A DNA stretch of 64,000 nt, taken from contig NZ_RJJY01000001.1 of assembly GCF_003751085.1 (NCBI RefSeq), positions 558,001 to 622,000 on the forward strand, written 5' to 3'. Origin of the DNA: Micromonospora sp. Llam0 (lineage in GTDB: Bacteria > Actinomycetota > Actinomycetes > Mycobacteriales > Micromonosporaceae). Made by a program: the position numbers and the translations under genes. The notes beneath the pieces are model-generated. The model saw nothing but the letters and a program-made list of their open reading frames with translations, ran no database searches and was not told where the DNA came from. Shown here one piece after another: positions 1-64,000 of this stretch (position 1 is the stretch's first letter; every line of letters starts with the position of its first letter).

Positions 1-3000
1 GCGTGATCTCGATGACGGTGTCAAAGGGGGTGTCGCTGGCGGTCAGCAGCGCGAGGAGTTCGGTGAAGGGCTCGTCCTGCTCCGGATCGATTGTCGCTAT
101 GGCCAGTTGGACGGTGGTCCGGGTGGTCCTGCTGTCGGCGGCGGTCAGCATGCTGCGGAGCCGGTCAAGGGTGTCCGCCGTGGTGCCCGGCACCTCGTCT
201 GCTCGCCGCACCAGGGCGGCGCAGCGGTCAGCCAACGACAGCCGGTCGTCACACGACTCCGCGAGGAACGACAGGTCGGCGTGCCGGAGTCCGTGCGGGC
301 CGCCGTCTTTGGCCAGGATGGCTCGGGCCTCGCGGCGGCGGCGCCAGGTCTCCTTGCTGTCGCCGGCGACCGTCGCGAGCGCCGCGCCGGCCTCGGCTCT
401 GCTGTGGACGACCTGGTAGAGCAACCGGGCGGCGTCGATCGGATCGATCGGTGGTGGCACCAGGTCGTCATGCGGCGGGCACAGCGCGGCATGAAGTACT
501 TCTACAGCGGGTATGCGGTGCGCCGGCGACAGGTCGAGTTGCAGTTCCAGAACTCGGGCTCGGTCCTTCGGCGTCGCGGCGGGTTCGTCCAGAATTCGCT
601 GGATGCCGGTCAGCGCTGCGGATTCCTCCTCCGGGAAGGCCATGACGGCGGTGGTGACCGCCGCCGTTGTCGGCGGCCGGGCCGCCAGGGCGGCCCGGAC
701 CGCTGTTTCGGCACCGTCGATGCGGGCCAGTCGACGGCCGGTCTCGGGCGGGACATAGCCGCTGAGAGGATATGGCCGCGCCAGCGATCGAAGAAGTAGG
801 TCACCGAGCGCCCGCTGCACGGCCGTGTCGCGCCCCCACTGCGAGCGGAACAGAATCTCGGCTGTGCGTTGGGCGTCGTAGACGGAAGAAAGTGTGGTCC
901 ACAGCAGATCGTCTGCCAGCTGCAGTGGGGGAACGTGCCGGTCGTCCCCGTGGTGCAGGAGTACCTGGAGCGCCTGTACCCGGTACTCGATCGGCTCGTA
1001 TCGGTCGGAGAAGAACGACAGCAGCCCGGTGCGGTACCTGCCGGTTCCGTTCGTTTCGGTTTGCGCCAGCCAGGCAAGGGCGTTGACGCGTTCCTCGTTC
1101 GGGGCGTGCACGTCTGCCGCAGCCGGCTCCAACACCTGAGCGGCATCGGCCACCGCTCGGTTCTCCGCGAGGCTGATCGCGATCCAGCGACGATCTTGTA
1201 GGTCGTTGGTCCGCTCCGACAGCATGTCCCGTAACAGTGCCAGCCACTCCGCCGCCCGTTGAGGCGCGCAGTCGATGAGTAGCGGGATCACGTCGACTCG
1301 CCATGTCGGACTTATGTGCGGATTTCGCGCATATGACTCCAGGACCCCGAGGGCGGAAGCGTGCCGGCTGACCAGCTCGCTGTATGCATTGAACAGCCAC
1401 CGCCGCTGCGAGGGCGGGACGTGGACATCGAGAATAGCTTTCGTCGCTGCGGCACTGTGCAAGGGGTTGTCCATCAGGGCAAGCGCCGCATCGAGACGTG
1501 CTTGCACCCGTGTCGACGACCCGACCATCAATCCTTGGAGCAACGACTCGACAACCGGGTCGGGACGATACGCGCGTATGTAGCGCGCCGTGGCGCTCAC
1601 GGTCTCATCGGGCAGATCGACCTCAGGGCTCGCAAGAAGCCGTTTCAACTGCCGATCGGACTCGGCGGCGACTGGCAGAGAACAGTCGCTGGACAGTGCG
1701 ATGAGGCTTGTTGTCTCCTTGACGGTCCATGAGCGGCCGGCGGCGACCCGCAGGACGTCGTCCGCATCGGGCTGGAAACGAGGGTCGAGGTCGACGGCTG
1801 AAGCTCGGATGCGGGACACCTCGGCGGTGTCGAGCGTTGATTCGTCGGTCAGGGTTTCGATCGCATCCGCGATCCGATCCCGCAGGTCACGTTCGATCTC
1901 CCGCAAAAGCCAATATGGCACGAAACCTCGGGTCGACCTGCCGCTGTCATACAGCGCGCGACATATCGCTTCGACCACCTCGGGCCAGTGTTCCTCGCCT
2001 ACTCGTGCCAGGCTTACGGCAGCCTGTATGCGTATGTCAGGATCGACGTCGTCAGCGGATGACAGGTGGCGCAGGCACCGGATCCCGTCCGGGCGATACT
2101 CCGGCCCCAGTTCGGTCAACAGTCGCGCGGCCTGGATTCGTTTGCCGTCCTCGATGTTCATCTCGGACAGGAAATACGCGCAGCGACCAGCGATCTCGGC
2201 CCGGCAGGTTCGATCGACGGCGAGTATGGTCTCCGCTGTCCTGGTCAGCTCGGAGACGTTGAGGTCCGGCTTGTCGAGGGTGAAGCGAAGCTCGGCGAGG
2301 ATCAGCTGACGGGATGCGTCGTCCCACTCGGCCAGGGCCTCCGCCGCCACCCGTCGTTCGGACGGTTGCGCGGCGACATCGCCGAGGGTTTCCCGCATGA
2401 GCTGGAGCGCCCGGTCCCTCGGATCGCCTTCCCGGTCGATGAGGTGGCTCGCGACGGCGACCCGCTGCGAAATGGTGCCGCCGGCCTTCGGCAGAGCGTC
2501 CGCCAGCAGCCCCGCGAGCTCCGCCTCCTGGTCCGAGCCGATGTTCTCCAGAGCGATCACCGAGGCCAGCCGCGCGGTCAACGAACCGCCCTCGCCGGCT
2601 TCGGCTAACAGTTCTGCCTCCAGCGCCGGCCGTCGTGAACGATCCCGGTCGGCGAGCAGGGCGGCGAGGGCGGCCCACGCCGCCGAGCCAGGCTCCGCGA
2701 TTTCGACGTGCCGGGTGAGCCAGCCGACGAGGACCGGGGTGACTGGGAAGCGGCGTAGCGGGGCGACCAGTTCGACCGCCTCGGGCGGCGAAGCCCCCCA
2801 CAGTTGGTCGGGGAGCGAGTCCAGACATGCGGCGAGCTGCGGGTCGGAGGCCGCTGCGCCTTCGGCGACCAGCCGCACCGCGGTGGCCCGCTCGGCTGCC
2901 CCACCGCTGAGCAGCCAGCTCAGCAGGTCCCCGTCCTCTGGATGGAACCTGGTCCATCTGATCAGTACCGCCATCGCGCCCGGCTCGTCGCGGACCGCGA

Positions 3001-4648
3001 GGTGCAGCGCGCGGCGCCATCCCGTGTCGTCCGCGCCGAAACGGTCCGGCAGCTCGGCGGCGAACCGCCGAGCGGCGAAGTGCTCGGCGAACGTCAGGTG
3101 GATGAAGTCCGGTCCTGCGTCCCGGAAGCTGAGCAGTCCCGTGCTGAGCAGCACCTCGGATATGAGTTCCGCCATGTCCTCGGGCGGTCTGCCGCTGACC
3201 GGACCGGCCTCGCGGCGCAGCCACTCCATAGCGGTCAGGACCAGCGAGCGGCGGCTGCGCACCCGTACCACCGCGAGTTCTTCGACCAGGTCGTCCGTGC
3301 GGTCGCAGAGCGCGGCAACCAGCTCGGAGCTGTCGCTGTCACCGTCCAGCGTGGTAATCAGTGCGGTGCGGGCCGAGGTACGGCGGGCCGCGTTGTGCTG
3401 CCGGAGCCAGTGCAGGTAACGCTCGTAGAGGTCGTGGCGGTTGCGAGGCAGGCGGGAGTCAGGATCGTCCGCGTACACAGTGATCGCGATGGTCGCCATC
3501 AACGGCACCGCCGCCACTTCGTGTAGACCGGCCGATGCGACCTGAGACAGGAAGCCAGTGGCCTGATCGGCGCCCTCCGGCGACGGACCGAACCAGCGAT
3601 GGGCGAACTCGGCGAGCATCCGCCGGTCGAACGGCAGCAGCGTGTAGTGGCCGATCGCTCCAGCGCCGAGCATCGCCGTGGCGTGCCCGGCCAGCGGCCG
3701 GGTGGTGATCAGCAGACGCCACGGGCGGTCGTCGGCGGTCGTCCATCCGGACAGCACCGCCATGAAAGTCTCCCGCTCATCGCTCGGGACCTCGTCCAAG
3801 CCGTCGATCACTATCAGCCACTCGGCGCCGTCGACCGGACCAGCGAGCAGCGCCGGATCGACCGAGTCGCGGGCGGCCATGCCGAGGCCCTGTGACGCGG
3901 CCGCCGCCAGTGCCTCTGGCCACTTCTGGCCAGCGTGGGCGGCCAGCGATCTCGCCGTGACCAGCAGCGGCAGCAGCGGCTTCGCCGACAACCGACGCCC
4001 GTGCTCGTCGGCGTGCAGCCAGGCCCTGGCCAGCTGACGACAGATCTGCGCCGCCGTTGTCGACTTGCCGGTGCCGGGACCGCCCTCGATCAGCAGATGG
4101 CGGTGCTGGTCGAAGACCTTCTCCAGCGGACGGCGCACCGGTATCACCCGAGGGCGCTCGTCGAACGGAAGGAACAGCCGCTCGTCGGCGAAACGGCTCA
4201 GCCGGCGCCGCCGTTCGTCGGCGCGGCTCTCAGCGGACTGTGGCTGCTCCACCCGCTGCTGAACGTAGACGGTGGACACCTCGTTCCGCCGGTTGCGCAA
4301 CAGCCGGCTCGGTGACCGGTCGGCGGCGGCCTCGATGTCCTGGAGCAGCCGCCACACATCGTCGCGGAGCGGACGGCGGCCCCAGGCGGTCCGCTGCCTC
4401 CGAGTCCGCACCGGTGACGTAATCGTCCGGCCCTGACGCACAGCGATTACGGCCGCGCCGAAGGCGAGGACCCCGATGAACATCGCGACGACGCTCGCGA
4501 GCTGATCGGCGCGCTCCAGGCCGAGGCGGCTGAGGATTACGGCGAGGCCGCCCAGGAGAAGTGCGGTGAGGGCCAGGATCCCGGCGGCGACGAGTCGTCC
4601 GGACGAAGGGGTTCGCACTCGGTCATCATCCCAAGCGAACGCACCCAT
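1..4648 (-). CDS. NACHT/STAND NTPase with two N-terminal membrane helices (C-terminus beyond window)
   Basis: An uninterrupted minus-strand frame runs from an ATG at 4648 to the left edge without a stop, so more than 1549 residues are coded. Residues 19-40 and 49-70 are two hydrophobic helices, followed by a basic linker. A NACHT-type NTPase follows: Walker A GGPGTGKST at 189-197, Walker B LIVIDGLDEV at 278-287, sensor-like RLLITTRP at 311-318, then the family's VPLMATIA and FIHLTFAEHFAARRFA segments. The remaining ~1000 residues are Leu/Ala/Glu-rich, helical, HEAT-like. Bacterial NACHT proteins of this build are known as NLR-like anti-phage sensors; that role here is inferred. The membrane helices sit where an effector would be. 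The distal part uses rarer codons (ATA, TCA, GTA) than neighbouring core genes, suggesting transfer. No strong Shine-Dalgarno is visible before the ATG. Confidence 0.85.
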   Translation of the reverse strand, partial: MGAFAWDDDRVRTPSSGRLVAAGILALTALLLGGLAVILSRLGLERADQLASVVAMFIGVLAFGAAVIAVRQGRTITSPVRTRRQRTAWGRRPLRDDVWRLLQDIEAAADRSPSRLLRNRRNEVSTVYVQQRVEQPQSAESRADERRRRLSRFADERLFLPFDERPRVIPVRRPLEKVFDQHRHLLIEGGPGTGKSTTAAQICRQLARAWLHADEHGRRLSAKPLLPLLVTARSLAAHAGQKWPEALAAAASQGLGMAARDSVDPALLAGPVDGAEWLIVIDGLDEVPSDERETFMAVLSGWTTADDRPWRLLITTRPLAGHATAMLGAGAIGHYTLLPFDRRMLAEFAHRWFGPSPEGADQATGFLSQVASAGLHEVAAVPLMATIAITVYADDPDSRLPRNRHDLYERYLHWLRQHNAARRTSARTALITTLDGDSDSSELVAALCDRTDDLVEELAVVRVRSRRSLVLTAMEWLRREAGPVSGRPPEDMAELISEVLLSTGLLSFRDAGPDFIHLTFAEHFAARRFAAELPDRFGADDTGWRRALHLAVRDEPGAMAVLIRWTRFHPEDGDLLSWLLSGGAAERATAVRLVAEGAAASDPQLAACLDSLPDQLWGASPPEAVELVAPLRRFPVTPVLVGWLTRHVEIAEPGSAAWAALAALLADRDRSRRPALEAELLAEAGEGGSLTARLASVIALENIGSDQEAELAGLLADALPKAGGTISQRVAVASHLIDREGDPRDRALQLMRETLGDVAAQPSERRVAAEALAEWDDASRQLILAELRFTLDKPDLNVSELTRTAETILAVDRTCRAEIAGRCAYFLSEMNIEDGKRIQAARLLTELGPEYRPDGIRCLRHLSSADDVDPDIRIQAAVSLARVGEEHWPEVVEAICRALYDSGRSTRGFVPYWLLREIERDLRDRIADAIETLTDESTLDTAEVSRIRASAVDLDPRFQPDADDVLRVAAGRSWTVKETTSLIALSSDCSLPVAAESDRQLKRLLASPEVDLPDETVSATARYIRAYRPDPVVESLLQGLMVGSSTRVQARLDAALALMDNPLHSAAATKAILDVHVPPSQRRWLFNAYSELVSRHASALGVLESYARNPHISPTWRVDVIPLLIDCAPQRAAEWLALLRDMLSERTNDLQDRRWIAISLAENRAVADAAQVLEPAAADVHAPNEERVNALAWLAQTETNGTGRYRTGLLSFFSDRYEPIEYRVQALQVLLHHGDDRHVPPLQLADDLLWTTLSSVYDAQRTAEILFRSQWGRDTAVQRALGDLLLRSLARPYPLSGYVPPETGRRLARIDGAETAVRAALAARPPTTAAVTTAVMAFPEEESAALTGIQRILDEPAATPKDRARVLELQLDLSPAHRIPAVEVLHAALCPPHDDLVPPPIDPIDAARLLYQVVHSRAEAGAALATVAGDSKETWRRRREARAILAKDGGPHGLRHADLSFLAESCDDRLSLADRCAALVRRADEVPGTTADTLDRLRSMLTAADSRTTRTTVQLAIATIDPEQDEPFTELLALLTASDTPFDTVIEIT

Positions 4649-5002
4649 CAGTGTCCGTCACTTACAAGACCCGCAGGTTTCGCTCCTGCCCCAGCAGCCA
4701 GTCCTGCACGGCGTGTGCCGTCTTACGGTCCACATTCCGGTGATGATGTGCTCGATCTCGCCGAAGACCAACGGCGAGATCACCGTTGCTAATGCCACCC
4801 TGGAGCAGGCGATCGACAACCCGGACCACCAGTTCGAGTGGCTGTGTTGGCCGACAGCTGAACGCTGACGGTGACGACGGAACCCCGGGTCCCCCTGGGT
4901 TCCGTCGAGCCCTGTCGCGTCGGGAGGTGTGGGCTCACCCGCGACGACATCCGCACCTGGAGGCTGTCGTCAGCGTGCAATGCCCGGCCACGGCGAGACC
5001 GG
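4649..5002. other. 354-bp stretch between the NACHT gene and yoeB, no confident gene
   Basis: No gene with a convincing start and family match was found. A plus-strand frame ending at 4868 finishes in a protein-like tail (positions 4741-4868, ending WPTAER) but its upstream half reads as noise, so it may be the C-terminal scrap of a lost gene. The stretch separates two units read on the minus strand, and may hold the terminator of yefM-yoeB and the promoter of the NACHT gene; neither is clear by eye. Confidence 0.4.
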
Positions 5003-5266
5003 TCAGTCGCTGTAGTGGTACCGGGCCTTGATGATCTTTACTTCCTTCTCGTCAGCCCGGTACACCAGGCGGTGTTCGTCATCGATGCGCCGTGACCAGT
5101 AGCCGGACAGGTCGCCTTTCAGGGGTTCCGGCTTGCCGACGCCGGTGAACGGGTCACGCTGGATCTCGCCGATCAGGCGGGTGATCCGGCGGGCCTTCTT
5201 CCGATCCGAGGCGAGCCAGAAGAGCAGGTCTTCCCATGCGTCGGGATCAAAGTTGACCCCCCTCAC
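5003..5266 (-). CDS. yoeB: YoeB-family mRNA interferase toxin
   Basis: 87 residues, the usual length of Txe/YoeB toxins, which cleave mRNA in the ribosomal A site at translation start and are held inactive by YefM. The residues known to matter in E. coli YoeB are recognisable: Glu47 in [17 protein letters not shown], Arg66 in DEHRLVY, and the C-terminal His84-Tyr85 in ARYHYSD. The start is a GTG at 5266 that overlaps the yefM stop (GTGA), so toxin translation is coupled to the antitoxin. The pair sits beside a NACHT protein in an accessory stretch. No sign of inactivation is seen. Confidence 0.93.
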
Positions 5267-5538
5267 TCCTCGCCCCCAGCCATCTCCCGTAGCTCATCCA
5301 TGGTCTTGGCGATCGAGGGGCCGCCCGCTCGGTCCCGGGCGACAGCTTCCATGAGCCGCCTCGCGTTCGCGGGAGACCGAAGCAGGTACACGGTCTCTTG
5401 CCAGGCGTCGTAGTCTTCCGCCGACATGAGCACCACGTCCCCGCTGCGCGAGCTGATGCGTATCGGGTTGTGGTCGTCGTTGACCCGCTCGATGAGGGGG
5501 AACAGGCGCTGCCGCGCCTCGCTTGCGCTGATGGACAT
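5263..5538 (-). CDS. yefM: YefM-family antitoxin
   Basis: 91 residues of the Phd/YefM fold: N-terminal [22 protein letters not shown] is the DNA-binding and dimerisation half, and the acidic C-terminal half (ending REMAGGEE) is the part that would wrap the toxin. The ATG at 5538 is preceded by AAGGAG seven bases away (5546-5551). It is first in a two-gene operon with yoeB, overlapping by four bases. YefM proteins repress their own promoter, more strongly with YoeB bound, and the upstream region carries suitable repeated GTAC-centred sites (5558-5602). Confidence 0.92.
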
Positions 5539-5545
5539 GGTTGCG

Positions 5546-5602
5546 CTCCTTCCAGCCGGTACAGAAATACCGTACCACTGTCGTACCTAAAACTTGTACG
5601 AC
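5546..5602 (-). promoter_or_regulatory. yefM ribosome binding site and likely YefM operator cluster
   Basis: Reading the minus strand towards yefM there are four GTAC cores within about 45 bases (CGTACAAG, GGTACGAC, GGTACGGT, CTGTACCG), followed by the AAGGAG ribosome site. YefM in E. coli recognises TGTACA-type palindromes, so this repeated core is a plausible autoregulatory operator. The promoter hexamers themselves are not clear. Confidence 0.5.
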
Positions 5603-5611
5603 TTGCCGGTG

Positions 5612-5781
5612 CCGAGGTTGGCCATCATCGCGGCCGGGTAGCGATCGTGCTGGACTGCGAGACGTTGGTGACCCCGGATCTGGGTCAGGAGCTGGTGGTA
5701 CTGACACTGGCCGACGCCGAGTCCCGCGAGCGCCTCGACCTACTGCGGGTGCTGGGCACCGAGGAGTTCCCGGTCAGCTGA
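5612..5781. other. probable gene scrap upstream of yefM
   Basis: Both strands show protein-like stretches without starts. Minus: a frame opening after a stop near 5730 and ending in ANLGTGKSYKF then TAG at about 5590. Plus: a frame ending LGTEEFPVS at 5781. At most one is real coding. I do not recognise the family. It is best seen as the end of a gene broken when this accessory stretch was assembled. Confidence 0.2.
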
Positions 5782-5826
5782 CCGGCCGGGTCCGCCACCA
5801 AGGAAATGCATGCGGTAGTGGTCAAG

Positions 5827-6315
5827 CTATCGTTCGAGCTGCTCCGGCCAGCGTCGCTGCTGGTCGGTCTCCGGCACCGTCACGCCCCGGACCTCCCCGA
5901 TGATCTGCCAGACCCTGCCAGGGTCGGTGCCCAGCCGGATGAGACAAGCCGCTGCGATCAGTGAGGCCCGTCCGATGCCTGCGCGGCAGTGCACCGCGAC
6001 GTGACGCCCATTCCTGAGCCGGCTGTGCAGGAGGTCGAGCAGCGGCCGTGTCAGCGCATGGTCGGGAACGCCGAAATCATCGATCGGGAAGCCGTGAAAC
6101 TCCAACCCGGCGTGGACGGCGGCGAGGCCCTCTCCGGACAGGCCCAGTTCAACGGCCTCCGCAGAGGTAAGCAGGCAGACAAGGACGTCGACACCGGCGA
6201 CGCGGAGAGCGGCCATCTCGTCTTCGAGCCAGTCGTCGCCGCGCGGCCGAGGCATCGTGCTCAACTGGCCAGGTGGCGGCGTCGGAATGCGGTACAGCGT
6301 GGGCGTGAACGGCAT
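5827..6315 (-). CDS. dual-specificity/tyrosine protein phosphatase-like protein
   Basis: 162 residues. The cysteine-phosphatase signature is present as HCRAGIGRAS, giving nucleophile Cys110 and phosphate-binding Arg116, with a possible general acid Asp80 in FPIDDFGVPD. The fold is that of small dual-specificity phosphatases, so it should hydrolyse phosphotyrosine, phosphoserine or a phosphorylated small molecule; the substrate is unknown. I chose the ATG at 6315 (MPFTPTLYRI). A longer frame opens with TTG at 6375, but its first codons lie inside the 6356-6393 hairpin. It stands alone between the toxin pair and rnhA on the same strand. Confidence 0.78.
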   Translation of the reverse strand: MPFTPTLYRIPTPPPGQLSTMPRPRGDDWLEDEMAALRVAGVDVLVCLLTSAEAVELGLSGEGLAAVHAGLEFHGFPIDDFGVPDHALTRPLLDLLHSRLRNGRHVAVHCRAGIGRASLIAAACLIRLGTDPGRVWQIIGEVRGVTVPETDQQRRWPEQLER

Positions 6316-6355
6316 GTGATCAGGTAGCCCTTCGGGACGTAGGCGCTCGGCGGCC

Positions 6356-6393
6356 TGATGCCACAGGTGAATCAAGATGCACCTGTGGCATCA
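6356..6393. repeat. 14-bp perfect inverted repeat upstream of the phosphatase gene
   Basis: TGATGCCACAGGTG (6356-6369) pairs perfectly with CACCTGTGGCATCA (6380-6393) around a 10-base loop. It lies about 140 bases downstream of the rnhA stop and about 40 bases upstream of the phosphatase ATG. It could be the rnhA terminator or an operator for the phosphatase gene; there is no U tract on either strand. Confidence 0.55.
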
Positions 6394-6532
6394 CGTCATC
6401 GGACATACCCTGGGGTACCGGAAGCCGGCACCGGCGAGCAGGTGGTGCACGACACCCCGCTCGAACACCGTCGCGGGCGTACCTCGATCTCCATGACGCC
6501 TATCCTGCCGCCGTCCACCGAAACATGGTCGG

Positions 6533-7045
6533 TCAGCTGCGGTGCGGTGCGGTGCGGCGACGCGGCTGCGGCACCGGGACGCCGGCGGCCTCCAGCGCCT
6601 CCCGCTGACCGCGCGCGGCGAGCCGGTCGGCGCGCTCGTTCTCCACATGGCCGGCGTGGCCCTTCACCCAGTGCCAGACGACCTCGTGGTGGCGGGCGAC
6701 GGCCGCGTCGAGCTCCCGCCACAAATCCTCGTTCTTGACCGGCTCGCCCGCCTTGGTACGCCAACCGTTGCGTTTCCAGTTCGCCATCCACGACATCACG
6801 CCGTTGCGGACGTACGTGCTGTCGGTGTAGAGGTCGACGGTGGACGTCCGGGTCAGCGCGGCCAGCGCCCGGATCGGGGCGGTGAGCTCCATCCGGTTGT
6901 TCGTGGTCGGGCTGGCCTCACCGCCGCACAGCTCCTTCTCGGCCTCGCCGTAGCGCAGCAGGGCACCCCAACCGCCCGGCCCCGGATTGCCGCTGCACGC
7001 GCCGTCGGTCCAGATCTGCACCCGTGTCGTCTTCAGCCCCGCCAC
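6533..7045 (-). CDS. rnhA: ribonuclease HI
   Basis: 170 residues. It hydrolyses the RNA strand of RNA-DNA hybrids, clearing R-loops and primers. The catalytic acids are in place: Asp14 in [16 protein letters not shown], Glu53 in NNRMEL, Asp75 in LYTDSTYV, and the last Asp in [11 protein letters not shown] near 140. [13 protein letters not shown] is the conserved His-containing loop. The C-terminal ~20 residues ([14 protein letters not shown]) are a basic tail beyond the usual domain. It is the first clearly housekeeping gene right of the accessory stretch and is separated from the IclR gene by about 30 bases. Confidence 0.95.
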
Positions 7046-7075
7046 CCGGACAACCTACTGGCGGGTGCGGCGCGG

Positions 7076-7882
7076 TCAGGCGCCGGGCAGCCGGGTGGCC
7101 CGGCCCGGCGCGGCGATCCGCAGATCGGCTTCGATCTTGGCGGCGGTGGCCAGCAGGTGCGGCAGCAGTTCGCGGCGGATCGACTCGACGGTGTTGCGGC
7201 TGGCGTGCACCGAGATGTTCACCGCGGCGACCACGGTGCCGGCCCGGTCCCGGATCGGTGCCGCCACCGACCGCAGACCTTCCTCCAACTCCTGGTCGAC
7301 GATGGCGTACCCCTGGGCGCGGACCCGGTACAGCTCCGCCCGCAACGCCGCCATGGTGTGGACGGTACGGCCGGTGAGCCGGTCCAGCCGGCTGCGCTCC
7401 AGCCGGATGATCGCCTCTTCCTCGGGCAGGTGCGCCAGCAGCACCCGGCCGACGGAGGTGGCGTACGCGGGGAACCGGGTCCCGACGTTGATCGACACCG
7501 TCATGATCCGCGACGTCGGCACCCGGGAGACGTAGACGATCGAGTCGCCGTCCAGCACGCACACCGACGACGACTCGTGCACCTGGGCGACCAGCCGTTC
7601 CAGGTGCGGTTCGGCGACCTCGGGCAGCGAGATGCTGGACAGGTAGGCGTAGCCCAGCTCCAGCACCCGGGGGGTGAGCGAGAACATCCGCCCGTCGGTG
7701 CGGACGTAGCCGAGGTCGACCAGGGTGAGCAGGAACCGGCGGGCGGCGGCGCGGGTCAGGTCGCAGATCCGGGCCACCTCGCTGAGTGTCAACTCAGGAT
7801 GCTGGGCGTCGAAGGCGCGGATCACGGCCAGGCCACGCTCCAACGACTGCACGAAATGAGCTTCCCGCCCATGCTCGGTCAT
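7076..7882 (-). CDS. pcaR: IclR-family regulator of the pca/pob genes (PcaR-like)
   Basis: 268 residues: winged helix-turn-helix at about 12-75 (LTLSEVARICDLTRAAARRFLLTLVDLGYV), then the IclR effector domain at about 80-255 (VSRVPTSRIMTVSINVGTRFPAYATSVGRVLLA, RSVAAPIRDRAGTVVAAVNISVHASR). The family includes PcaR, PcaU and PobR, which sense protocatechuate, beta-ketoadipate or 4-hydroxybenzoate. I chose the ATG at 7882, with CTCAGGAGAATC just upstream. It is the last gene of the minus-strand pca run, 29 bases after pcaC, so it is probably co-transcribed and self-regulated. Palindromes fitting PcaR sites lie before pcaI (13650-13664) and between pobA and the transporter (14956-14989). Confidence 0.9.
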   Translation of the reverse strand: MTEHGREAHFVQSLERGLAVIRAFDAQHPELTLSEVARICDLTRAAARRFLLTLVDLGYVRTDGRMFSLTPRVLELGYAYLSSISLPEVAEPHLERLVAQVHESSSVCVLDGDSIVYVSRVPTSRIMTVSINVGTRFPAYATSVGRVLLAHLPEEEAIIRLERSRLDRLTGRTVHTMAALRAELYRVRAQGYAIVDQELEEGLRSVAAPIRDRAGTVVAAVNISVHASRNTVESIRRELLPHLLATAAKIEADLRIAAPGRATRLPGA

Positions 7883-7911
7883 GATTCTCCTGAGGTGATG
7901 GTCGCCGAACC

Positions 7912-8451
7912 CTAACCGGGTTCCACCGTGCCCGGATCCGCCGATGATCTTGTTACGGTGTCGGGGATCCGACCATCCGGTTCCGGGTTCTCGGCCAGCA
8001 CCCGCTGTGCCACCGCGTACGCGCTGTTCGCGGCCGGCACGCCCGCGTAGACCGCGGTGTGCAGCAGCACCTCGTTGATCTCCTGCGCGGTCAACCCGTT
8101 GCGCAGCGCGGCCCGCACGTGCATCGCCAGCTCGTCGGTGCAGTGCAGGGCGGTCAGTACGGCGAGTGTGACGCAGCTGCGGGTCCGCCGGTCCAGCCCG
8201 TCGCGGGTCCAGACGCTGCCCCACGCGTACCGGGTGATGAAGTCCTGGAAGTCGGCGGTGAACTCGGTCGTGTTGGCCACCGCCCGGTCCACGTGCGCGT
8301 CGCCGAGGACCGCCCGGCGTACCGCCATCCCGGCGTCGTACCTCGGATCCGGCGACGGCGACGGCGACGGCGAGGTCCGGGGATCCGACGACGGCGACGG
8401 CCGGGGATCGGGCGACGGGGTCGTGGCGTCAGCCGGCGGGTCGGTCGGCAT
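7912..8451 (-). CDS. pcaC: 4-carboxymuconolactone decarboxylase
   Basis: 179 residues. It decarboxylates 4-carboxymuconolactone to beta-ketoadipate enol-lactone. The CMD/AhpD-like core begins near residue 40 (YDAGMAVRRAVLGDAHVDRA) and includes LHCTDELAMHVRAALRNGLT and EVLLHTAVYAGVPAANSAYAVA. The first ~38 residues are a low-complexity Pro/Ser/Asp linker with repeated SPSPDPR-like units. In many actinomycetes pcaD and pcaC are fused as pcaL; here the genes overlap by 23 bases in different frames, and pcaC has its own AGGAGG nine bases before its ATG inside the end of pcaD. The linker looks like a former interdomain linker (inference). Confidence 0.92.
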   Translation of the reverse strand: MPTDPPADATTPSPDPRPSPSSDPRTSPSPSPSPDPRYDAGMAVRRAVLGDAHVDRAVANTTEFTADFQDFITRYAWGSVWTRDGLDRRTRSCVTLAVLTALHCTDELAMHVRAALRNGLTAQEINEVLLHTAVYAGVPAANSAYAVAQRVLAENPEPDGRIPDTVTRSSADPGTVEPG

Positions 8452-9247
8452 CGCCGGTCACCTCCTGTCCGGTGAGATGCGTCAGGATCAGCTCGGAGAC
8501 CTGTTCGGCCTGCTCCACGCTGGCCAGATGCGCGGCGTCGGCGACGATCCGCAGGGTGGCGTCGGGGATGCCGGCGACGATCGTCTCGCTGTGCGACGGC
8601 GGGGTGGCCGGGTCGTCGGCTCCGGCGATCACCAGGGTCGGCGCGGTGATCCTCGGCAGCAGCCCGGTCAGGTCCATCTGTCCGATCGCGACGCAGCATC
8701 CGGCGTACCCCTCGGCCGGGGTGGCCGCGATCATCTCGCGGGCGGCGGCGAAGACGTCGGGTCGCCGTACGGCGAACCCGGGGGTGAACCAGCGGGCCGC
8801 CACCGTGTCGGCCACCACCCCGGTGCCCTCGGCCCGCACCGTGGCCGCCCGGTCGGCCCACGCCTGCGCCGGGCCGAGCAGCGCCGAGGTGCAGCAGAGC
8901 ACCAGCCGGTCGACCCGGGCGGCGGCGTGCCCGGCCAGCCACATCCCGGTCATCCCGCCGAGGGACACCCCGGCCACGTGGACCCGGTCCAGCTCCAGGC
9001 GGTCCAGCAGGGCGAGCACGTCGGCCCCGAGATCGTCCAGACTGTACGGACCGGGCGGTACCGGGGAGCGGCCGTGCCCCCGGGTGTCGTAGCGCAGCAC
9101 CCGCAACCCGGCACCGGTGAGCACCGGCACCTGCGGATCCCACATCGCCCGGGTGCTGCCCAGCGAGTTGGCCAGCAGCACCACCGGCGCACCGTCGGGT
9201 CCGACGATCTCGTGGTCGACCGCCACCGGGTGGCTGTCGGCGGTCAT
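8429..9247 (-). CDS. pcaD: 3-oxoadipate enol-lactonase
   Basis: 272 residues of alpha/beta hydrolase fold. It opens beta-ketoadipate enol-lactone to beta-ketoadipate. The nucleophile elbow is GVSLGG with Ser95; the acid lies in AGADDPATPPSHSE and the histidine in VADAAHLASVEQ. The ATG at 9247 shares one base with the pcaB stop (TGATG), and a GGAGGACC ribosome site lies inside the end of pcaB, so translation is coupled. A longer in-frame opening upstream to 9637 is only the antisense-free overlap with pcaB and is not supported. Confidence 0.94.
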   Translation of the reverse strand: MTADSHPVAVDHEIVGPDGAPVVLLANSLGSTRAMWDPQVPVLTGAGLRVLRYDTRGHGRSPVPPGPYSLDDLGADVLALLDRLELDRVHVAGVSLGGMTGMWLAGHAAARVDRLVLCCTSALLGPAQAWADRAATVRAEGTGVVADTVAARWFTPGFAVRRPDVFAAAREMIAATPAEGYAGCCVAIGQMDLTGLLPRITAPTLVIAGADDPATPPSHSETIVAGIPDATLRIVADAAHLASVEQAEQVSELILTHLTGQEVTGDADRPAG

Positions 9248-10674
9248 CAGCGGTCCTCCTGAGTCGGTCGGCTGCGGTGGGCGCGCAGCGCCCGGTCGAT
9301 CAGTTCGCCGTACGCGCCGAGGTAGCCGGCCGGGTCGAGCAGCTCGGCCAGCTGCGCCCGGCTGAGTACCGTGCCCACCTGCGGGTCGGCGGCCAGCCGC
9401 TCGGCCAGCCCGGCGGCGGGCCCGCTGGTGACCGCCACCTTGACGATCTCGTTGGCCCGGTGCCGGCCGAGCTGCCCGGCCAGCGCCCCGCTGACCCGTT
9501 CGGCGAGCAGCGCCCCGCCGGTCAGGTCGAGGTTGGCCCGCATCCGTACGGCGTCCACCCGCAGCCCTTCCAGGCAGGTACGCAGCCAGTAGGCGGCCGA
9601 GCCGACCGACTCCAGCAGGTGGTTCAGCGCCCGCCACTCGGCGTGCCAGCCGCCGGCCGCCCGCTGGTGCTCCTGGGTCATCGCGGCCAGCAGGGTGGCG
9701 ACCAGACCGGGGGCCTGGCCGGCGCAGGCGACGGCGGTGACGGCGGCGACCGGGTTGCGTTTGTGCGGCAGGGTCGACGATCCGCCGGGGCGTTCCTCGG
9801 CCAACTCGGCGACCTCGGTCTGGGCGTGCAGCGTGACGTCGCGGGCGATCTTGCTGATGCTGCCGGCGGTGCCGCCGAGCACGCCGGCCAGCTCGGCCAG
9901 CCGGCTCCGGTCGGTGTGCCAGGGCAGCGGCGGGGCGGCCAGGTCGAGCTCGGCGGCGAGCCGGTCGACCAGGGCCGGGCCGGCGGCGCCGAACGCGGCC
10001 AGGGTGCCGGCGGCGCCACCGAGCTGGACGGCGGGGACCTCGTCGCGGACGGTGCCCAGCCGGCGGGCGGCGGTGTCCAGCGCGGTCAGCCAGCCGGCGG
10101 CGACCAGTCCGAAGGTGGTCGGCAGCGCCTGCTGCAGCAGGGTCCGGGCGGGCAGCAGCGTGTCCCGGTGCGTCTCGGCCAGCCGGGCGGCGGCCGAGGC
10201 GGCCCGCCGTACGTCGTCCAGCATCGGCCCCAGCGCCCGGCGGACGACCAGCATGGCGGCGGTGTCCAGGATGTCCTGGCTGGTGGCCCCGGCGTGCACG
10301 TACCGGGCGGTGTCCGGTCCGACAGCGGCGCGCAACGCGGCGACCAGCGGCACCACCGGGTTGCCGGCGCCGGTCGCACCCGCGCCGATCGCCGCCGGGT
10401 CGAACCGGTGGTCGCGGGCGGTGGCGGTGATCGCCTCGGCGGCGGCCGCCGGCACCGACCCGCAGGCCGCCTGGGCGCGGGCCAACGCAGCTTCGGCGTC
10501 GAGCATGGCGCGCAGCCAGGCCCGGTCGTCGACGGCGGCCCGGACCCCGCCGGCGGCGAGCAGCGGGTCGAACAGACCGACCGGCTCGGGATCGTCGACC
10601 GGCACCTCGTCGTCGACGGCCCGCCGACCGTCGATGGTGGACTCCGGGTCAGACGGCGAAAAAAACGGTTTCAT
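9247..10674 (-). CDS. pcaB: 3-carboxy-cis,cis-muconate cycloisomerase
   Basis: 475 residues, fumarase/aspartase superfamily. It lactonises 3-carboxy-cis,cis-muconate to 4-carboxymuconolactone. The family signature appears as GGSSTLPHKRNP, and AGATSQDILDTA carries the conserved TSQD segment. The N-terminal ~30 residues (to about PEPVGLFDPL) are acidic and extra to the family. The start at 10674 overlaps the end of pcaG by 26 bases; an internal start is possible, but none has a better ribosome site. Bacterial PcaB usually has about 450 residues, so the length fits. Confidence 0.93.
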   Translation of the reverse strand: MKPFFSPSDPESTIDGRRAVDDEVPVDDPEPVGLFDPLLAAGGVRAAVDDRAWLRAMLDAEAALARAQAACGSVPAAAAEAITATARDHRFDPAAIGAGATGAGNPVVPLVAALRAAVGPDTARYVHAGATSQDILDTAAMLVVRRALGPMLDDVRRAASAAARLAETHRDTLLPARTLLQQALPTTFGLVAAGWLTALDTAARRLGTVRDEVPAVQLGGAAGTLAAFGAAGPALVDRLAAELDLAAPPLPWHTDRSRLAELAGVLGGTAGSISKIARDVTLHAQTEVAELAEERPGGSSTLPHKRNPVAAVTAVACAGQAPGLVATLLAAMTQEHQRAAGGWHAEWRALNHLLESVGSAAYWLRTCLEGLRVDAVRMRANLDLTGGALLAERVSGALAGQLGRHRANEIVKVAVTSGPAAGLAERLAADPQVGTVLSRAQLAELLDPAGYLGAYGELIDRALRAHRSRPTQEDR

Positions 10675-11236
10675 GCTCGCCCTGCAGTCGGATGTCGAAC
10701 CGGTAGCCGTCCGGCCCGGCGGTCGCGATCAACGTGCCGCGTCGAGCCTGCGGCAGCCCGGTCAGCACCGGGTCGGCGGCGTTCGCGTCGGCCTCGTCCG
10801 GGAAGTAGATCCGGGTGACGACGCGGTGCAGCAGGCCACGGGCGAACACCGACACGGCGACGTGCGGGGCCTGCGGCTGCCCGTCCGGGCCGGGCACCGG
10901 CCCTGGCTTGCGGGTGCGCACCGCCCACCCGCCGGTCTCGTCGGTGGGGCAGCGGCCGAAGCCGCGGAACCCGGCCACCGCGCCGCGCGGATCGTCCGGA
11001 TGGTCGAACCGGCCCTGCGGGTCGGCCTGCCAGGTCTCGATCAGACCGTCCGGCACCGGGTCGCCGGCGCCGTCGAGGAGCCGGCCGCGCAGCCAGATCC
11101 CCGCCGGGTCGGTCTCGTCGACCACGAACGGCCCGTCCGGCCAGGGCAGGCCGATCCCCAGGTACGGCCCGACGGTCTGCGCCGGGGTCAGCCCGGTCTG
11201 CCGGTCCCAGTCCGACGCGGTCACGCTGGTCGTCAC
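10649..11236 (-). CDS. pcaG: protocatechuate 3,4-dioxygenase, alpha subunit
   Basis: 195 residues. It is the non-iron-binding partner of PcaH in the intradiol dioxygenase that cleaves protocatechuate to 3-carboxy-cis,cis-muconate. Typical segments are LTPAQTVGPYLGIGLPW, GAGDPVPDGLIETWQAD, GFGRCPTDETGGW and PHVAVSVFARGLLHRVVTRIYFPDE. The GTG at 11236 overlaps the pcaH stop (GTGA) and is preceded by GGAGG, giving tight coupling of the two subunits. As expected for the alpha chain, the His-X-His iron motif of the beta chain is absent. Confidence 0.95.
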   Translation of the reverse strand: MTTSVTASDWDRQTGLTPAQTVGPYLGIGLPWPDGPFVVDETDPAGIWLRGRLLDGAGDPVPDGLIETWQADPQGRFDHPDDPRGAVAGFRGFGRCPTDETGGWAVRTRKPGPVPGPDGQPQAPHVAVSVFARGLLHRVVTRIYFPDEADANAADPVLTGLPQARRGTLIATAGPDGYRFDIRLQGEHETVFFAV

Positions 11237-11979
11237 GATTCCTCCATCGGGGTCGCTTCGGTGCCGCGCAGCACGATGTCGAACCGGAAGCCGAGCGCCC
11301 ATTCCTCGACCGTGTTGGCCAGGTCGAAGCTGGCGATCAGCCGTTGCCGGGCGGCCGGGTCGGGGATCGAGTTGAAGATCGGGTCGTAGGCGAACAGCGG
11401 GTCGTCGGGGAAGTACATCTGGGTGACCAGCCGCTGGGTGAAGGCCCGACCGAACAGCGAGAAGTGGATGTGCGCCGGCCGCCACGCGTTGACGTGGTTG
11501 CGCCACGGGTAGGCGCCGGGCTTGATGGTGACGAACCGGTAGCGGCCCATCGAGTCGGTCATCGCCCGGCCGACGCCGGTGAAGTGCGGATCGAGCGGTA
11601 CGTCGTGCTGGTCGAGCTTGTGCAGGTAGCGCCCGCCGGCGTTGGCCTGCCAGACCTCCACCAGGGTGTCCGGCACCGGCCGGCCGTCGCTGTCGCGGAC
11701 CTGGCCGTGCACGACGATCCGCTGCCCCTGCGCTTCGCCGTCGCCGCTGCGGCTCAGGTCGGCGTCGGCTGCGGTGACCCGGCCCTCGCCGAGCAGTGGG
11801 CCGGTGATCTCGGTGAGCGTCTGCGGGAGCAGCACCGGCGACTCGGCCGGGGCGCGCAGCACGGTGGACTTGTAGCCGGGGGAGAGCAGCGGCGGGTGCA
11901 CGGCGGCGTCGTCGCGCCGGTAGCGCGGCAGGAGCAGCCCGCCGGGGCGGTCGGCCCGTACGGGCGTGGTGTCGGGCAT
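11233..11979 (-). CDS. pcaH: protocatechuate 3,4-dioxygenase, beta subunit
   Basis: 248 residues. It is the iron-binding subunit of the intradiol dioxygenase. The four ferric-iron ligands can be placed: Tyr118 (GGRYLH), Tyr157 (KPGAYPW), His170 and His172 (RPAHIHFS). Their spacing (39, 13, 2) equals that of the Pseudomonas putida ligands Tyr408, Tyr447, His460 and His462. The ATG at 11979 follows a strong AAGGAGG (11987-11993). There is a 35-base gap to pcaJ upstream and a four-base overlap with pcaG downstream. Confidence 0.97.
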   Translation of the reverse strand: MPDTTPVRADRPGGLLLPRYRRDDAAVHPPLLSPGYKSTVLRAPAESPVLLPQTLTEITGPLLGEGRVTAADADLSRSGDGEAQGQRIVVHGQVRDSDGRPVPDTLVEVWQANAGGRYLHKLDQHDVPLDPHFTGVGRAMTDSMGRYRFVTIKPGAYPWRNHVNAWRPAHIHFSLFGRAFTQRLVTQMYFPDDPLFAYDPIFNSIPDPAARQRLIASFDLANTVEEWALGFRFDIVLRGTEATPMEES

Positions 11980-12014
11980 GACGGTGCCTCCTTGGTCAGC
12001 TCTTCCCGCCGGGG

Positions 12015-12782
12015 TCAGGGGTTCAGCAGTTGGCGCAGCGCGGTCAGCTCCTGCGGGGTGGGTTCGTCGGTGGTGGTCAGGTCGGCGGCGACCTTCAGCG
12101 GCCAGCCGGTGGCCGCCACGGCCTGCTCGACGCCCACGCCGGGGTGCAGCTGGGTGAGGGTCAGCTCGCAGGTGGCCGGGTCCGGGCGCAGCATGCCGAG
12201 GTCGGTGATGACCAGGGTGGGACCCCGGCCACGCAGGCCGAGGCGTTGCCGGTCGCCGGGGCCTGCGCCGAAGCCGACCGAGGTGACGAAGTCGACCCGG
12301 TCGACGAACGTACGCCGGCTCTGCGGCACGATGACGATCACCTCGCCGCACGAGGCGGCGATCTCCGGGGCTCCGCCCGCGCCGGGCAGCCGTACCTTCG
12401 GGTCGGTGTAGTCGGTGCCGATCACCGTGGTGTTGATGTTGGCGTACCGGTCGATCTGCGCCGCGCCGAGGAAGCCGACGTCGATCCGGCCGGGCTGCAG
12501 CCAGTAGTTGAAGATCTCCGGCACCGAGACGACCGTGTCGGCGGTCTCGGCGAGCACCCCGTCGCCGATGGACAGCGGCAGCCGACCGGGCTTGGCGCCG
12601 ATGGTGCCGGACTCGTAGACCAGCACCAGGTTGGGGGAGTGGGTCCGTCGGGCCAGGTTGGCGGCGGTGCTGGGCCGGCCGATGCCGACGAAGCAGCGGG
12701 CGTCGTCGCGCAGCGCCCGGGCGGCGGCGACGGTCATCATCTCGTCGCGGGTGAACCCCTCGACAGACTGCGGCTCGTTCAC
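12015..12782 (-). CDS. pcaJ: 3-oxoadipate CoA-transferase, beta subunit (GctB/CatJ-type)
   Basis: 255 residues. With PcaI it transfers CoA from succinyl-CoA to beta-ketoadipate. The start is the GTG at 12782, overlapping the pcaI stop. VNEPQSVEGFTRDEMMTVAAARAL followed by FVGIGRPSTAANLARRTHSPNLVLVYESGTIG is the pattern of the glutaconate CoA-transferase-like branch. Glu57 in the YESG motif is the likely catalytic glutamate. This branch includes CatIJ-type enzymes rather than the shorter PcaIJ of P. putida, so the symbol reflects the pathway role rather than closest ancestry. Confidence 0.9.
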   Translation of the reverse strand: MNEPQSVEGFTRDEMMTVAAARALRDDARCFVGIGRPSTAANLARRTHSPNLVLVYESGTIGAKPGRLPLSIGDGVLAETADTVVSVPEIFNYWLQPGRIDVGFLGAAQIDRYANINTTVIGTDYTDPKVRLPGAGGAPEIAASCGEVIVIVPQSRRTFVDRVDFVTSVGFGAGPGDRQRLGLRGRGPTLVITDLGMLRPDPATCELTLTQLHPGVGVEQAVAATGWPLKVAADLTTTDEPTPQELTALRQLLNP

Positions 12783-13618
12783 TCGGCACCACCGTACGTC
12801 GGATCGGTCCCCGCCGGGGCCAGGACGTGTTCGTCGAGCCACCGGGTGAAGGTCTCCCGGTCCCGGCTGATCTCGTCCCACTGCTGGTAGTAGTCGTTGG
12901 CCCGGTCGCTGTAGTCCATCGCGTACGACGGGTGCGCCCCACCGGGCACCTCGGCGACCCGGGTGACCGCCCAGCCGGGCAGCACCACCGCGCCGGGGCG
13001 GGGGGTCAGCTCGTCGGCGATCTCCTCGACGGTGACCAGGGACCGTGCGGACGCCAGCACGACCTCCTTGTGGACCCCGGTGATGCCCCAGATCTGCACG
13101 TTGCCGTGCCGGTCGGCGCGTTGGGCGTGCACGATGCCGACGTCGGGGTTGAGCGCCGGTACGGCGGTGAGCACCTCGCCGGTGAACGGACAGCTGATCG
13201 GCGCGATGGTCGGGGTGCGGTCGACGAGGTCCGTGCCGACGTAGCCGCGGAGTACGGCGAACGGCAGGCCGGCGGCGCCGGCGACGTACCGGTTGGCCAT
13301 CCCGGCGTGGCTGTGCTCCTCGATCTCCAGTGGTCGGGGCCAGCCGCGCTGCACGGCGTCGCGGAACCGGTGCAGCGAACCGACGCCGGGGTTGCCGGCC
13401 CAGCTGAAGATCAGCTTCTTGGCGCAGCCGGCGCCGATCAGCTGGTCGTAGACGACGTCCGGGGTCATCCGGATCAGCGTGAGGTCGCGTCGGCCCTGTC
13501 GGATGATTTCCTGCCCGGCCGCGGTGGGGATCAGGTGGGTGAATCCCTCCAGGGCGACGCTGTCGCCGTCGTGGACCAGGTCGGCGACAGCGTCAGCCAG
13601 CGAGGAAATTTCAGCCAT
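12779..13618 (-). CDS. pcaI: 3-oxoadipate CoA-transferase, alpha subunit (GctA/CatI-type)
   Basis: 279 residues, first gene of the pcaIJHGBDC-pcaR run. Typical alpha-subunit features are DSVALEGFTHLIPTAAGQEIIRQ near the N-terminus, then SWAGNPGVGSLHRFRDAV and EEHSHAGMANRYVAGAAGLPFA. Its length and the YYQQWDEISRD tail fit the GctA-like branch. The ATG at 13618 has only a weak ribosome site (CGGGAATG). A 15-bp palindrome at 13650-13664, overlapping the pobA stop codon, lies about 30 bases upstream and is the likely PcaR site, so the run probably has its own promoter besides readthrough from pobA. Confidence 0.9.
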   Translation of the reverse strand: MAEISSLADAVADLVHDGDSVALEGFTHLIPTAAGQEIIRQGRRDLTLIRMTPDVVYDQLIGAGCAKKLIFSWAGNPGVGSLHRFRDAVQRGWPRPLEIEEHSHAGMANRYVAGAAGLPFAVLRGYVGTDLVDRTPTIAPISCPFTGEVLTAVPALNPDVGIVHAQRADRHGNVQIWGITGVHKEVVLASARSLVTVEEIADELTPRPGAVVLPGWAVTRVAEVPGGAHPSYAMDYSDRANDYYQQWDEISRDRETFTRWLDEHVLAPAGTDPTYGGAE

Positions 13619-13649
13619 GCATCATTCCCGGTGCGTGTGATGAACAAAA

Positions 13650-13664
13650 GTTCGCTAAGCGAAC
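13650..13664. promoter_or_regulatory. candidate PcaR operator upstream of pcaI
   Basis: GTTCGCTAAGCGAAC: a 6-bp inverted repeat (GTTCGC/GCGAAC) around TAA. It closely resembles the P. putida PcaR site GTTCGATAATCGCAC known from the literature. It covers the pobA stop codon and lies 32 bases before the pcaI ATG. A near-copy is found at 14975-14989. Confidence 0.65.
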
Positions 13665-14878
13665 GGTACGGCCGGGGTCGCGGGCGTGTCAACGCGGCTG
13701 CTCCAGTCCAGCGGCAGCCCCACGTAGTTCTCCGCCAGGGTGGTCGCCGCCGCGGTGGAGGTCGTCACGTACTCGAGTTGGGCCACCTGGAGCCGGTGGC
13801 TGAACTCGTCGGCGTCGGTGGGCCGGTGCAGCAGCCCGGTCATCCAGGACGAGAAGTGCTGGACCCGCCAGATCCGGCGCAGGCACCGGGCCGAGTACTC
13901 GTCCAGCCCGGTCCCGCGTCCCTGACGGAACCAGGTGGTCAGCGCCTCGGCCAGGAAGCGGACGTCGGCGACCGCCAGGTTCAGCCCTTTCGCGCCGGTC
14001 GGCGGCACGATGTGCGCCGCGTCGCCGGCCAGGAACAGCTGGCCGTAGCGCATCGGTTCGGTAACGAAGCTGCGCATCGGGGTCACCCCCTGCTCCAGGA
14101 TCGGGCCCTCCTTCAAGGTGAAGCCGTCGTTGGTCGCCAGCCGGGTGTGCAGCTCGTCCCAGATCCGCGCGGTCGGCCAGTCGCTCAGCTCGGTCCCGTT
14201 GGGCACCTGCAGGTAGAGCCGGGTCACCTCGGGGCTGCGCATGCTGTGCAGGGCGAACCCGCGTTCGTGCTGGGCGTAGATCAGCTCGTGCGCCGAGGGG
14301 GCGGCCTGGGCCAGCACCCCGAGCCAGCTGAACGGGTAGGTGTGCTCGACGGTGCGCCGGGCCGAGGCGGGGATGCTGCCCCGGGAGACCCCGTGGAAAC
14401 CGTCACATCCGGCAACCACCAGGCAGTTCAGTTCGCGTATCGTGCCCTCGTGCGCGAACCGGATGACCGGGGCATCGCTGTCGATCCCGGCCAGCTCGAC
14501 GTCGGTGACATCGAACAGGATCTCACCGCCGGCTGCCAGCCGGGCGGCGATCAGGTCCTTCACCACCTCCTGCTGACCGTAGACGGTGATCCCTCGCCCG
14601 CTGGTCAGCGCGGCCAGGTCGATTCGTCGGCTGACGCCCTCGAAGCGCAGCTCAAGGCCGGTGTGCACGAGTCCTTCGCGGCGCATCCGGGCACCGACGC
14701 CGGTGTCGGCGAGCAGCTGCGCCGTGTCGTGTTCGAGCACCCCGGCCCGGACCCGGCTCTCCACGTACGCCCGGCTGCGGGTCTCCAGCACGACCGAGTC
14801 GATACCCTCCAGATGCAGCAGATGGGAGAGCATCAAGCCTGCTGGTCCCGCTCCGATGATGCCAACCTGGGTTCGCAC
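13655..14878 (-). CDS. pobA: 4-hydroxybenzoate 3-monooxygenase
   Basis: 407 residues. This FAD and NAD(P)H-dependent aromatic hydroxylase converts 4-hydroxybenzoate to protocatechuate, feeding the pca genes. Visible motifs are the Rossmann loop VGIIGAGPAGLMLSHLL, the DG motif GCDGFHGVSRGSIPA and the GD motif LFLAGDAAHIVPPTGAKGLNLA. Alignment of the N-terminus with P. fluorescens PobA (MKTQVAIIGAG) makes the GTG at 14878 the start, with GGAGGGAG before it; the frame opens further upstream to 14929 but those 17 residues are not family-like. The C-terminal tail is slightly longer than the ~394-residue relatives. Confidence 0.95.
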   Translation of the reverse strand: MRTQVGIIGAGPAGLMLSHLLHLEGIDSVVLETRSRAYVESRVRAGVLEHDTAQLLADTGVGARMRREGLVHTGLELRFEGVSRRIDLAALTSGRGITVYGQQEVVKDLIAARLAAGGEILFDVTDVELAGIDSDAPVIRFAHEGTIRELNCLVVAGCDGFHGVSRGSIPASARRTVEHTYPFSWLGVLAQAAPSAHELIYAQHERGFALHSMRSPEVTRLYLQVPNGTELSDWPTARIWDELHTRLATNDGFTLKEGPILEQGVTPMRSFVTEPMRYGQLFLAGDAAHIVPPTGAKGLNLAVADVRFLAEALTTWFRQGRGTGLDEYSARCLRRIWRVQHFSSWMTGLLHRPTDADEFSHRLQVAQLEYVTTSTAAATTLAENYVGLPLDWSSRVDTPATPAVPFA

Positions 14879-14955
14879 GACGCTCCCTCCACCTGCCGGA
14901 TTGGCAGGGACTTTTCCGATATGTGACATTGACGTGAGCCCTCGGCGGGCCGTAC

Positions 14956-14989
14956 GTTCATCATAAGAACCACCGTTCGGTCAGCGAAC
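14956..14989. promoter_or_regulatory. divergent pobA/ABC-transporter control region with two PcaR-type palindromes
   Basis: Two 15-bp elements with GTTC...GAAC ends lie 19 bp apart centre to centre: GTTCATCATAAGAAC (14956-14970) and GTTCGGTCAGCGAAC (14975-14989). The second differs from the pcaI site (13650-13664) at only two bases. On the pobA strand a TTCGCT hexamer within the second element is followed 17 bases later by TATGAT, a plausible sigma-70 promoter, so regulator binding would overlap the -35. The divergent transporter start is at 15033. Confidence 0.6.
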
Positions 14990-15032
14990 ACCCCTGACCG
15001 ACTCAACCTCAAACCCATCCCCTGGAGGTCCC

Positions 15033-15995
15033 ATGCGACGGCCCCTCGTCGCCCTCACCCTGGCTGCCGCGCTGCTGGTCACCGCCGCCTGTGGTTCCGA
15101 CTCGTCCACCGACGAGGCCGGCGGCACCGACGACGTCACCGACGTCACCGTCGGCATCATCCCGATCGTCGACGTCGCACCGATCTACCTCGGTGAGGAG
15201 AAAGGCTTCTTCGCCAAGCGCGGCATCAACCTGACCATGGAGAGCGGCCAAGGTGGCGCCGCCATCGTCCCCGGCGTGGTCAGCGAGCAGTTCCAGTTCG
15301 GCTTCAGCAACGTGACCTCGCTGCTCAGCGCGCAGACCGCCGACGTGCCGGTGCAGATCGTCGCCAACGGCGTGGCCTCGACCGGCAACCCCGAGGCCGA
15401 CTTCGGCGGCGTGGTGGTCCGCGAGGACAGCCCGATCCAGACCCCGGCCGACCTGGCCGGCAAGAAGGTCGCGGTGAACACGCTGAAGAACATCGGCGAC
15501 ACCAGCGTCCGCGAGTCGGTGCGCAAGGCCGGCGGCAACCCGGACGACATCGAGTTCGTCGAGATGGCGTTCCCGCAGATGCCGGCCGCCGTCGCCAACG
15601 GCGACGTCGACGCCGCCTGGATGGTCGAGCCGTCGCTCGCCATCGCCAAGGACGCCGGTGGCCGGGTGGTCGCCTGGAACTTCGTCGACACCGCCCCGAA
15701 CCTGACGGTCGCGGTCTACTTCACCAGCACCAAGCTCGCCCAGGAGAACCCCGAGCTGGTCGAGAACTTCCAGGAGGCGATGGCCGAGTCGCTGTCCTAC
15801 GCCAACGCACACCCCGACGAGGTGCGTACCGTGCTGCGCAGCTACACCGACATCGACCAGGCGATCCTGGACGCGATGACGCTGCCGATGTGGCCGGCCG
15901 AGATCAACCGGGCGTCGATCGAGCGGGTCGCCGAGCTCGGTCTCGCCGACGGTGTCTTCGCGTCCGAGCCCGATCTGGACGCGCTGCTGCCGTGA
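15033..15995 (+). CDS. ABC transporter substrate-binding lipoprotein (NMT1/SsuA/TauA type)
   Basis: 320 residues. A signal peptide ends in the lipobox VTAAC with Cys20 as the lipidation site. The mature part (VTVGIIPIVDVAPIYLGEEKGFFAKRGINLTMESGQGGAAIVPGV) is typical of NMT1/SsuA-like binding proteins, which bind aromatic or sulphonated acids, nitrates or pyrimidine precursors. CTGGAGG precedes the ATG. It is the first gene of SBP-permease-permease-ATPase-pcaF, divergent from pobA across shared PcaR-like sites, so import of 4-hydroxybenzoate, protocatechuate or a related aromatic acid is inferred. Confidence 0.88.
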   Translation: MRRPLVALTLAAALLVTAACGSDSSTDEAGGTDDVTDVTVGIIPIVDVAPIYLGEEKGFFAKRGINLTMESGQGGAAIVPGVVSEQFQFGFSNVTSLLSAQTADVPVQIVANGVASTGNPEADFGGVVVREDSPIQTPADLAGKKVAVNTLKNIGDTSVRESVRKAGGNPDDIEFVEMAFPQMPAAVANGDVDAAWMVEPSLAIAKDAGGRVVAWNFVDTAPNLTVAVYFTSTKLAQENPELVENFQEAMAESLSYANAHPDEVRTVLRSYTDIDQAILDAMTLPMWPAEINRASIERVAELGLADGVFASEPDLDALLP

Positions 15996-16861
15996 CAGCG
16001 GTCGACAACACCCCGGTCGGGGCCGGCTCCGCCGGCCCCGACCGGGGCACGTCAGCAGCAGCCCACCGGGCCGTACCGAGCCGGCGCCGTCGGCCGCCGA
16101 CGGCGCTGCTCGGCGTCGCCGGCCTGGCCGGTCTGCTGGTCCTGGTGCAGGTCCTCCCGTCGACCCCGCTCGTCTCGCCGCGCTACCTGCCGCCGGCCAC
16201 CGAGATTCTCGCCGCCCTGGTCGAGCTGCTCGGCGACGGCGCCTTCTGGTCGGCGCTCGGCGACACCCTGACCGGCTGGGCGATCGGCCTGGCCATCGCG
16301 GTCACCGCCGGCATCGTGCTCGGCGTACTCATCGGCTCGGTGCCGGCGCTGCGCGCGGTCACCGCCTCGACCATCGAGTTCCTGCGGCCGATCCCGTCGG
16401 TCGCGCTGATCCCGCTCGCCGTGCTGCTCTACGGCACCGGTCTGGAATCCACCCTGCTGTTGGTCGTCTACGCCGCGTTCTGGCAGGTGCTGGTCCAGGT
16501 CCTGTACGGCGTACAGGACGTCGACCCGGTCGCCGACGAAACCGCCCGCAGCTACGGCCTCGGCCGGTGGGCCCGGATCCGCCACGTCATCTGGCCGACC
16601 TCGCTGCCGTACGTGATGACCGGCGTGCGGCTCGCCGCCGCGGTCGCCCTGGTGCTGGCGATCACCGCGGAACTGGTCATCGGCGCACCCGGGCTGGGCA
16701 ACCGGATCGCCGTCGCGCAGACCTCCGGCGCGGTCGACCTGATGTACGCCCTGGTGGTGGTCACCGGGCTGCTCGGCGTCGGGATCAACCTGATCGCCCG
16801 GGCGGTCGAGCGGCGGGCACTGTCCTGGCACCAGTCGATGCGCGGCGAGGTGATCGTGTGA
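15992..16861 (+). CDS. ABC transporter permease (SsuC/TauC type), first
   Basis: 289 residues. The start is the GTG at 15992 overlapping the binding-protein stop (GTGA). After a basic N-terminal tail there is a helix at about 40-58 and five or more further hydrophobic segments. The coupling-loop signature of the family is visible as ETARSYGLGRWARIRHVIWPTSLPYVMTG cut across about residues 180-208. It should form a heterodimeric membrane channel with the next gene, which it overlaps by four bases. A longer in-frame opening back to 15890 would overlap the binding protein by about 100 bases and is not adopted. Confidence 0.9.
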   Translation: MTAVDNTPVGAGSAGPDRGTSAAAHRAVPSRRRRPPTALLGVAGLAGLLVLVQVLPSTPLVSPRYLPPATEILAALVELLGDGAFWSALGDTLTGWAIGLAIAVTAGIVLGVLIGSVPALRAVTASTIEFLRPIPSVALIPLAVLLYGTGLESTLLLVVYAAFWQVLVQVLYGVQDVDPVADETARSYGLGRWARIRHVIWPTSLPYVMTGVRLAAAVALVLAITAELVIGAPGLGNRIAVAQTSGAVDLMYALVVVTGLLGVGINLIARAVERRALSWHQSMRGEVIV

Positions 16862-17634
16862 CCGGGGTGCTGAAGCGGGCCGGGCTGGTCGTCGCGCTGC
16901 CGGCCGTGCTGCTTGCCGTCTGGTGGTTCAGCAGCGCCGGCAGCACCAGCTTCTACGCGCCGCCGCTGAGCAAGATCCTCGGCACCTTCGCCGAGACCTG
17001 GACCGTCGAGCGCCTGCGGGCCGACGTGCTGCCCAGCCTGCTGCGGCTGGCCGCCGGTTACGCGGTGGCGGTGCTCGTCGGCGTCGCGCTCGGCGTACTG
17101 GTCGGCAGCATCCGCACCGTGCGGGCCACGCTGGAACCGGTGCTGGAGTTCTTCCGGGCCATCCCGCCGCCGGTGCTGGTGCCGATCATCATGCTCTTCG
17201 CCGGCATCGAGAACACCATGAAGATCGTGGTGATCGCGGCCGGTTGCGTCTGGCCGATCCTGCTCAACACCGTCGAGGGCGTGCGCGCCACCGACGAGGT
17301 GCTCTCCGACACGGCCCGCTCCTACGGCCTGACCGGTCCGGCCCGGCTGCGGCACCTGGTGCTGCCGGCGGCCAGCCCGCAGATCGCCGCCGGCATGCGC
17401 CAGGCCCTGTCGATCGGCATCATCCTGATGGTGATCAGCGAGATGTTCGCGGCCAGCAACGGTCTCGGGTTCACCATCGTGCAGTTCCAGCGCACCTTCG
17501 CGATCCCGCAGATGTGGACCGGCATCCTGCTGCTCGGTCTGCTCGGCTTCGCCCTGTCGGTGCTCTTCCGCTTCGTCGAGATGCGGGCGTTGGCCTGGTA
17601 CCACGGCCTGCGCCAGGCGCAGCGCAGCTCTTGA
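16858..17634 (+). CDS. ABC transporter permease (SsuC/TauC type), second
   Basis: 258 residues, starting with the GTG at 16858 (GTGA overlap with the first permease). Hydrophobic segments run through the protein. The EAA-like coupling loop is DTARSYGLTGPARLRHLVLP at about residues 148-168, and AIPPPVLVPIIMLF and SIGIILMVISEMFAASNGLG are typical of the family. It lacks the extended basic N-terminus of the first permease. A 60-base spacer separates it from the ATPase gene. Confidence 0.9.
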   Translation: MTGVLKRAGLVVALPAVLLAVWWFSSAGSTSFYAPPLSKILGTFAETWTVERLRADVLPSLLRLAAGYAVAVLVGVALGVLVGSIRTVRATLEPVLEFFRAIPPPVLVPIIMLFAGIENTMKIVVIAAGCVWPILLNTVEGVRATDEVLSDTARSYGLTGPARLRHLVLPAASPQIAAGMRQALSIGIILMVISEMFAASNGLGFTIVQFQRTFAIPQMWTGILLLGLLGFALSVLFRFVEMRALAWYHGLRQAQRSS

Positions 17635-17697
17635 CCCGCTGCCCGGCGCGGCCGCCCGGCGTGGCGGCGCCGGAAACGATAGAGAGGTAACGAGCCC

Positions 17698-18495
17698 ATG
17701 CTCGATGTCCAGGGCCTGCGCAAGGTCTACGACGGGCGGCAACGCCAGGTCGAGGCGGTGCGCGACCTCACCTTCACCATCGACGACGGCGACCTGGTCT
17801 GCCTGGTCGGCCCCTCCGGCTGCGGCAAGACCACCCTGCTCAAGTGCATGGCCGGGCTGCTGCCGCCGACCTCCGGGGAGGTCCGGCTGCGCGGCAGGCC
17901 GATCACCGGGCCGCCGCCCGGCATGGCGGTCGTCTTCCAGGAGTACGGGCGCAGCCTGTTCCCGTGGATGAGCGTGCGGGACAACGTCGAACTGCCGCTG
18001 CGGCAGAAGCGCATCGCCCGGGGCAGGCGTCGGGAACTGGTCGATGAGGCGCTCGCCGCCGTCGGTCTGGCCGACACCCACAACGCCTACCCGTGGCAGC
18101 TCTCCGGCGGCATGCAGCAGCGGGTGGCGATCGCCCGCGCGGTCGCGTACCAGCCGGACGTGCTGTTGATGGACGAGCCGTTCGCGGCGGTCGACGCCCA
18201 GACCCGCGCGGACCTGGAGGACCTGATCCGCCAGCTGTGGCAGCGGCTCGGGGTGACCATCCTGTTCGTCACGCACGACATCGACGAGGCGGTCTACCTG
18301 GGGCAGCGGGTGCTGATCCTGTCCTCGTCGCCGACCGTGGTGCAGGAGAGCCTGCGGATCGACCTGCCGGACGCCCGAGACCAGCTGCACACCCGCGCCG
18401 AGCCGCGCTTCACCCAGCTGCGCGGGCACGTCTACGAGCAGATCCAGGCGGCCAAGCGGGGGCAGCGACCACCCGCCCAGGCCGGCCGGGCCTGA
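17698..18495 (+). CDS. ABC transporter ATP-binding protein (SsuB/TauB type)
   Basis: 265 residues. It energises the importer encoded just upstream. Walker A is GPSGCGKTTLLK (about 40-51), the Q-loop VVFQEYGRSLFPWMSV, the signature LSGGMQQRVAIARA, Walker B VLLMDEPFAAVD and the switch histidine FVTHDIDEAV. All catalytic motifs are intact. GAGAGGTAACGAGCCC precedes the ATG. It lies 39 bases before pcaF on the same strand, so transport and the last pathway step appear co-transcribed. Confidence 0.92.
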   Translation: MLDVQGLRKVYDGRQRQVEAVRDLTFTIDDGDLVCLVGPSGCGKTTLLKCMAGLLPPTSGEVRLRGRPITGPPPGMAVVFQEYGRSLFPWMSVRDNVELPLRQKRIARGRRRELVDEALAAVGLADTHNAYPWQLSGGMQQRVAIARAVAYQPDVLLMDEPFAAVDAQTRADLEDLIRQLWQRLGVTILFVTHDIDEAVYLGQRVLILSSSPTVVQESLRIDLPDARDQLHTRAEPRFTQLRGHVYEQIQAAKRGQRPPAQAGRA

Positions 18496-18534
18496 CCCTT
18501 TCCGCCGGCCCTGACCTTTTCGAGGAGAACCGAG

Positions 18535-19740
<1,206 letters not shown>

Positions 19741-19749
19741 GATAGTGCC

Positions 19750-19778
19750 GATCCGGTGGGCGGGTGTCGGGCCGGATC
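19750..19778 (+). terminator. probable terminator after pcaF
   Basis: GATCCGG (19750-19756) pairs with CCGGATC (19772-19778), ten bases after the pcaF stop. The loop is long (15 bases) and G-rich, and no U tract follows. Confidence 0.4.
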
Positions 19779-19926
19779 AGGGCAATGTCGTGAACCTGCC
19801 AACGGTGCACATTCCACCGTCGCGGCGTTAGCATGGGCCGGCGCCCGGTGCGGACGGCTGGTGCCCGTGCCGACCCGCCCGTCACGGCTGGGCCGACGCG
19901 GACGTCGCGAACGAGCTGGAGGCAGG

Positions 19927-20748
19927 ATGACGGAGCAGGCCAGTGGAGTCCCGGCCGGAGTCGACCTGAGCCGCCCCAGCGCCGCCCGGGTGTACGACTT
20001 CTTCCTCGGCGGGGCCCACAACTTCGACGTGGACCGTCAACTCGCCGAGCAGATCGCCGCGATGACGCCGCACCTGGCGGAGACCATGCGGGCCGGTCGG
20101 GCGTTCCTGCGTCGGGCGGTGCGGGTGCTGCTCGCCGATGGCATCGACCAGTTCCTGGACATCGGCTCCGGCATCCCGACGGTGGGCAACGTCCACGAGG
20201 TGGCCCACGCGGTCAACCCGGCGGCCACCGTGGTGTACGTGGACATCGACCCGGTGGCCGTGGCGCACAGTCGGAGCATCCTGGCCGGAGTGGGGCAGGC
20301 CGCGGTCCTGCAGGCCGATCTGCGCGAACCGGAGGCGATCTGCGCGCAGGCCGCCGCGACCGGGCTGATCGACTTCACCCGTCCGGTCGGCGTCCTGCTC
20401 GCCGGGGTAGCGCACTTCCTGCCCGACGCCGACGATCCGCAGGGCGTCCTGCGGCGGCTGCGGGCGACCGCGGCGGTCGGCAGCTACCTGGTGATCTCCC
20501 ACGCCACCTACGAGGACCAGCCGCCGGAAGTGCTGGCCGCGCAGCGGTTGTCGGCCCGGACCGACACCGAGATCACGTTGCGCTCGCGAGCCGAGGTGAC
20601 CGCGATGTTTGGTGACTTCACCATCGTCGATCCAGGAGTGGTCCACCTGCCACTGTGGCGGCCGGACACCGCCGCCGACGTGGACGCCCACCCGGAGCGG
20701 TTCGGCGCCTTCGGCGGCGTCGCCCGCCTGGACGCCGCCGCGGTCTGA
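19927..20748 (+). CDS. SAM-dependent methyltransferase (Methyltransf_19 / DUF574)
   Basis: 273 residues of a family expanded in actinomycetes. The N-terminus PSAARVYDFFLGGAHNFDVDRQLAEQ is the family hallmark. QFLDIGSGIPTVGNVHEVA is the SAM-binding loop and VVYVDIDPVAVAHSRSIL carries the acidic ribose-binding residue. The substrate is unknown. Start ATG at 19927 is preceded by GGAGGCAGG. The gene is followed after two bases by the GGDEF-EAL gene, so they probably share a message, though no functional link is known. Confidence 0.88.
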   Translation: MTEQASGVPAGVDLSRPSAARVYDFFLGGAHNFDVDRQLAEQIAAMTPHLAETMRAGRAFLRRAVRVLLADGIDQFLDIGSGIPTVGNVHEVAHAVNPAATVVYVDIDPVAVAHSRSILAGVGQAAVLQADLREPEAICAQAAATGLIDFTRPVGVLLAGVAHFLPDADDPQGVLRRLRATAAVGSYLVISHATYEDQPPEVLAAQRLSARTDTEITLRSRAEVTAMFGDFTIVDPGVVHLPLWRPDTAADVDAHPERFGAFGGVARLDAAAV

Positions 20749-20750
20749 CC

Positions 20751-22913
20751 ATGGCGACGTCCGAGACGGGCGATGGCGGTGCCGATCCCGAGGGCGCGCG
20801 ACGCTTCGCCCAGGACTGGACGACCGCCGCCGGTGGGCTCGGCTATCTGCCGCTGAGCTGCGCCGAGACCGCCGACATCCTGCACGGGCACACGCTGCGG
20901 CTGGCTGCGGCGGTGCTGGCCGGGACGTTCGACGGCCAGGCCGGCCGGGACGTCGGGCGCTGGCTGGTGGAGGGCCACCTGACCGAGCCGGCCGTGCTGG
21001 GCTGGACCGTCCAGGCCCTCGGCGAGGACTTCCTGCCGCAGGTGTTGCCGCAGCTGGCGACATCGGTACCGGCCCGGGAACGGATCAGCCACCTGCAGGG
21101 CGCACTCGCCGAGGGGTACGCCCGGGCGCTGCGCAACCGGACCTTCGCGCAGCAGTCCAGCATCCGGCAGGCGGCCTGGTCCGCCCGGGACGCGGCCGAG
21201 CAGGCACTGCGCGACAGCGAGATCCGGTTCCGGGCGGTATTCACCGGCGCGGCGATCGGCATCGGGCTGGCCGACCTCGACGGGCGGATCATCGACGTCA
21301 ACCAGGCGTTCGCCGACATGCTCGGCTACACCATCGCGGAACTGCGGGAAATCAACGTCGGGCAGCTGTTCCACCCGGACGACGCGCCCGGCATGTACCA
21401 GTTCTACCTTGAACTCATCGAAGGCAAGCACGACCGGGCCCGAGTGGAGAAGCGCTACTACCGCAAGGACGGCGCACCGATCTGGACGGACCTCGCGGTG
21501 TCGCTGATCCGGCACGACGACGGCCGACCCCGGTTCACCGTCGCGATGGTCGAGGACATCACCGACCGGTACGAGCTGCAGGAACGGCTGCGTTTCCAGG
21601 CCGAGCACGACCCGCTGACCGGGCTGCCCAACCGGGTGCTCTTCTTCGACCGGCTCGCCCGGGCGCTGGCCGACCCGGACAGACAGGTCGGCGTCTGCTT
21701 CCTGGATCTCGACGGGTTCAAGTCGATCAACGACGGGCTCGGTCACGACGTCGGCGACCAACTGCTCGCCGTGGTGGCGCGGCGGCTCGCCGACAGCGCC
21801 GCCGACTCCGGGCACCTGGTCGCCCGGATGGGCGGTGACGAGTTCGTGATCCTGGTGACCCACTGCACCGGCACGCCGCAACTGGTCGGTGTCGCCCAGG
21901 CCGCGCTGGCGGCGCTGGCCGCTCCGATCCAGGTCGACGGGCACCAGTTGACCGTGTCGGCGAGCATCGGGGTCGTCGCCTCGCCCACGGCCGGCACCAC
22001 CCCCACCGAGGTGATGAAAGCCGCCGACACCACGCTGTACTGGGCCAAGGCCGACGGGCGAGGCCGGTGGGCCGTCTTCGACCCGGTACGCGGCGCTCGC
22101 GACGTCACCCGCTCGGCGCTCGCCGCCGCGCTGCCGGCCGCGCTGGACCGTGGCGAGTTCATCGTCGAGTATCAGCCGATCACCCGGCTGTCCGACCGGA
22201 CGGTGTCCGCCGTCGAGGCGCTGATCCGCTGGCAGCATCCGACGCTCGGTCGGCTCGGGCCGGACCGGTTCGTCGCCCTCGCCGAGGAGACCGGGCTGAT
22301 CGTCCGACTCGGCCGATGGGTGCTGGAACAGGCGTGCCGGCAGGCGTGCCGGTGGCGGGCCGAGCACCCGCGGGCTCCGATCGTGGTCAGCGTCAACATC
22401 TCCGCCCGTCAGGTCAGCGACCCGCAGCTCGTCGGGGAGGTGGCCGGGGTGCTCACCCGGACCGGTCTGCCACCGGAGCTACTGCAGCTGGAGTTGACCG
22501 AGAGCGCGGTGATGGCCACCGGCGGTGAGCCGCTGCCGGCGTTGCGCGGGCTGGCCGGGCTTGGTGTCCGGTTGGCCATCGACGACTTCGGCACCGGCTA
22601 CTCCAACCTCGCCTACCTGCGGCGGATGCCGATCCACGTGCTCAAACTCGCCGGTCCCTTCGTGGAAGGGATGCGGGTCGCCGGTCCCGAGGGCGACCGC
22701 GACGAGCGGATCGTCGACGCGCTGGTCCGGCTGGCCCACGCGCTCAACCTGACGGTCACCGCCGAGGCGGTGGAGACCGGGGAACAGGCGGACCGGCTGG
22801 TGGCACTCGGCTGCGACCAGGCCCAGGGCTGGCATTTCGGTCGTCCGGTGCCGGCCGGGGAGATCACCGAGCGGTTGTCGCGTGGCCCGGATCGGCCCGT
22901 AGCCGGACAGTGA
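20751..22913 (+). CDS. PAS-GGDEF-EAL cyclic-di-GMP turnover protein
   Basis: 720 residues: an uncharacterised helical N-terminal domain (about 15-145), PAS (about 155-275, RFRAVFTGAAIGIGLADLDGRI), GGDEF (about 280-445) and EAL (about 455-705). The cyclase signature RMGGDEF is intact (361-365), but the upstream allosteric I-site expected as RxxD reads DSGH, so product inhibition is probably absent. The EAL half keeps its catalytic pattern: EAL at 489-491, ELTES, DDFGTGYSNLAYL, LKLAGPF, AEAVET and QGWHF. Both synthesis and hydrolysis of c-di-GMP are therefore possible. Start ATG at 20751 lies two bases after the methyltransferase stop. The 3' end overlaps the convergent DUF309 gene by 50 bases. 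Confidence 0.92.
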   Translation: MATSETGDGGADPEGARRFAQDWTTAAGGLGYLPLSCAETADILHGHTLRLAAAVLAGTFDGQAGRDVGRWLVEGHLTEPAVLGWTVQALGEDFLPQVLPQLATSVPARERISHLQGALAEGYARALRNRTFAQQSSIRQAAWSARDAAEQALRDSEIRFRAVFTGAAIGIGLADLDGRIIDVNQAFADMLGYTIAELREINVGQLFHPDDAPGMYQFYLELIEGKHDRARVEKRYYRKDGAPIWTDLAVSLIRHDDGRPRFTVAMVEDITDRYELQERLRFQAEHDPLTGLPNRVLFFDRLARALADPDRQVGVCFLDLDGFKSINDGLGHDVGDQLLAVVARRLADSAADSGHLVARMGGDEFVILVTHCTGTPQLVGVAQAALAALAAPIQVDGHQLTVSASIGVVASPTAGTTPTEVMKAADTTLYWAKADGRGRWAVFDPVRGARDVTRSALAAALPAALDRGEFIVEYQPITRLSDRTVSAVEALIRWQHPTLGRLGPDRFVALAEETGLIVRLGRWVLEQACRQACRWRAEHPRAPIVVSVNISARQVSDPQLVGEVAGVLTRTGLPPELLQLELTESAVMATGGEPLPALRGLAGLGVRLAIDDFGTGYSNLAYLRRMPIHVLKLAGPFVEGMRVAGPEGDRDERIVDALVRLAHALNLTVTAEAVETGEQADRLVALGCDQAQGWHFGRPVPAGEITERLSRGPDRPVAGQ

Positions 22914-23382
22914 GGTCGACGGCTGCGTCGTGGGCGAGCCGGTCGGCCGTGTCCCGGCCGAACCGCACCAGATCCGGCACGGGTACACCGTACGGCCGCT
23001 GCCCGGCGTATGGCGCGATCCGGTCCGCTGCCCTGGCCAGCAGCCGCGCCGCGCCGGCCGGGTTGCCCCGCCGCGCGTGGGTGAGCCCGACCGCCAGCTG
23101 CGCCAGCCCGCGCCAGAACTCACGCTCCACCGTCGGTGCCGCCTTCCAAGCCGACTCCAGCACCTCGTGGGCGTGGAACGGCCGGCCGGCGTCGAGCAGC
23201 CGCTGCGCCTCGTCGAGCGCGTCGTGCGGGGTGAGCACCAGGTCGTCGGGCATGGTCGGTACGCCCGACGCGCCCGGCGGCAACGGCCGACCCAGCTCGT
23301 CGCGCGGCCGGGCGTTGCGTGGCCGACCTGCGGGGTCACGGTCCCGCTCCGGACGGTGGTCACCTGGCGACAGACGGGCCAT
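22864..23382 (-). CDS. DUF309 domain protein
   Basis: 172 residues. The DUF309 core runs from about 50 to 130: DALDEAQRLLDAGRPFHAHEVLESAWK and WRGLAQLAVGLTHARRGNPAGAARLLARA. The charged N-terminus (DRDPAGRPRNARPRDELGRPLPPG) is typical of actinobacterial members, so I keep the ATG at 23382 rather than the internal Met at 23253. The function is unknown; the helical fold and HEVLE motif are diagnostic. It converges on the GGDEF-EAL gene with a 50-base overlap. Confidence 0.85.
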   Translation of the reverse strand: MARLSPGDHRPERDRDPAGRPRNARPRDELGRPLPPGASGVPTMPDDLVLTPHDALDEAQRLLDAGRPFHAHEVLESAWKAAPTVEREFWRGLAQLAVGLTHARRGNPAGAARLLARAADRIAPYAGQRPYGVPVPDLVRFGRDTADRLAHDAAVDLTVRLRADPGHATTAR

Positions 23383-23417
23383 CGGTCAACAGTAGTGCGG
23401 GCGACAGGGTCGGCCGG

Positions 23418-24470
23418 TCAGCGGGTGCCGGCCACGGGCAGCTCGCCGAACCTGACGAGGCCCTCGCGTACCAGGTCCGCCGGCAGCCGGGTACCCCAGC
23501 GCGGATCGAGGACGACGGCGAGGGCCTCCTGACCGGTCAACGCCGTCGGTAGCGGAGTGCTCCGGGCCGGGCGACCGCGGCATCGGGCCAGATCCAGCTG
23601 GATCAGGGTGCCGTCGGCTCGGTGGTACCGCACCGAGCGGCCACCGAGGCAGGCGTCGGAGACATCGTCGAAAGTCACCGTGCCGCCGTCGGCCAGTGGG
23701 TAGCAGATCTGGCCGGCGGCGCAGCCCGCCGCCAGCGCGTCGGCGGGCAACTGGTCGGACGACACCGAGAACCGGATCAGCAGGGGTCCGTCTCCCCGGT
23801 CCAGCTGGAGCTGCACCGCCACCGCGCCCGCCGACCCGGCCGGGTCTCCCTTGGCGTACCCGCTGATCCGGCCGTCCGGCAGCAGCCGGGTGAGCAGTTC
23901 CAGCGCACCCTCCGCGGTGGCCGGCGCGGTGTCGCCGATAGCGACCGGCGGGATGTCGAGGTCCCACACCTCGGCGACCGGACAGTTGGCCACCTCGGTG
24001 GGCGCGGCCGGCAGTGCGGTGACCGTGGCCGTGCCGCCGTTGACGTCACATCCGGACCGGACCGTCGGCTCCCCGGTGGCCGGCGGCGCAGCTGCGATGC
24101 TCGTCGCCTCGGCCGGTCCCGCGCTGGGGGTGACCGACCCGGCCGGTGCCACCGGCTGACCGACGCCCGGCGCACCGACGTCGGGCGGTTCACCGCCCGG
24201 CACCGGCAGCCCGACCCCCACCACCGCCGGAACCAGTAGTACGGCACCCGTCGCCAGGGCGGCGGCGATCCCCACGCCGGCGGCCCGTCGGTTGCGGCGG
24301 CGCCGCCGCCCCAGGCGTACCGACTCGGCGACCAGATCCCCGATCGGTGGGGCCGGCCGGGCGGCCAGCTCCTGTTCCAGCAGTCGCCTCATCTCACCTG
24401 CCACGGTGACCGCCTCTCCGATGCCGCTGGCCATGTCTGCCGGCGCCGGTTCGGCGCCCGTACCCGGCAT
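23418..24470 (-). CDS. single-pass membrane protein of unknown function
   Basis: 350 residues from the ATG at 24470; GTG at 24530 would add 20. A cytoplasmic N-terminus with a LLEQELAARPAPPIGDLVAESVRLGRR helix is followed by the basic stop-transfer RRRRRNRR, one membrane helix (VGIAAALATGAVLLVPAVVGVGL), a Pro/Ala/Gly-rich linker and a Cys-containing exterior domain. The pattern (short regulatory helix, one helix, extracytoplasmic domain) is common in actinobacterial membrane proteins next to sigma factors, but no sigma factor gene is adjacent. I do not recognise the exterior domain. Confidence 0.7.
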   Translation of the reverse strand: MPGTGAEPAPADMASGIGEAVTVAGEMRRLLEQELAARPAPPIGDLVAESVRLGRRRRRNRRAAGVGIAAALATGAVLLVPAVVGVGLPVPGGEPPDVGAPGVGQPVAPAGSVTPSAGPAEATSIAAAPPATGEPTVRSGCDVNGGTATVTALPAAPTEVANCPVAEVWDLDIPPVAIGDTAPATAEGALELLTRLLPDGRISGYAKGDPAGSAGAVAVQLQLDRGDGPLLIRFSVSSDQLPADALAAGCAAGQICYPLADGGTVTFDDVSDACLGGRSVRYHRADGTLIQLDLARCRGRPARSTPLPTALTGQEALAVVLDPRWGTRLPADLVREGLVRFGELPVAGTR

Positions 24471-24655
24471 GACGTCCCGACCGGGCGGTCCGGTGACAGA
24501 CCGCGCCGCACCGACCCCCTGGCCACCCACGGCACGCTATTTCTTCGAGCGCACTCCAAGTCAACGGGTGATTCCGACGTGCGACGATTGGTGGCACGGG
24601 CAGACTGCACGCCGCCATCGACGGTCGGCTGCGTGACTTCATCGAAGCTCAGCCG

Positions 24656-25069
24656 ATGTTCTTTGTGGCCACCGCGCCCTCCGACGGGCGGGGACACGTC
24701 AACGTGTCGCCGAAGGGGATGCGGGGCGCGTTCGCGGTGTTCGGTGAACATCAGGTCGGGTACCTCGACTACCACGGCAGCGGTGCCGAAACTGTGGCAC
24801 ACGTGCGGGACAACGGGCGGATCACGGTGATGTTCTGTGCCTTCGACGGTCCGCCGTTGGTCGTCCGGCTGCACGGCGTCGGCGCGGTGGTGTCCGTCGA
24901 CGTCCATCGGATCAGTGACTCCTGCGGGTACGGCGTCCCGCTGATGGACTACCGCGGGGATCGCGACCTGCTGGTCCGGGCGAACTCCCGGCGGACCGCC
25001 GAGGACCTCGCCGAGTACCGGGCGACCCGCAACGCGACCAGCATCGACGATCTGCCCGCCTTCTCCTGA
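24656..25069 (+). CDS. pyridoxamine 5'-phosphate oxidase-family protein
   Basis: 137 residues from the first ATG. MFFVATAPSDGRGHVNVSPKGMRGAFAVFGEHQVGYLDYHGSGAETVAHV is the typical flavin-binding split-barrel N-terminal half of this family, and a C-terminal extension ends SIDDLPAF. In relatives about 17 further residues (RLHAAIDGRLRDFIEAQP-like) precede this Met, and that sequence is present here in frame from about 24602, but without ATG, GTG or TTG; CTG at 24605 or ATT at 24587 are the only options before a stop. The true start may therefore be non-canonical, or the gene may be N-terminally damaged. Substrate unknown, FMN or F420 likely. Confidence 0.8.
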   Translation: MFFVATAPSDGRGHVNVSPKGMRGAFAVFGEHQVGYLDYHGSGAETVAHVRDNGRITVMFCAFDGPPLVVRLHGVGAVVSVDVHRISDSCGYGVPLMDYRGDRDLLVRANSRRTAEDLAEYRATRNATSIDDLPAFS

Positions 25070-25176
25070 CCGCCCCAGTCGACCACACGTTACGTTCGAG
25101 CGGCGCCGGGGTAGGAGGCGACCCACGCCGCACGACCGGGCCCGGCCTGGCCGGCGGGCGTGGCGGGACTCCGCAA

Positions 25177-28100
25177 ATGGACGCGGTGTCGACGGCCGGT
25201 GACGGGTTCGACGAGCGAGGGTGGCCAGCGATGACAGAGGGCGATCGGTCGGTGGGCGCCCCACCGGTGCCGGCTCCTCGACCGGCCGTCCCCGCCTTGC
25301 TCGCCGCCGCCCTCGACCGGGCCGGCGAGACCAACCGGCTGATCCGGGAGCGCGACTGGAGCCGCAGCCCACTCGGCGCGCTGGACAGTTGGCCGGCCAG
25401 TCTGTGCCAGGCGGTCGGCATGATGCTCTCGTCGCAGGCCCAGATCGTGCTCTACTGGGGGCCGCAGCTGCGCGCCTTCTACAACGACACCTACCTGCCC
25501 ACCATCGGCGCGAAGCATCCGGCCGCCCTGGGCAAGCCCGCCGCCGAGCACTGGTCGGAGCTGTGGGACGTGCTGGAGCCGCTGTTCGCCAGGGTGGTCG
25601 AGAGCGGGACCGCCTACCGTGGCACCGACCATCCGTTCCTGCTCGAACGGCACGGCTTCCTCGAGCAGACCTACTTCGACGTCTCCTACGACCCGCTGTG
25701 GGTCGAGGACGGCAGCGTCGGGGGTGTCTTCTGCATCGTCAGCGAGACCACCGGGCGGGTGCTCGGCGAGCGTCGGATGCGTACCCTGACCGGGCTGGGT
25801 AGCCGGTTGTCCGACCTGCAGAGCCAGGCCGACCTACGCCGTGGTGTGCTGGAGGTGCTCGACACCTGCCGCGGCGACATCCCGTTCGCCCTGCTCTACC
25901 TCGGATCGGACGCGGACTCCGCACGGCTGGCCGGCTGCACCGGCGTCGCGGCGCAGACCGTCACCGCGCCGCCGCATCCGAGCCCGGGCGATGCCCCGTC
26001 CGCGCTGCTGGACGCCTTGCACAGCGGTACCACGCGGACCGCCCGGGCGGCGGACTTCGTCGCCGTACCACCGGACACCGCGGCGCCGGAGGTGCTCGTC
26101 CTGCCGATCTGTGCGGCGACCGACCCGGTCGGTGCCCTCGTCCTCGGCCGCAGCCGGCACCTGCCGTTCACCAGTGACTACCGCGACTTCTTCGATCTGC
26201 TCACCACCCAGATCTCCAGCGCGGTGACCACCCAGCGGGCCTATCTGCACGAGCGGGCCCGGGCCGCCGAACTCGCCGTGATCGACCAGGCCAAGACCGA
26301 CTTCTTCGCCAACGTCAGTCACGAGTTCCGGACTCCGCTGACGTTGCTGCTCGGCCCGATCGAGGACCAGCTCGCCGACGTGGACCTGCCGGTGGCACAT
26401 CGCGAGCGGGCCGAGATGATGCACCGCAACGCCCTGCGCCTGCTCAAGCTGGTCAACACCGTGCTGGACTTCTCCCGGCTGGAATCCGGCCGGGCGCGGG
26501 CGGCGCTGCAGCCGGTCGACCTGGCCGACTTGACGAACCGGTTGGCCAGCACGTTCCGGTCGGCCGCCCAGCGGGCCGGGCTGGACCTGGTCGTGCAGTG
26601 CCCACCGCTGCCCGGGACCGTGCAGGTGGACCCGGGCCTGTGGGAGAAGGTCGTCCTGAACCTGCTGTCCAACGCGGTGAAGTTCACCTTCGACGGCACC
26701 ATCACCGTGCGGTTGCGGGCGCTCGGCACGTCGGTCGAGCTCACCGTCGCCGACACCGGGGTCGGTATTCCCGCCGCCGACCTGCCGCACCTGTTCGAGC
26801 GGTTTCACCGGGTGGCCGGCACCCGGGCCCGCAGCCACGAAGGCACCGGGATCGGGCTGGCGCTGGTCCGTGAGCTCGTCCAACTGCACGGCGGGACCGT
26901 CGCGGTCTGCAGCGAACCCGGTCAGGGCAGTGCCTTCACCGTCGAGATTCCGGTCGGCGTCGGGCCGACCCCGCCGGCCGGCCAGGTCGCCGACCGGACG
27001 CCCGGCGAGGACTCCGACCGGAGGGCCGGGCGCGACTCGGCCGGCGACACCAGACAGCTGTACCTGGCCGAGACGCAGCGGTGGAGCGTCGGGCCGGCGC
27101 GGGAGGTGACCGAGCAGCCACGGGTCGATCAGCCCGTCGGGCGGGTCCTGGTGGCCGACGACAACGCCGACCTGCGGGACCACGTGACCCGGTTGCTGGC
27201 ACCGTACTGGCAGGTGGTCGCCGCGGCCGACGGCGCCGCGGCGCTGGCCCTCGCCACCCGTACCCCCTTCGATGTGATCCTGACCGACGTGATGATGCCG
27301 GAACTGGATGGCTTCGGCCTGGTCACGGCGTTGCGTGCGGACCGGCGGACCCGGCATGTGCCGATCGTCGTGCTCTCCGCCCGGGCCGGGCCCGACGCCG
27401 CCGTGCAAGGGCTGTCCGCCGGCGCCGACGACTACCTGGTGAAGCCGTTCGCCGCGCAGGAACTCGTCGCCAGGGTGCGGGCCAACGTCGAGCTGGGTCA
27501 GCTGCGGGGCCGGATCATCCACCAACTGCGGGCCCTCGCCGACGCCGCCGTCGCGGTCAACACCGCGCAGACCACCAACGAGGTGCTGCGGGTCGCGGTC
27601 GAACACGTGCAGCGGTTGGTGCGGGCGTCGAAGGTGGTCGCCACCGCCCCGGGCGCCCGCCACGAGGCGGACGGCGGCGGCCAGCCCTCCGCCGACCCGG
27701 AAACGGCCACCCCGTTCATCGGCGCCGACGGGCAACGGCTCGGCGAGTTGTCGGTCTGGCCGTTCGACGGTGCCGGCGCCGACCCGGACACCGATGAGGC
27801 GGCGGTGGCGGAGTTCGCCCGGATGGTCGGGCTGCGGCTGGGCAACGCCCGGCTGTACGAGGCGGAACACCGCATCGCCAGCACCCTGCAGCACAGCCTG
27901 CTGCCCCAGGCGCTGCCCCGGGTGCCCGGCGCGCTGGTCGCCAGCCGCTACCTGCCCGGCAACGCCGAGGCGGAGGTCGGCGGCGACTGGTACGACATGG
28001 TGGAGGTCGGTGGTGGCCGGCTGGTTCTGGTGATCGGGGACGTGGTCGGCAAGGGTGTGAACGCGGCGGCCAACATGGGTCAGCTGCGCAACGCGCTGCG

Positions 28101-28959
28101 GGCCTACCTGCTGGAGGGTTTCTCGCCCGGTGACGCCCTCACCCGGCTGAACCGGCTGGTCACGACGATGGGCCGGCGTTCGCTCGCCACCGTGGTCTGC
28201 CTGTGGTTCGAACCGTCGAGCGGTGTGCTGCGCTACGCCAGCGCCGGCCATCCGCCACCGGTGGTGGCCGACGGCGCAACGGCCGAGCTGCTGCACGACC
28301 GGGCGCTCGGCCCACCGATCGGGGCGATCCGGGACAGCCGCTACGGCACAGTGACCGACCGGCTCGACGTCGGCAGCCGACTGATCTGCTACACGGACGG
28401 GCTGATCGAGGACCGCACCGTGGGCATCGACGCCGGGCTGGACCAGGTCCGGGCCGACGCCCGAGCCGGCGGCGACCACGTCGAGGAGCTCGCCGACCGG
28501 CTGCTGCGCCGGGTGGCCAGCCGGCCCCGTCGCGACGACGTCGCGGTGCTGGTGCTGGAGGCGACCGAGCTGGACCGCCTCAGGATGCGGCTGCCGGCGC
28601 AGGCGCGGGCACTGGCGCTGCTGCGTCGACGGCTGGCGGACTTCTTTGCCGCGCACCGGATCGGCGACACCGACCAGTTCGATCTGACGGTGGCGATCTC
28701 CGAGGCGGCGGCCAACGCGATCGAGCACCCGGTCACCCCCGCCCAGTCGGACATCTGGCTGGAGGTCGGTATCGACGGGGACGACCTGGTCGCCAGCGTG
28801 CGGGACAGCGGCGGTTGGCGGGAGGCCTCCGCCACCGGGTTCCGCGGTCGGGGACTGGCGTTGATCGCAGCCCTGGCCGAGCTGCGGATCGACCGGGACG
28901 GGCAGGGCAGCGAGGTCACGCTGCGCCGTCGACTGGCTCCCCGACCGAAGCTGGCCTGA
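25177..28959 (+). CDS. PAS/GAF-histidine kinase-receiver-GAF-SpoIIE phosphatase-RsbW-like fusion protein
   Basis: 1260 residues. Order: PAS-like (about 60-195), GAF (about 200-355), HisKA with His382 (FFANVSHEFRTPLT), HATPase (about 480-600, NLLSNAVKF, DTGVGIP, GTGIGLAL), receiver (about 655-770, Asp704 in LTDVMMPELDGF, Lys in YLVKPF), second GAF (about 780-895), PP2C/SpoIIE (about 920-1115, Asp937 in VGGDWYDM) and a C-terminal GHKL anti-sigma-like domain (about 1130-1255, ISEAAANAIEHP). It combines a two-component phosphorelay with both enzymes of a partner-switching system. ATG at 25231 is an alternative start. It converges on a STAS-domain gene that could be its substrate. Confidence 0.9.
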   Translation: MDAVSTAGDGFDERGWPAMTEGDRSVGAPPVPAPRPAVPALLAAALDRAGETNRLIRERDWSRSPLGALDSWPASLCQAVGMMLSSQAQIVLYWGPQLRAFYNDTYLPTIGAKHPAALGKPAAEHWSELWDVLEPLFARVVESGTAYRGTDHPFLLERHGFLEQTYFDVSYDPLWVEDGSVGGVFCIVSETTGRVLGERRMRTLTGLGSRLSDLQSQADLRRGVLEVLDTCRGDIPFALLYLGSDADSARLAGCTGVAAQTVTAPPHPSPGDAPSALLDALHSGTTRTARAADFVAVPPDTAAPEVLVLPICAATDPVGALVLGRSRHLPFTSDYRDFFDLLTTQISSAVTTQRAYLHERARAAELAVIDQAKTDFFANVSHEFRTPLTLLLGPIEDQLADVDLPVAHRERAEMMHRNALRLLKLVNTVLDFSRLESGRARAALQPVDLADLTNRLASTFRSAAQRAGLDLVVQCPPLPGTVQVDPGLWEKVVLNLLSNAVKFTFDGTITVRLRALGTSVELTVADTGVGIPAADLPHLFERFHRVAGTRARSHEGTGIGLALVRELVQLHGGTVAVCSEPGQGSAFTVEIPVGVGPTPPAGQVADRTPGEDSDRRAGRDSAGDTRQLYLAETQRWSVGPAREVTEQPRVDQPVGRVLVADDNADLRDHVTRLLAPYWQVVAAADGAAALALATRTPFDVILTDVMMPELDGFGLVTALRADRRTRHVPIVVLSARAGPDAAVQGLSAGADDYLVKPFAAQELVARVRANVELGQLRGRIIHQLRALADAAVAVNTAQTTNEVLRVAVEHVQRLVRASKVVATAPGARHEADGGGQPSADPETATPFIGADGQRLGELSVWPFDGAGADPDTDEAAVAEFARMVGLRLGNARLYEAEHRIASTLQHSLLPQALPRVPGALVASRYLPGNAEAEVGGDWYDMVEVGGGRLVLVIGDVVGKGVNAAANMGQLRNALRAYLLEGFSPGDALTRLNRLVTTMGRRSLATVVCLWFEPSSGVLRYASAGHPPPVVADGATAELLHDRALGPPIGAIRDSRYGTVTDRLDVGSRLICYTDGLIEDRTVGIDAGLDQVRADARAGGDHVEELADRLLRRVASRPRRDDVAVLVLEATELDRLRMRLPAQARALALLRRRLADFFAAHRIGDTDQFDLTVAISEAAANAIEHPVTPAQSDIWLEVGIDGDDLVASVRDSGGWREASATGFRGRGLALIAALAELRIDRDGQGSEVTLRRRLAPRPKLA

Positions 28960-28986
28960 CCCGACCGGACCAGGCTGCCGGTCGGG
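28960..28986. terminator. bidirectional terminator between the fusion gene and the STAS gene
   Basis: CCCGACCGG (28960-28968) and CCGGTCGGG (28978-28986) form a perfect 9-bp stem with a 9-base loop, placed exactly between two convergent stop codons. Confidence 0.6.
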
Positions 28987-28987
28987 A

Positions 28988-29338
28988 TCAGCCGGCGGCC
29001 AGCCACGGCTGTCCGCCGAGGCCGGAGATGTCCAGGACCCGGCGGACCTGCCGGGACGGCAGCACCGTCAGCGCCTGCGGGTAGTGGTCGGTGAGCTGGA
29101 GCAGCGCGTGGATGGCCGCCGAATCGAAGAACGAGACCGCACGCAGATCGAGGGTCACCTTGCCGGCGTCCTCGTGGATCGCGGCCCGGTACATGTGCTC
29201 TGCGGTGGCCATGTCCACCTCGCCGGTGACGGTGACCGTCAGGCGGTCACCGTCCAGGTCACTGGTGGCGGAGAAGAGCTGCTCCGGACCCTGCTGATCC
29301 ACGAACGTAAAGATGGCACAACTGTGCGGATCCAGCAA
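28988..29338 (-). CDS. STAS-domain anti-sigma factor antagonist
   Basis: 116 residues from a TTG at 29338; a GTG at 29302 giving 104 residues is an equally good start and neither has a ribosome site. The STAS core is clear: RLTVTVTGEVDMATAEHMYRAA, then KVTLDLRAVSFFDSAAIHALLQL, where the Ser of DSAA is the expected phosphorylation site of RsbV/SpoIIAA-type proteins. It would bind an RsbW-like kinase when dephosphorylated by a SpoIIE phosphatase. Both activities lie in the convergent fusion protein, making them likely partners (inference from neighbourhood). Confidence 0.85.
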   Translation of the reverse strand: MLDPHSCAIFTFVDQQGPEQLFSATSDLDGDRLTVTVTGEVDMATAEHMYRAAIHEDAGKVTLDLRAVSFFDSAAIHALLQLTDHYPQALTVLPSRQVRRVLDISGLGGQPWLAAG

Positions 29339-29430
29339 GATTCGGCGGTAAACGGTCGACTGCTCAGCGTGTTCGCGGCGGCCCGGTCGCCGGCCGGTAG
29401 GGCCGGCACCGACGGCGCTAGGCTGGACGC

Positions 29431-30291
29431 ATGACCTCCGTCCGCGCTCCGCTGACCCCTGGAAAGATCTCGCCGTGGCGGCCGGTGCCGGCGCACATCG
29501 TCCGGCCGGAGTACGTCGGTCGCAAGCAGCCCGCGCCCTGGCGCGGCTCGCACGTCCAATCTCCGGAGACGATCGAGCGGATGCGGGTGGCGGGTCGGCT
29601 CGCCGCCCAGGCCGTGCAGCTCGCCGGTGAGCACTGCAAACCGGGGGTGACCACCGACGAGATCGACGCGGTGGTGCACGACTTCCTCTGTGACAACGGC
29701 GCCTACCCGTCGACCCTGGGCTACAAGGGGTTCCCCAAGTCCTGCTGCACCAGCCTCAACGAGGTCGTCTGCCACGGCATCCCCGACTCCACGGTGCTGG
29801 CCGACGGCGACATCGTCAACGTCGACGTGACCGCCTACATCGGTGGGGTGCACGGCGACACCGACGCGACCTTCTGCGTCGGCGAGGTCTCGCAGGAGGC
29901 CCAACTGCTGGTCGAGCGGACCCACGAGGCGATGATGCGGGGCATCCGGGCGGTGGCTCCGGGGCGGCAGATCAACGTGATCGGCCGGGTGATCGAGTCC
30001 TACGCCCGTCGGTTCGGCTACGGCGTGGTACGCGACTTCACCGGCCACGGCATCGGTGAGGCGTTCCACAGCGGGCTGTACGTTCCGCACTACGACAGTC
30101 CACGACCCACGGACGTGATGGAACCGGGGATGACGTTCACCGTCGAGCCGATGATCACGCTTGGCACGCACGAGTACGACATGTGGCGGGACGGTTGGAC
30201 GGTGGTCACCAAGGACCGCCGGTGGACCGCCCAGTTCGAGCACACGATCGTGGTCACCGAGGACGGCTTCGAGATCCTCACCCTGCCCTGA
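29431..30291 (+). CDS. map: methionine aminopeptidase, type I
   Basis: 286 residues. It removes N-terminal Met from new proteins using two metal ions. Metal ligands are visible in [20 protein letters not shown] (two Asp), [11 protein letters not shown] (His), [10 protein letters not shown] (Glu) and AQFEHTIVV (Glu). The first ~40 residues include PAPWRGS, the short SH3-binding-like extension seen in actinobacterial MetAP1c. CCHGIP marks the substrate pocket. The ATG at 29431 has no good ribosome site. The 3' end overlaps the convergent padR-like gene by 14 bases. Confidence 0.95.
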
Positions 30292-30805
30292 CCGGACCGG
30301 GGCCCAGCAGACTGGTCTCACAGTGGTCGAGCCAGCGGATCTCCGCCTCCGCCCGGAACAGCATCGCGTCGAGCACCAGCCGGCCGACGCGGTCGACGTC
30401 GGCCGACCTCGCTCGGGCACGGGTCAGCTCCCGTACCGCGTCCAGGGTTGCCGCCCGTTGCGCCGCGACCAGCCCGCGTACGTCTGCCCGGGGCGTGCTC
30501 AGCGCGAGGGCGATCTTCACCGTCAGTTCGTCGCGGCCCTGGTCGACGCGGCTGACCGGGCTGCTGAACCAGGTGGTCAGCGCGTCCCGGCCGGCGTCGG
30601 TGATGACGAACGGCCGCTGCCTGGCCGCGTTGCCCGCCAGCGCGCACACCAGCCCGTCGCGTTCCAGCCTGCTGAGCGTGGTGTACACCTGTCCGATGTT
30701 GAGCGGCCACGCCCCACCGGTGGCCTCCTCGAAGGCCGCCCGGAGCTGGTACCCGTGCATCGGGCCCCGGTCGAGCAGCGCGAGCAGCCCGTGGCGGATC
30801 GACAT
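30278..30805 (-). CDS. PadR-family transcriptional regulator
   Basis: 175 residues. The PadR winged helix is at about 4-85: [26 protein letters not shown], then [19 protein letters not shown] Vir-like C-terminal dimerisation helix region follows (about 95-165). PadR proteins repress detoxification or transport genes and often themselves; no obvious target gene is adjacent. A perfect palindrome GTATGCATAC lies 10-19 bases before the ATG (30815-30824), a likely self-regulatory site. No ribosome site is visible, so the message may be nearly leaderless. Confidence 0.9.
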
Positions 30806-30814
30806 GCCAGCTGA

Positions 30815-30824
30815 GTATGCATAC
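30815..30824. promoter_or_regulatory. palindrome before the padR-like gene
   Basis: GTATGCATAC is a perfect 10-bp palindrome immediately upstream of the PadR start codon. TATGCATA-type cores are common in PadR operators, so autoregulation is likely, but only one site is seen. Confidence 0.4.
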
Positions 30825-30900
30825 CGGGTAGGTGGGCGGCAACCGGGATCATGAATCGCGGTTCCGGTCGCGGGATTTCCGGTCGCGCGTCAGGCTCGCT

Positions 30901-31314
30901 TCAGCCGGGCCGGCCCGGCCAGGTCGGTACGGCCGGGGTGACGCCGGCCGCCTGTCGCCAGCGGGTCGCGCGGACCGCGTACTCGATCAGGACGGTGAGC
31001 GCCGCCTCGCGGTCCGCGCCGGAGGTGACCGGCAGCACCGCCCGCCAGACGGCGGCGGCCCGCTCCTCCACCTCGGCGGCCAACCGCAGGGCGCTGGTCG
31101 CGTCGGTGACCGGGAACGGCAGCTGATAGGCCGGGTCGACCGGCGGTGCGGCGGCGCCGATCCGCAGGATCAGCTGGTCGCGCCGGTCCCGGTGGGCGGC
31201 CTCGGCGTCCCGGGCCCGGCCAGCGGCGTCGCCGTCGAGCTGGACTCCGAGTACGCCGTAGGCGAAGATCGCCGCGTACTCGGCGGCGAGTGCCTGCTCC
31301 CACCCGTCAGCCAC
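30901..31314 (-). CDS. DUF4439 ferritin-like domain protein
   Basis: 137 residues, all helical, Ala/Glu-rich. LAAEYAAIFAYGVLGVQLDG at the N-terminus and AHRDRRDQLILRI, PYQLPFPVTDATSALRLAAEVEERAAAVWRAV in the middle are typical of the DUF4439 four-helix ferritin-like family. The Glu/His pattern suggests a possible metal site, but this is not proven. The GTG at 31314 has AAGGAG eight bases upstream. It is read from the same strand as, and 33 bases after, the lipoprotein gene, and the two probably form one unit. Confidence 0.8.
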   Translation of the reverse strand: MADGWEQALAAEYAAIFAYGVLGVQLDGDAAGRARDAEAAHRDRRDQLILRIGAAAPPVDPAYQLPFPVTDATSALRLAAEVEERAAAVWRAVLPVTSGADREAALTVLIEYAVRATRWRQAAGVTPAVPTWPGRPG

Positions 31315-31347
31315 GGTCGCTGCTCCTTCTGATCCGGTGATCCACGC

Positions 31348-31986
31348 TCAACGAAGCACCTCAAGGTGGCAGGTGCGGGCGGCGGCAATCGAGCCCAGTA
31401 GCGCGGCCCGGTCGGCGGCGGCGGTGTGGCACGCGGCTGCGGCCTCGGCTGCGGCAGCCTCCTCCGCGGACCGCAACGCGGTGAGTACGGCGGCCCGGTC
31501 GACCGGCGGGGCCGAGGTGCCGGCCCCCGGTGCGGCCGTGCCCGGCGGTACGGTGCCCGGCGGTACGGCTGAGCCCGGGTCGGTGGGCTGGCCGCCGGGA
31601 TCAGCGGGCGTCGGGGCCGGTAGGGCGATCCCGGTCAGCCGGCTGAGCTCCTCGGCGTGCGCCCGGTGGGTGGCGACGACCGGGGTCAGCAGCGGGCCGA
31701 GCTCGGCCGCCGTGGTCATCGCGGCGTCGTAGCGACCTACCAGCTCCAGCGTGGCGGCGAGCAGGCCGGCGAGTGGATCCGGCTCCGGTTCGGGCTCCGG
31801 CTCACCGCCGAGCAGGCCGCATCCGGCCAGCCCGGCGGGGACGGCGACGGCGACAGCGGCACCGACGGCACCCCGGATCACTCCGCGTCGGCTGCAGCCG
31901 ACGACCGGAGAGGAGGCCGGGTGCGCGGTCCTGCCGATCGCCCGCCGGCCTGGTTGGTTCGCGAACACCGGACCAGTCAACACCAT
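31348..31986 (-). CDS. Tat-type lipoprotein, possibly ferritin-like
   Basis: 212 residues from the ATG at 31986 (the frame opens to a TTG at 32064). A twin-arginine segment CSRRGVIRGAVGAAVAVAVPAGLAGC is seen across residues 31-56, with the lipobox LAGC at Cys56. An acidic EPEPEPEPDP stretch follows, then helical segments (LAATLELVGRYDAAMTTAAELG, VVATHRAHAEELSRLTGIALP) separated by a Pro/Gly/Thr-rich linker. The helices resemble ferritin-like folds and the next gene is a DUF4439 protein, so the pair may work together at the membrane. The role is unknown. Confidence 0.72.
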   Translation of the reverse strand: MVLTGPVFANQPGRRAIGRTAHPASSPVVGCSRRGVIRGAVGAAVAVAVPAGLAGCGLLGGEPEPEPEPDPLAGLLAATLELVGRYDAAMTTAAELGPLLTPVVATHRAHAEELSRLTGIALPAPTPADPGGQPTDPGSAVPPGTVPPGTAAPGAGTSAPPVDRAAVLTALRSAEEAAAAEAAAACHTAAADRAALLGSIAAARTCHLEVLR

Positions 31987-32258
31987 CGGCGTCGCACTCG
32001 GTCCACGCCTCCCGGGGATCGGCGGGCGAGAGCCTATCCGGAAAGTCCTGCAGTCGCGACTCAACGTGGTCGTCGCTGTCCCGGGTGGCTACCCGTATCG
32101 GCCTGCGGTCGGGTGTCCGGTTTCCTCGGTGCGCCGGGGGGTCGATCGCCTCGGCCGCGCGTTACGCTCTGCCCAGTCGTGGCGGAGTAACATCCGGCGG
32201 CACCGCTGGTGTCGCGTCGAGCGGCCAACGAAGAAGATAACGGTGGAAGGGTGCGGAG

Positions 32259-32906
32259 ATGACACAGCGTGACCGTGCCGGTGGCAGGTCACCCGGTTCC
32301 CGCGCCCGTCGGGCCGCCACCACCCGGCCCCGTGCGGACGGCACGCAACGGCCCCAGGTCCCGGCTGCGGCCCGGCGTGACCGGTTGCGCGCGATCGTCG
32401 AGCCGGTGGTCCGGGCCGCCGGCTTCGATCTGGAGGACGTCTCGGTCTCCCGGGTGGGTCGTCGACACCTGGTCCGGGTGATCGTCGATGCCGACGGCGG
32501 TGTCGGGCTCGACTCGGTGGCCGAGGTGTCCCGTGCGGTCTCGGCGGCCCTGGACGAGGCCGAGTCGGTCGCCGGCGTGGAGCTGATCGCCGGCGAGTAC
32601 CAGCTCGAGGTCAGCTCGCCCGGAGTGGACCGCCCCCTGCGGTTGCCCCGGCACTGGCGCCGCAACGCCGGCCGGCTGGTGCGGGTGACCGTGGCCCAGC
32701 GCCAGTTGACCGGTCGGATCATCACCGCCGACGACGAATCGGTGCAGCTGGACGTCGACGGCGGCGTCCAGCGGTGGCCCTACGACGACCTCGGCCCCGG
32801 GCGGGTCCAGGTGGAGTTCAACCGCCTCGACGAGGTCGTCGACGACGACCCGGCGGATGTCGACGACCCGTCCGACGACGACGAAGTGGAGGACGAGGAG
32901 AGGTGA
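32259..32906 (+). CDS. rimP: ribosome maturation factor RimP
   Basis: 215 residues. It helps assemble the 30S subunit. The N-terminal ~35 residues are basic and disordered; the RimP domains follow ([41 protein letters not shown] cut at about 40-80, and [30 protein letters not shown]). The C-terminus is a very acidic tail ([21 protein letters not shown]). It opens the rimP-nusA-ylxR-infB unit and its stop overlaps the nusA GTG. GTGCGGAG precedes the ATG. Confidence 0.95.
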
Positions 32907-33940
32907 ACATCGACCTCGCGGCGCTGCGCGCACTGGAGCGCGAGCGGGAGATCCCGTTCGACACGATTCTCGCGGCGATCGAGGCCGCGCTGCTGACCGC
33001 GTACCGGCACACCGAGGGTGCGCAGACCCATGCCCGGGTCGAGATCGACCGGCGCAGCGGGATGGCGCTGGTCTACGCCCAGGATCTCGACGCCGAGGGC
33101 GCGGTGCTGCGCGAGTGGGACGACACGCCGCATGACTTCGGGCGGATCGCCGCGATGACCGCCAAACAGGTGATTCTGCAGCGGTTGCGGGAAGCGACCG
33201 ACGAAGTTCACTTCGGGGAGTACGCCGGGCGCGACGGTGATCTCGTCACCGGGGTGATCCAGGCGCACGAGGCGCGTAAAGAGAAGGGGATCGTCACCGT
33301 CGACCTGGGCAAGTTGGAGGCGGTGCTGCCCGCCGCCGAGCAGGTGCCGGGCGAGAGCTACCCGCACGGCCAGCGGATCCGGTGCGTGGTGGTGCATGTG
33401 GCCAAAGGGTTCCGGGGGCCGCAGATCACCCTGTCCCGGTCCCACCCCAACCTGGTCAAGCGGCTGTTCGCGCTGGAGGTCCCGGAGATCGCCGACGGCA
33501 CCGTGGAGATCGCGGCGATCGCCCGGGAAGCCGGCCATCGGACCAAGATCGCGGTACGGTCGACCGCTTCCGGGGTCAACGCCAAGGGCGCCTGCATCGG
33601 TCCGATGGGCCAGCGGGTGCGGGCGGTGATGAGCGAACTGCACGGCGAGAAGATCGACATCATCGACTGGTCCGACGACGCTGCCGCCTTCGTGGGCAAC
33701 GCGCTGTCGCCGGCGAAGGCGTTGCGGGTCGAGGTGGTCGACGCAGCCATCCGTACCGCCCGGGTGACGGTGCCGGACTTCCAGCTCTCGCTGGCCATCG
33801 GCAGGGAAGGGCAGAATGCCCGGCTTGCTGCCCGATTGACCGGCTGGCGGATCGACATCCGGCCGGACACCGAGGCCGGTTCCGCCGGTCGGGACCCGGC
33901 CCCCGAACCGGGCGGCGCAGTCTCTGGCGCGTCGGGGTAG
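32903..33940 (+). CDS. nusA: transcription termination/antitermination protein NusA
   Basis: 345 residues from the GTG at 32903 (GTGA overlap with rimP). Domains: RNA-polymerase-binding N-terminal domain (about 1-125), S1 (about 130-195, [27 protein letters not shown]), and KH1/KH2 (about 200-330, [32 protein letters not shown] and [23 protein letters not shown]). It ends soon after KH2, without the acidic repeats of proteobacterial NusA, as usual in actinomycetes. Confidence 0.96.
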
Positions 33941-33949
33941 ACTTTTCTC

Positions 33950-34282
33950 GTGGTACGACGTGCGTTGCCGGTGCGCACCTGTGTGGGCTGCCGACGACGT
34001 GCACCGGTTCACGAGCTGCTACGGGTTGTCGTAGTTGGAGGCGAGCACGTGTCGCGCCTGCGACCTGATCCGATCCGTGGTCTACCGGGGCGGGGTGCGC
34101 ACCTGCATCCCGATCCGGCGTGTCTGGAGCTGGCGCAGCGGCGTCGCGCCTTCGGGCGGGCGCTGCGGGTCCCCGGTGTCGTCGACACCGGGGAGCTGGC
34201 CGAGTACATCAGCACGTCAACCGCTACGTCCGGTCATCCGGCCGGACGAGGGTCGCACAGCAAGGTAGGACGACCGACATGA
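33950..34282 (+). CDS. ylxR: YlxR-family RNA-binding protein
   Basis: 110 residues. The DUF448/YlxR hallmark RTCVGCRRRAPVHELLRVV lies at the N-terminus, followed by LPGRGAHLHPDPACLELAQRRRAFGRAL. YlxR is a small protein between nusA and infB, known to bind RNase P RNA or nucleoid targets in some bacteria; its role here is not shown. The start is a GTG nine bases after nusA. The last ~25 residues are Ser/Thr/Gly-rich and not conserved in kind. Confidence 0.88.
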   Translation: MVRRALPVRTCVGCRRRAPVHELLRVVVVGGEHVSRLRPDPIRGLPGRGAHLHPDPACLELAQRRRAFGRALRVPGVVDTGELAEYISTSTATSGHPAGRGSHSKVGRPT

Positions 34283-34375
34283 GCACACGATGAAGTCCCA
34301 GCAATGAGCAGGCTTCTAGTGCACGAGTGAGGTCGCTGCGGGTGCTGCCCGCACGACCTCGGAGTGAGGAGTGCA

Positions 34376-37336
34376 GTGGCAGGCAAGGCCCGCGTACACG
34401 AGCTCGCCAAAGAGCTCGGGGTCGAAAGCAAGACCGTTCTCGCCAAGCTCAAGGAGATGGGCGAGTTCGTGAAATCCGCGTCGAGCACGGTGGAAGCACC
34501 CGTGGCCCGACGCCTCCGTGGTGCGTTCGCGGCGGCGTCCCAGTCGTCGCCGTCGGCACCGGCCCGGCCGGCCGCGTCGCCGGCGAACAGCACCGAGCCG
34601 AGAGTCTCCGCCAAGCCGGCGCCACCGCGCCGGCCGGCGGCGCCGTCGTCGATGCGCCCCAAGGCCCCGGTGCCCGGTCCGCCGCCGTCGGCGGCCCCGG
34701 TGGCCAAGCCAGCGAGCGCGCACGACATCGAGGTGGCCGCCGCCGAGGCGCGGGCGGCAGCGCTCAAGGCCGAGCAGGAGGCCAACGTCAAGGCCGCCCA
34801 GCAGGCGGCGAAGCAGCGGGACACCGGCCGGCGGGAGCCTCCGGCGGACGGCGGTCCCCGACCCAAGCCCGGACCGGGGTCGGTGCCGCCGCGTCCGGGT
34901 AGCCCGGCAGCCGGTCGCTCGACCGGCGGTCGGCCGTCGGCGCCCGGTGCGCCGTCGCCGGGGGCACCCGGTCGGCCGGGTGCCCGCCCGCCGGCGCGGG
35001 GCGGTAACAACCCGTTCGGCATCAGCCAGGGTGGCGGGCAACGACCCGCCGCCGGTGGCGGCCAGCGGCCCAACCCGGCGTCGATGCCGCCGCGGCCGAG
35101 TCCGGCGTCGATGCCGCCGCGGCCGAGTCCGGCGTCGATGCCGTCGCAGCGCCCGGGTCGCCCCGGTGGTCCCGGTGGCGCCGGTCGCCCCGGTGGTCCC
35201 GGTGGCGGCGGCCGTGGCGGCGGTGGCGGCGGTTACCGGGGTGGTCCCGGTGGCGGCGGCGGTGGCGGCGGTTACCGCGGCGGCCCTGGTGGCGGCGGTG
35301 GCGGCGGCGGTTACCGGGGTGGTCCCGGTGGCGGCGGCGGTTTCCGTGGTGGTGCCCCTGCCGGTGGCGGGGGTCGGCCCGGTGGCGGCGGTCGCGGCCG
35401 TGGTGGCGGCACCGCGGGTGCCTTCGGGCGGCCTGGTGGCCGCCCGACCAGGGGCCGCAAGTCCAAGAAGCAGCGCAGACAGGAATTTGACAACCTCTCC
35501 GCGCCGACGATGAGTTCCGGCGCGCCGCGCGGCCAGGGCCAGGCGGTCCGGCTGTCGCGTGGGGCTTCGCTGTCGGACTTCGCTGACAAGATCAACGCCA
35601 ACCCGGGGTCGCTGGTCCAGGAGATGTTCAACCTGGGCGAGATGGTCACCGCCACCCAGTCCTGCTCGGACGAGACGCTGCAGTTGCTGGGTGAGCACCT
35701 CGGGTTCAACGTGCAGATCGTCAGCCCGGAGGACGAGGACCGCGAACTGCTCGCGCAGTTCAACATCGACCTCGACGCCGAGGTGGACTCCGACCGGCTG
35801 GTCACCCGACCGCCGGTGGTGACCGTGATGGGTCACGTCGACCACGGTAAGACCAAGCTGCTCGACGCGATTCGGCAGACCAACCTGGTCGAGGGCGAGG
35901 CCGGCGGCATCACCCAGCACATCGGTGCCTACCAGGTGCACGTGCCGCACGACGGGGTGGACCGTGCGTTGACCTTCATCGACACCCCGGGTCACGAGGC
36001 GTTCACCGCCATGCGTGCCCGTGGTGCGCAGGTCACCGACATCGTGGTGCTGGTGGTCGCGGCCGACGACGGAGTCATGCCGCAGACCATCGAGGCGCTG
36101 AACCACGCCAAGGCGGCCGACGTGCCGATCGTGGTCGCGGTCAACAAGATCGACAAGCCGGAGGCCAACCCGGACAAGGTTCGCCAGCAGTTGACCGAGT
36201 ACGGTCTGGTCGCCGAGGAGTACGGCGGCGAGACCATGTTCGTCAACGTGGCGGCCAAGCCGGGCATCGGCATCGATCAGCTGCTCGAGGCGGTGCTGTT
36301 GACCGCCGACGCGGCGCTCGAGCTCACCGCTCCGACCGACGGCCCGGCACAGGGCATCGCGATCGAGGCGCACCTGGACAAGGGCCGGGGCGCGGTGGCG
36401 ACCGTACTGGTACAGAAGGGCACCCTGCGTACCGGTGACTCGATCGTGGCGGGTGGCGCACACGGCCGGGTCCGGGCGATGCTCGACGAGAAGGGCAACC
36501 AGGTCGCCGAGGCGGGCCCGGCCCGACCGGTCCTGGTGCTCGGCCTCACCGCGGTGCCCAGCGCCGGCGACACCTTCCTCGCCGCGCAGGACGACCGGAC
36601 GGTGCGGCAGATCGCCGAGCAGCGGCAGGCCCGACGGCGGGCGGCCAGCTTCGCGAACTCGCGCGGCCGGGCCACCCTGGAGACGCTCATGGAGCAGATC
36701 AAGGAGGGCGAGAAGACCTCGCTCAACCTGATCCTCAAGGGCGATGTCTCCGGCTCGGTCGAGGCGTTGGAGGACGCACTGTTCAAGCTCGACATCCCGG
36801 ACGAGGTCCAGCTGCGGATCCTGGACCGGGGTGTGGGTGCGATCACCGAGAGCAACGTGATGCTCGCGAGCGCGTCCGCCGAAGCGGCGACGATCATCGG
36901 TTTCAACGTCCGGGCCTCCAACAAGGTCCGGGAGATCGCCGACCGCGAAGGCGTGGAGATTCGGTACTACACCGTCATCTACCAGGCCATCGAGGAGATC
37001 GACGCGGCGCTCAAGGGCCTGCTCAAGCCGGAGTTCGAGGAGGTCGAGCTGGGCAGCGCGGAGATCCGCGACGTGTTCCGTTCGTCCAAGATCGGCAACA
37101 TCGCCGGCTGCATGGTCCGTTCGGGCATCATCCGACGCAACGCCAAGGCCCGGTTGCTGCGCGACGGCGCGGTGGTGGCGGACAACGTCACCATCAGCTC
37201 GCTCAAGCGCTTCAAGGACGACGCGACCGAGGTCCGCGAGGGCTTCGAATGCGGTCTGACCCTGGGTAACTACAACAACATCCAGGTGGGCGACATCATC
37301 GAGACCTTCGAGATGCGGGAGAAGGTACGCACCTGA
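34376..37336 (+). CDS. infB: translation initiation factor IF-2
   Basis: 986 residues from the GTG at 34376 ([21 protein letters not shown], the usual actinobacterial N-terminus), preceded by GAGGAGTG; the frame opens at 34364. Layout: IF2_N (1-50), a long Pro/Ala/Ser-rich then Gly-rich linker (about 55-360), a second IF2_N-like helical piece ([30 protein letters not shown]), the GTPase with GHVDHGKT (about 485-492), DTPGHEAF and [10 protein letters not shown], then domains II-IV. It recruits formyl-Met-tRNA and joins the subunits. The linker is coded by short tandem repeats. Confidence 0.96.
35085..35450 (+). repeat. tandem coding repeats in the infB linker
   Basis: Two kinds of repeat follow each other: copies of a 27-base unit coding (M)PPRPSPAS at about 35085-35150, then GGT/GGC-rich units coding [12 protein letters not shown] at about 35215-35345. 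They explain the extreme G-richness here. They are coding, not CRISPR-like, and probably vary in number between strains. Confidence 0.8.
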
Positions 37337-37360
37337 TCCGCGCGGCGTAGGGCTCGCAGC

Positions 37361-37419
37361 ACGCCGACAGGCGGCCGGCAACCGGTGAACTGCACCGGTC
37401 GCCGACCGCCTGTCGGCGT
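37361..37419 (+). terminator. nested hairpin after infB
   Basis: A 14-bp outer stem (ACGCCGACAGGCGG at 37361-37374 with CCGCCTGTCGGCGT at 37406-37419) encloses a second perfect hairpin, ACCGGTG/CACCGGT (37381-37399). It starts 25 bases after the infB stop and probably ends or attenuates the rimP-infB message. No U tract follows. Confidence 0.65.
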
Positions 37420-37464
37420 CGGGTGCCGGTCGAGTCCGCCGGTCACCGCGTATCCTTCGGGACG

Positions 37465-37758
37465 ATGTTCACCGGAACCGCCATCTTCGACATGCTGCTG
37501 CCCGGCGACTCCCAGTCGCTGAAGGCGAAACGTTCCTACGTACGCCCGATCGTCGCCGCATTGCGCCGATTCGAGGTCTCCGCCGCCGAGGTCGGCGCGC
37601 TCGACCGGCACGGCCGGGCGGAGATCGCGGTGGCCGTGGTCGCGGCCGACGCGGCGCATGTACGCGAGGTACTGGACAACTGCGAACGGACGGTGGCCGG
37701 TCGGCCCGAGATCGAGCTGCTCTCCGTCCGGCGCCGGCTCTACGGCGCAGACGACTGA
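37465..37758 (+). CDS. DUF503 family protein (YlxP-like)
   Basis: 97 residues. MFTGTAIFDMLLPGDSQSLKAKRSYVRPIVAALRRFEVSAAEVG is the DUF503 pattern, and the family is regularly found between infB and rbfA. Its role in ribosome biogenesis is suspected from this position only. I chose the ATG at 37465, where similarity begins; the frame opens at 37423, inside the linker after the hairpin. GGGACG precedes it. Confidence 0.88.
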   Translation: MFTGTAIFDMLLPGDSQSLKAKRSYVRPIVAALRRFEVSAAEVGALDRHGRAEIAVAVVAADAAHVREVLDNCERTVAGRPEIELLSVRRRLYGADD

Positions 37759-37858
37759 TCCTTGACACGGACCGGTCCGGCACGGATGCGCACCGACCGG
37801 TCCGGCGTACGGCGCACAGGTAGGGTCGACACGTTGACCGGACACCGCGGAGGTAGAG

Positions 37859-38392
37859 ATGACGGACCCGGCGCGGGTGCGCAGGCACGCGGAGCGCGTG
37901 CGCGAGCTGGTGGCTTCGGTAGTGCGTACCCAGATCAAGGACCCCAGACTCGGCATGATCACCATCACCGACGCGCGGATCACCGCTGATCTGCGCGACG
38001 CGACGGTCTTCTACACGGTCCTCGGTGACGCCGCCGCCCAGGCCGGCACCAGGGCGGCGTTGGACAGCGCGAACGGGCTGCTGCGCAGCACGGTCGGCAA
38101 GGCGCTCGGGCTGCGCCACTCACCGACGCTCACCTTCGTCCTCGACGACGTGCAGGAGCACGCCAAGCACATCGACGATCTGCTCGCTGCGGCCCGCAGC
38201 GCCGACGCCGAGGTGCAGCGGCTGGCGGCGAACGCCGAGTACGCCGGTGACGCCCAGCCGTACCGGGCCGAGTCGGATGACGACGAGGACGCAGCGGACG
38301 ACGAGGACGCGCCGGACGGGGCCCCGAGGGGCGCGGCGACCGCCGACGCAGCCGGGTCCGGCCAGCCCTACCCGGACGGGCGACCCCGATGA
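37859..38392 (+). CDS. rbfA: 30S ribosome-binding factor A
   Basis: 177 residues. RbfA acts in late 30S maturation and cold adaptation. The KH-like domain spans about 1-115: RHAERVRELVASVVRTQIKDPRLGMITITDARITADLRDATVFYTVLG and LGLRHSPTLTFVLDDVQEHAKHIDDLL. The last ~45 residues are acidic and disordered (ESDDDEDAADDEDAPDG). CGGAGGTAGAG precedes the ATG. Its stop overlaps the next start (ATGA). Confidence 0.95.
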   Translation: MTDPARVRRHAERVRELVASVVRTQIKDPRLGMITITDARITADLRDATVFYTVLGDAAAQAGTRAALDSANGLLRSTVGKALGLRHSPTLTFVLDDVQEHAKHIDDLLAAARSADAEVQRLAANAEYAGDAQPYRAESDDDEDAADDEDAPDGAPRGAATADAAGSGQPYPDGRPR

Positions 38393-39426
38393 TCAGCGTT
38401 CCGTCCCCGGCCGGCCCGCCGATCGCCGATCAGGCGGCCGGGCCGACCGGGGACGAGTGGGCGGCGGCGGTCGCCGCGGTCCGGGCGGTCCCGCCGGGCG
38501 GACGGGTCCTGCTGCTGTGCCACGTCAACCCCGACGGTGACGCGCTCGGCAGCATGCTCGGCTTCGGGCTGGGCCTGACCCGGCTCGGCCGCTGCACGGT
38601 GCAGGCCGCGTTTCCCGGCAACCAGGAGTTGCCGCCCTCCCTGCGCGGAATGCCCGGCTCCCACCTGCTGGTCCAGCCGGACGAGGCGTGGGCCGATCCG
38701 GATCTGGCGCTCTGCTTCGACGTGGCGAGCGCGTCCCGGCTGAACACCCTCGCCGATCGGATGACGGCCCGGACGGCGATCGTGGTCGACCACCACGCCT
38801 CCAACACCCGGTTCGGCGGTATCCATCTGGTGGACCCGACCGCGGCGGCCACCTCGGTGGTGGTCGACCAACTGCTCGGCCGGCTCGGCGTACCGTTGGA
38901 CCGGGAGATCGCCGAGTGTCTCTACATCGCGCTGATCACCGACACCGGGTCGTTCCGGTTCGACATGACCACCCCGGCGGTGCACCAGTTCGCCGCCCGG
39001 TTGCTGGCCACCGGCATCAGCCCGGCCGAGGTCTCCCGGCGGGTCTTCGACAGCCGACCGTTCGGGGCGGTCCAGCTCTTCGGCGCGGTGCTGCAACGTA
39101 GCGTCCTGGAGCCGGCGGCAGCCGGCGGCCAGGGTCTCGTCTGGACCCATGCCACCCTGGCCGATCTGGAACGTTACGACCAGCCGCCGTACGTGCTGGA
39201 GGCGTTGATCGATTCGGTCCGGTGCACGGTCGAGGCGGATGTGAGCTGCGTGCTCAAGCAGGTGAGCGAGACCGGATGGGCGGTCTCGATGCGTAGTAAG
39301 GGCGGCGTCGACGTGAGTGCGGTGGCGGTGGCGCTCGGCGGCGGTGGGCATCGGCTCGCCGCCGGCTTCACCGGCGTCGGTAGCGCCGACGAGGTCATCG
39401 CCGCCATCCGCGCCCAGCTTGGCTGA
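38389..39426 (+). CDS. nrnA: DHH-DHHA1 phosphoesterase (NrnA-type oligoribonuclease/pAp phosphatase)
   Basis: 345 residues. Motifs: HVNPDGDALGSMLGF (motif I), CFDVAS (II), VVDHHASN (III, DHH) and the DHHA1 substrate loop GGGGHRLAAG near the C-terminus. NrnA-like enzymes degrade short RNAs and dephosphorylate pAp; the mycobacterial homologue also cleaves cyclic dinucleotides, so this enzyme could hydrolyse c-di-AMP products (family knowledge, not shown here). It overlaps rbfA by four bases (ATGA). Confidence 0.92.
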   Translation: MISVPSPAGPPIADQAAGPTGDEWAAAVAAVRAVPPGGRVLLLCHVNPDGDALGSMLGFGLGLTRLGRCTVQAAFPGNQELPPSLRGMPGSHLLVQPDEAWADPDLALCFDVASASRLNTLADRMTARTAIVVDHHASNTRFGGIHLVDPTAAATSVVVDQLLGRLGVPLDREIAECLYIALITDTGSFRFDMTTPAVHQFAARLLATGISPAEVSRRVFDSRPFGAVQLFGAVLQRSVLEPAAAGGQGLVWTHATLADLERYDQPPYVLEALIDSVRCTVEADVSCVLKQVSETGWAVSMRSKGGVDVSAVAVALGGGGHRLAAGFTGVGSADEVIAAIRAQLG

Positions 39427-39547
39427 GTGACCCCGACCGCTGACCCGGGCGCGGGCCGGTGTCCACGTTTGCCGGGTCGCGCCGACCGGGCCCCGGCTGC
39501 CCACACAGACACTTCACTCGTCGTCACCGACCAGGGACAATCGGGTG

Positions 39548-39955
39548 ATGGAGCAGTCGTCTGAGCTCACCGCAGAGGTGCCGCGGGCCTGGGACCGACC
39601 GATCGTCTCGATCCCGGTCATTGCCGTACTGTCGCTGGTGGGCGGGCAGTTGCCGTCGTTCTCGACGGCGGCGAACCTGTACACCATCGGCACCGGCGGG
39701 GCGCTGATCTGGTTCGGTCTGTCGCACCGGGTGCCCCGGCGGCCGACCCCACGTCGACTCGGTGACGGTGCGGTGTGGTGGATCGTGCCGGTCGCGATGT
39801 TCACCGTCGTCGAGGGCGCCACGTTCGCGATGGGCTCGACCGACGATTTCCCGACCTTCTCCAAGCTGGCCGATCCGGTGCTGGACGGGCAGGCGGCCCG
39901 GTCGGCGGCGTACTTCGGCTGGCTGGCCGCGTTCTGGGTGCTGGTGCGGCGATGA
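39548..39955 (+). CDS. small membrane protein, unknown
   Basis: 135 residues with four probable membrane helices (about 18-36, 40-58, 74-92 and 115-133). Between them lie short charged loops (HRVPRRPTPRRLGDG, STDDFPTFSKLADPV). No catalytic motif is seen. ATG at 39548 follows a GTG in frame at 39545. It overlaps the next small membrane gene by four bases (ATGA), so the two are probably partners. The conserved position before the MATE gene is typical for relatives of this organism (inference). Confidence 0.75.
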   Translation: MEQSSELTAEVPRAWDRPIVSIPVIAVLSLVGGQLPSFSTAANLYTIGTGGALIWFGLSHRVPRRPTPRRLGDGAVWWIVPVAMFTVVEGATFAMGSTDDFPTFSKLADPVLDGQAARSAAYFGWLAAFWVLVRR

Positions 39956-40170
39956 GCGCCACCCGGGCGGCGGTGATCGGCGGTTTCGTCGTCGCGCTGG
40001 CGTTGTTCGGGCTGCTGGAGGTGCTCGCCCGGCGGCCGGGCTCGCGGATTCCGACGTTCGGTGACGTCTGCGCGTACGTGATGCAGTACGAGGTGGGCAG
40101 GGTGCCGGTGGGCCGGATCGGGGTCTTCGGATTCTGGTGGTGGGTCGGCTGGCACTTCTTCGCGCGGTGA
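39952..40170 (+). CDS. DUF6186-like small membrane protein
   Basis: 72 residues: one helix at about 9-26 (VIGGFVVALALFGLLEVLA), a basic loop (RRPGSRIPTFGDVCAYVMQYEVGRVPVGR) and a Trp-rich second helix FGFWWWVGWHFF at the C-terminus. The FWWW-GWH-F pattern fits the small DUF6186 family. The ATG overlaps the preceding stop. Function unknown. Confidence 0.75.
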   Translation: MSATRAAVIGGFVVALALFGLLEVLARRPGSRIPTFGDVCAYVMQYEVGRVPVGRIGVFGFWWWVGWHFFAR

Positions 40171-40356
40171 TCGAGATGATCGAATGTATCATTCTCGCAT
40201 TGTGGGAACAGTGCGCAGGATGTGGACCTGAACGATAATTTGGGTGTGGTGCGGGCCACACCTGCCCGCCGCCTGTCCGCCTGGTCGCGGCCCCGGTGAT
40301 CCCGGAGGTGCCGTCGTCGGCAATCCGGTGTCAACCTGTGGGAAGGTCGTGGCGTC

Positions 40357-40446
40357 ATGCCCAGCAAGCCCAAGCCCGAATCCGTCAACGAAGCGCGCGA
40401 GCAGGCCCGCCGGGCATTGCAGATGTCGATGGACACCCGCCAGTAA
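40357..40446 (+). CDS. 29-residue small ORF
   Basis: ATG at 40357 codes MPSKPKPESVNEAREQARRA then LQMSMDTRQ and stops at TAA. The middle is a charged amphipathic helix. GGAAGG lies 10-16 bases upstream. The GC3 pattern is coding-like and the reading is not antisense to anything. It is too short for a family call; a conserved actinobacterial microprotein is possible. Confidence 0.4.
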   Translation: MPSKPKPESVNEAREQARRALQMSMDTRQ

Positions 40447-40532
40447 CGTCTGTGGGTCGCGTCCGGCCGCGCCGTCGCACGAATCGCGCGGCCTGGGTCG
40501 GTGTCGTCCGTCGCATCGGTGTGCGGTGATCC

Positions 40533-40553
40533 GCCTAGGTAAGTGATCTAGGC
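40533..40553. promoter_or_regulatory. inverted repeat upstream of the MATE gene
   Basis: GCCTAG (40533-40538) and CTAGGC (40548-40553) are separated by nine bases, 41 bases before the MATE start. The spacing fits binding of a dimeric regulator. CTAG is rare in high-GC genomes, so the double occurrence is notable. Confidence 0.35.
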
Positions 40554-40593
40554 AATAGCGCTCCTTACCAATCGGCTGTCACGCTGTACGTCG

Positions 40594-41994
40594 ATGGCCA
40601 CCTCCGGCACCGCGCCACCGTCTCCACCGCCAGGCTCGGCGTCCGAACCAGGCTCGGCGTCCGAACCAGGCCCGGGAGCCGAACCACGGTCGGCCTCCAC
40701 CCGACGGATCGTGCGCCTGGCACTGCCCGCCTTTGTGGTGCTGGCGGCCGAGCCGATCTACGTCCTCGTCGACACCGCCGTCGTCGGCCGCCTCGGGCCG
40801 GTGGCCCTCGCCGCCGTCGCGGTGGGTGGCACGGTGATGTCGGTGGCCGCCTGGCTCGGCACCGTCGCGGCGTACGGCACCACCGGCCGCGCCGCCCGCC
40901 GTTACGGCGCCGGTGACCGCACCGCCGCGCTGGCCGAGGGGGTCCAGGCGTCCTGGCTCGGAGTGTGCGCCGGACTGCTGCTCGCCGTGGCGCTGCAGAT
41001 CCTGGCCGGTCCGATCACCGCTGGGCTCGCCGGGGCGCACGGCTCGGTCGCCGACGCCGCCGAGCAGTGGCTGCGGATCGCCGCCTGGGGCGCGCCGGGT
41101 CTGCTGCTGGCCGCCGCCGGCAACGGCTGGATGCGCGGTGTGCAGGAGACCCGCCGTCCGGTGCGGTACGTGCTGGCGGCGAACGTCGTCTCCGCCGTGC
41201 TCTGCCCGGTGCTGGTCTACCCGCTGGGACTGGGGCTGACCGGGTCTGCGGTGGCCAACGTCGTCGCGCAGACCCTGGGCGGTCTGCTCTTCGTCCGGGC
41301 GCTGGCGACGGCCGGGGCACCGCTGCGCCCCCGGCCGCACCTCCTGCTGACCCACCTCACCGTCGGACGTGACCTGCTGATCCGAGGCGCCGCGTTCCAG
41401 GTGAGCTTCCTGTCCGCCACCGCGGTCGCGGCCCGGTACGGCACCGTCCAGGTCGGCGCCCACCAGATCGCCATCCAGCTGTGGTTCTTCACCGCGCTGG
41501 CGATGGACGCGCTGGCGATCGCCGGGCAGTCGCTGGTCGGCGCGGCGTTGGGCGCCGGTGACGCGGCGGGCGCCCGGCTGCTCGCCCGCCGGCTGGTGCT
41601 GTTCGGCCTCCTCGCCGGCGTCGGATTCGCGGCACTGTTCACCGTCGGCGCTCCGGTGATTCCCGGCTGGTTCAGCCCCGACCCCGGGGTGCACGACCAG
41701 GCGATGGTCATCTGGCCGTGGTTCGTGGCGTTGCAGCCGGTGGCCGGGGTGGTCTTCGCTCTTGACGGAGTCTTCATCGGGGCGGGTGATCTGCGTTACC
41801 TGCGTAACCTCACGATCGGTGGCGCGTTCGGTGGATTCCTGCCGGTCATCTGGGCCGGCTACCTGCTCGACCTCGGCCTCGCCGGCATCTGGGCCGGGCT
41901 GGCGGTGTTCATGCTGGTCCGGCTGGTCGGGCTGGTCCACCGGCTGAGGTCGCCGCGGTGGACGGTACTCGGCGTGCCGGCCGGCCGGACCTGA
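40594..41994 (+). CDS. MATE-family (DinF-type) multidrug efflux protein
   Basis: 466 residues with about twelve membrane helices from residue 38 on. Family features include LALPAFVVLAAEPIYVLVDTAVVGRLGPVALAAVAVGG in the N-lobe and AGNGWMRGVQETRRPVRYVL. It exchanges Na+ or H+ for organic cations or peptides. The first ~35 residues are disordered and include an 18-base tandem repeat (PGSASE PGSASE). Many actinomycetes carry a dinF-like MATE gene just before truB. It ends 38 bases before the truB GTG. Confidence 0.92.
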   Translation: MATSGTAPPSPPPGSASEPGSASEPGPGAEPRSASTRRIVRLALPAFVVLAAEPIYVLVDTAVVGRLGPVALAAVAVGGTVMSVAAWLGTVAAYGTTGRAARRYGAGDRTAALAEGVQASWLGVCAGLLLAVALQILAGPITAGLAGAHGSVADAAEQWLRIAAWGAPGLLLAAAGNGWMRGVQETRRPVRYVLAANVVSAVLCPVLVYPLGLGLTGSAVANVVAQTLGGLLFVRALATAGAPLRPRPHLLLTHLTVGRDLLIRGAAFQVSFLSATAVAARYGTVQVGAHQIAIQLWFFTALAMDALAIAGQSLVGAALGAGDAAGARLLARRLVLFGLLAGVGFAALFTVGAPVIPGWFSPDPGVHDQAMVIWPWFVALQPVAGVVFALDGVFIGAGDLRYLRNLTIGGAFGGFLPVIWAGYLLDLGLAGIWAGLAVFMLVRLVGLVHRLRSPRWTVLGVPAGRT

Positions 41995-42032
41995 TCGCCA
42001 CGGCGCATCGGGATCTGGCAGGCTTGGCAGTC

Positions 42033-42917
42033 GTGAGTACGCACGGACTGATCGTGGTCGACAAGCCGGCCGGGATGACCTCGCACGACGTCGTCGCCCG
42101 GATCCGACGGCTGGCCGGCACCCGGCGGGTGGGCCACGGCGGCACCCTGGACCCGATGGCGACCGGCGTGCTGGTGGTCGCGGTGAACCGGGCCACCCGG
42201 CTGCTCACCTACGTGATCGGCGTCGGAAAGACCTACACGGCGACCATCCGGCTCGGCGTGTCGACGGTGACCGACGACGCCGAGGGGGAGGTCACCGGCC
42301 GGTCACCGGTGGACGGTGTCACCGAGGAGCGGATCCGGGCCGGGCTGTCCGCGCTGACCGGGGAGATCGACCAGGTGCCCAGCGCGGTCAGCGCTATCAA
42401 GATCAACGGACAGCGGGCGTACCGGCGGGTCCGCTCCGGTGAGCAGGTCGAGCTGGCCGCCCGCCGGGTGACCATCTCCCGCCTCGACCCGGTCGCCGTC
42501 CACCCGCCGACCGACGGCAGCGTCGACGTCGACGTCGAGGTGTCCTGCTCGTCCGGCACGTACATCCGGGCCATCGCCCGGGACCTGGGGGCCGCGCTCG
42601 GCGTCGGCGGGCACCTCACCGCGCTGCGCCGGACCGCGGTCGGTGGGTTCACCGCGGCCGAAGCCGCGACCCTGGCCGAGCTTGAGGACCGGGCACCGGA
42701 CGTGGTGCAGTTGCCCATGGCGACCGCCGCCAGCCGCTTCCTCACCGGCCGCGAGGTCGGCGCGGAGGAGGCGCGGGTGCTCGGCCACGGCGGCCCGATC
42801 GCACCGGTCGGGCGACCCGGGCCGTACGCGGTCTACGCCCGGGACGGCGAACTGCTCGCGGTGGTGTCGGAACGTGACGGCCGGGCCCGGGCGGAGATCG
42901 TGCTCGCGCCCGCGTGA
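42033..42917 (+). CDS. truB: tRNA pseudouridine(55) synthase
   Basis: 294 residues. It makes pseudouridine 55 in the T-loop of tRNAs. Signature GHGGTLDPMATGVL carries the catalytic Asp, with GLIVVDKPAGMTSHDVV at the N-terminus, ALTGEIDQVPSAVSAIKINGQRAY, and the C-terminal PUA-like part. The GTG at 42033 starts the conserved sequence; the frame opens at 41958 within the MATE end. The stop overlaps a GTG, but the next gene starts later. Confidence 0.95.
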   Translation: MSTHGLIVVDKPAGMTSHDVVARIRRLAGTRRVGHGGTLDPMATGVLVVAVNRATRLLTYVIGVGKTYTATIRLGVSTVTDDAEGEVTGRSPVDGVTEERIRAGLSALTGEIDQVPSAVSAIKINGQRAYRRVRSGEQVELAARRVTISRLDPVAVHPPTDGSVDVDVEVSCSSGTYIRAIARDLGAALGVGGHLTALRRTAVGGFTAAEAATLAELEDRAPDVVQLPMATAASRFLTGREVGAEEARVLGHGGPIAPVGRPGPYAVYARDGELLAVVSERDGRARAEIVLAPA

Positions 42918-42979
42918 CAGCATCGAACCCGGCCGGTCACCCGGTTGGGCAAACCTTGGCGGCACAGGCGGGAGGCATC

Positions 42980-43942
42980 ATGCAGCGGTGGCGGGGAGTC
43001 GAGGCGGCCAGTGGCGGCTGGGGCCGCGCGGTGGTCACCATCGGGGTGTTCGACGGCATCCACCGCGGGCATCAGGCAACCATCGGGCACGCCGTCAAGC
43101 GGGCCCGTGACCTCGGTATCCAGTCTGTGGTGGTGACCTTCGACCCGCATCCGGCGGAGGTGGTGCGGCCCGGTAGCCATCCGGCGGTACTCAGCGGCCC
43201 GGCCCGCAAGGCCGAGCTGATCGAAGCGCTCGGCGTGGACGTGCTCTGCGTACTGCCGTTCACCGTCGAGTTCTCCCGGCTGACCGCCGAGCAGTTCGTC
43301 CACGACCTGCTGGTCGAGCATCTGCACGCCGCCGTGGTGGTGGTGGGGGAGAACTTCCGGTTCGGGCACCGGGCCACCGGGGACGTCGCGCTGCTGGCGC
43401 GGCTCGGTCGCCGGTTCGGGTTCGCCGTGGAGGACGCCAGCCTGGTCACCGACAGCGGCACGGTCTTCTCGTCGACGTACATCCGGTCCTGTATCGACGC
43501 CGGGGACGTGACCGCCGCCGCCGCCGCGCTCGGCCGGCCGCACCGGCTCGAAGGGGTGGTGGTCCGCGGCGACCGGCGTGGCCGGGAGATCGGCTTCCCC
43601 ACCGCGAACCTGCTCACCCCGCGGTACGCGGCGGTGCCGGCGGACGGCATCTACGCGGCCCGGCTGGTGCGCTCGGACGGCCCGGTCCGCCCGGACGGGC
43701 TCAGCGGAGGAGGCCCCGGGCTGCCGGCTGCGGCGTCCATCGGCACCAACCCCACCTTCGCCGGCCGTGACCGCCGGGTGGAGGCGTACGTCCTCGACTT
43801 CGACCGGGACATCTACGGAGAGCAGGTGGCGATCGACTTCGTCGCCCGGTTGCGGGAGACCCGCCGCTTCGACGGGGTCGGTCCGTTGGTCACTCAGATG
43901 AACGAGGACGTCGCTCAGGTCCGGACGGTGCTCGGGGTCTGA
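42980..43942 (+). CDS. ribF: bifunctional riboflavin kinase/FAD synthetase
   Basis: 320 residues. The N-terminal FMN adenylyltransferase half shows VVTIGVFDGIHRGHQ (nucleotide-binding HxGH-like) and VVTFDPHPAEVVRPG; STYIRSCIDAGD links to the riboflavin kinase half with GREIGFPTANLLTP and the C-terminal YGEQVAIDFVARLRETRRFDG. The ATG at 42980 is chosen because GGGAGG lies right before it and MQRWRG is the usual N-terminus; a GTG at 42914 overlapping the truB stop would add 22 unlike residues. Confidence 0.95.
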   Translation: MQRWRGVEAASGGWGRAVVTIGVFDGIHRGHQATIGHAVKRARDLGIQSVVVTFDPHPAEVVRPGSHPAVLSGPARKAELIEALGVDVLCVLPFTVEFSRLTAEQFVHDLLVEHLHAAVVVVGENFRFGHRATGDVALLARLGRRFGFAVEDASLVTDSGTVFSSTYIRSCIDAGDVTAAAAALGRPHRLEGVVVRGDRRGREIGFPTANLLTPRYAAVPADGIYAARLVRSDGPVRPDGLSGGGPGLPAAASIGTNPTFAGRDRRVEAYVLDFDRDIYGEQVAIDFVARLRETRRFDGVGPLVTQMNEDVAQVRTVLGV

Positions 43943-44080
43943 CCGAGCCGGGGAGTGGGGCCCGGCGCGGGCCGCCGAGCGGGGCCTGACCCGGCGTCGG
44001 CGACCCCGGTGGGCAGCGGCGATCCGACGCACCGTGGCCTTGCCGGCCACCGTTCCGGCCGGCTGGTAGCCTGAACGCAG

Positions 44081-44146
44081 CGTCGGACCACCGACGATTC
44101 GTCTCGCCTGCCTGCACGACGCCGCGGGTGCGAGGCGAGGGACGAC
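44081..44146 (+). promoter_or_regulatory. structured leader of rpsO
   Basis: Two successive hairpins can be drawn before rpsO: CGTCGG-ACCA-CCGACG (44081-44096, perfect) and a longer imperfect one with TCGTCTCGCCTGC (44099-44111) against GCGAGGCGAGGGACGA (44130-44145). S15 is known to control its own mRNA through leader structures in several phyla, so an autoregulatory element is possible. Confidence 0.35.
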
Positions 44147-44168
44147 CCCACACAGATTCAGGGAGACC

Positions 44169-44438
44169 ATGGCGCTCGACCAGGAAGCCAAGCGCAAGAT
44201 CCGCGAAGAGTACGCCACCGCCGACGCGGACACCGGTTCGCCGGAGGTCCAGGTCGCGGTGCTCACCAAGCGGATCGCCGACCTCACCGGGCACCTCAAG
44301 GTGCACAAGCAAGACCACCACAGCCGTCGTGGTCTGCTGTTGCTGGTCGGCCGGCGCCGCCGGCTGCTCAACTACCTGCAGAAGAAGGACATCAACCGCT
44401 ACCGGTCGCTCATCGAGCGGCTCGGCCTGCGGCGGTGA
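44169..44438 (+). CDS. rpsO: 30S ribosomal protein S15
   Basis: 89 residues, the standard length. It binds the 16S rRNA central domain early in assembly. [48 protein letters not shown] with the conserved [12 protein letters not shown] is diagnostic. AGGGAGACC precedes the ATG. A very strong hairpin overlaps the stop codon (44434-44487) before pnp, as in the classical rpsO-pnp arrangement. Confidence 0.98.
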
Positions 44439-44487
44439 CGTAGCGGCGCGGCGGGGGCCGTCCGCGGCCCCGCCGCGCCGCGTCACC
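44434..44487 (+). terminator. rpsO-pnp intergenic hairpin
   Basis: CGGCGCGGCGGGG (44444-44456) pairs perfectly with CCCCGCCGCGCCG (44468-44480). It is extended outward by GGTGACG/CGTCACC (44434-44440, 44481-44487) across a three-base bulge, so the rpsO stop lies within the stem. It may terminate, or be the RNase-processed structure used for PNPase autocontrol in other bacteria. Confidence 0.65.
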
Positions 44488-44675
44488 ACCATTCGACACC
44501 GGGCACCACGACCCACCCGTCGAAGGGAGCCGGTCAACGTACCGGTCCTCGGTAGTGGCCCCCGGGCCAGCCGGCCATCAGGCCGGCTCCCCCGGGCGCT
44601 TCGATCGATGACCGGCCGGTTGGGCAGCTCCCCGAGGTCGTGGCCCCACGACGCGTAAAGGAGCGCGACCCGACC

Positions 44676-47021
44676 ATGACCGAGCAGCACACTCTCGGCA
44701 CCCAACGCAGTACCGCCGTGATCGACAACGGGGCCTTCGGCACCCGCGAGATCACCTTCTCCGCCGGTCGGCTGGCCCGCCAGGCCGCCGGCTCGGTGAT
44801 CGCCCAGCTGGGCGACACCGTGGTGCTCTCCGCGACCACCGCCAGCAAGCAGCCGCGTGAGCACCTCGACTTCTTCCCGCTCACCGTCGACGTCGAGGAG
44901 CGGATGTACGCCGCCGGGCGGATTCCCGGATCGTTCTTCCGCCGCGAGGGCCGGCCCAGCGAGGAGGCGATCCTCACCTGCCGGCTGACCGACCGGCCGC
45001 TGCGCCCGACGTTCGCCAAGGGCCTGCGTAACGAGGTCCAGGTGGTCGCCACCATCATGGCGCTGGACCCGGCCCACCCGTACGACGTGATCGCGATCAA
45101 CGCGGCGTCGATGTCCACCAAGCTGTCCGGCCTGCCGTTCTCCGGGCCGATCGGGGCGACCCGGATCGCCCACGTCGACGGCGCGTGGGTGGCCTTCCCG
45201 ACCTTGGAGGAGCTGGCCCGCGCCACCTTCGACATGGTGGTCGCTGGCCGGGCGCTGCCCGACGGCGACGTCGCGATCATGATGGTCGAGGCCGAAGCCA
45301 CCCCGCACGCGCTCGGGCTGATAGCCGGCGGTGCCACCGCCCCCACCGAGGACGTGGTGGCCAGTGGGCTGGAAGCGGCCAAGCCGGCCATCCGCGAGCT
45401 GTGCCGGGCGCAGAGCGAGCTGGCCGAGGTGGCGGCGAAGCCGATCGCCGAGTTCCCGGTCTTCCTCGACTACGGTGACGACGTCTACGACGCGGTCGTG
45501 GCCGCCGGCCGTGACGAGGTCGCCGAGGCGTTGAAGATCGCCGTCAAGGCGGAGCGTGAGGACGCGCTGGACCGGATCAAGGTCAAGGTGGCCGGCGAGC
45601 TCGTCGAGCGTTTCGAGGGCCGGGAGAAGGAGATCGGTGCGGCCTTCCGGTCGTTGACCAAGTCCGAGGTGCGGGCCCGGGTGCTGCGCGAGCAGGTACG
45701 CATCGACGGTCGTGGACCCCGCGACATCCGCCCGCTCACCGCCGAGGTCGGGGTGCTGCCCCGGGTGCACGGTTCGGCGCTGTTCGAGCGCGGTGAGACG
45801 CAGATCCTCGGGGTCAGCACGCTGAACATGCTCCGGCTGGAGCAGATGCTGGACACCCTCTCGCCGGAGAAATCCAAGCGCTACATGCACAACTACAACT
45901 TCCCGCCGTACTCCACCGGTGAGACCGGCCGGGTCGGTTCGCCGAAGCGGCGCGAGATCGGCCACGGCGCGCTCGCCGAGCGGGCCCTGCTGCCGGTGCT
46001 GCCGACGCGCGAGGAGTTCCCGTACGCGATCCGTCAGGTCTCCGAGGCGCTCGGCTCCAACGGCTCGACGAGCATGGGCTCGGTCTGCGCCTCGACCCTG
46101 GCGCTGCTGTCGGCCGGGGTGCCGCTGAAGGCACCGGTGGCCGGGATCGCGATGGGCCTGATCTCCGACGAGGTCGACGGGCAGACCCGCTACGTGACGC
46201 TGACCGACATCCTCGGTGCCGAGGATGCGTTCGGCGACATGGACTTCAAGGTGGCCGGTACGCCGGAGTTCGTCACGGCGCTGCAGCTGGACACCAAGCT
46301 CGACGGCATTCCGTCCGACGTGCTGGTCGGTGCCCTGCAGCAGGCCCGCGAGGCCCGGATGACGATCCTGGAGGTCATGCGCCAGGCGATCGAGGGCCCG
46401 GCCGCGATGAGCGAGCACGCCCCCCGGGTGACCACGGTGAAGATCCCGGTCGACAAGATCGGCATGGTGATCGGCCCGAAGGGCCAGACCATCAACGCGA
46501 TCCAGGACGAGACCGGCGCGGACATCTCGATCGAGGACGACGGCACCATCTACGTCGGCGCCACCAACGGGCCGGCCGCCGAGGCCGCCGTCGAGCGGAT
46601 CAACGCGATCGCCAACCCGACCCTGCCGAAGCTCGGCGACAAGTTCCTCGGCACGGTCGTCAAGACCGCCGCGTTCGGCGCGTTCATCTCGCTGCTGCCC
46701 GGCCGCGACGGCCTGCTGCACATCTCCAAGGTGGGCGACGGCAAGCGGGTCGAGCGGGTCGAGGACCACCTCAACGTCGGCGACAAGGTCGAGGTGCAGA
46801 TCGCCGACATCGACGCCCGCGGCAAGATCTACCTGGACAAGGTCCGTCCGGAGGGTGCCGAGGCGCCGGCCGCGTCCGACGGCGGCGAGCGTCCCGGTGG
46901 CCGCGACCGTGGCGACCGTGGGCCGCGTGACCGTGGTGACCGCGACCGCGCCGACCGGGGCCCCAGCCGGGGCGACGGCGGCGAGGGCGGCGAGCGCCGC
47001 CGACGTAACCGGCACAGCTGA
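44676..47021 (+). CDS. pnp: polyribonucleotide nucleotidyltransferase (PNPase/GPSI)
   Basis: 781 residues. It degrades RNA phosphorolytically 3' to 5', and in actinomycetes also makes pppGpp-like or poly(A)-like products (hence GPSI). Domains: RNase PH 1 (about 15-150), helical (about 155-240), RNase PH 2 (about 330-560, with [12 protein letters not shown] and [18 protein letters not shown]), KH ([19 protein letters not shown]) and S1 ([31 protein letters not shown]). A Gly/Arg/Asp-rich tail ends the protein. ATG at 44676 follows AAAGGAGCG; the frame opens at 44640. Confidence 0.96.
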
Positions 47022-47032
47022 CGCCGGCCGAG

Positions 47033-48382
47033 ATGGCCAGGACCGAACCGGTCACCGGCCGGGGCCTGTCCCGGCCGGTGACCCGGACACTTACCGCCGA
47101 CCCGTTGGGCGGCACGGTACGCCGTACCGTGCTGCCCAACGGGCTGCGGGTGATCACCGAGGCGATTCCGGCGATGCGCAGCGTCTCCTTCGGCGTGTGG
47201 GTCGGGGTCGGCTCGCGCGACGAGACCCCGGCCCGATCCGGTGCCTCGCACTTTCTGGAACATTTGCTGTTCAAGGGGACGAAGCGACGTACCGCCTGGG
47301 AGATCTCCTCGCAGATCGAGGCCGTGGGCGGCGAGACGAACGCGTTCACCACCAAGGAGTACACCTGCTACTACGCCCGGGTCCTCGACGAGGACCTGCC
47401 ACTGGCCGTTGACGTCGTCTGTGACCTGGTGGCCAACTCGGTGATCGACCCGGCCGACGTGGAGACCGAACGTGGCGTGATCCTCGAAGAGATCGCCATG
47501 CACGACGACGAGCCCGACGACGAGGTCCACGACCTGCTCGCCGAGTCCGTCTTCGGACCGCACCCGCTCGGCCGGTTGATCTCCGGCACCGAGGCGACGA
47601 TCTCGGCGTTGACCCGCCGGCAGATCCACGACTTCTACCGGCGTCGCTACACCCCGGGGGCGATGGTGATCGCCGCCGCTGGCAACCTCGACCACCGGGC
47701 GGTGGTCCGCCAGGTACGGGCCGCGCTGCGGGGCAGTCCGTTGGACGCCGAGCGGCCCGGTGCTCCGGCGCCGCTGCGCCCGGCCACCCCGGCGGTACGC
47801 ACCCGCCGGCCCCGGGTGATGCTGCGCCGCAAGGAGACAGAGCAGGCGCATCTGGTGCTTGGTGGCCCGGGTATCAGTCGCGGCGACGACCGCCGGTTCG
47901 CGCTCGGCGTGCTGAACAACGTCCTCGGTGGCGGCATGTCCAGCCGGCTGTTCCAGGAGGTACGGGAACGCCGTGGGCTCGCCTACTCGGTCTACTCGTA
48001 CGCCAGCCAGTACGCCGACGGCGGGACCTTCGCCGTCTACGCCGGATGTGCGCCGAGCCGGGTCGACGAGGTGCTGGAGCTGGTCCGGGCGGAGCTGGCG
48101 GCGGTCGTCGAGCACGGGGTGAGCTCCGACGAGCTGGCCCGGGGCAAGGGAATGAGCCGGGGCGGGTACGTGCTGGGGCTGGAGGACACCGGATCCCGGA
48201 TGGGCCGGCTGGCCAAGGGGGAGCTGCTCTACGGCGAGCAGCTGACCGTGGACCAGCTGCTGGGTCGGGTGGCGGCGGTGACCGCCGAACAGGTCGGCGC
48301 GGTCGCCGCCGAGCTGCTCACCCGACCGATGTCCCTGGCGGTGATCGGCCCGGTGGAGTCCGCGACGTTGGCCGGCCGGTAG
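47033..48382 (+). CDS. M16-family zinc peptidase
   Basis: 449 residues. The inverted zinc motif HFLEH (His73, Glu76, His77) is present in ASHFLEHLLFKGTKRR, with the distal Glu in ETERGVILEEIAMHDDEP. The C-terminal non-catalytic half follows (about 245-440, with RERRGLAYSVYSY). Such genes follow pnp in many Gram-positive genomes; substrates are unknown, processing of peptides being likely. The gap to pnp is 11 bases. Confidence 0.92.
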   Translation: MARTEPVTGRGLSRPVTRTLTADPLGGTVRRTVLPNGLRVITEAIPAMRSVSFGVWVGVGSRDETPARSGASHFLEHLLFKGTKRRTAWEISSQIEAVGGETNAFTTKEYTCYYARVLDEDLPLAVDVVCDLVANSVIDPADVETERGVILEEIAMHDDEPDDEVHDLLAESVFGPHPLGRLISGTEATISALTRRQIHDFYRRRYTPGAMVIAAAGNLDHRAVVRQVRAALRGSPLDAERPGAPAPLRPATPAVRTRRPRVMLRRKETEQAHLVLGGPGISRGDDRRFALGVLNNVLGGGMSSRLFQEVRERRGLAYSVYSYASQYADGGTFAVYAGCAPSRVDEVLELVRAELAAVVEHGVSSDELARGKGMSRGGYVLGLEDTGSRMGRLAKGELLYGEQLTVDQLLGRVAAVTAEQVGAVAAELLTRPMSLAVIGPVESATLAGR

Positions 48383-48437
48383 TCCTCGCCGGTGGGGTAG
48401 GGCGCTGGCCGGACCGCAGTCCCCGCCGGTGGGATAG

Positions 48438-49259
<822 letters not shown>

Positions 49260-49309
49260 GCCCTGGTGGGTGCCCGGCTGGCCGAACAACTACTCCTCGG
49301 CTGGCCGGG

Positions 49310-49888
49310 TCACTGTTCTTCGGCGGCCGGTGGGACCGCCACGTGCAGCCGCAGCTGCGGCACCAGCATGTCGGCCACGTCCAACGCCCGCGTCGCCCCG
49401 TCCGGCTCCCAGCCGGCTGAGCCGAGGAACTTGCGGGTCGCCGGGTCCCGTTCGTACGCCCAGGCGACCGCAGTGTCGAAGCCGTCGGTGCGCCACAGGT
49501 CCACGGCGGCGGCGAGCAGTCGGCTGCCGTGTCCCCGCCGGCCCCAGCGCGGCTCGACCAGCAGGTCGGTGACGGCGGCGACCCGGTCACCGAGCGCCTC
49601 GGCCGGTTCCTCGGGAGCCAGGGCCTGCTCGTCGGCCGGACCGGACGCGGTGAAGCCCACCAGATAGGATTGCTCGGCCTGCTCGACGGCGACCAGCACC
49701 CGGTGCCGCTGCGACGGCGGATCGTTGATCGCGGCGTCCCACCGCTGCGCCAGCCAGCCCTCGTCCACCTCGTCGAGCACCTGGCGGGGCAGCAGCCGCC
49801 GGTAGGCGACCCGCCAGGTGGTCAACTGGATGCGGGCGATCTCACCAGCGTCGCCCGGTCGGGCAGGACGGACATATCCGAGCGCCAT
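49310..49888 (-). CDS. GNAT-family acetyltransferase
   Basis: 192 residues. The N-terminal GYVRPARPGDAGEIARIQLTTWRVAYRRLLP and the acetyl-CoA loop DLLVEPRWGRRGHGSRLLAAAVDLWR (Q/RxxGxG/A type) are clear; WAYERDPATRKFLGSAGWEPDG is the C-terminal strand region. Substrate unknown. Its ATG at 49888-49886 overlaps the ATG of the divergent GT87 gene (CATG), so at least one of the two messages must be leaderless or start inside the other gene, unless the GT87 protein begins at 49920. Confidence 0.88.
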   Translation of the reverse strand: MALGYVRPARPGDAGEIARIQLTTWRVAYRRLLPRQVLDEVDEGWLAQRWDAAINDPPSQRHRVLVAVEQAEQSYLVGFTASGPADEQALAPEEPAEALGDRVAAVTDLLVEPRWGRRGHGSRLLAAAVDLWRTDGFDTAVAWAYERDPATRKFLGSAGWEPDGATRALDVADMLVPQLRLHVAVPPAAEEQ

Positions 49889-51164
49889 GAGTGGTCAGCG
49901 TACGGACAGGGGGGCGGCCATGCCGCAGCGGGCCGCCGGGGGCACCGGTCGGCGGGTGGCGATCGTCGCGGTGCTCGCGGTCGTCGTCGCCGGCTTCCTC
50001 GCCGTCGCCGCCGAACGGCACGGCTTCTTCGACCTCAAGGTCTACTACGGGGCGATGCACCACTGGCTGCGCGACGGCGGCGAACTCTACGACCACATGA
50101 AGCCGTTCAGCCAGTACGGGTTCACCTACCCGCCGTTCGCCGCGCTGGTGATGTCGCCGATGGCGGTCCTGCCGTGGCATCTGGCGATCGTGGTGAGCGT
50201 GACGCTCGCCGTGGTGACCAGTGCGCTGGTGCTGTGGTGGCTGGTCGACCCGATCTCCCGCCGCGAGGGCTGGACCCGCTGGTTCGCCTTCGCGGTCGCC
50301 GTCTGCCTGGTGGCCGCGTACGAGCCGATGCGTGAGACGGTGAACTTCGGCCAGGTCAACACGCTGCTGCTGGTCCTGGTCGCGGCCGACCTGCTGTGGC
50401 TGGTCGCGGCCGGGTCGCCGGTGCCGCCGCGCTGGCGCCGGTTCGCCGGGGTCGGGGTCGGCCTGGCCACGGCGATCAAGCTGACCCCGGGCATCTTCAT
50501 CGTCTACCTGCTGGTCACCCGGCGGTGGCGGGCGGCGGTCACCGCCGCCGGTACGGCGACCGTGGCGACCCTGGTCGCGGCGGCGGTCGCGCCGGACGCG
50601 TCCCGGGAGTTCTGGACGCAGGCGCTGTGGAACACCGACCGGGTCGGTGCGCTGGACTTCGTCTCCAACCAGTCGCTGCGCGGGGTCGTCGCCCGGATCG
50701 ATCCGCTGCATCCGAGCACCGTCGCCTGGCTGGTGCTGGTGCTGGTCACGTTGATCTGGTGGGCGTGGCGGTGCCGCCGTGCGGTCGCCGCCGGTGACGA
50801 GGCGACCGGGCTGGCGTTGACCGGCGTGGTCGGCTGCCTGGTCAGCCCGGTCACCTGGGTGCATCATCTGGTGTGGTTGCTGCCGGCGCTGATCCTGCTG
50901 GTGGACAACGGGCTCGCCGCGTCGCGGGGCAGCCGGCGGCGCCGGGCGCTGCTCGGCTTCGCCACGGTCGGCTATCTGCTGCTGATCAGCCGGCTGGTGT
51001 GGATCTGGCGCGAGTCCGACGCCGCCAACCTGGCCGGCTTCGTGGGCAGCAACGCGTACGTGTGGGTCAGCCTCGGCCTCCTGCTGTTCCTGCCGGTACG
51101 CGAACTGGACCGGTCCGTCCGCTGGCCGGCGCCGGCCAGCGGTCGACCGATCACATCGAGGTGA
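49887..51164 (+). CDS. GT87-family (DUF2029) membrane glycosyltransferase
   Basis: 425 residues with about ten membrane helices. FFDLKVYYGAMHHWLRDGGELYD after the first helix carries the conserved aspartate of GT-C enzymes, and FTYPPFAALVMSPMAVLPW and VNFGQVNTLLLVLVAADLLW are typical of GT87, which includes polyprenyl-phosphomannose-dependent mannosyltransferases such as PimE. The acceptor is unknown. The ATG at 49887 shares bases with the divergent acetyltransferase start; ATG 49920, behind GGGGGGCGG, is an alternative. Confidence 0.85.
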   Translation: MSGQRTDRGAAMPQRAAGGTGRRVAIVAVLAVVVAGFLAVAAERHGFFDLKVYYGAMHHWLRDGGELYDHMKPFSQYGFTYPPFAALVMSPMAVLPWHLAIVVSVTLAVVTSALVLWWLVDPISRREGWTRWFAFAVAVCLVAAYEPMRETVNFGQVNTLLLVLVAADLLWLVAAGSPVPPRWRRFAGVGVGLATAIKLTPGIFIVYLLVTRRWRAAVTAAGTATVATLVAAAVAPDASREFWTQALWNTDRVGALDFVSNQSLRGVVARIDPLHPSTVAWLVLVLVTLIWWAWRCRRAVAAGDEATGLALTGVVGCLVSPVTWVHHLVWLLPALILLVDNGLAASRGSRRRRALLGFATVGYLLLISRLVWIWRESDAANLAGFVGSNAYVWVSLGLLLFLPVRELDRSVRWPAPASGRPITSR

Positions 51165-51214
51165 GGCTGACGCACGTCAAGACGCGAAGATGACGTGTGT
51201 CAGCGTCACCTCGA
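51156..51214. terminator. bidirectional terminator between GT87 and the GPP34 operon
   Basis: A stem of about 24 bp runs from TCGAGGTGAGG (51156) to its counterpart ending CACCTCGA (51214), with one mismatch and one G-U pair and an 11-base loop. The GT87 stop lies in the left arm; the convergent acetyltransferase remnant stops 15 bases to the right. Confidence 0.7.
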
Positions 51215-51228
51215 GGCCGCGCACGGGC

Positions 51229-51594
51229 TCATCGCGCGGCGAGGTGTGGGTGTCGGGTGGTGGGTCGGTAGCCGTGGCGTAGGTAGAGGTCGCGGGCTGC
51301 GGGGCCGCCTGCCGGTCGGTGGTGTGGGCGATCGGGTACGGCAGCCACAGCGCCGTCCCGGCCAGGTTGACGATCGTTGTAGACGGTGCCGGCGGCCATC
51401 GCCTGGGTCAGGAGTCCGGGGCTGAGCCGCTGGTAGACGTCGCGCCGCCGTGCCGGGTCGGGGATCAGCCAGCGGGCGTCGGGGGTGTCGACGAACGCGT
51501 CGACCAGCACCCAGGCGAGGCGCGGTACGTCGTCCACCCCGGCCCGCCGCACCCGCACCGGGCTGGCCGGCCGGGCCGGTCCGGGTGCGGTCAC
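51229..51594 (-). pseudogene. truncated, frameshifted GNAT acetyltransferase
   Basis: 121 codons from a GTG that overlaps the GPP34 stop (GTGA). The N-terminal half is a normal GNAT start (VRVRRAGVDDVPRLAWVLVDAFVDTPDARWLIPDPARR, then AMAAGTVYN). After that the expected next strand (NLAGTALWLPYPIAHTTD) is found one frame over. The end reverts to a typical GNAT C-terminus in the first frame (ARDLYLRHGYRPTTRHPHL). About 80 residues, including the acetyl-CoA loop, are missing. This reads as an internal deletion plus frameshift, so an active enzyme is unlikely. Confidence 0.72.
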
Positions 51595-52346
51595 CGCCGG
51601 CTCCGCCGGTCGTGCTGGCCCCGTTGGCCGTGTTGGCTGTGCCGGCTTCGTCCGTCGGTGGCGGCGAGCGGCCGTAGCAGCTGGTCGACCCCTGGTGGTA
51701 CGGGGGTGAGCAGTTGCCGGAGCTGCCGTCGGGCGGTCGACGTGTCGGCTCCGAGGATGTGGCCGCCGAGTCCGGTCGCGACACAGAGTCGGGCCAGCGT
51801 GCTGTCGTGTGTGTTGAGGCGGGTGCGGCGGCGTACCCGCATCGTCAGCCGCGCCCACGGCCAGGCCGCGACGTTCGTGTCGACCGGCGGGTAGCCGGTG
51901 TGTCGACGCAGCCAGCGGCGGACCGTGCGGGGCCGGACCAGCCCGGCGACGGTGAGCCGGTCGGCGACGCTGCGGTACGCGTGCCCGGCGAGCCGGTCGA
52001 TCCAGGCGGCCGGCGGGTGCGGTGTGTCGGTGTCGATCCAGCGAAGCACCGTACGGCCCCACGGGTCGACGGCACCCGGCGCGGCCGTACCGGTGACGAC
52101 CTTGCCGGTCGCGGCGACCGTGACCGCGCCGACGTAGGCCAGGTCGGCGAGCATCGCGGCGGCCAGCCCACGCCCGACGGTCCGGGCCGGCACGCGCAGT
52201 CGGCCGGTGACGTCGTCGTGGGCGATCAGGAACAGTTCGTCGGCGAGCCAACCGGTCGGCGGCAGCGGTACGGCCGGTTCCGCCAGCGGTGTCGCTGCGG
52301 GTGATGTGGTGGACCAGTCGCGGGTGCGGGTGCGGTAGACGGTCAC
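51591..52346 (-). CDS. GPP34 (GOLPH3/Vps74-like) family protein
   Basis: 251 residues from the GTG at 52346 (GTGA overlap with the upstream gene). LADELFLIAHDDVTGRLRVPARTVGRGLAAAMLADLAYVGAVTVAATGKVV is the GPP34 N-terminal pattern. Eukaryotic relatives bind PI4P and sort Golgi glycosyltransferases. The many actinobacterial copies are uncharacterised and may associate with membrane lipids. The C-terminus is Gln/His/Arg-rich (RHSQHGQRGQHDRRSRR) and basic. It is the third gene of a four-gene coupled operon. Confidence 0.82.
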   Translation of the reverse strand: MTVYRTRTRDWSTTSPAATPLAEPAVPLPPTGWLADELFLIAHDDVTGRLRVPARTVGRGLAAAMLADLAYVGAVTVAATGKVVTGTAAPGAVDPWGRTVLRWIDTDTPHPPAAWIDRLAGHAYRSVADRLTVAGLVRPRTVRRWLRRHTGYPPVDTNVAAWPWARLTMRVRRRTRLNTHDSTLARLCVATGLGGHILGADTSTARRQLRQLLTPVPPGVDQLLRPLAATDGRSRHSQHGQRGQHDRRSRR

Positions 52347-52591
52347 CGGGCGGCCCGCCTCGTCCAGGCCAGGAACCGGGTGAACAGGTCCCCCGGGGTC
52401 GCCTCGTCGGGCAGGTCGGCGATCGCCTCGACCATCCGTTCTGCCGCGTACATGCTGCGCGAGATCGGGTCCAGGTTCGCGGTCAACTCGGCCCGCGCGT
52501 ACCCGCACGGCCAGTCGACCTGCGGCCCGCACCCCGAACAGGACCACACCGGCCGTACGGGCACGTGCAGCACGTCATCCAGCCCGGTCAC
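52343..52591 (-). CDS. small Cys-motif protein of an actinobacterial family
   Basis: 82 residues from a GTG at 52591 overlapping the upstream stop. RPVWSCSGCGPQVDWPCGYARAELTANLD is a compact Cys-rich site (CxxC...PC), followed by SMYAAERMVEAIADLPDEATPGDLFTRFLAWTRR. Proteins of this pattern are common beside XRE regulators in actinomycetes and are sometimes mislabelled flavin reductase, but no flavin motif is seen. The Cys set could hold zinc. Function unknown. Confidence 0.7.
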   Translation of the reverse strand: MTGLDDVLHVPVRPVWSCSGCGPQVDWPCGYARAELTANLDPISRSMYAAERMVEAIADLPDEATPGDLFTRFLAWTRRAAR

Positions 52592-52818
52592 CGGTGCTGC
52601 GCCCCGGCCTGGTTGCGGTGCCGCCGCCCGCGCACGCTCGACTGCGACGGCGGTAGGGCTGGCGTGGTGCCCCAGGTCCGCTCGATCGGCGCGGTGCAGT
52701 CCGGGCAGGTCAACGTCTGCCCGCACACCGGACACCACCGGTGCCGACACCGACACAACACGAACCCACCCACCACGCCAGCGAGAAGACCGGCCACGGT
52801 CGCAAGCAAAATCCACAA
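52588..52818 (-). CDS. small membrane protein with zinc-ribbon-like cysteines
   Basis: 76 residues from a TTG at 52818 preceded by GGAGGAG. One membrane helix (WILLATVAGLLAGVVGGFVL) is followed by CRCRHRWCPVCGQTLTCPDCTAP, six cysteines arranged as two CxxC knuckles, then a basic tail. A zinc-ribbon anchored to the membrane is likely. It is the first gene of the minus-strand GPP34 operon, divergent from the XRE/TPR regulator. Confidence 0.65.
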   Translation of the reverse strand: MWILLATVAGLLAGVVGGFVLCRCRHRWCPVCGQTLTCPDCTAPIERTWGTTPALPPSQSSVRGRRHRNQAGAQHR

Positions 52819-52905
52819 CGCTCCTCCAACGGCCCCTTGATCGACTTCGGTACAGCGGTTTCATGCGCAGCACAACAAGCGTCACGGCGTCGATGTACGA
52901 GGTGA

Positions 52906-53015
52906 TTGATCAACGACATGTCGTCCGCCTGCGTCAAACCCACACTGGACGAAGCCAACCTCAACCTGCAGAGGTAATCTGTCGCCTGAAGGCTGTAGAC
53001 AGCGACGGGCGACAG
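52906..53015. promoter_or_regulatory. operator-rich divergent region before the XRE/TPR gene
   Basis: Three elements: TTGATCAA (52906-52913), ACGACATGTCGT (52913-52924), both perfect palindromes, and a concentric pair at 52979-53015. The latter has outer arms CTGTCGCC/GGCGACAG and inner arms GCTGT/ACAGC that share a centre near 52997. The concentric element abuts the ribosome site TGGGAGG (53016-53022), so it could be an autoregulatory operator or an mRNA hairpin that masks translation. Confidence 0.6.
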
Positions 53016-53027
53016 TGGGAGGCCGCG

Positions 53028-54275
53028 ATGACACCACAGTCAGGGGCTACCGGCGAAAGCGACCCGACTCACTTCGGTAGCGCGGTCCGAACACTCCGGG
53101 TCGGTCGCGAGTGGTCGCTTCGGGATCTTGGCGAACGGATCCGGTTCAATCGCGGCTACATCGGGAAAGTAGAACAAGGTGACAAGTTTCCTGAACGGCA
53201 GTTCGCCGAACTCGCCGACCGGGCACTAGACGCTAATGGTTTCCTGGTGGCAGCATGGCGAGACGCAGCCGAAGAGCGACGAAAGGCGCTGGCGACAGGG
53301 CGGCTGCTGACCGCCTCGACCAAAGACTCGCTGAATATGATCGCAGCCGTGGAAGAGTCCATGGACCTGACCGATCTAGAGCAAGCCGCGACCCAGCTTT
53401 CGATCGCATACCTTGGCGCCGCTCCAGCGCCGATGCTGCGTTCCGCAGTAGAATTGCGAGGCGATGTCCTACGCCGCCTGCGAAGCCGCCAATACCGGCC
53501 GAATGAGCTGGCCGACCTGTATCAGATAGCTGGTCGCCTTCAAGGCATTCTTGCCTACGCCGCTCTCGACCTGGGAGAGTCGGCGGTAGCGATGACACAT
53601 GCGGATGCGGCGCTGGTATGCGCCGAAAATTCGGGTGATCGTGAGCTCCGAGCCTGGGCGCGGGGAACCCAGAGCCTCATAGCCAGATTTGATAGCAGCT
53701 ATAGCCAAGCCCTTGCGTACGTCGCGGACGGGCTCGCGCACTCAGCTGCCAGCGCAAGCAGACTTCGCCTGCTATGCGGGTACGCCCAGTGCAAGGCGAA
53801 CCTTGGGGACTCGGCAGGCAGCAACCGAGCCCTCGACCAAGTGCAACATGAGCGGGAGAAGTTGATCCCGAGAGCCTCGGAGCGCGGGATATTCGACTTC
53901 AGCGAGGCCAAGCAGCACTATTATGCCGGCAGCAGCCTGATCTGGCTGGATGAAGCCTCGGACGCAGACCGGGCAGCCCGGGAAGCATCCGAGGCAATTC
54001 GCCTTTGGGAGAACGGTTCGGAGGAGGATCGATCGCTAGACGACGAAGCGCTGGCGCGCGTTTATCAGGGCACCGCCTACCTGAAGGTCGGCAAACTGGA
54101 CGAAGCTGCGGCAGTCGTTCGTCCAGTGCTCAATCTTCCACGGGAGCGCCGCATTTCGTGGATCAATAAACGTATCGGACGCATGGCCGACATGCTCGGT
54201 GCCAAGCGATTCACCGGGACTCGGAAGGCCGATCAGTTGCGGACCGAGATCCGTGCCTTCGCCGAAGTCACGTAG
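53028..54275 (+). CDS. XRE-family regulator with TPR-like repeats
   Basis: 415 residues. The HTH lies at about 22-75: TLRVGREWSLRDLGERIRFNRGYIGKVEQGDKFPERQFAELAD. The rest is helical, TPR-like (IAYLGAAPAPML, LQGILAYAALDLGESAVAMTHADAAL, YAQCKANLGDSAGSNRAL, VYQGTAYLKVGKLDEAA), the build of regulators that sense peptides or metabolites. ATG at 53028 with GGGAGG before it. Base use is visibly less GC-rich than its neighbours (CTA, ATA, AAT and TTT codons), suggesting later acquisition. It is divergent from the GPP34 operon, its most likely target besides itself. Confidence 0.85.
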   Translation: MTPQSGATGESDPTHFGSAVRTLRVGREWSLRDLGERIRFNRGYIGKVEQGDKFPERQFAELADRALDANGFLVAAWRDAAEERRKALATGRLLTASTKDSLNMIAAVEESMDLTDLEQAATQLSIAYLGAAPAPMLRSAVELRGDVLRRLRSRQYRPNELADLYQIAGRLQGILAYAALDLGESAVAMTHADAALVCAENSGDRELRAWARGTQSLIARFDSSYSQALAYVADGLAHSAASASRLRLLCGYAQCKANLGDSAGSNRALDQVQHEREKLIPRASERGIFDFSEAKQHYYAGSSLIWLDEASDADRAAREASEAIRLWENGSEEDRSLDDEALARVYQGTAYLKVGKLDEAAAVVRPVLNLPRERRISWINKRIGRMADMLGAKRFTGTRKADQLRTEIRAFAEVT

Positions 54276-54301
54276 CTCGGATCGAATTTTCCGATTCTCG
54301 G

Positions 54302-54877
54302 TCAACTGGCGAGGGTGAGGATCCGGTTGCCGGCGATCCGGGCCAGGTAGCGCACCTCGTCGAGCCCGACCGGGCTTTGCCCCGGTGAGCGGGGCACCTG
54401 GTAGACGCTGCGTTCCCCGTCCGGGCGCAGCCCGGCCGCCTGGTAGAACCGCCGGGCCCGCTGGTTGCCGTCGAGCACCCACAGTCGCATCGCGCGCCAG
54501 CCCTGCCCGGTCAGCCCGGCGATCGAGGCGGACAGCAGGACGCGGCCGACCCCGGTGCCCCAGTGCGTGGGGTCGACGTACATGCTGACGATCTCGCCGT
54601 ACGTCGGATCGAGTTGGTCCCGGTCCTGGTCGATCCGGTACGGGCCGTAGGTGCTGAACCCGACGATCTGCTCGCCTTCGGTGGCGACCAGGGTGCGGAA
54701 CGGCTGGTCCGGGTCGGCGGTGCCGACGTCGCGGCGGCGCTGCGCCCAGGCGGCGACGTTGAGCCGGTCGAGCACGTCGGCGGGGATCAGGCCCGCGTAG
54801 CCGGCCTGCCACGCGCGCACGTGGACCCCGGCGATCGCCTCGGCGTCCTCCGGAGTCTCCTGCCTGACTTCTGGCAT
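54302..54877 (-). CDS. GNAT-family acetyltransferase
   Basis: 191 residues from the ATG at 54877; a GTG at 54901 would add eight. RQETPEDAEAIAGVHVRAWQAGYAGLIP is a typical N-terminus, and SMYVDPTHWGTGVGRVLLSASIAGL holds the acetyl-CoA loop. LWVLDGNQRARRFYQAAGLRPDGERSVYQ is the conserved C-terminal part. Intact, unlike the remnant at 51229. Substrate unknown. Confidence 0.88.
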   Translation of the reverse strand: MPEVRQETPEDAEAIAGVHVRAWQAGYAGLIPADVLDRLNVAAWAQRRRDVGTADPDQPFRTLVATEGEQIVGFSTYGPYRIDQDRDQLDPTYGEIVSMYVDPTHWGTGVGRVLLSASIAGLTGQGWRAMRLWVLDGNQRARRFYQAAGLRPDGERSVYQVPRSPGQSPVGLDEVRYLARIAGNRILTLAS

Positions 54878-54916
54878 ATGGGGATTTCTATCCTGTTTCA
54901 CAACCGACGTCCAGCA

Positions 54917-54941
54917 GCGCCGGCCGGGTGTCGGCCGGCGC
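54917..54941 (-). terminator. terminator after the DUF2855 gene
   Basis: GCGCCGGCCG and CGGCCGGCGC form a perfect 10-bp stem with loop GGTGT, about 50 bases downstream of the DUF2855 stop and just before the next acetyltransferase start. Confidence 0.6.
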
Positions 54942-54988
54942 CGGACGCGGGTGCGGCCAGCGGCGGCTAGAGCGTGGTCGGAGCGTGG

Positions 54989-56056
54989 CTAGAGCTGGAC
55001 CACGTGGCCCACCCGGGGCGGGGTGCGGCCGGCGAGGACCTCCAGCCAGGTGCTGCACAGGGCATCCGGTCCGTGGCCGACCCTGATGTCGACCCATCCG
55101 GTGACGATGGTGGCGAACCGCCGCCAGGCGTCGGCGAAGCGCCGGTCGAGGCCGTCACGACCCCAGTCGACGGTGCGTTTGCGCATCTGGGCCGGGGCGA
55201 AGAAGACCTCGCCGGCGGCGTCGGCGTTCGGGGTCTGGTTGGTCAGACCCACCGCCACGTCCCGGACGAGCCGGTCGCCGAGGTGCGCGTGCAGGGCGGC
55301 GCGGGTCGCCGGTACGCCGGACAGGTCGAGATAGACGGTCGGTACCCGGTCGAGCGCGGCCACGCCGTTGTACGGCAGCACCTGGTCGTAGCAGCCGAGT
55401 GACTCGGTGAAGGCGACGTTTCCGGGTGAGGTGAGACCGACCAGCCGCGGGCCGCGGTCCCGCAACTCGAACGCGGCGGCGTACGCGGTCTTGCTGGAGG
55501 CGGAGGAGAGCACCACGGTCGAGGCGCCGTGGCAGTCGTTGTCGACGAGATGGTCGGCGAGCATGAACGAGGTGAAGAAGAGCGGCCGGTAGAGGATCAG
55601 CAGATCCTCCTCGTCGGCGCGGTACGCTTCGTCGCCTGTGGTCAGCCGGTACGCGTTGTAGGGCGACGGGAGGTCGCTTCGGTGTTCGCTGACGTCGCGG
55701 AACCCGGTCGGGTCCATCCGGCCGGGACGCACGACCAGGTGGCGGGCGGGCGGCAGGTAGCCGTAGAGCCGCTGGCCGGCGGTCACCCCGGTGACCCTCG
55801 ACGCGACCACCTCGGCGAATCCCCAGAGCGGAACGAGTCCGTGGTCCGGCCCCAGCCCGTGTGGCTCGGGTGGGAAGAACCGCCAGTAGCGCAGGGTGTC
55901 GCCGAGTACCGCGTACGTCACGTTGTTCGCGGTCACCCCGACCCGGTCGACTCGCAGCACCGCTTCGCCATCGGCGGGGTCGGGTGCCGGCCTGTCGACC
56001 AGGACGGTCCGGGTGAGGTCGTCGCGCGCGACCGCGAATGTCCAGCTGGGAGCCAT
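54989..56056 (-). CDS. DUF2855 family protein
   Basis: 355 residues. DGEAVLRVDRVGVTANNVTYAVLGDTLRYWRFFP resembles the start of medium-chain reductases, and VVLSSASSKTAYAAAFELRDRGPRLVGLTSPGN looks like the nucleotide-binding loop of that fold in altered form. DUF2855 members are annotated as quinone-oxidoreductase relatives without known activity. The ATG at 56056 lacks a strong ribosome site. It is divergent from the cutinase gene across 138 bases. Confidence 0.82.
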   Translation of the reverse strand: MAPSWTFAVARDDLTRTVLVDRPAPDPADGEAVLRVDRVGVTANNVTYAVLGDTLRYWRFFPPEPHGLGPDHGLVPLWGFAEVVASRVTGVTAGQRLYGYLPPARHLVVRPGRMDPTGFRDVSEHRSDLPSPYNAYRLTTGDEAYRADEEDLLILYRPLFFTSFMLADHLVDNDCHGASTVVLSSASSKTAYAAAFELRDRGPRLVGLTSPGNVAFTESLGCYDQVLPYNGVAALDRVPTVYLDLSGVPATRAALHAHLGDRLVRDVAVGLTNQTPNADAAGEVFFAPAQMRKRTVDWGRDGLDRRFADAWRRFATIVTGWVDIRVGHGPDALCSTWLEVLAGRTPPRVGHVVQL

Positions 56057-56194
56057 GACGCGACGCTAGGGCAGGTGACGACGACCGCACAACGTTCCAG
56101 CGAGCAGGCTGGTGATTCTACCGATGCGGTACGCGGACGGCGCCACAGAGACTGATGTGTGTCGATAGCCTTCCGTCCTTGAGGAGGATCTGGC

Positions 56195-57088
56195 ATGCGT
56201 CCCACCATCATGAGCGGTGCGCGTCCCGTCCCGGGCTTCGTGACCCGGCTCTGCCTGACCGTCGCGTTGGTTGCCGTCGCGGGTGTCGCGGCGGCCGCCC
56301 CGGCGCAGGCGCAGACCAACCCGTACCAGCGCGGCCCGGCACCCACGCACGCGATCCTGGAGGCCAGCCGCGGCCCGTTCGCCACCAGCCAACAGTCGGT
56401 CTCGTCGCTGGTCAGCGGCTTCGACGGCGGGGTCATCTACTATCCGACGACCACCAGTGAGGGAACCTTCGGCGCGGTCGCCATCTCGCCCGGCTACACC
56501 GCGAGCTGGTCGAGTCTTGCCTGGCTCGGCCCGCGGATCGCCTCCCACGGTTTCGTGGTCATCGGCATCGAGACCGAGAGCCGGTTCGACCAGCCGGGCA
56601 GCCGGGGTCGCCAGCTGCTGGCCGCGCTCGACTACCTGGTCGACCGGAGCCCGGTGCGGACCCGGATCGACCCGGACCGGCTCGCGGTGGCTGGTCACTC
56701 CATGGGCGGCGGGGGCAGCCTGGAGGCCGCCGTCGACCGGCCGTCGCTACGGGCCGCGGTGCCGATCGCACCGTGGAACACGGACAAGACCTGGACCACC
56801 GTCGCAGTGCCGACGCTGATCGTCGGCGGCGAGTACGACACGATCGCCCCGGTCTACAGCCACGCGAAGCCCTTCTACGACTCGATTCCGGCCTGGACGG
56901 AGAAGGCGTACCTGGAGCTGAACGGAGAGGGACATCTCTTCCCACAGGTCCCGAACACCGAGCTGGCCAAGCAGGGGGTGGCCTGGCTGAAACGCTTCGT
57001 GGACGACGACACCCGGTACACGCAGTTCCTCTGCCCGGGGCCGTCGGGTCTGGCGATCGAGGAGTACCGCAGCACCTGTCCCTTCTGA
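56195..57088 (+). CDS. secreted cutinase / polyester (PET-type) hydrolase
   Basis: 297 residues. A signal peptide ends near AAPAQAQ (about residue 40). The mature part follows Thermobifida cutinases almost segment by segment: [45 protein letters not shown] and [22 protein letters not shown]. Triad: Ser169, Asp215, His247. Cys280 and Cys295 would form the C-terminal disulphide. His223 and Phe227 (SHAKPF) match the TfCut2-type pair rather than the Ser/Ile of Ideonella PETase. It should hydrolyse cutin-like or synthetic polyesters outside the cell. GAGGAGG precedes the ATG; a 16-bp terminator follows. Confidence 0.93.
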
Positions 57089-57107
57089 TTCGGCCGGCCG
57101 GCGGGCG

Positions 57108-57146
57108 GGGTGCGGGGTGGTCGCCGACCGGGCGACCACCCCGCAC
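57108..57146 (+). terminator. strong terminator after the cutinase gene
   Basis: GGTGCGGGGTGGTCGC (57108-57123) and GCGACCACCCCGCACC (57131-57146) form a perfect 16-bp stem with a seven-base loop, followed by GTTT. Confidence 0.8.
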
Positions 57147-57195
57147 CGTTTCCGTCACCCCGTGCCGCTTCCGTGTCCGCGACCTGTCGGCTAAA

Positions 57196-57212
57196 TTGCA
57201 TCCGGAGTGCAA
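57196..57212. promoter_or_regulatory. inverted repeat before the acyl-CoA dehydrogenase genes
   Basis: TTGCA-N7-TGCAA (57196-57212) lies 22 bases before the GTG start of the first dehydrogenase gene, a size and place typical for a TetR-type repressor site. Confidence 0.4.
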
Positions 57213-57233
57213 AAACTATTCTCGGAGGTTGCC

Positions 57234-58445
57234 GTGCCGGACACCGACACCGACCAGCTCCGTGACCCGGACCAGCTCCGTGACCCGGACCAGCTCCGCG
57301 ACCCGGATCAGCTGCGTGGCGTGGTGGCCGGGTTCCTCCGCCGGCACGACCGGACCGGGGACCGGACCGCCTTCCTGCGGGCCCGGTTCGACGCCGGGCT
57401 GGCCTGGGTGCATCATCCCGTCGGCCTCGGCGGGCTGGGCCTGCCCTGGCATCTGCAGGCGGTCGTCGACGACGAGTTCACCCGGGCGGGTGCCCCGGAC
57501 AACCGCCCACGCCGCAACAGCATCGGCCTCGGGATGGCTGCGCCGACGCTGCTGCGGCACGGTACGCCGCAGCAGCAGCGGCGCTGGTTGCGCCCGCTCT
57601 GGACCGGTGAGGAGATCTGGTGCCAGCTGTTCAGCGAGCCCGACGCCGGCTCCGATCTGGCCGCGGTGGCGACCGGCGCCGAGCGGTCCGGCGACGGTTG
57701 GCTGGTCGACGGTCAGAAGGTCTGGACGTCGCTCGCCCACCGTGCCCGGTGGGCGATCCTGCTCGCCCGCACCAGCTCCACCGGCCGGCGCCACGCCGGG
57801 TTGACCTACTTCGTCTGTGACATGACCGCACCGGGAGTGCAGGTGCGTCCGCTGCGCCAGATGACCGGTGAGGCCGAGTTCAACGAGGTCTTCCTCACCG
57901 GGGTCCGGCTGCCCGACGCCATGCGGATCGGTGAGGTCGGCGAGGGCTGGCAGGTCGCCCGTACCACGTTGATGAACGAGCGGGTCGCCATCGGCGGCCG
58001 GCCGCTGGCCCGCGAAGGCGGCATGATCGGCGTTCTGGCCGACGCGTGGCGCCGGCAACCGGAGATTCGGCGTACCGGCCCGCACCAGGATCTGCTGCGG
58101 CTGTGGGTCCGAGCCGAGGCGGCCCGGCTGACCGCGCTGCGCCTGCGTCAGCAACTGGTCGCGGGGCAGCCCGGACCGGAGGGCTCCGCAGTGAAGCTCA
58201 GCTTCGCCGAGCTGAACCAGCTGATCAGCGGCCTGGAGATCGAGGTACGTGGCGCGGCCGGCCTGCGGCACGACGACTGGACGATGCGCCGCCCCGAGGA
58301 GCCGGACCTGCTCGGCCGGACCGCCACCTACCGCTACCTGCGGGCCCGCGGCAACTCCATCGAAGGTGGAACCTCGGAGATCCTGCGCAATGTCATCGCC
58401 GAGCGGGTGCTCGGCCTGCCGAGCGAACCCCGGGTGGACCGATGA
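57234..58445 (+). CDS. acyl-CoA dehydrogenase, first of a pair
   Basis: 403 residues from the GTG at 57234, behind GGAGG (57224-57228); a GTG at 57207 is less likely. The family segments are CQLFSEPDAGSDLAAVATGA (FAD and substrate site), GQKVWTSLAHRARWAILLART, GEGWQVARTTLMNERVAIGG and RGNSIEGGTSEILRNVIAERVLGLP. The N-terminus carries four DPDQLR-like repeats. It overlaps a second dehydrogenase gene by ATGA. Adjacent pairs like this form alpha2-beta2 enzymes such as FadE28-FadE29 in actinobacteria, so a bulky or branched acyl-CoA substrate is inferred. Confidence 0.9.
   Translation: MPDTDTDQLRDPDQLRDPDQLRDPDQLRGVVAGFLRRHDRTGDRTAFLRARFDAGLAWVHHPVGLGGLGLPWHLQAVVDDEFTRAGAPDNRPRRNSIGLGMAAPTLLRHGTPQQQRRWLRPLWTGEEIWCQLFSEPDAGSDLAAVATGAERSGDGWLVDGQKVWTSLAHRARWAILLARTSSTGRRHAGLTYFVCDMTAPGVQVRPLRQMTGEAEFNEVFLTGVRLPDAMRIGEVGEGWQVARTTLMNERVAIGGRPLAREGGMIGVLADAWRRQPEIRRTGPHQDLLRLWVRAEAARLTALRLRQQLVAGQPGPEGSAVKLSFAELNQLISGLEIEVRGAAGLRHDDWTMRRPEEPDLLGRTATYRYLRARGNSIEGGTSEILRNVIAERVLGLPSEPRVDR
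57246..57317 (+). repeat. four 18-bp tandem repeats
   Basis: Four consecutive 18-base units code (D)TDQLR then DPDQLR three times at the N-terminus of the dehydrogenase. Units 2 and 3 are nearly identical, so recent slippage is likely. Confidence 0.85.
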
Positions 58446-59593
58446 CGAATCTGCTCTACGACGAGACCGAGGAGGCGCTGCGGGCGAGTGTCCGCGCGCT
58501 GTGCGCGGCGGTCAACCCGACCGGGCGCGTTCTGGCCCGGTTGGCCTCCGACGAGCCGTACGACCCGCGACTCTGGCAGCGGCTCGCCGACGAGCTGGGC
58601 GTCGTCGGACTGGCGGTGCCCGAGGAGTACGGCGGTGCCGGCGCCGGTCTTCGGGAGGTCGCCGTGGTTCTGGAGGAGCTGGGCCGGGCCGTGGCGCCGG
58701 TGCCCTATCTGGGCAGCGCGGTGGTCGCCACCCGGGCCCTGCTGCGCTGCGGTGCGACCGATCTGCTCGCCCCGGTCGCGGCCGGTCGTACCCGTGCCGT
58801 ACTGGTGGTGCCGGTGTCCACCGCGCCAGGGGACGACTGGCCGACGGTCGAGGTCGGGCCTGCGGCGGCACCGGGCGCGGGCTCCGGCGCGGCGACCGTT
58901 TCTGGCGTGGTGGCCGGTGTCGCCGACGCGCTCCCCGCCGATCTGCTGCTCGTCCCGGCCCGGGACGGGCTCTACGCGGTCCGGGCCTCCGGCCCGGGAG
59001 TGCGGATCTCCCCGGTGGTATCGCTGGACGGCACCCGGCCGCTCGGCGACGTCGACCTGACCGCCGCCCCGGCGGTCCGGCTCGCCGACGGTTCGGCAGC
59101 AGTCGTGGCGGTACGCGACGGGCTGGTGGCCGGTGCGGCGATGCTCGCGTCGGAGCAGGTGGGGGTCGCCGAGTGGTGTCTGGACAGTACGGTCCGCTAC
59201 GTCCGCGAGCGGTTCCAGTTCGGTCGCCCGGTCGGCTCGTTCCAGGCGGTCAAGCATCGGCTGGCCGATGTCTGGGTGGGTATCGCCGAGGCCCGGGCGG
59301 TGGCCCGGTACGCCGCTGACCGCGTCGCGGCTACGCAGCCACCGGGCCCGGCGCCCGTTGACGCCGAGACGGAGCTGGCGGCGGCCGTCGCCGCGGCGCA
59401 CTGCTCGGCGGTCGCGGTCACCGCGGCGGAGACCTGCGTGCAGTTGCACGGCGGCATCGGGTTCACCTGGGAGCACCCGGCCCACGTGTTCCTGAAACGG
59501 GCCAAGAGCAACGCCGTCATGTTCGGTACGCCCGACCGGCACCGCGCGGCGCTGGCCCGGCTGGTCGACCTGCCCGGCCCGGTCGTGGCCTGA
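58442..59593 (+). CDS. acyl-CoA dehydrogenase, second of a pair
   Basis: 383 residues. The ATG at 58442 overlaps the upstream stop. LADELGVVGLAVPEEYGGAGAGLREVAVVLEELGRAVAPVPYLG is the N-terminal helical domain; YVRERFQFGRPVGSFQAVKHRLADV and ETCVQLHGGIGFTWEHPAHVFLKRAKS are the flavin-binding C-terminal domain. The middle domain is short and Ala/Val-rich, diverged from the first subunit, as in non-catalytic or half-site partners of heteromeric enzymes (inference). Confidence 0.9.
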   Translation: MTNLLYDETEEALRASVRALCAAVNPTGRVLARLASDEPYDPRLWQRLADELGVVGLAVPEEYGGAGAGLREVAVVLEELGRAVAPVPYLGSAVVATRALLRCGATDLLAPVAAGRTRAVLVVPVSTAPGDDWPTVEVGPAAAPGAGSGAATVSGVVAGVADALPADLLLVPARDGLYAVRASGPGVRISPVVSLDGTRPLGDVDLTAAPAVRLADGSAAVVAVRDGLVAGAAMLASEQVGVAEWCLDSTVRYVRERFQFGRPVGSFQAVKHRLADVWVGIAEARAVARYAADRVAATQPPGPAPVDAETELAAAVAAAHCSAVAVTAAETCVQLHGGIGFTWEHPAHVFLKRAKSNAVMFGTPDRHRAALARLVDLPGPVVA

Positions 59594-59594
59594 C

Positions 59595-59685
59595 CGGTCG
59601 TGCCCGGCCCGGTCGGCCGGCCTGACCGGCCAGCCCACGACCGCCGTCGAGTCAAAGATCATGCATCAGTAATGCATGATCTTTG
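59595..59685 (+). terminator. double hairpin after the dehydrogenase pair
   Basis: First a nested GC-rich hairpin: outer CGGTCGTG/CACGACCG (59595-59602, 59636-59643) and inner GGCCGG/CCGGCC (59615-59631). Ten bases on, a perfect 14-bp AT-richer stem CAAAGATCATGCAT/ATGCATGATCTTTG with loop CAGTA (59653-59685). Confidence 0.7.
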
Positions 59686-59755
59686 GCCATCCTCTGATGA
59701 CCGACCCAAGTCCTCAACATGGTTCCAACCAGGTTACACGACTGCTTCGTGGGTG

Positions 59756-59792
59756 TTGACCTGGTGATCCAAAAACGTACACTGTCAGTGTA
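59756..59792 (+). promoter_or_regulatory. liv operon promoter with TetR-type operator
   Basis: TTGACC (59756-59761), 16 bases, TACACT (59778-59783). A perfect 15-bp palindrome TACACTG-T-CAGTGTA (59778-59792) covers the -10, the pattern of a TetR-family operator. A bound repressor would block the promoter. The repressor gene is not in the window. Confidence 0.65.
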
Positions 59793-59820
59793 ATTAATGC
59801 CCCCGGCCAAGGGACGGGCG

Positions 59821-60663
59821 ATGGGACGAGGACTCGGACTGCGAAACGTCGGGGTGCGCTTCGGTGGGCTCACCGCCCTCGACGACGTCTCCCTCGACGT
59901 GCCACCCGGCACGGTGACCGGGGTGATCGGCCCGAACGGCGCAGGCAAGACCACTCTGTTCAACGTCGTCTGTGGATTCGTTTCGCCGGACGTCGGCACC
60001 ATGACCCTGGACGGGCAGCCGTTCCGGCCCCGCCCGCACCGGCTCACCCGACTCGGGATCGCCCGCACCCTGCAGGGCACCGGACTCTTCGCTGGGCTCA
60101 CCGTCCTGGAGAACGTGATGACCGGGGCCAACCACCGCGCCCGGACCGGCTTCCTCGCCGCCCTGTTCGCCCTGCCCCGGGCCGACCGTGACGAACGGCG
60201 GCTGCGTGCTCAGGCGCTCAACGCCCTCGACCGGCTCGGCGTCGCCGCACACGCGGCACGGCTGCCGGGCACCCTGCCGTTCGCGGTCCGCCAGCGGGTG
60301 GCACTGGCCCGGGCGCTCGTCGCCCGGCCCCGCCTGCTGCTGCTCGACGAGCCGGCCGGCGGGCTCGGCGACGAGGACGTCAGGCAACTCGCCGACCTGA
60401 TCCGCGACCTGCCCGGTCGGGCCGTCGACCCCTGCTCGGTGCTGCTCGTCGAGCACCACATGGACCTGGTCATGTCCACCTGCGACCAGGTCGTCGTGCT
60501 GGACTTCGGCCGGGTCGTCGCGACCGGCACCGCTGAGCAGGTCCGCACCGCTCCCGCAGTCGTCGAGGCGTACCTCGGCGCGGCGGTCGACGACCCGGCA
60601 CCCACACCCGGACCCCGCTCCGCAGCGGCACCGCAACCGCCCGCGACAGCGGACGGGCGGTGA
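59821..60663 (+). CDS. livG: LivG-type ABC transporter ATP-binding protein with degenerate signature
   Basis: 280 residues from the ATG at 59821, behind AAGGGACGG; an ATG at 59797, nearly at the transcription start, would add eight. Walker A GPNGAGKTTLFN, Walker B LLLLDEPAGGL and the switch His (VEHHMDLVM) are intact. The signature motif, however, reads LPFAVRQR instead of LS(Y/G)GQ, so one of the two composite ATP sites with LivF is probably inactive. The C-terminal ~25 residues are Pro/Ala-rich. Ligands of such importers are branched amino acids or other small acids. Confidence 0.88.
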   Translation: MGRGLGLRNVGVRFGGLTALDDVSLDVPPGTVTGVIGPNGAGKTTLFNVVCGFVSPDVGTMTLDGQPFRPRPHRLTRLGIARTLQGTGLFAGLTVLENVMTGANHRARTGFLAALFALPRADRDERRLRAQALNALDRLGVAAHAARLPGTLPFAVRQRVALARALVARPRLLLLDEPAGGLGDEDVRQLADLIRDLPGRAVDPCSVLLVEHHMDLVMSTCDQVVVLDFGRVVATGTAEQVRTAPAVVEAYLGAAVDDPAPTPGPRSAAAPQPPATADGR

Positions 60664-60667
60664 CCTG

Positions 60668-61390
60668 GTGACCGCCGAGGAGCTGCTCACCGTCCGGGAC
60701 CTGGCCGCCGGGTACGGGGCCGTGCCGGTGCTGCGGGACGTCGACCTGACCATCCACACCGGCACCATCGTCGCTGTGGTGGGCGCCAACGGCGCCGGCA
60801 AGACGACGCTGCTGCGGACCCTTTGCGGCATGGTCCCGGCGAGCGCGGGACGGGTGGTGCTCGCCGGCGCGGACCTGCGCGGCGTACCGGTCGAGGAGGT
60901 GGTACGGCGGGGCATGGCGCACGTGCCGGAAGGGCGTGGGGTGATCGGCGAGCTGACCGTCCACGAGAACCTGCGGCTCGGTGGGCTCTGGCGGCGCGAC
61001 CGGGCCGACGCGGCCCGTGCCCTCGACGAGGTCTATCAGCTCTTCGAACCGCTGGCCCGGCGGCGCCGATGGCACGGCCACCAGCTCTCCGGCGGGGAGC
61101 GGCAGATGCTCGCCCTCGGTCGGGCGCTCGTCGCCCGTCCCCGGCTGCTGCTGCTCGACGAACCGTCACTCGGCCTGGCGCCCCGGGTGATCACCCAGAT
61201 CATGGTGCTGCTCCGGCGGCTGCGGGACGAGACCGGACTGACCGTCCTGCTCGTCGAGCAGAACGTCCACGGCGCACTCTCCGTCGCCGATGAGGCGGTG
61301 GTCATGTCCCTGGGCCGGATCGTCGTGCGGGCTCCCGCCGCCCGACTGCGCGACGACGAATCGCTGCGCCACCACTATCTCGGCTTCTGA
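60668..61390 (+). CDS. livF: LivF-type ABC transporter ATP-binding protein
   Basis: 240 residues. The GTG at 60668 is four bases after livG. Walker A GANGAGKTTLLR, signature LSGGERQMLALGRAL, Walker B LLLLDEPSLGLAP and switch histidine region VLLVEQNVHGAL are typical of LivF, where Gln-Asn replaces the usual His in the H-loop neighbourhood. It pairs with the degenerate LivG, so its intact signature acts on the LivG Walker site. Confidence 0.92.
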   Translation: MTAEELLTVRDLAAGYGAVPVLRDVDLTIHTGTIVAVVGANGAGKTTLLRTLCGMVPASAGRVVLAGADLRGVPVEEVVRRGMAHVPEGRGVIGELTVHENLRLGGLWRRDRADAARALDEVYQLFEPLARRRRWHGHQLSGGERQMLALGRALVARPRLLLLDEPSLGLAPRVITQIMVLLRRLRDETGLTVLLVEQNVHGALSVADEAVVMSLGRIVVRAPAARLRDDESLRHHYLGF

Positions 61391-61430
61391 CCGCCGAATC
61401 CCGGATCTCCGACCGCACCAGGAGGCCCCG

Positions 61431-62309
61431 TTGGACCGCTTCCTCTTCCTCACCCTCGACGGGCTGTCGCGAGGCGCGGTCTACGCCGCGTTCGCGCTGG
61501 CCCTCGTCCTGATCTGGCGGGCCGCCCGGGCGGTCAACTTCGCCCAGGGCGCGATGGCCGCCGCCACCGCGTACGTCGGCTACGGCGTCGCCGCCGCGAC
61601 CGGCTCGTACTGGATCGGCTTCCTGACCGCGATCGCCGCCGGTCTGCTGCTCGGCGCCGCCGTCGAGCGGATCGTCATGCGCCACGTCGGGCACGCCTCC
61701 CCGCTCAGCCCGGTGATCGTGGCGCTCGGGCTGGTCCTGGTCATCCAGGCCGGGCTGGGCATCGTGTACGGCAACGAGTTCCGTCCGGCGCCGACGCCGC
61801 TGTCCCGCTCCGCCGTCACGGTCGGTGGGCTGCGCCTGCTCTCCCCGTACGACCTGTTCGTCTTCGGCGCCGTCGGGGTCGTCGTGGTCGCGCTGGCGTG
61901 GATCTTCGCCCGGACCGCCGTCGGCCTGCGGATGCGGGCGGCGGCCTTCGCCCCGGACGTCGCCCGGTTGCTCGGGGTACGGGTCGGCGGGATGCTCACC
62001 CTCGGCTGGGCACTCGCGTCGGCCGTCGGGGCGCTCGCCGCGATGCTGGTCGTCCCCACCGAGCTCGGCCTGCACCCGAACGCGATGGACCTGGTCTTCG
62101 TCTCGGCGTTCACTGCGGCCGTGGTCGGTGGCCTGGAAAGCCCACCCGGAGCGGTGGTCGGTGGCCTCGCCGTCGGTCTGGCCCTGTCCTACGTGGGCGG
62201 CTACGCGGGCAGCGACGTCACCCCGCTCGCCGTCCTGACACTGCTGCTGGCGGTGCTGCTGATCCGACCGGGCGGACTGTTCGCCACGGCGACGGCGAGG
62301 CAGGTGTGA
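61431..62309 (+). CDS. livH: LivH-type ABC transporter permease
   Basis: 292 residues from a TTG at 61431 preceded by AGGAGG; no ATG or GTG fits the conserved N-terminus LTLDGLSRGAVYAAFALALVLIWRAARAVNFAQGAM. About eight membrane helices. The coupling region GLRMRAAAFAPDVARLLGVRVGGM and PTELGLHPNAMDLVFVSAFTAAVVGGLESPPGAVVGG are typical of LivH. Its stop overlaps the livM GTG. Confidence 0.92.
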   Translation: MDRFLFLTLDGLSRGAVYAAFALALVLIWRAARAVNFAQGAMAAATAYVGYGVAAATGSYWIGFLTAIAAGLLLGAAVERIVMRHVGHASPLSPVIVALGLVLVIQAGLGIVYGNEFRPAPTPLSRSAVTVGGLRLLSPYDLFVFGAVGVVVVALAWIFARTAVGLRMRAAAFAPDVARLLGVRVGGMLTLGWALASAVGALAAMLVVPTELGLHPNAMDLVFVSAFTAAVVGGLESPPGAVVGGLAVGLALSYVGGYAGSDVTPLAVLTLLLAVLLIRPGGLFATATARQV

Positions 62310-63358
62310 GCGCCTACACGCTGCCCCGTCACCTCGGCCTGCTCGCCGTCGGCGTGCTGGCGGTGCTGGCGTCGAGCTACCTGCTGGAGCCGTACCGGCT
62401 GTTCCAGGCCGCGACCGTGGCTGCCTTCCTCTGCGCCACCGCCGGCCTGACCGTCCTCACCGGCCTGAACGGGCAGCTCTCCCTCGGCCACGGTGCGCTG
62501 ATGGCGGTCGGCGCCTACAGCCTGGCGCTCAGCCAGCGTGCCCTCGCCGAGCGCGGCCTGACCGGCGGCGGCGCGCTGCCGATCTCGCTGCTGGCGGCGG
62601 TGCTGGTCACCACCGCCCTCGGCGCGGTGATCGGGGTGGCGGCCGCCCGCATCCGGGGTCCCTACCTGGCGGGCGTCACGCTCACCGTGGCGATCGCGGT
62701 GCCCGCGCTGACGGTCACCTTCAGTGGGGTCTTCAACGGCGAGCAGGGGCTCGCGGTGCCGCTCGCGCCACCGCCGGCCGTCCTCGGGCCGTACTTCCCG
62801 TACGAGCGGTGGCAGCTCTGGCTGGTGGCGGCGGTGACCCTGCTCGCGTTGCTGCTGCTGACGAACCTGGTCCGGAGCCGGTACGGCCGGCTGCTGCGCG
62901 CGGTCCGCGACGACGAGGTCGCCGCCGGTTTGGCCGGCCTGCCGGTTGCCGGCATCCGGGTGCTCGCCTTCGTGGTCAGCGCCGCCGCCGCCGGACTGGG
63001 CGGGGCGCTGCTCGCGTTGCTGACCCAGAACGTCTCCCCGGGAGCGTTCTCGCTGGCCCTGTCGCTCTCGCTGCTGACGGCGGTGGTGGTCGGTGGGCTC
63101 GGCCGGCTCGCCGGAGCAGCCTGGGGCGCGCTGCTGCTGGTGGCGTTGCCGGAGCTGACCCACAGCCTCGCCGAGGCGCTGCCGTTGACACCGGCGCTGG
63201 CGCACCGGATGGAGGGCAACCTGCCGTTGGCGATCTTCGGGCTCACCCTCGTCCTCGTCGTGATCGTCGCACCCGGTGGGGTGCAGGGACACCTGTCCCG
63301 GCTGGCCCAAGCCGCGTGGACCCGGCTGCCGCATCGGGCGGCACCACCGACCACCTGA
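62306..63358 (+). CDS. livM: LivM-type ABC transporter permease
   Basis: 350 residues from the GTG at 62306. Helices run from residue 8 on. ATAGLTVLTGLNGQLSLGHGALMAVGAYSL is the LivM hallmark and RYGRLLRAVRDDEVAAGLAGLPVAGIRVLAFVVSAAAAGLGGALLA the coupling region. It forms the membrane channel with LivH. Confidence 0.92.
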   Translation: MSAYTLPRHLGLLAVGVLAVLASSYLLEPYRLFQAATVAAFLCATAGLTVLTGLNGQLSLGHGALMAVGAYSLALSQRALAERGLTGGGALPISLLAAVLVTTALGAVIGVAAARIRGPYLAGVTLTVAIAVPALTVTFSGVFNGEQGLAVPLAPPPAVLGPYFPYERWQLWLVAAVTLLALLLLTNLVRSRYGRLLRAVRDDEVAAGLAGLPVAGIRVLAFVVSAAAAGLGGALLALLTQNVSPGAFSLALSLSLLTAVVVGGLGRLAGAAWGALLLVALPELTHSLAEALPLTPALAHRMEGNLPLAIFGLTLVLVVIVAPGGVQGHLSRLAQAAWTRLPHRAAPPTT

Positions 63359-63381
63359 CCACCCGACCACCGCACCGTCCG

Positions 63382-63440
63382 TGACCCGCACCTGCACTGA
63401 CCTGCACCTGCACTGACCCGCACCTGCACTGACCCGCACC
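63382..63440 (+). repeat. 16-bp direct repeats between livM and livK
   Basis: The unit TGACCCGCACCTGCAC occurs about 3.7 times in tandem (63382-63440), with one C-to-T change in the second copy. It contains stop codons (TGA) in one frame and is non-coding. It lies 25 bases after livM and 51 before livK. Confidence 0.8.
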
Positions 63441-63490
63441 GATCAAGCGCACCGTCACGATCACGCCAACACCGAGAGAGGTGTCCGTCG

Positions 63491-64000
63491 ATGTCACCCA
63501 CCCTTCGCCGCGGCCTCGCGTCCGCCGCGTCCCTGACCCTGCTTCTCAGTTTCGCCGCCTGCGGCGCCGATCCCGGTGACGGTTCCGGCGTCGCGACGCC
63601 CGGGGTCACCGACACCGAGATCGTGGTCGGCACCCACATGCCGTTGACCGGGCCGGCCTCGGCCGGATACTCCACGATCGCGCCCGCCACCCGGGCGTAC
63701 TTCGAGCACGTCAACGAGGCCGGTGGGGTGTACGGCCGGAAGATCGACTACAAGATCATGGACGACGGCTACAACCCGGCCACCACCCAGCAGGTGGTGC
63801 GGGAACTCGTCCTGCGGGACGAGGTCTTCGCCGTCCTCAACGGGCTCGGCACCCCGACCCACACCGGCGTGCTCGACTTCCTGCACACCAACCGGGTGCC
63901 CGACCTGTTCGTCGCCTCGGGCAGCCGTACCTGGGACCAGCCGCAGAAGTATCCCGGCACCTTCGGGTTCAACCCGGACTACATCGTCGAAGGGAAGATC
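63491..64000 (+). CDS. livK: LivK-type substrate-binding lipoprotein (3' end beyond window)
   Basis: The first 170 residues are visible. A signal peptide ends in the lipobox FAAC with Cys24. VTDTEIVVGTHMPLTGPASAGYSTIAPATRAYFEHVNEAGGVYGRKIDYKIMDDGYNPATTQQVVRELV is the start of a type I periplasmic-binding fold (Peripla_BP_6), used for branched amino acids, amides and aromatic or other acids. GAGAGG lies before the ATG. Given the dehydrogenase pair just upstream, a carboxylic acid degraded through CoA esters is a reasonable guess for the ligand. Confidence 0.9.
   Translation, partial: MSPTLRRGLASAASLTLLLSFAACGADPGDGSGVATPGVTDTEIVVGTHMPLTGPASAGYSTIAPATRAYFEHVNEAGGVYGRKIDYKIMDDGYNPATTQQVVRELVLRDEVFAVLNGLGTPTHTGVLDFLHTNRVPDLFVASGSRTWDQPQKYPGTFGFNPDYIVEGKI

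Follow-up and report, generated by a model that had tools for sequence, protein, structure and literature searches.

A very large NACHT protein of Micromonospora with a putative N-terminal membrane hairpin: a possible membrane-tethered NLR-like conflict protein

STAND and NLR proteins follow a division of labor in which the repeats sense, the NACHT module switches and assembles, and the N-terminus acts. What, then, would a protein of this plan do if its N-terminus were a pair of membrane helices? The question is raised by the left end of the window, i.e., the whole 64,000-nucleotide stretch of Micromonospora sp. Llam0 DNA analyzed here (contig NZ_RJJY01000001.1, positions 558,001 to 622,000), where such a gene had been noticed from the sequence. 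Bacterial cases of the same plan are described in the accessible parts of PMC12169576 and PMC10907252. Here, we report that the window protein is very probably a STAND switch and that a role in conflict or defense is reasonably likely; our main reading, with a probability of roughly 0.57, is a membrane-tethered NLR-like conflict protein that, on assembling, would bring hairpins together in the membrane. That the hairpin itself is the pore or the toxic part is a tentative proposal, against which we would lean somewhat.

Layout of the protein and rates of change of its parts

The gene lies on the reverse strand at positions 1..4648 of the window, and from an ATG at 4648 its frame (2..4648) stays open to the window edge, giving the N-terminal 1549 codons. 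The original prediction spoke of a very large NACHT gene cut by the edge, and this is what the parent genome (G000) contains: the sequence left of the window completes the gene, whose end was found at G000:C1:557060, so that the full length from ATG 4648 is 1862 codons. An alternative GTG at 4618, which may be the true start, gives 1852 codons, the length of the orthologue P0001 (Solwaraspora sp. WMMD792). The protein starts with two helices, followed by a conserved linker and then the NACHT ATPase, and it ends in HEAT-like repeats that span about 1300 residues, i.e., the tripartite order of N-terminal piece, NACHT and C-terminal repeats, as in antiphage bNACHT proteins, is present; we infer an effector role for the hairpin and a sensor role for the repeats.

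Two hydrophobic helices make up the N-terminus. Helix 1 (residues 20-38, 4535..4591, reverse strand) has a mean Kyte-Doolittle hydropathy of 2.49 and spans residues 16-41 in the structure model; helix 2 (residues 52-70, 4439..4495, reverse strand) has a mean of 2.56, spans 44-72 in the model and is followed by a basic stretch with a net charge of +8 across 22 residues. The loop motif between them, LGLERADQLASV (residues 42-53, 4490..4525, reverse strand), follows the pattern AD[QKL][LWK]xS[VI] in 21 of the 22 rows of alignment A1; the one row without it, P0005, was deposited without its N-terminus, and ahead of the deposited start the A. couchii DNA does code for the hairpin. Both helices exceed 1.6 in the hydropathy scan in 19 of the 22 rows (only helix 1 does so in P0020 and P0021), and in 21 of 21 rows more positive charge lies in the flank following helix 2 than in the loop, as expected of a hairpin with both ends in the cytosol. 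With this hydropathy and the model helices, the two-helix membrane N-terminus foreseen in the usual effector place stands, and the hairpin most probably sits in the membrane; please note that confidence in the hairpin model is moderate (block means of pLDDT 49-74). Behind it comes the conserved linker with STVYVQQ (residues 71-170, 4139..4438, reverse strand), and a YVxQ-like motif is also seen by eye in the linker of the trypsin-type and HTH-type cousins described below.

Known families were searched with the hairpin as well. SLATT was rejected, with no profile match at E<=5 for query residues 1-170, and Pfam placed no family over cut-off on any of the four hairpin stretches scanned. Under cut-off were a holin-like match at E 0.11 for the query N-terminus, SfLAP (0.0027) and DUF202 (0.0098) for the N-terminus at locus L044, and SLATT_1 at E 0.48, seen only for the short protein at L083.

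The NACHT ATPase domain covers residues 181-353 (3590..4108, reverse strand) with two Pfam models over their cut-offs, NACHT at 31.0 bits (cut-off 26.7, residues 184-353) and NPHP3_N at 31.8 bits (cut-off 24.8, residues 181-317). All 36 rows of alignment A2 keep G192, G194 and K195 of the Walker A motif GGPGTGKS (residues 189-196, 4061..4084, reverse strand), D282, G283, D285 and E286 of the Walker B motif DGLDE (residues 282-286, 3791..3805, same strand), and F515, H517 and E522 of FIHLTFAEH (residues 515-523, 3080..3106, same strand), which by its position belongs to the winged-helix part. A Walker B of the DGxDE type is what we take to be a mark of the NACHT clade. The predicted fold of the module is NLR-like, its structure model finding the best matches in NLRP3, NLRC4 and NOD2 at 14-17% identity. 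Together, the Pfam cut-offs, the invariant Walker residues and this fold confirm the NACHT class proposed at the outset; a non-NACHT family for the ATPase was looked for by profile search, and the ATPase came out as NACHT. PADLOC models matched the ATPase region only weakly, the best being mad8 (4.3e-5, residues 173-209), and no NCBIfam family passed its cut-off for the protein.

The repeat region runs from about residue 560 to 1862, and its start, residues 560-1549, lies in the window at 2..2971 (reverse strand). Searched against the PDB, the family profile matched alphaRep HEAT-like designs (1.3e-5) and Rpn2/PSMD1 (0.002), by which the long helical repeat region of the original prediction is HEAT-like; Pfam HEAT reached E<=0.01 in only one of 22 relatives. 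The repeats also change faster than the rest as protein. Compared among the three genus members with the gene, and numbered from the 1852-residue start, dN/dS was 0.03-0.09 in the linker, 0.09-0.13 in NACHT, 0.08-0.32 in the hairpin, where changes are few, 0.21-0.36 over residues 361-560 and 0.27-0.60 in the repeat segments. The clear result is the tight constraint on linker and NACHT. Fisher p values for the excess of amino-acid change in the repeats over linker plus NACHT were 2e-4, 3e-5 and 9e-4 in three non-independent pairs. In the same comparison, the neighboring genes had median dN/dS values of 0.22 (25 genes) and 0.20 (20 genes), with 7 of 25 and 7 of 20 at or above 0.27 and maxima of 0.64 and 0.78. 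Some neighboring genes reach the same rates, so that the faster change of the repeats is not a strong indication: they may be diversifying, and relaxed constraint accounts for their rates as well as an arms race does. The dS of the NACHT gene (0.137 and 0.149) is within the range of its neighbors (0.03-0.20), so that gene and region seem to have passed down together from the ancestor of the three carriers.

Relatives and genomic neighborhood

Thirty-five relatives were found at E<=0.001 among the 8000 best word-sharing candidates scored, and a second protein search likewise scored 8000 candidates sharing the most words. The hairpin family comprises P0001 to P0022, and its 13 members with a named organism are from genera of Micromonosporaceae. 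Distant cousins have other N-termini before a similar linker motif: Trypsin_2 is recognized by Pfam in P0031 and P0033, and by eye a trypsin-like N-terminus was assigned to P0024 to P0026 and an HTH-like one to P0027, P0028, P0036 and P0037; among the seven cousins scanned, Pfam left P0024 and P0029 without a trypsin family and P0027 and P0028 without an HTH one. In a tree of 39 rows, the 23 rows labeled hairpin family form one clade (support 99/96), including P0004 and P0005, which both start after the hairpin as deposited (the DNA of P0005 does encode it). The trypsin label needs two changes on this tree and all labels together four, against a shuffled mean of 14.7, with the trypsin and HTH-like labels set partly by eye. 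Judged from these sequences, the hairpin is kept in close relatives and the slot is filled by a trypsin-like or other domain in distant ones. The trypsin-type STAND proteins with HEAT repeats, several of them from Streptomyces, have a related ATPase region and the YVxQ-like linker motif, but a peptidase-type domain where the window protein has its hairpin.

Scanned with the single protein, the genome contigs gave no relative, and scanned with the alignment they gave at least 19 loci. Plasmid records yielded 13 matches, all partial, below 60% identity and covering at most 24% of the query. Phage-borne relatives were sought among 50,697 phage records and dropped, with no match. The copy in Phytohabitans flavus is broken, its N-terminal part being out of frame and its open frame ending early; a transposase-like gene (by eye) lies about 3 kb from it. 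At L058 (Lentzea) and L093 (G061), STAND proteins start with DKIASIV or DQVASIV plus one helix and continue with further hydrophobic stretches, perhaps a longer version of the hairpin.

Within the genus, three of seven genomes carry the NACHT gene (G000, G003 and G004). The flanks are matched in all seven: a group of beta-lactamase-like serine hydrolases bounds the spot at one end, an IclR-type regulator at the other; genes at the compared loci were called with a simple composition-based script and named by eye. Between these flanks, G005 has about 230 bp, G001 about 1.3 kb with one small frame, G002 a sulfotransferase-like and two glycosyltransferase-like genes, G006 ABC-transporter-like and two-component-like genes plus an XRE/DUF397-like pair, and the three carriers an XRE/DUF397-like pair followed by the NACHT gene. 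Presence in three of seven and differing contents between the same flanks make this an accessory gene at a variable spot. The accessory position claimed in the original prediction is thereby upheld, conservation in all relatives at the same locus having been looked for and found in three of seven; its mobile neighbors found no counterpart, no integrase or transposase being recognized by eye among the called genes at the spot.

The toxin-antitoxin pair next to the gene had been named correctly: NCBIfam identifies yoeB at 5003..5266 (TIGR02116, 2.6e-36) and yefM at 5263..5538 (phd_fam, 8.2e-19), both on the reverse strand. Could the pair and the NACHT gene be one abortive-infection unit with the toxin as effector? 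They lie on the same strand, 354 bp apart in the window, and in G004 they also adjoin, somewhat less than 1 kb apart. However, the NACHT gene of G003 has no such pair beside it, G002 holds a 93%-identical pair with the NACHT gene absent, and blastp found no match to YefM or YoeB among the called genes of nine loci of other genera. The unlinking in G003 and G002 rejects a linked unit as a rule, and with it the pair as a part of the system; we consider such a unit very improbable and treat both genes as neighbors outside the system.

In G004, the NACHT gene together with 1 kb upstream of it is bracketed by a 24-bp direct repeat identical to the 24 bases that end yoeB (L014:5836-5859 and 12423-12446); the repeat occurs only once in the G000 stretch (L007) and is absent from the G003 stretch. 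Since it is seen twice in G004 only, we draw no insertion mechanism from it. The stretch before the NACHT gene (window 4649-5002) contains, in G003 and G004, a fragment resembling PIN and a membrane frame of low complexity with repeats of the SVGSIGS type (both by eye); it is mostly absent from the window's genome, and this may be what had been read as gene scraps. A ribonuclease HI-like gene (by eye; window 6533-7045) is at this spot in the three carriers, and in G001, G002, G005 and G006 the matches to it lie far from the IclR-type gene.

For the nine loci of other genera, the called genes were compared by blastp. At these nine loci, none of the immediate neighbors of the NACHT gene matched an immediate neighbor in another genus, no defense gene was common to their neighborhoods, and the cross-matches were scattered over common families (ABC, MFS, regulators). 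At L056 (P. rishiriensis), an HTH-like plus serine hydrolase pair (L056:19949-21471) lies 4.4 kb behind the NACHT gene in the same direction; its identities to the pair that follows the NACHT gene in G000 are 36% and 30%, and this might reflect an ancient common neighborhood. The gene that follows the NACHT gene at L049 shares 49% identity with a G004 gene located 13 kb away, and at L044 (A. auranticolor) a TIR-like and a MoxR-like gene (by eye) are nearby.

The hairpin in other proteins

With a hairpin-only profile (A4; 72 positions, loop GLxxADxLASV), matches were obtained in 54 of the 121 family genomes at E<=0.001 (48 candidates scored per genome) and in 18 of the 296 class genomes at E<=1e-4 (20 candidates scored per genome). 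Each of the seven genus genomes gave one match or more; the window's own contains, besides the NACHT gene, two hairpin genes, both short (L082 and L083).

Leaving out three orthologues, the family search placed 26 hairpins in frames of at least 500 aa. A P-loop stands behind the hairpin in 20 of these, and the remaining six have at most about 200 residues behind it; a loose P-loop pattern is found in 24 of 59 background frames of that size (Fisher p 0.002), and with this high background the enrichment alone is modest. The identity of the ATPase families is the stronger support: Pfam on 19 of the 20 frames gave NACHT, NB-ARC or AAA at E<=0.001 in 16, six of them under the curated cut-off (L086, L087, L090, L097, L101 and L107). 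L096 and L098 showed only TPR by Pfam, and L091, among the matches listed, WD40, other propeller and pentapeptide models.

The short hairpin genes were examined at 21 loci, i.e., those returned as loci by both searches, a subset of all short matches from which L066 (the broken P. flavus copy) and L119 (a long frame) were left out. At 16 of the 21, the hairpin gene is followed by a frame for a P-loop ATPase with a possible start no more than 300 bp away, and in nine of these 16 the first ATPase start codon overlaps the hairpin gene stop by 4 bp. In the background, 6 of 198 genes of 100-300 aa are so followed (Fisher p 1.7e-15), an imperfect match in that the background consists of called genes and the hairpin set of an open-frame scan. 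Under a loose pattern the loop motif is kept in 19 of 21 short hairpins, and Pfam on six partner ATPases gave NB-ARC over cut-off in L075 and L114 and weak nSTAND or AAA in the others. By eye, L082 and L083 have no ATPase gene directly downstream. Seven hairpin-linked proteins were run through PADLOC; five of them hit nothing, and the hits of the other two were confined to repeat or general ATPase models. For two partner ATPases and one short hairpin protein, PADLOC gave no match.

At a little under even odds, the GLxxADxLASV hairpin would be an output device in general use among actinobacterial STAND ATPases. In cis, it would be joined to the N-terminal side of NACHT, NB-ARC and other P-loop ATPases whose repeats are of the HEAT, TPR or WD40 type; in trans, it would be encoded by a short gene immediately preceding that of the ATPase. 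The window protein would then represent the HEAT-NACHT form of a whole class of NLR-like conflict systems that act on the membrane. A literature search, with most subscription papers outside its scope, returned no description of the hairpin module. In the two-gene units at L067, L068, L073 and L076, the tail of the short hairpin protein has a GxVxQVxxVxGDV-like stretch and the ATPase N-terminus a similar one, VVFGDVIQIxGVxGNVTI (both by eye); this common stretch may be a contact between the two proteins.

Possible mode of action and alternatives

If the window protein follows the STAND/NLR plan, the repeats of the resting protein would keep the NACHT module ADP-bound at the inner membrane face, and an invader cue bound by the repeats would release it. 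ATP-bound subunits would then assemble. The hairpin is the only recognized element before the linker, and assembly would therefore gather hairpins in the membrane; side by side, they would open or disturb the cytoplasmic membrane, and growth would stop and with it the invader, i.e., an abortive response. If this is true, bacterial NLR-like proteins gain a membrane-acting arm, with an outcome comparable to that of animal inflammasomes, and the hairpin becomes a sequence handle for finding further candidate systems in actinomycetes. Its recurrence in cis and in trans is part of the interest for the specialist.

The same hairpin could serve as a membrane adaptor and not as the toxic part, pairing with its like in a separate small membrane protein that brings the action or the signal, as effector-associated domains do. 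This would suit the short hairpin proteins, of whose 21 genes 16 stand directly before a P-loop ATPase gene, and the hairpin matches in seven of seven genus genomes, two of them besides the NACHT gene in the window's own; homotypic adaptors are known from related conflict systems (accessible parts of PMC7159879 and PMC8195603). However, neither L082 nor L083 is directly followed by an ATPase gene, which leaves the adaptor without an indicated partner, and we regard it as unlikely, although worth bearing in mind.

Another alternative keeps the STAND switch and changes its task: a signaling protein for regulation rather than defense (stress, development, surface sensing), with the hairpin as a plain membrane anchor. 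STAND proteins do include regulators, and no clear defense-database match (PADLOC, NCBIfam), inheritance of the gene with its region in the clade and repeat dN/dS values within the range of neighboring genes are all compatible with such a task. It sits less well with presence in three of seven genus genomes at a variable spot, with a peptidase domain in the same slot in cousins and with the broken Phytohabitans flavus copy, which speaks for a dispensable gene. We judge a regulatory task rather unlikely and keep the membrane-tethered NLR-like conflict protein as our main reading.

How would such a conflict protein compare with known systems? Animal NLRs have an LRR and a death-fold domain. Set against NLRP3, NLRC4 and NOD2, the window protein has HEAT-like repeats for the LRR and a membrane hairpin for the death-fold domain. 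The bNACHT antiphage proteins, as far as described in the accessible part of PMC12169576, have a central NACHT, an N-terminal effector slot and a C-terminal sensor, and the window protein has the same three-part order; the examples given there carry a DNase or no recognized effector, whereas the window protein carries a membrane hairpin, and membrane-type bNACHT clades are possible. Bacterial NACHT proteins with varied effectors are already known, and what is described here is a membrane-hairpin variant with very long HEAT-like repeats. Avs (AVAST) proteins use a STAND switch in phage defense (accessible part of PMC12931631), the STAND switch being the likeness with the window protein; PADLOC gave no Avs-named model among the matches at E<=0.1, with room for a distant relation. 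SLATT, called a pore-forming two-transmembrane effector of conflict systems in the available text of PMC7159879, has two helices like the window hairpin but differs in that the window N-terminus gave no SLATT match at E<=5. Cap1 of type III CRISPR has a helix pair per subunit and opens a membrane pore when its cytosolic part is switched; it is a tetramer, switched by cyclic tetra-adenylate and not a STAND protein, and the likeness is one of analogy only, by which Cap1 shows that a helix-pair pore output can work in phage defense (accessible part of PMC12642688). Two further NACHT matches over cut-off are located elsewhere in the window's genome, at G000:C1:3864193 and G000:C2:1968742.
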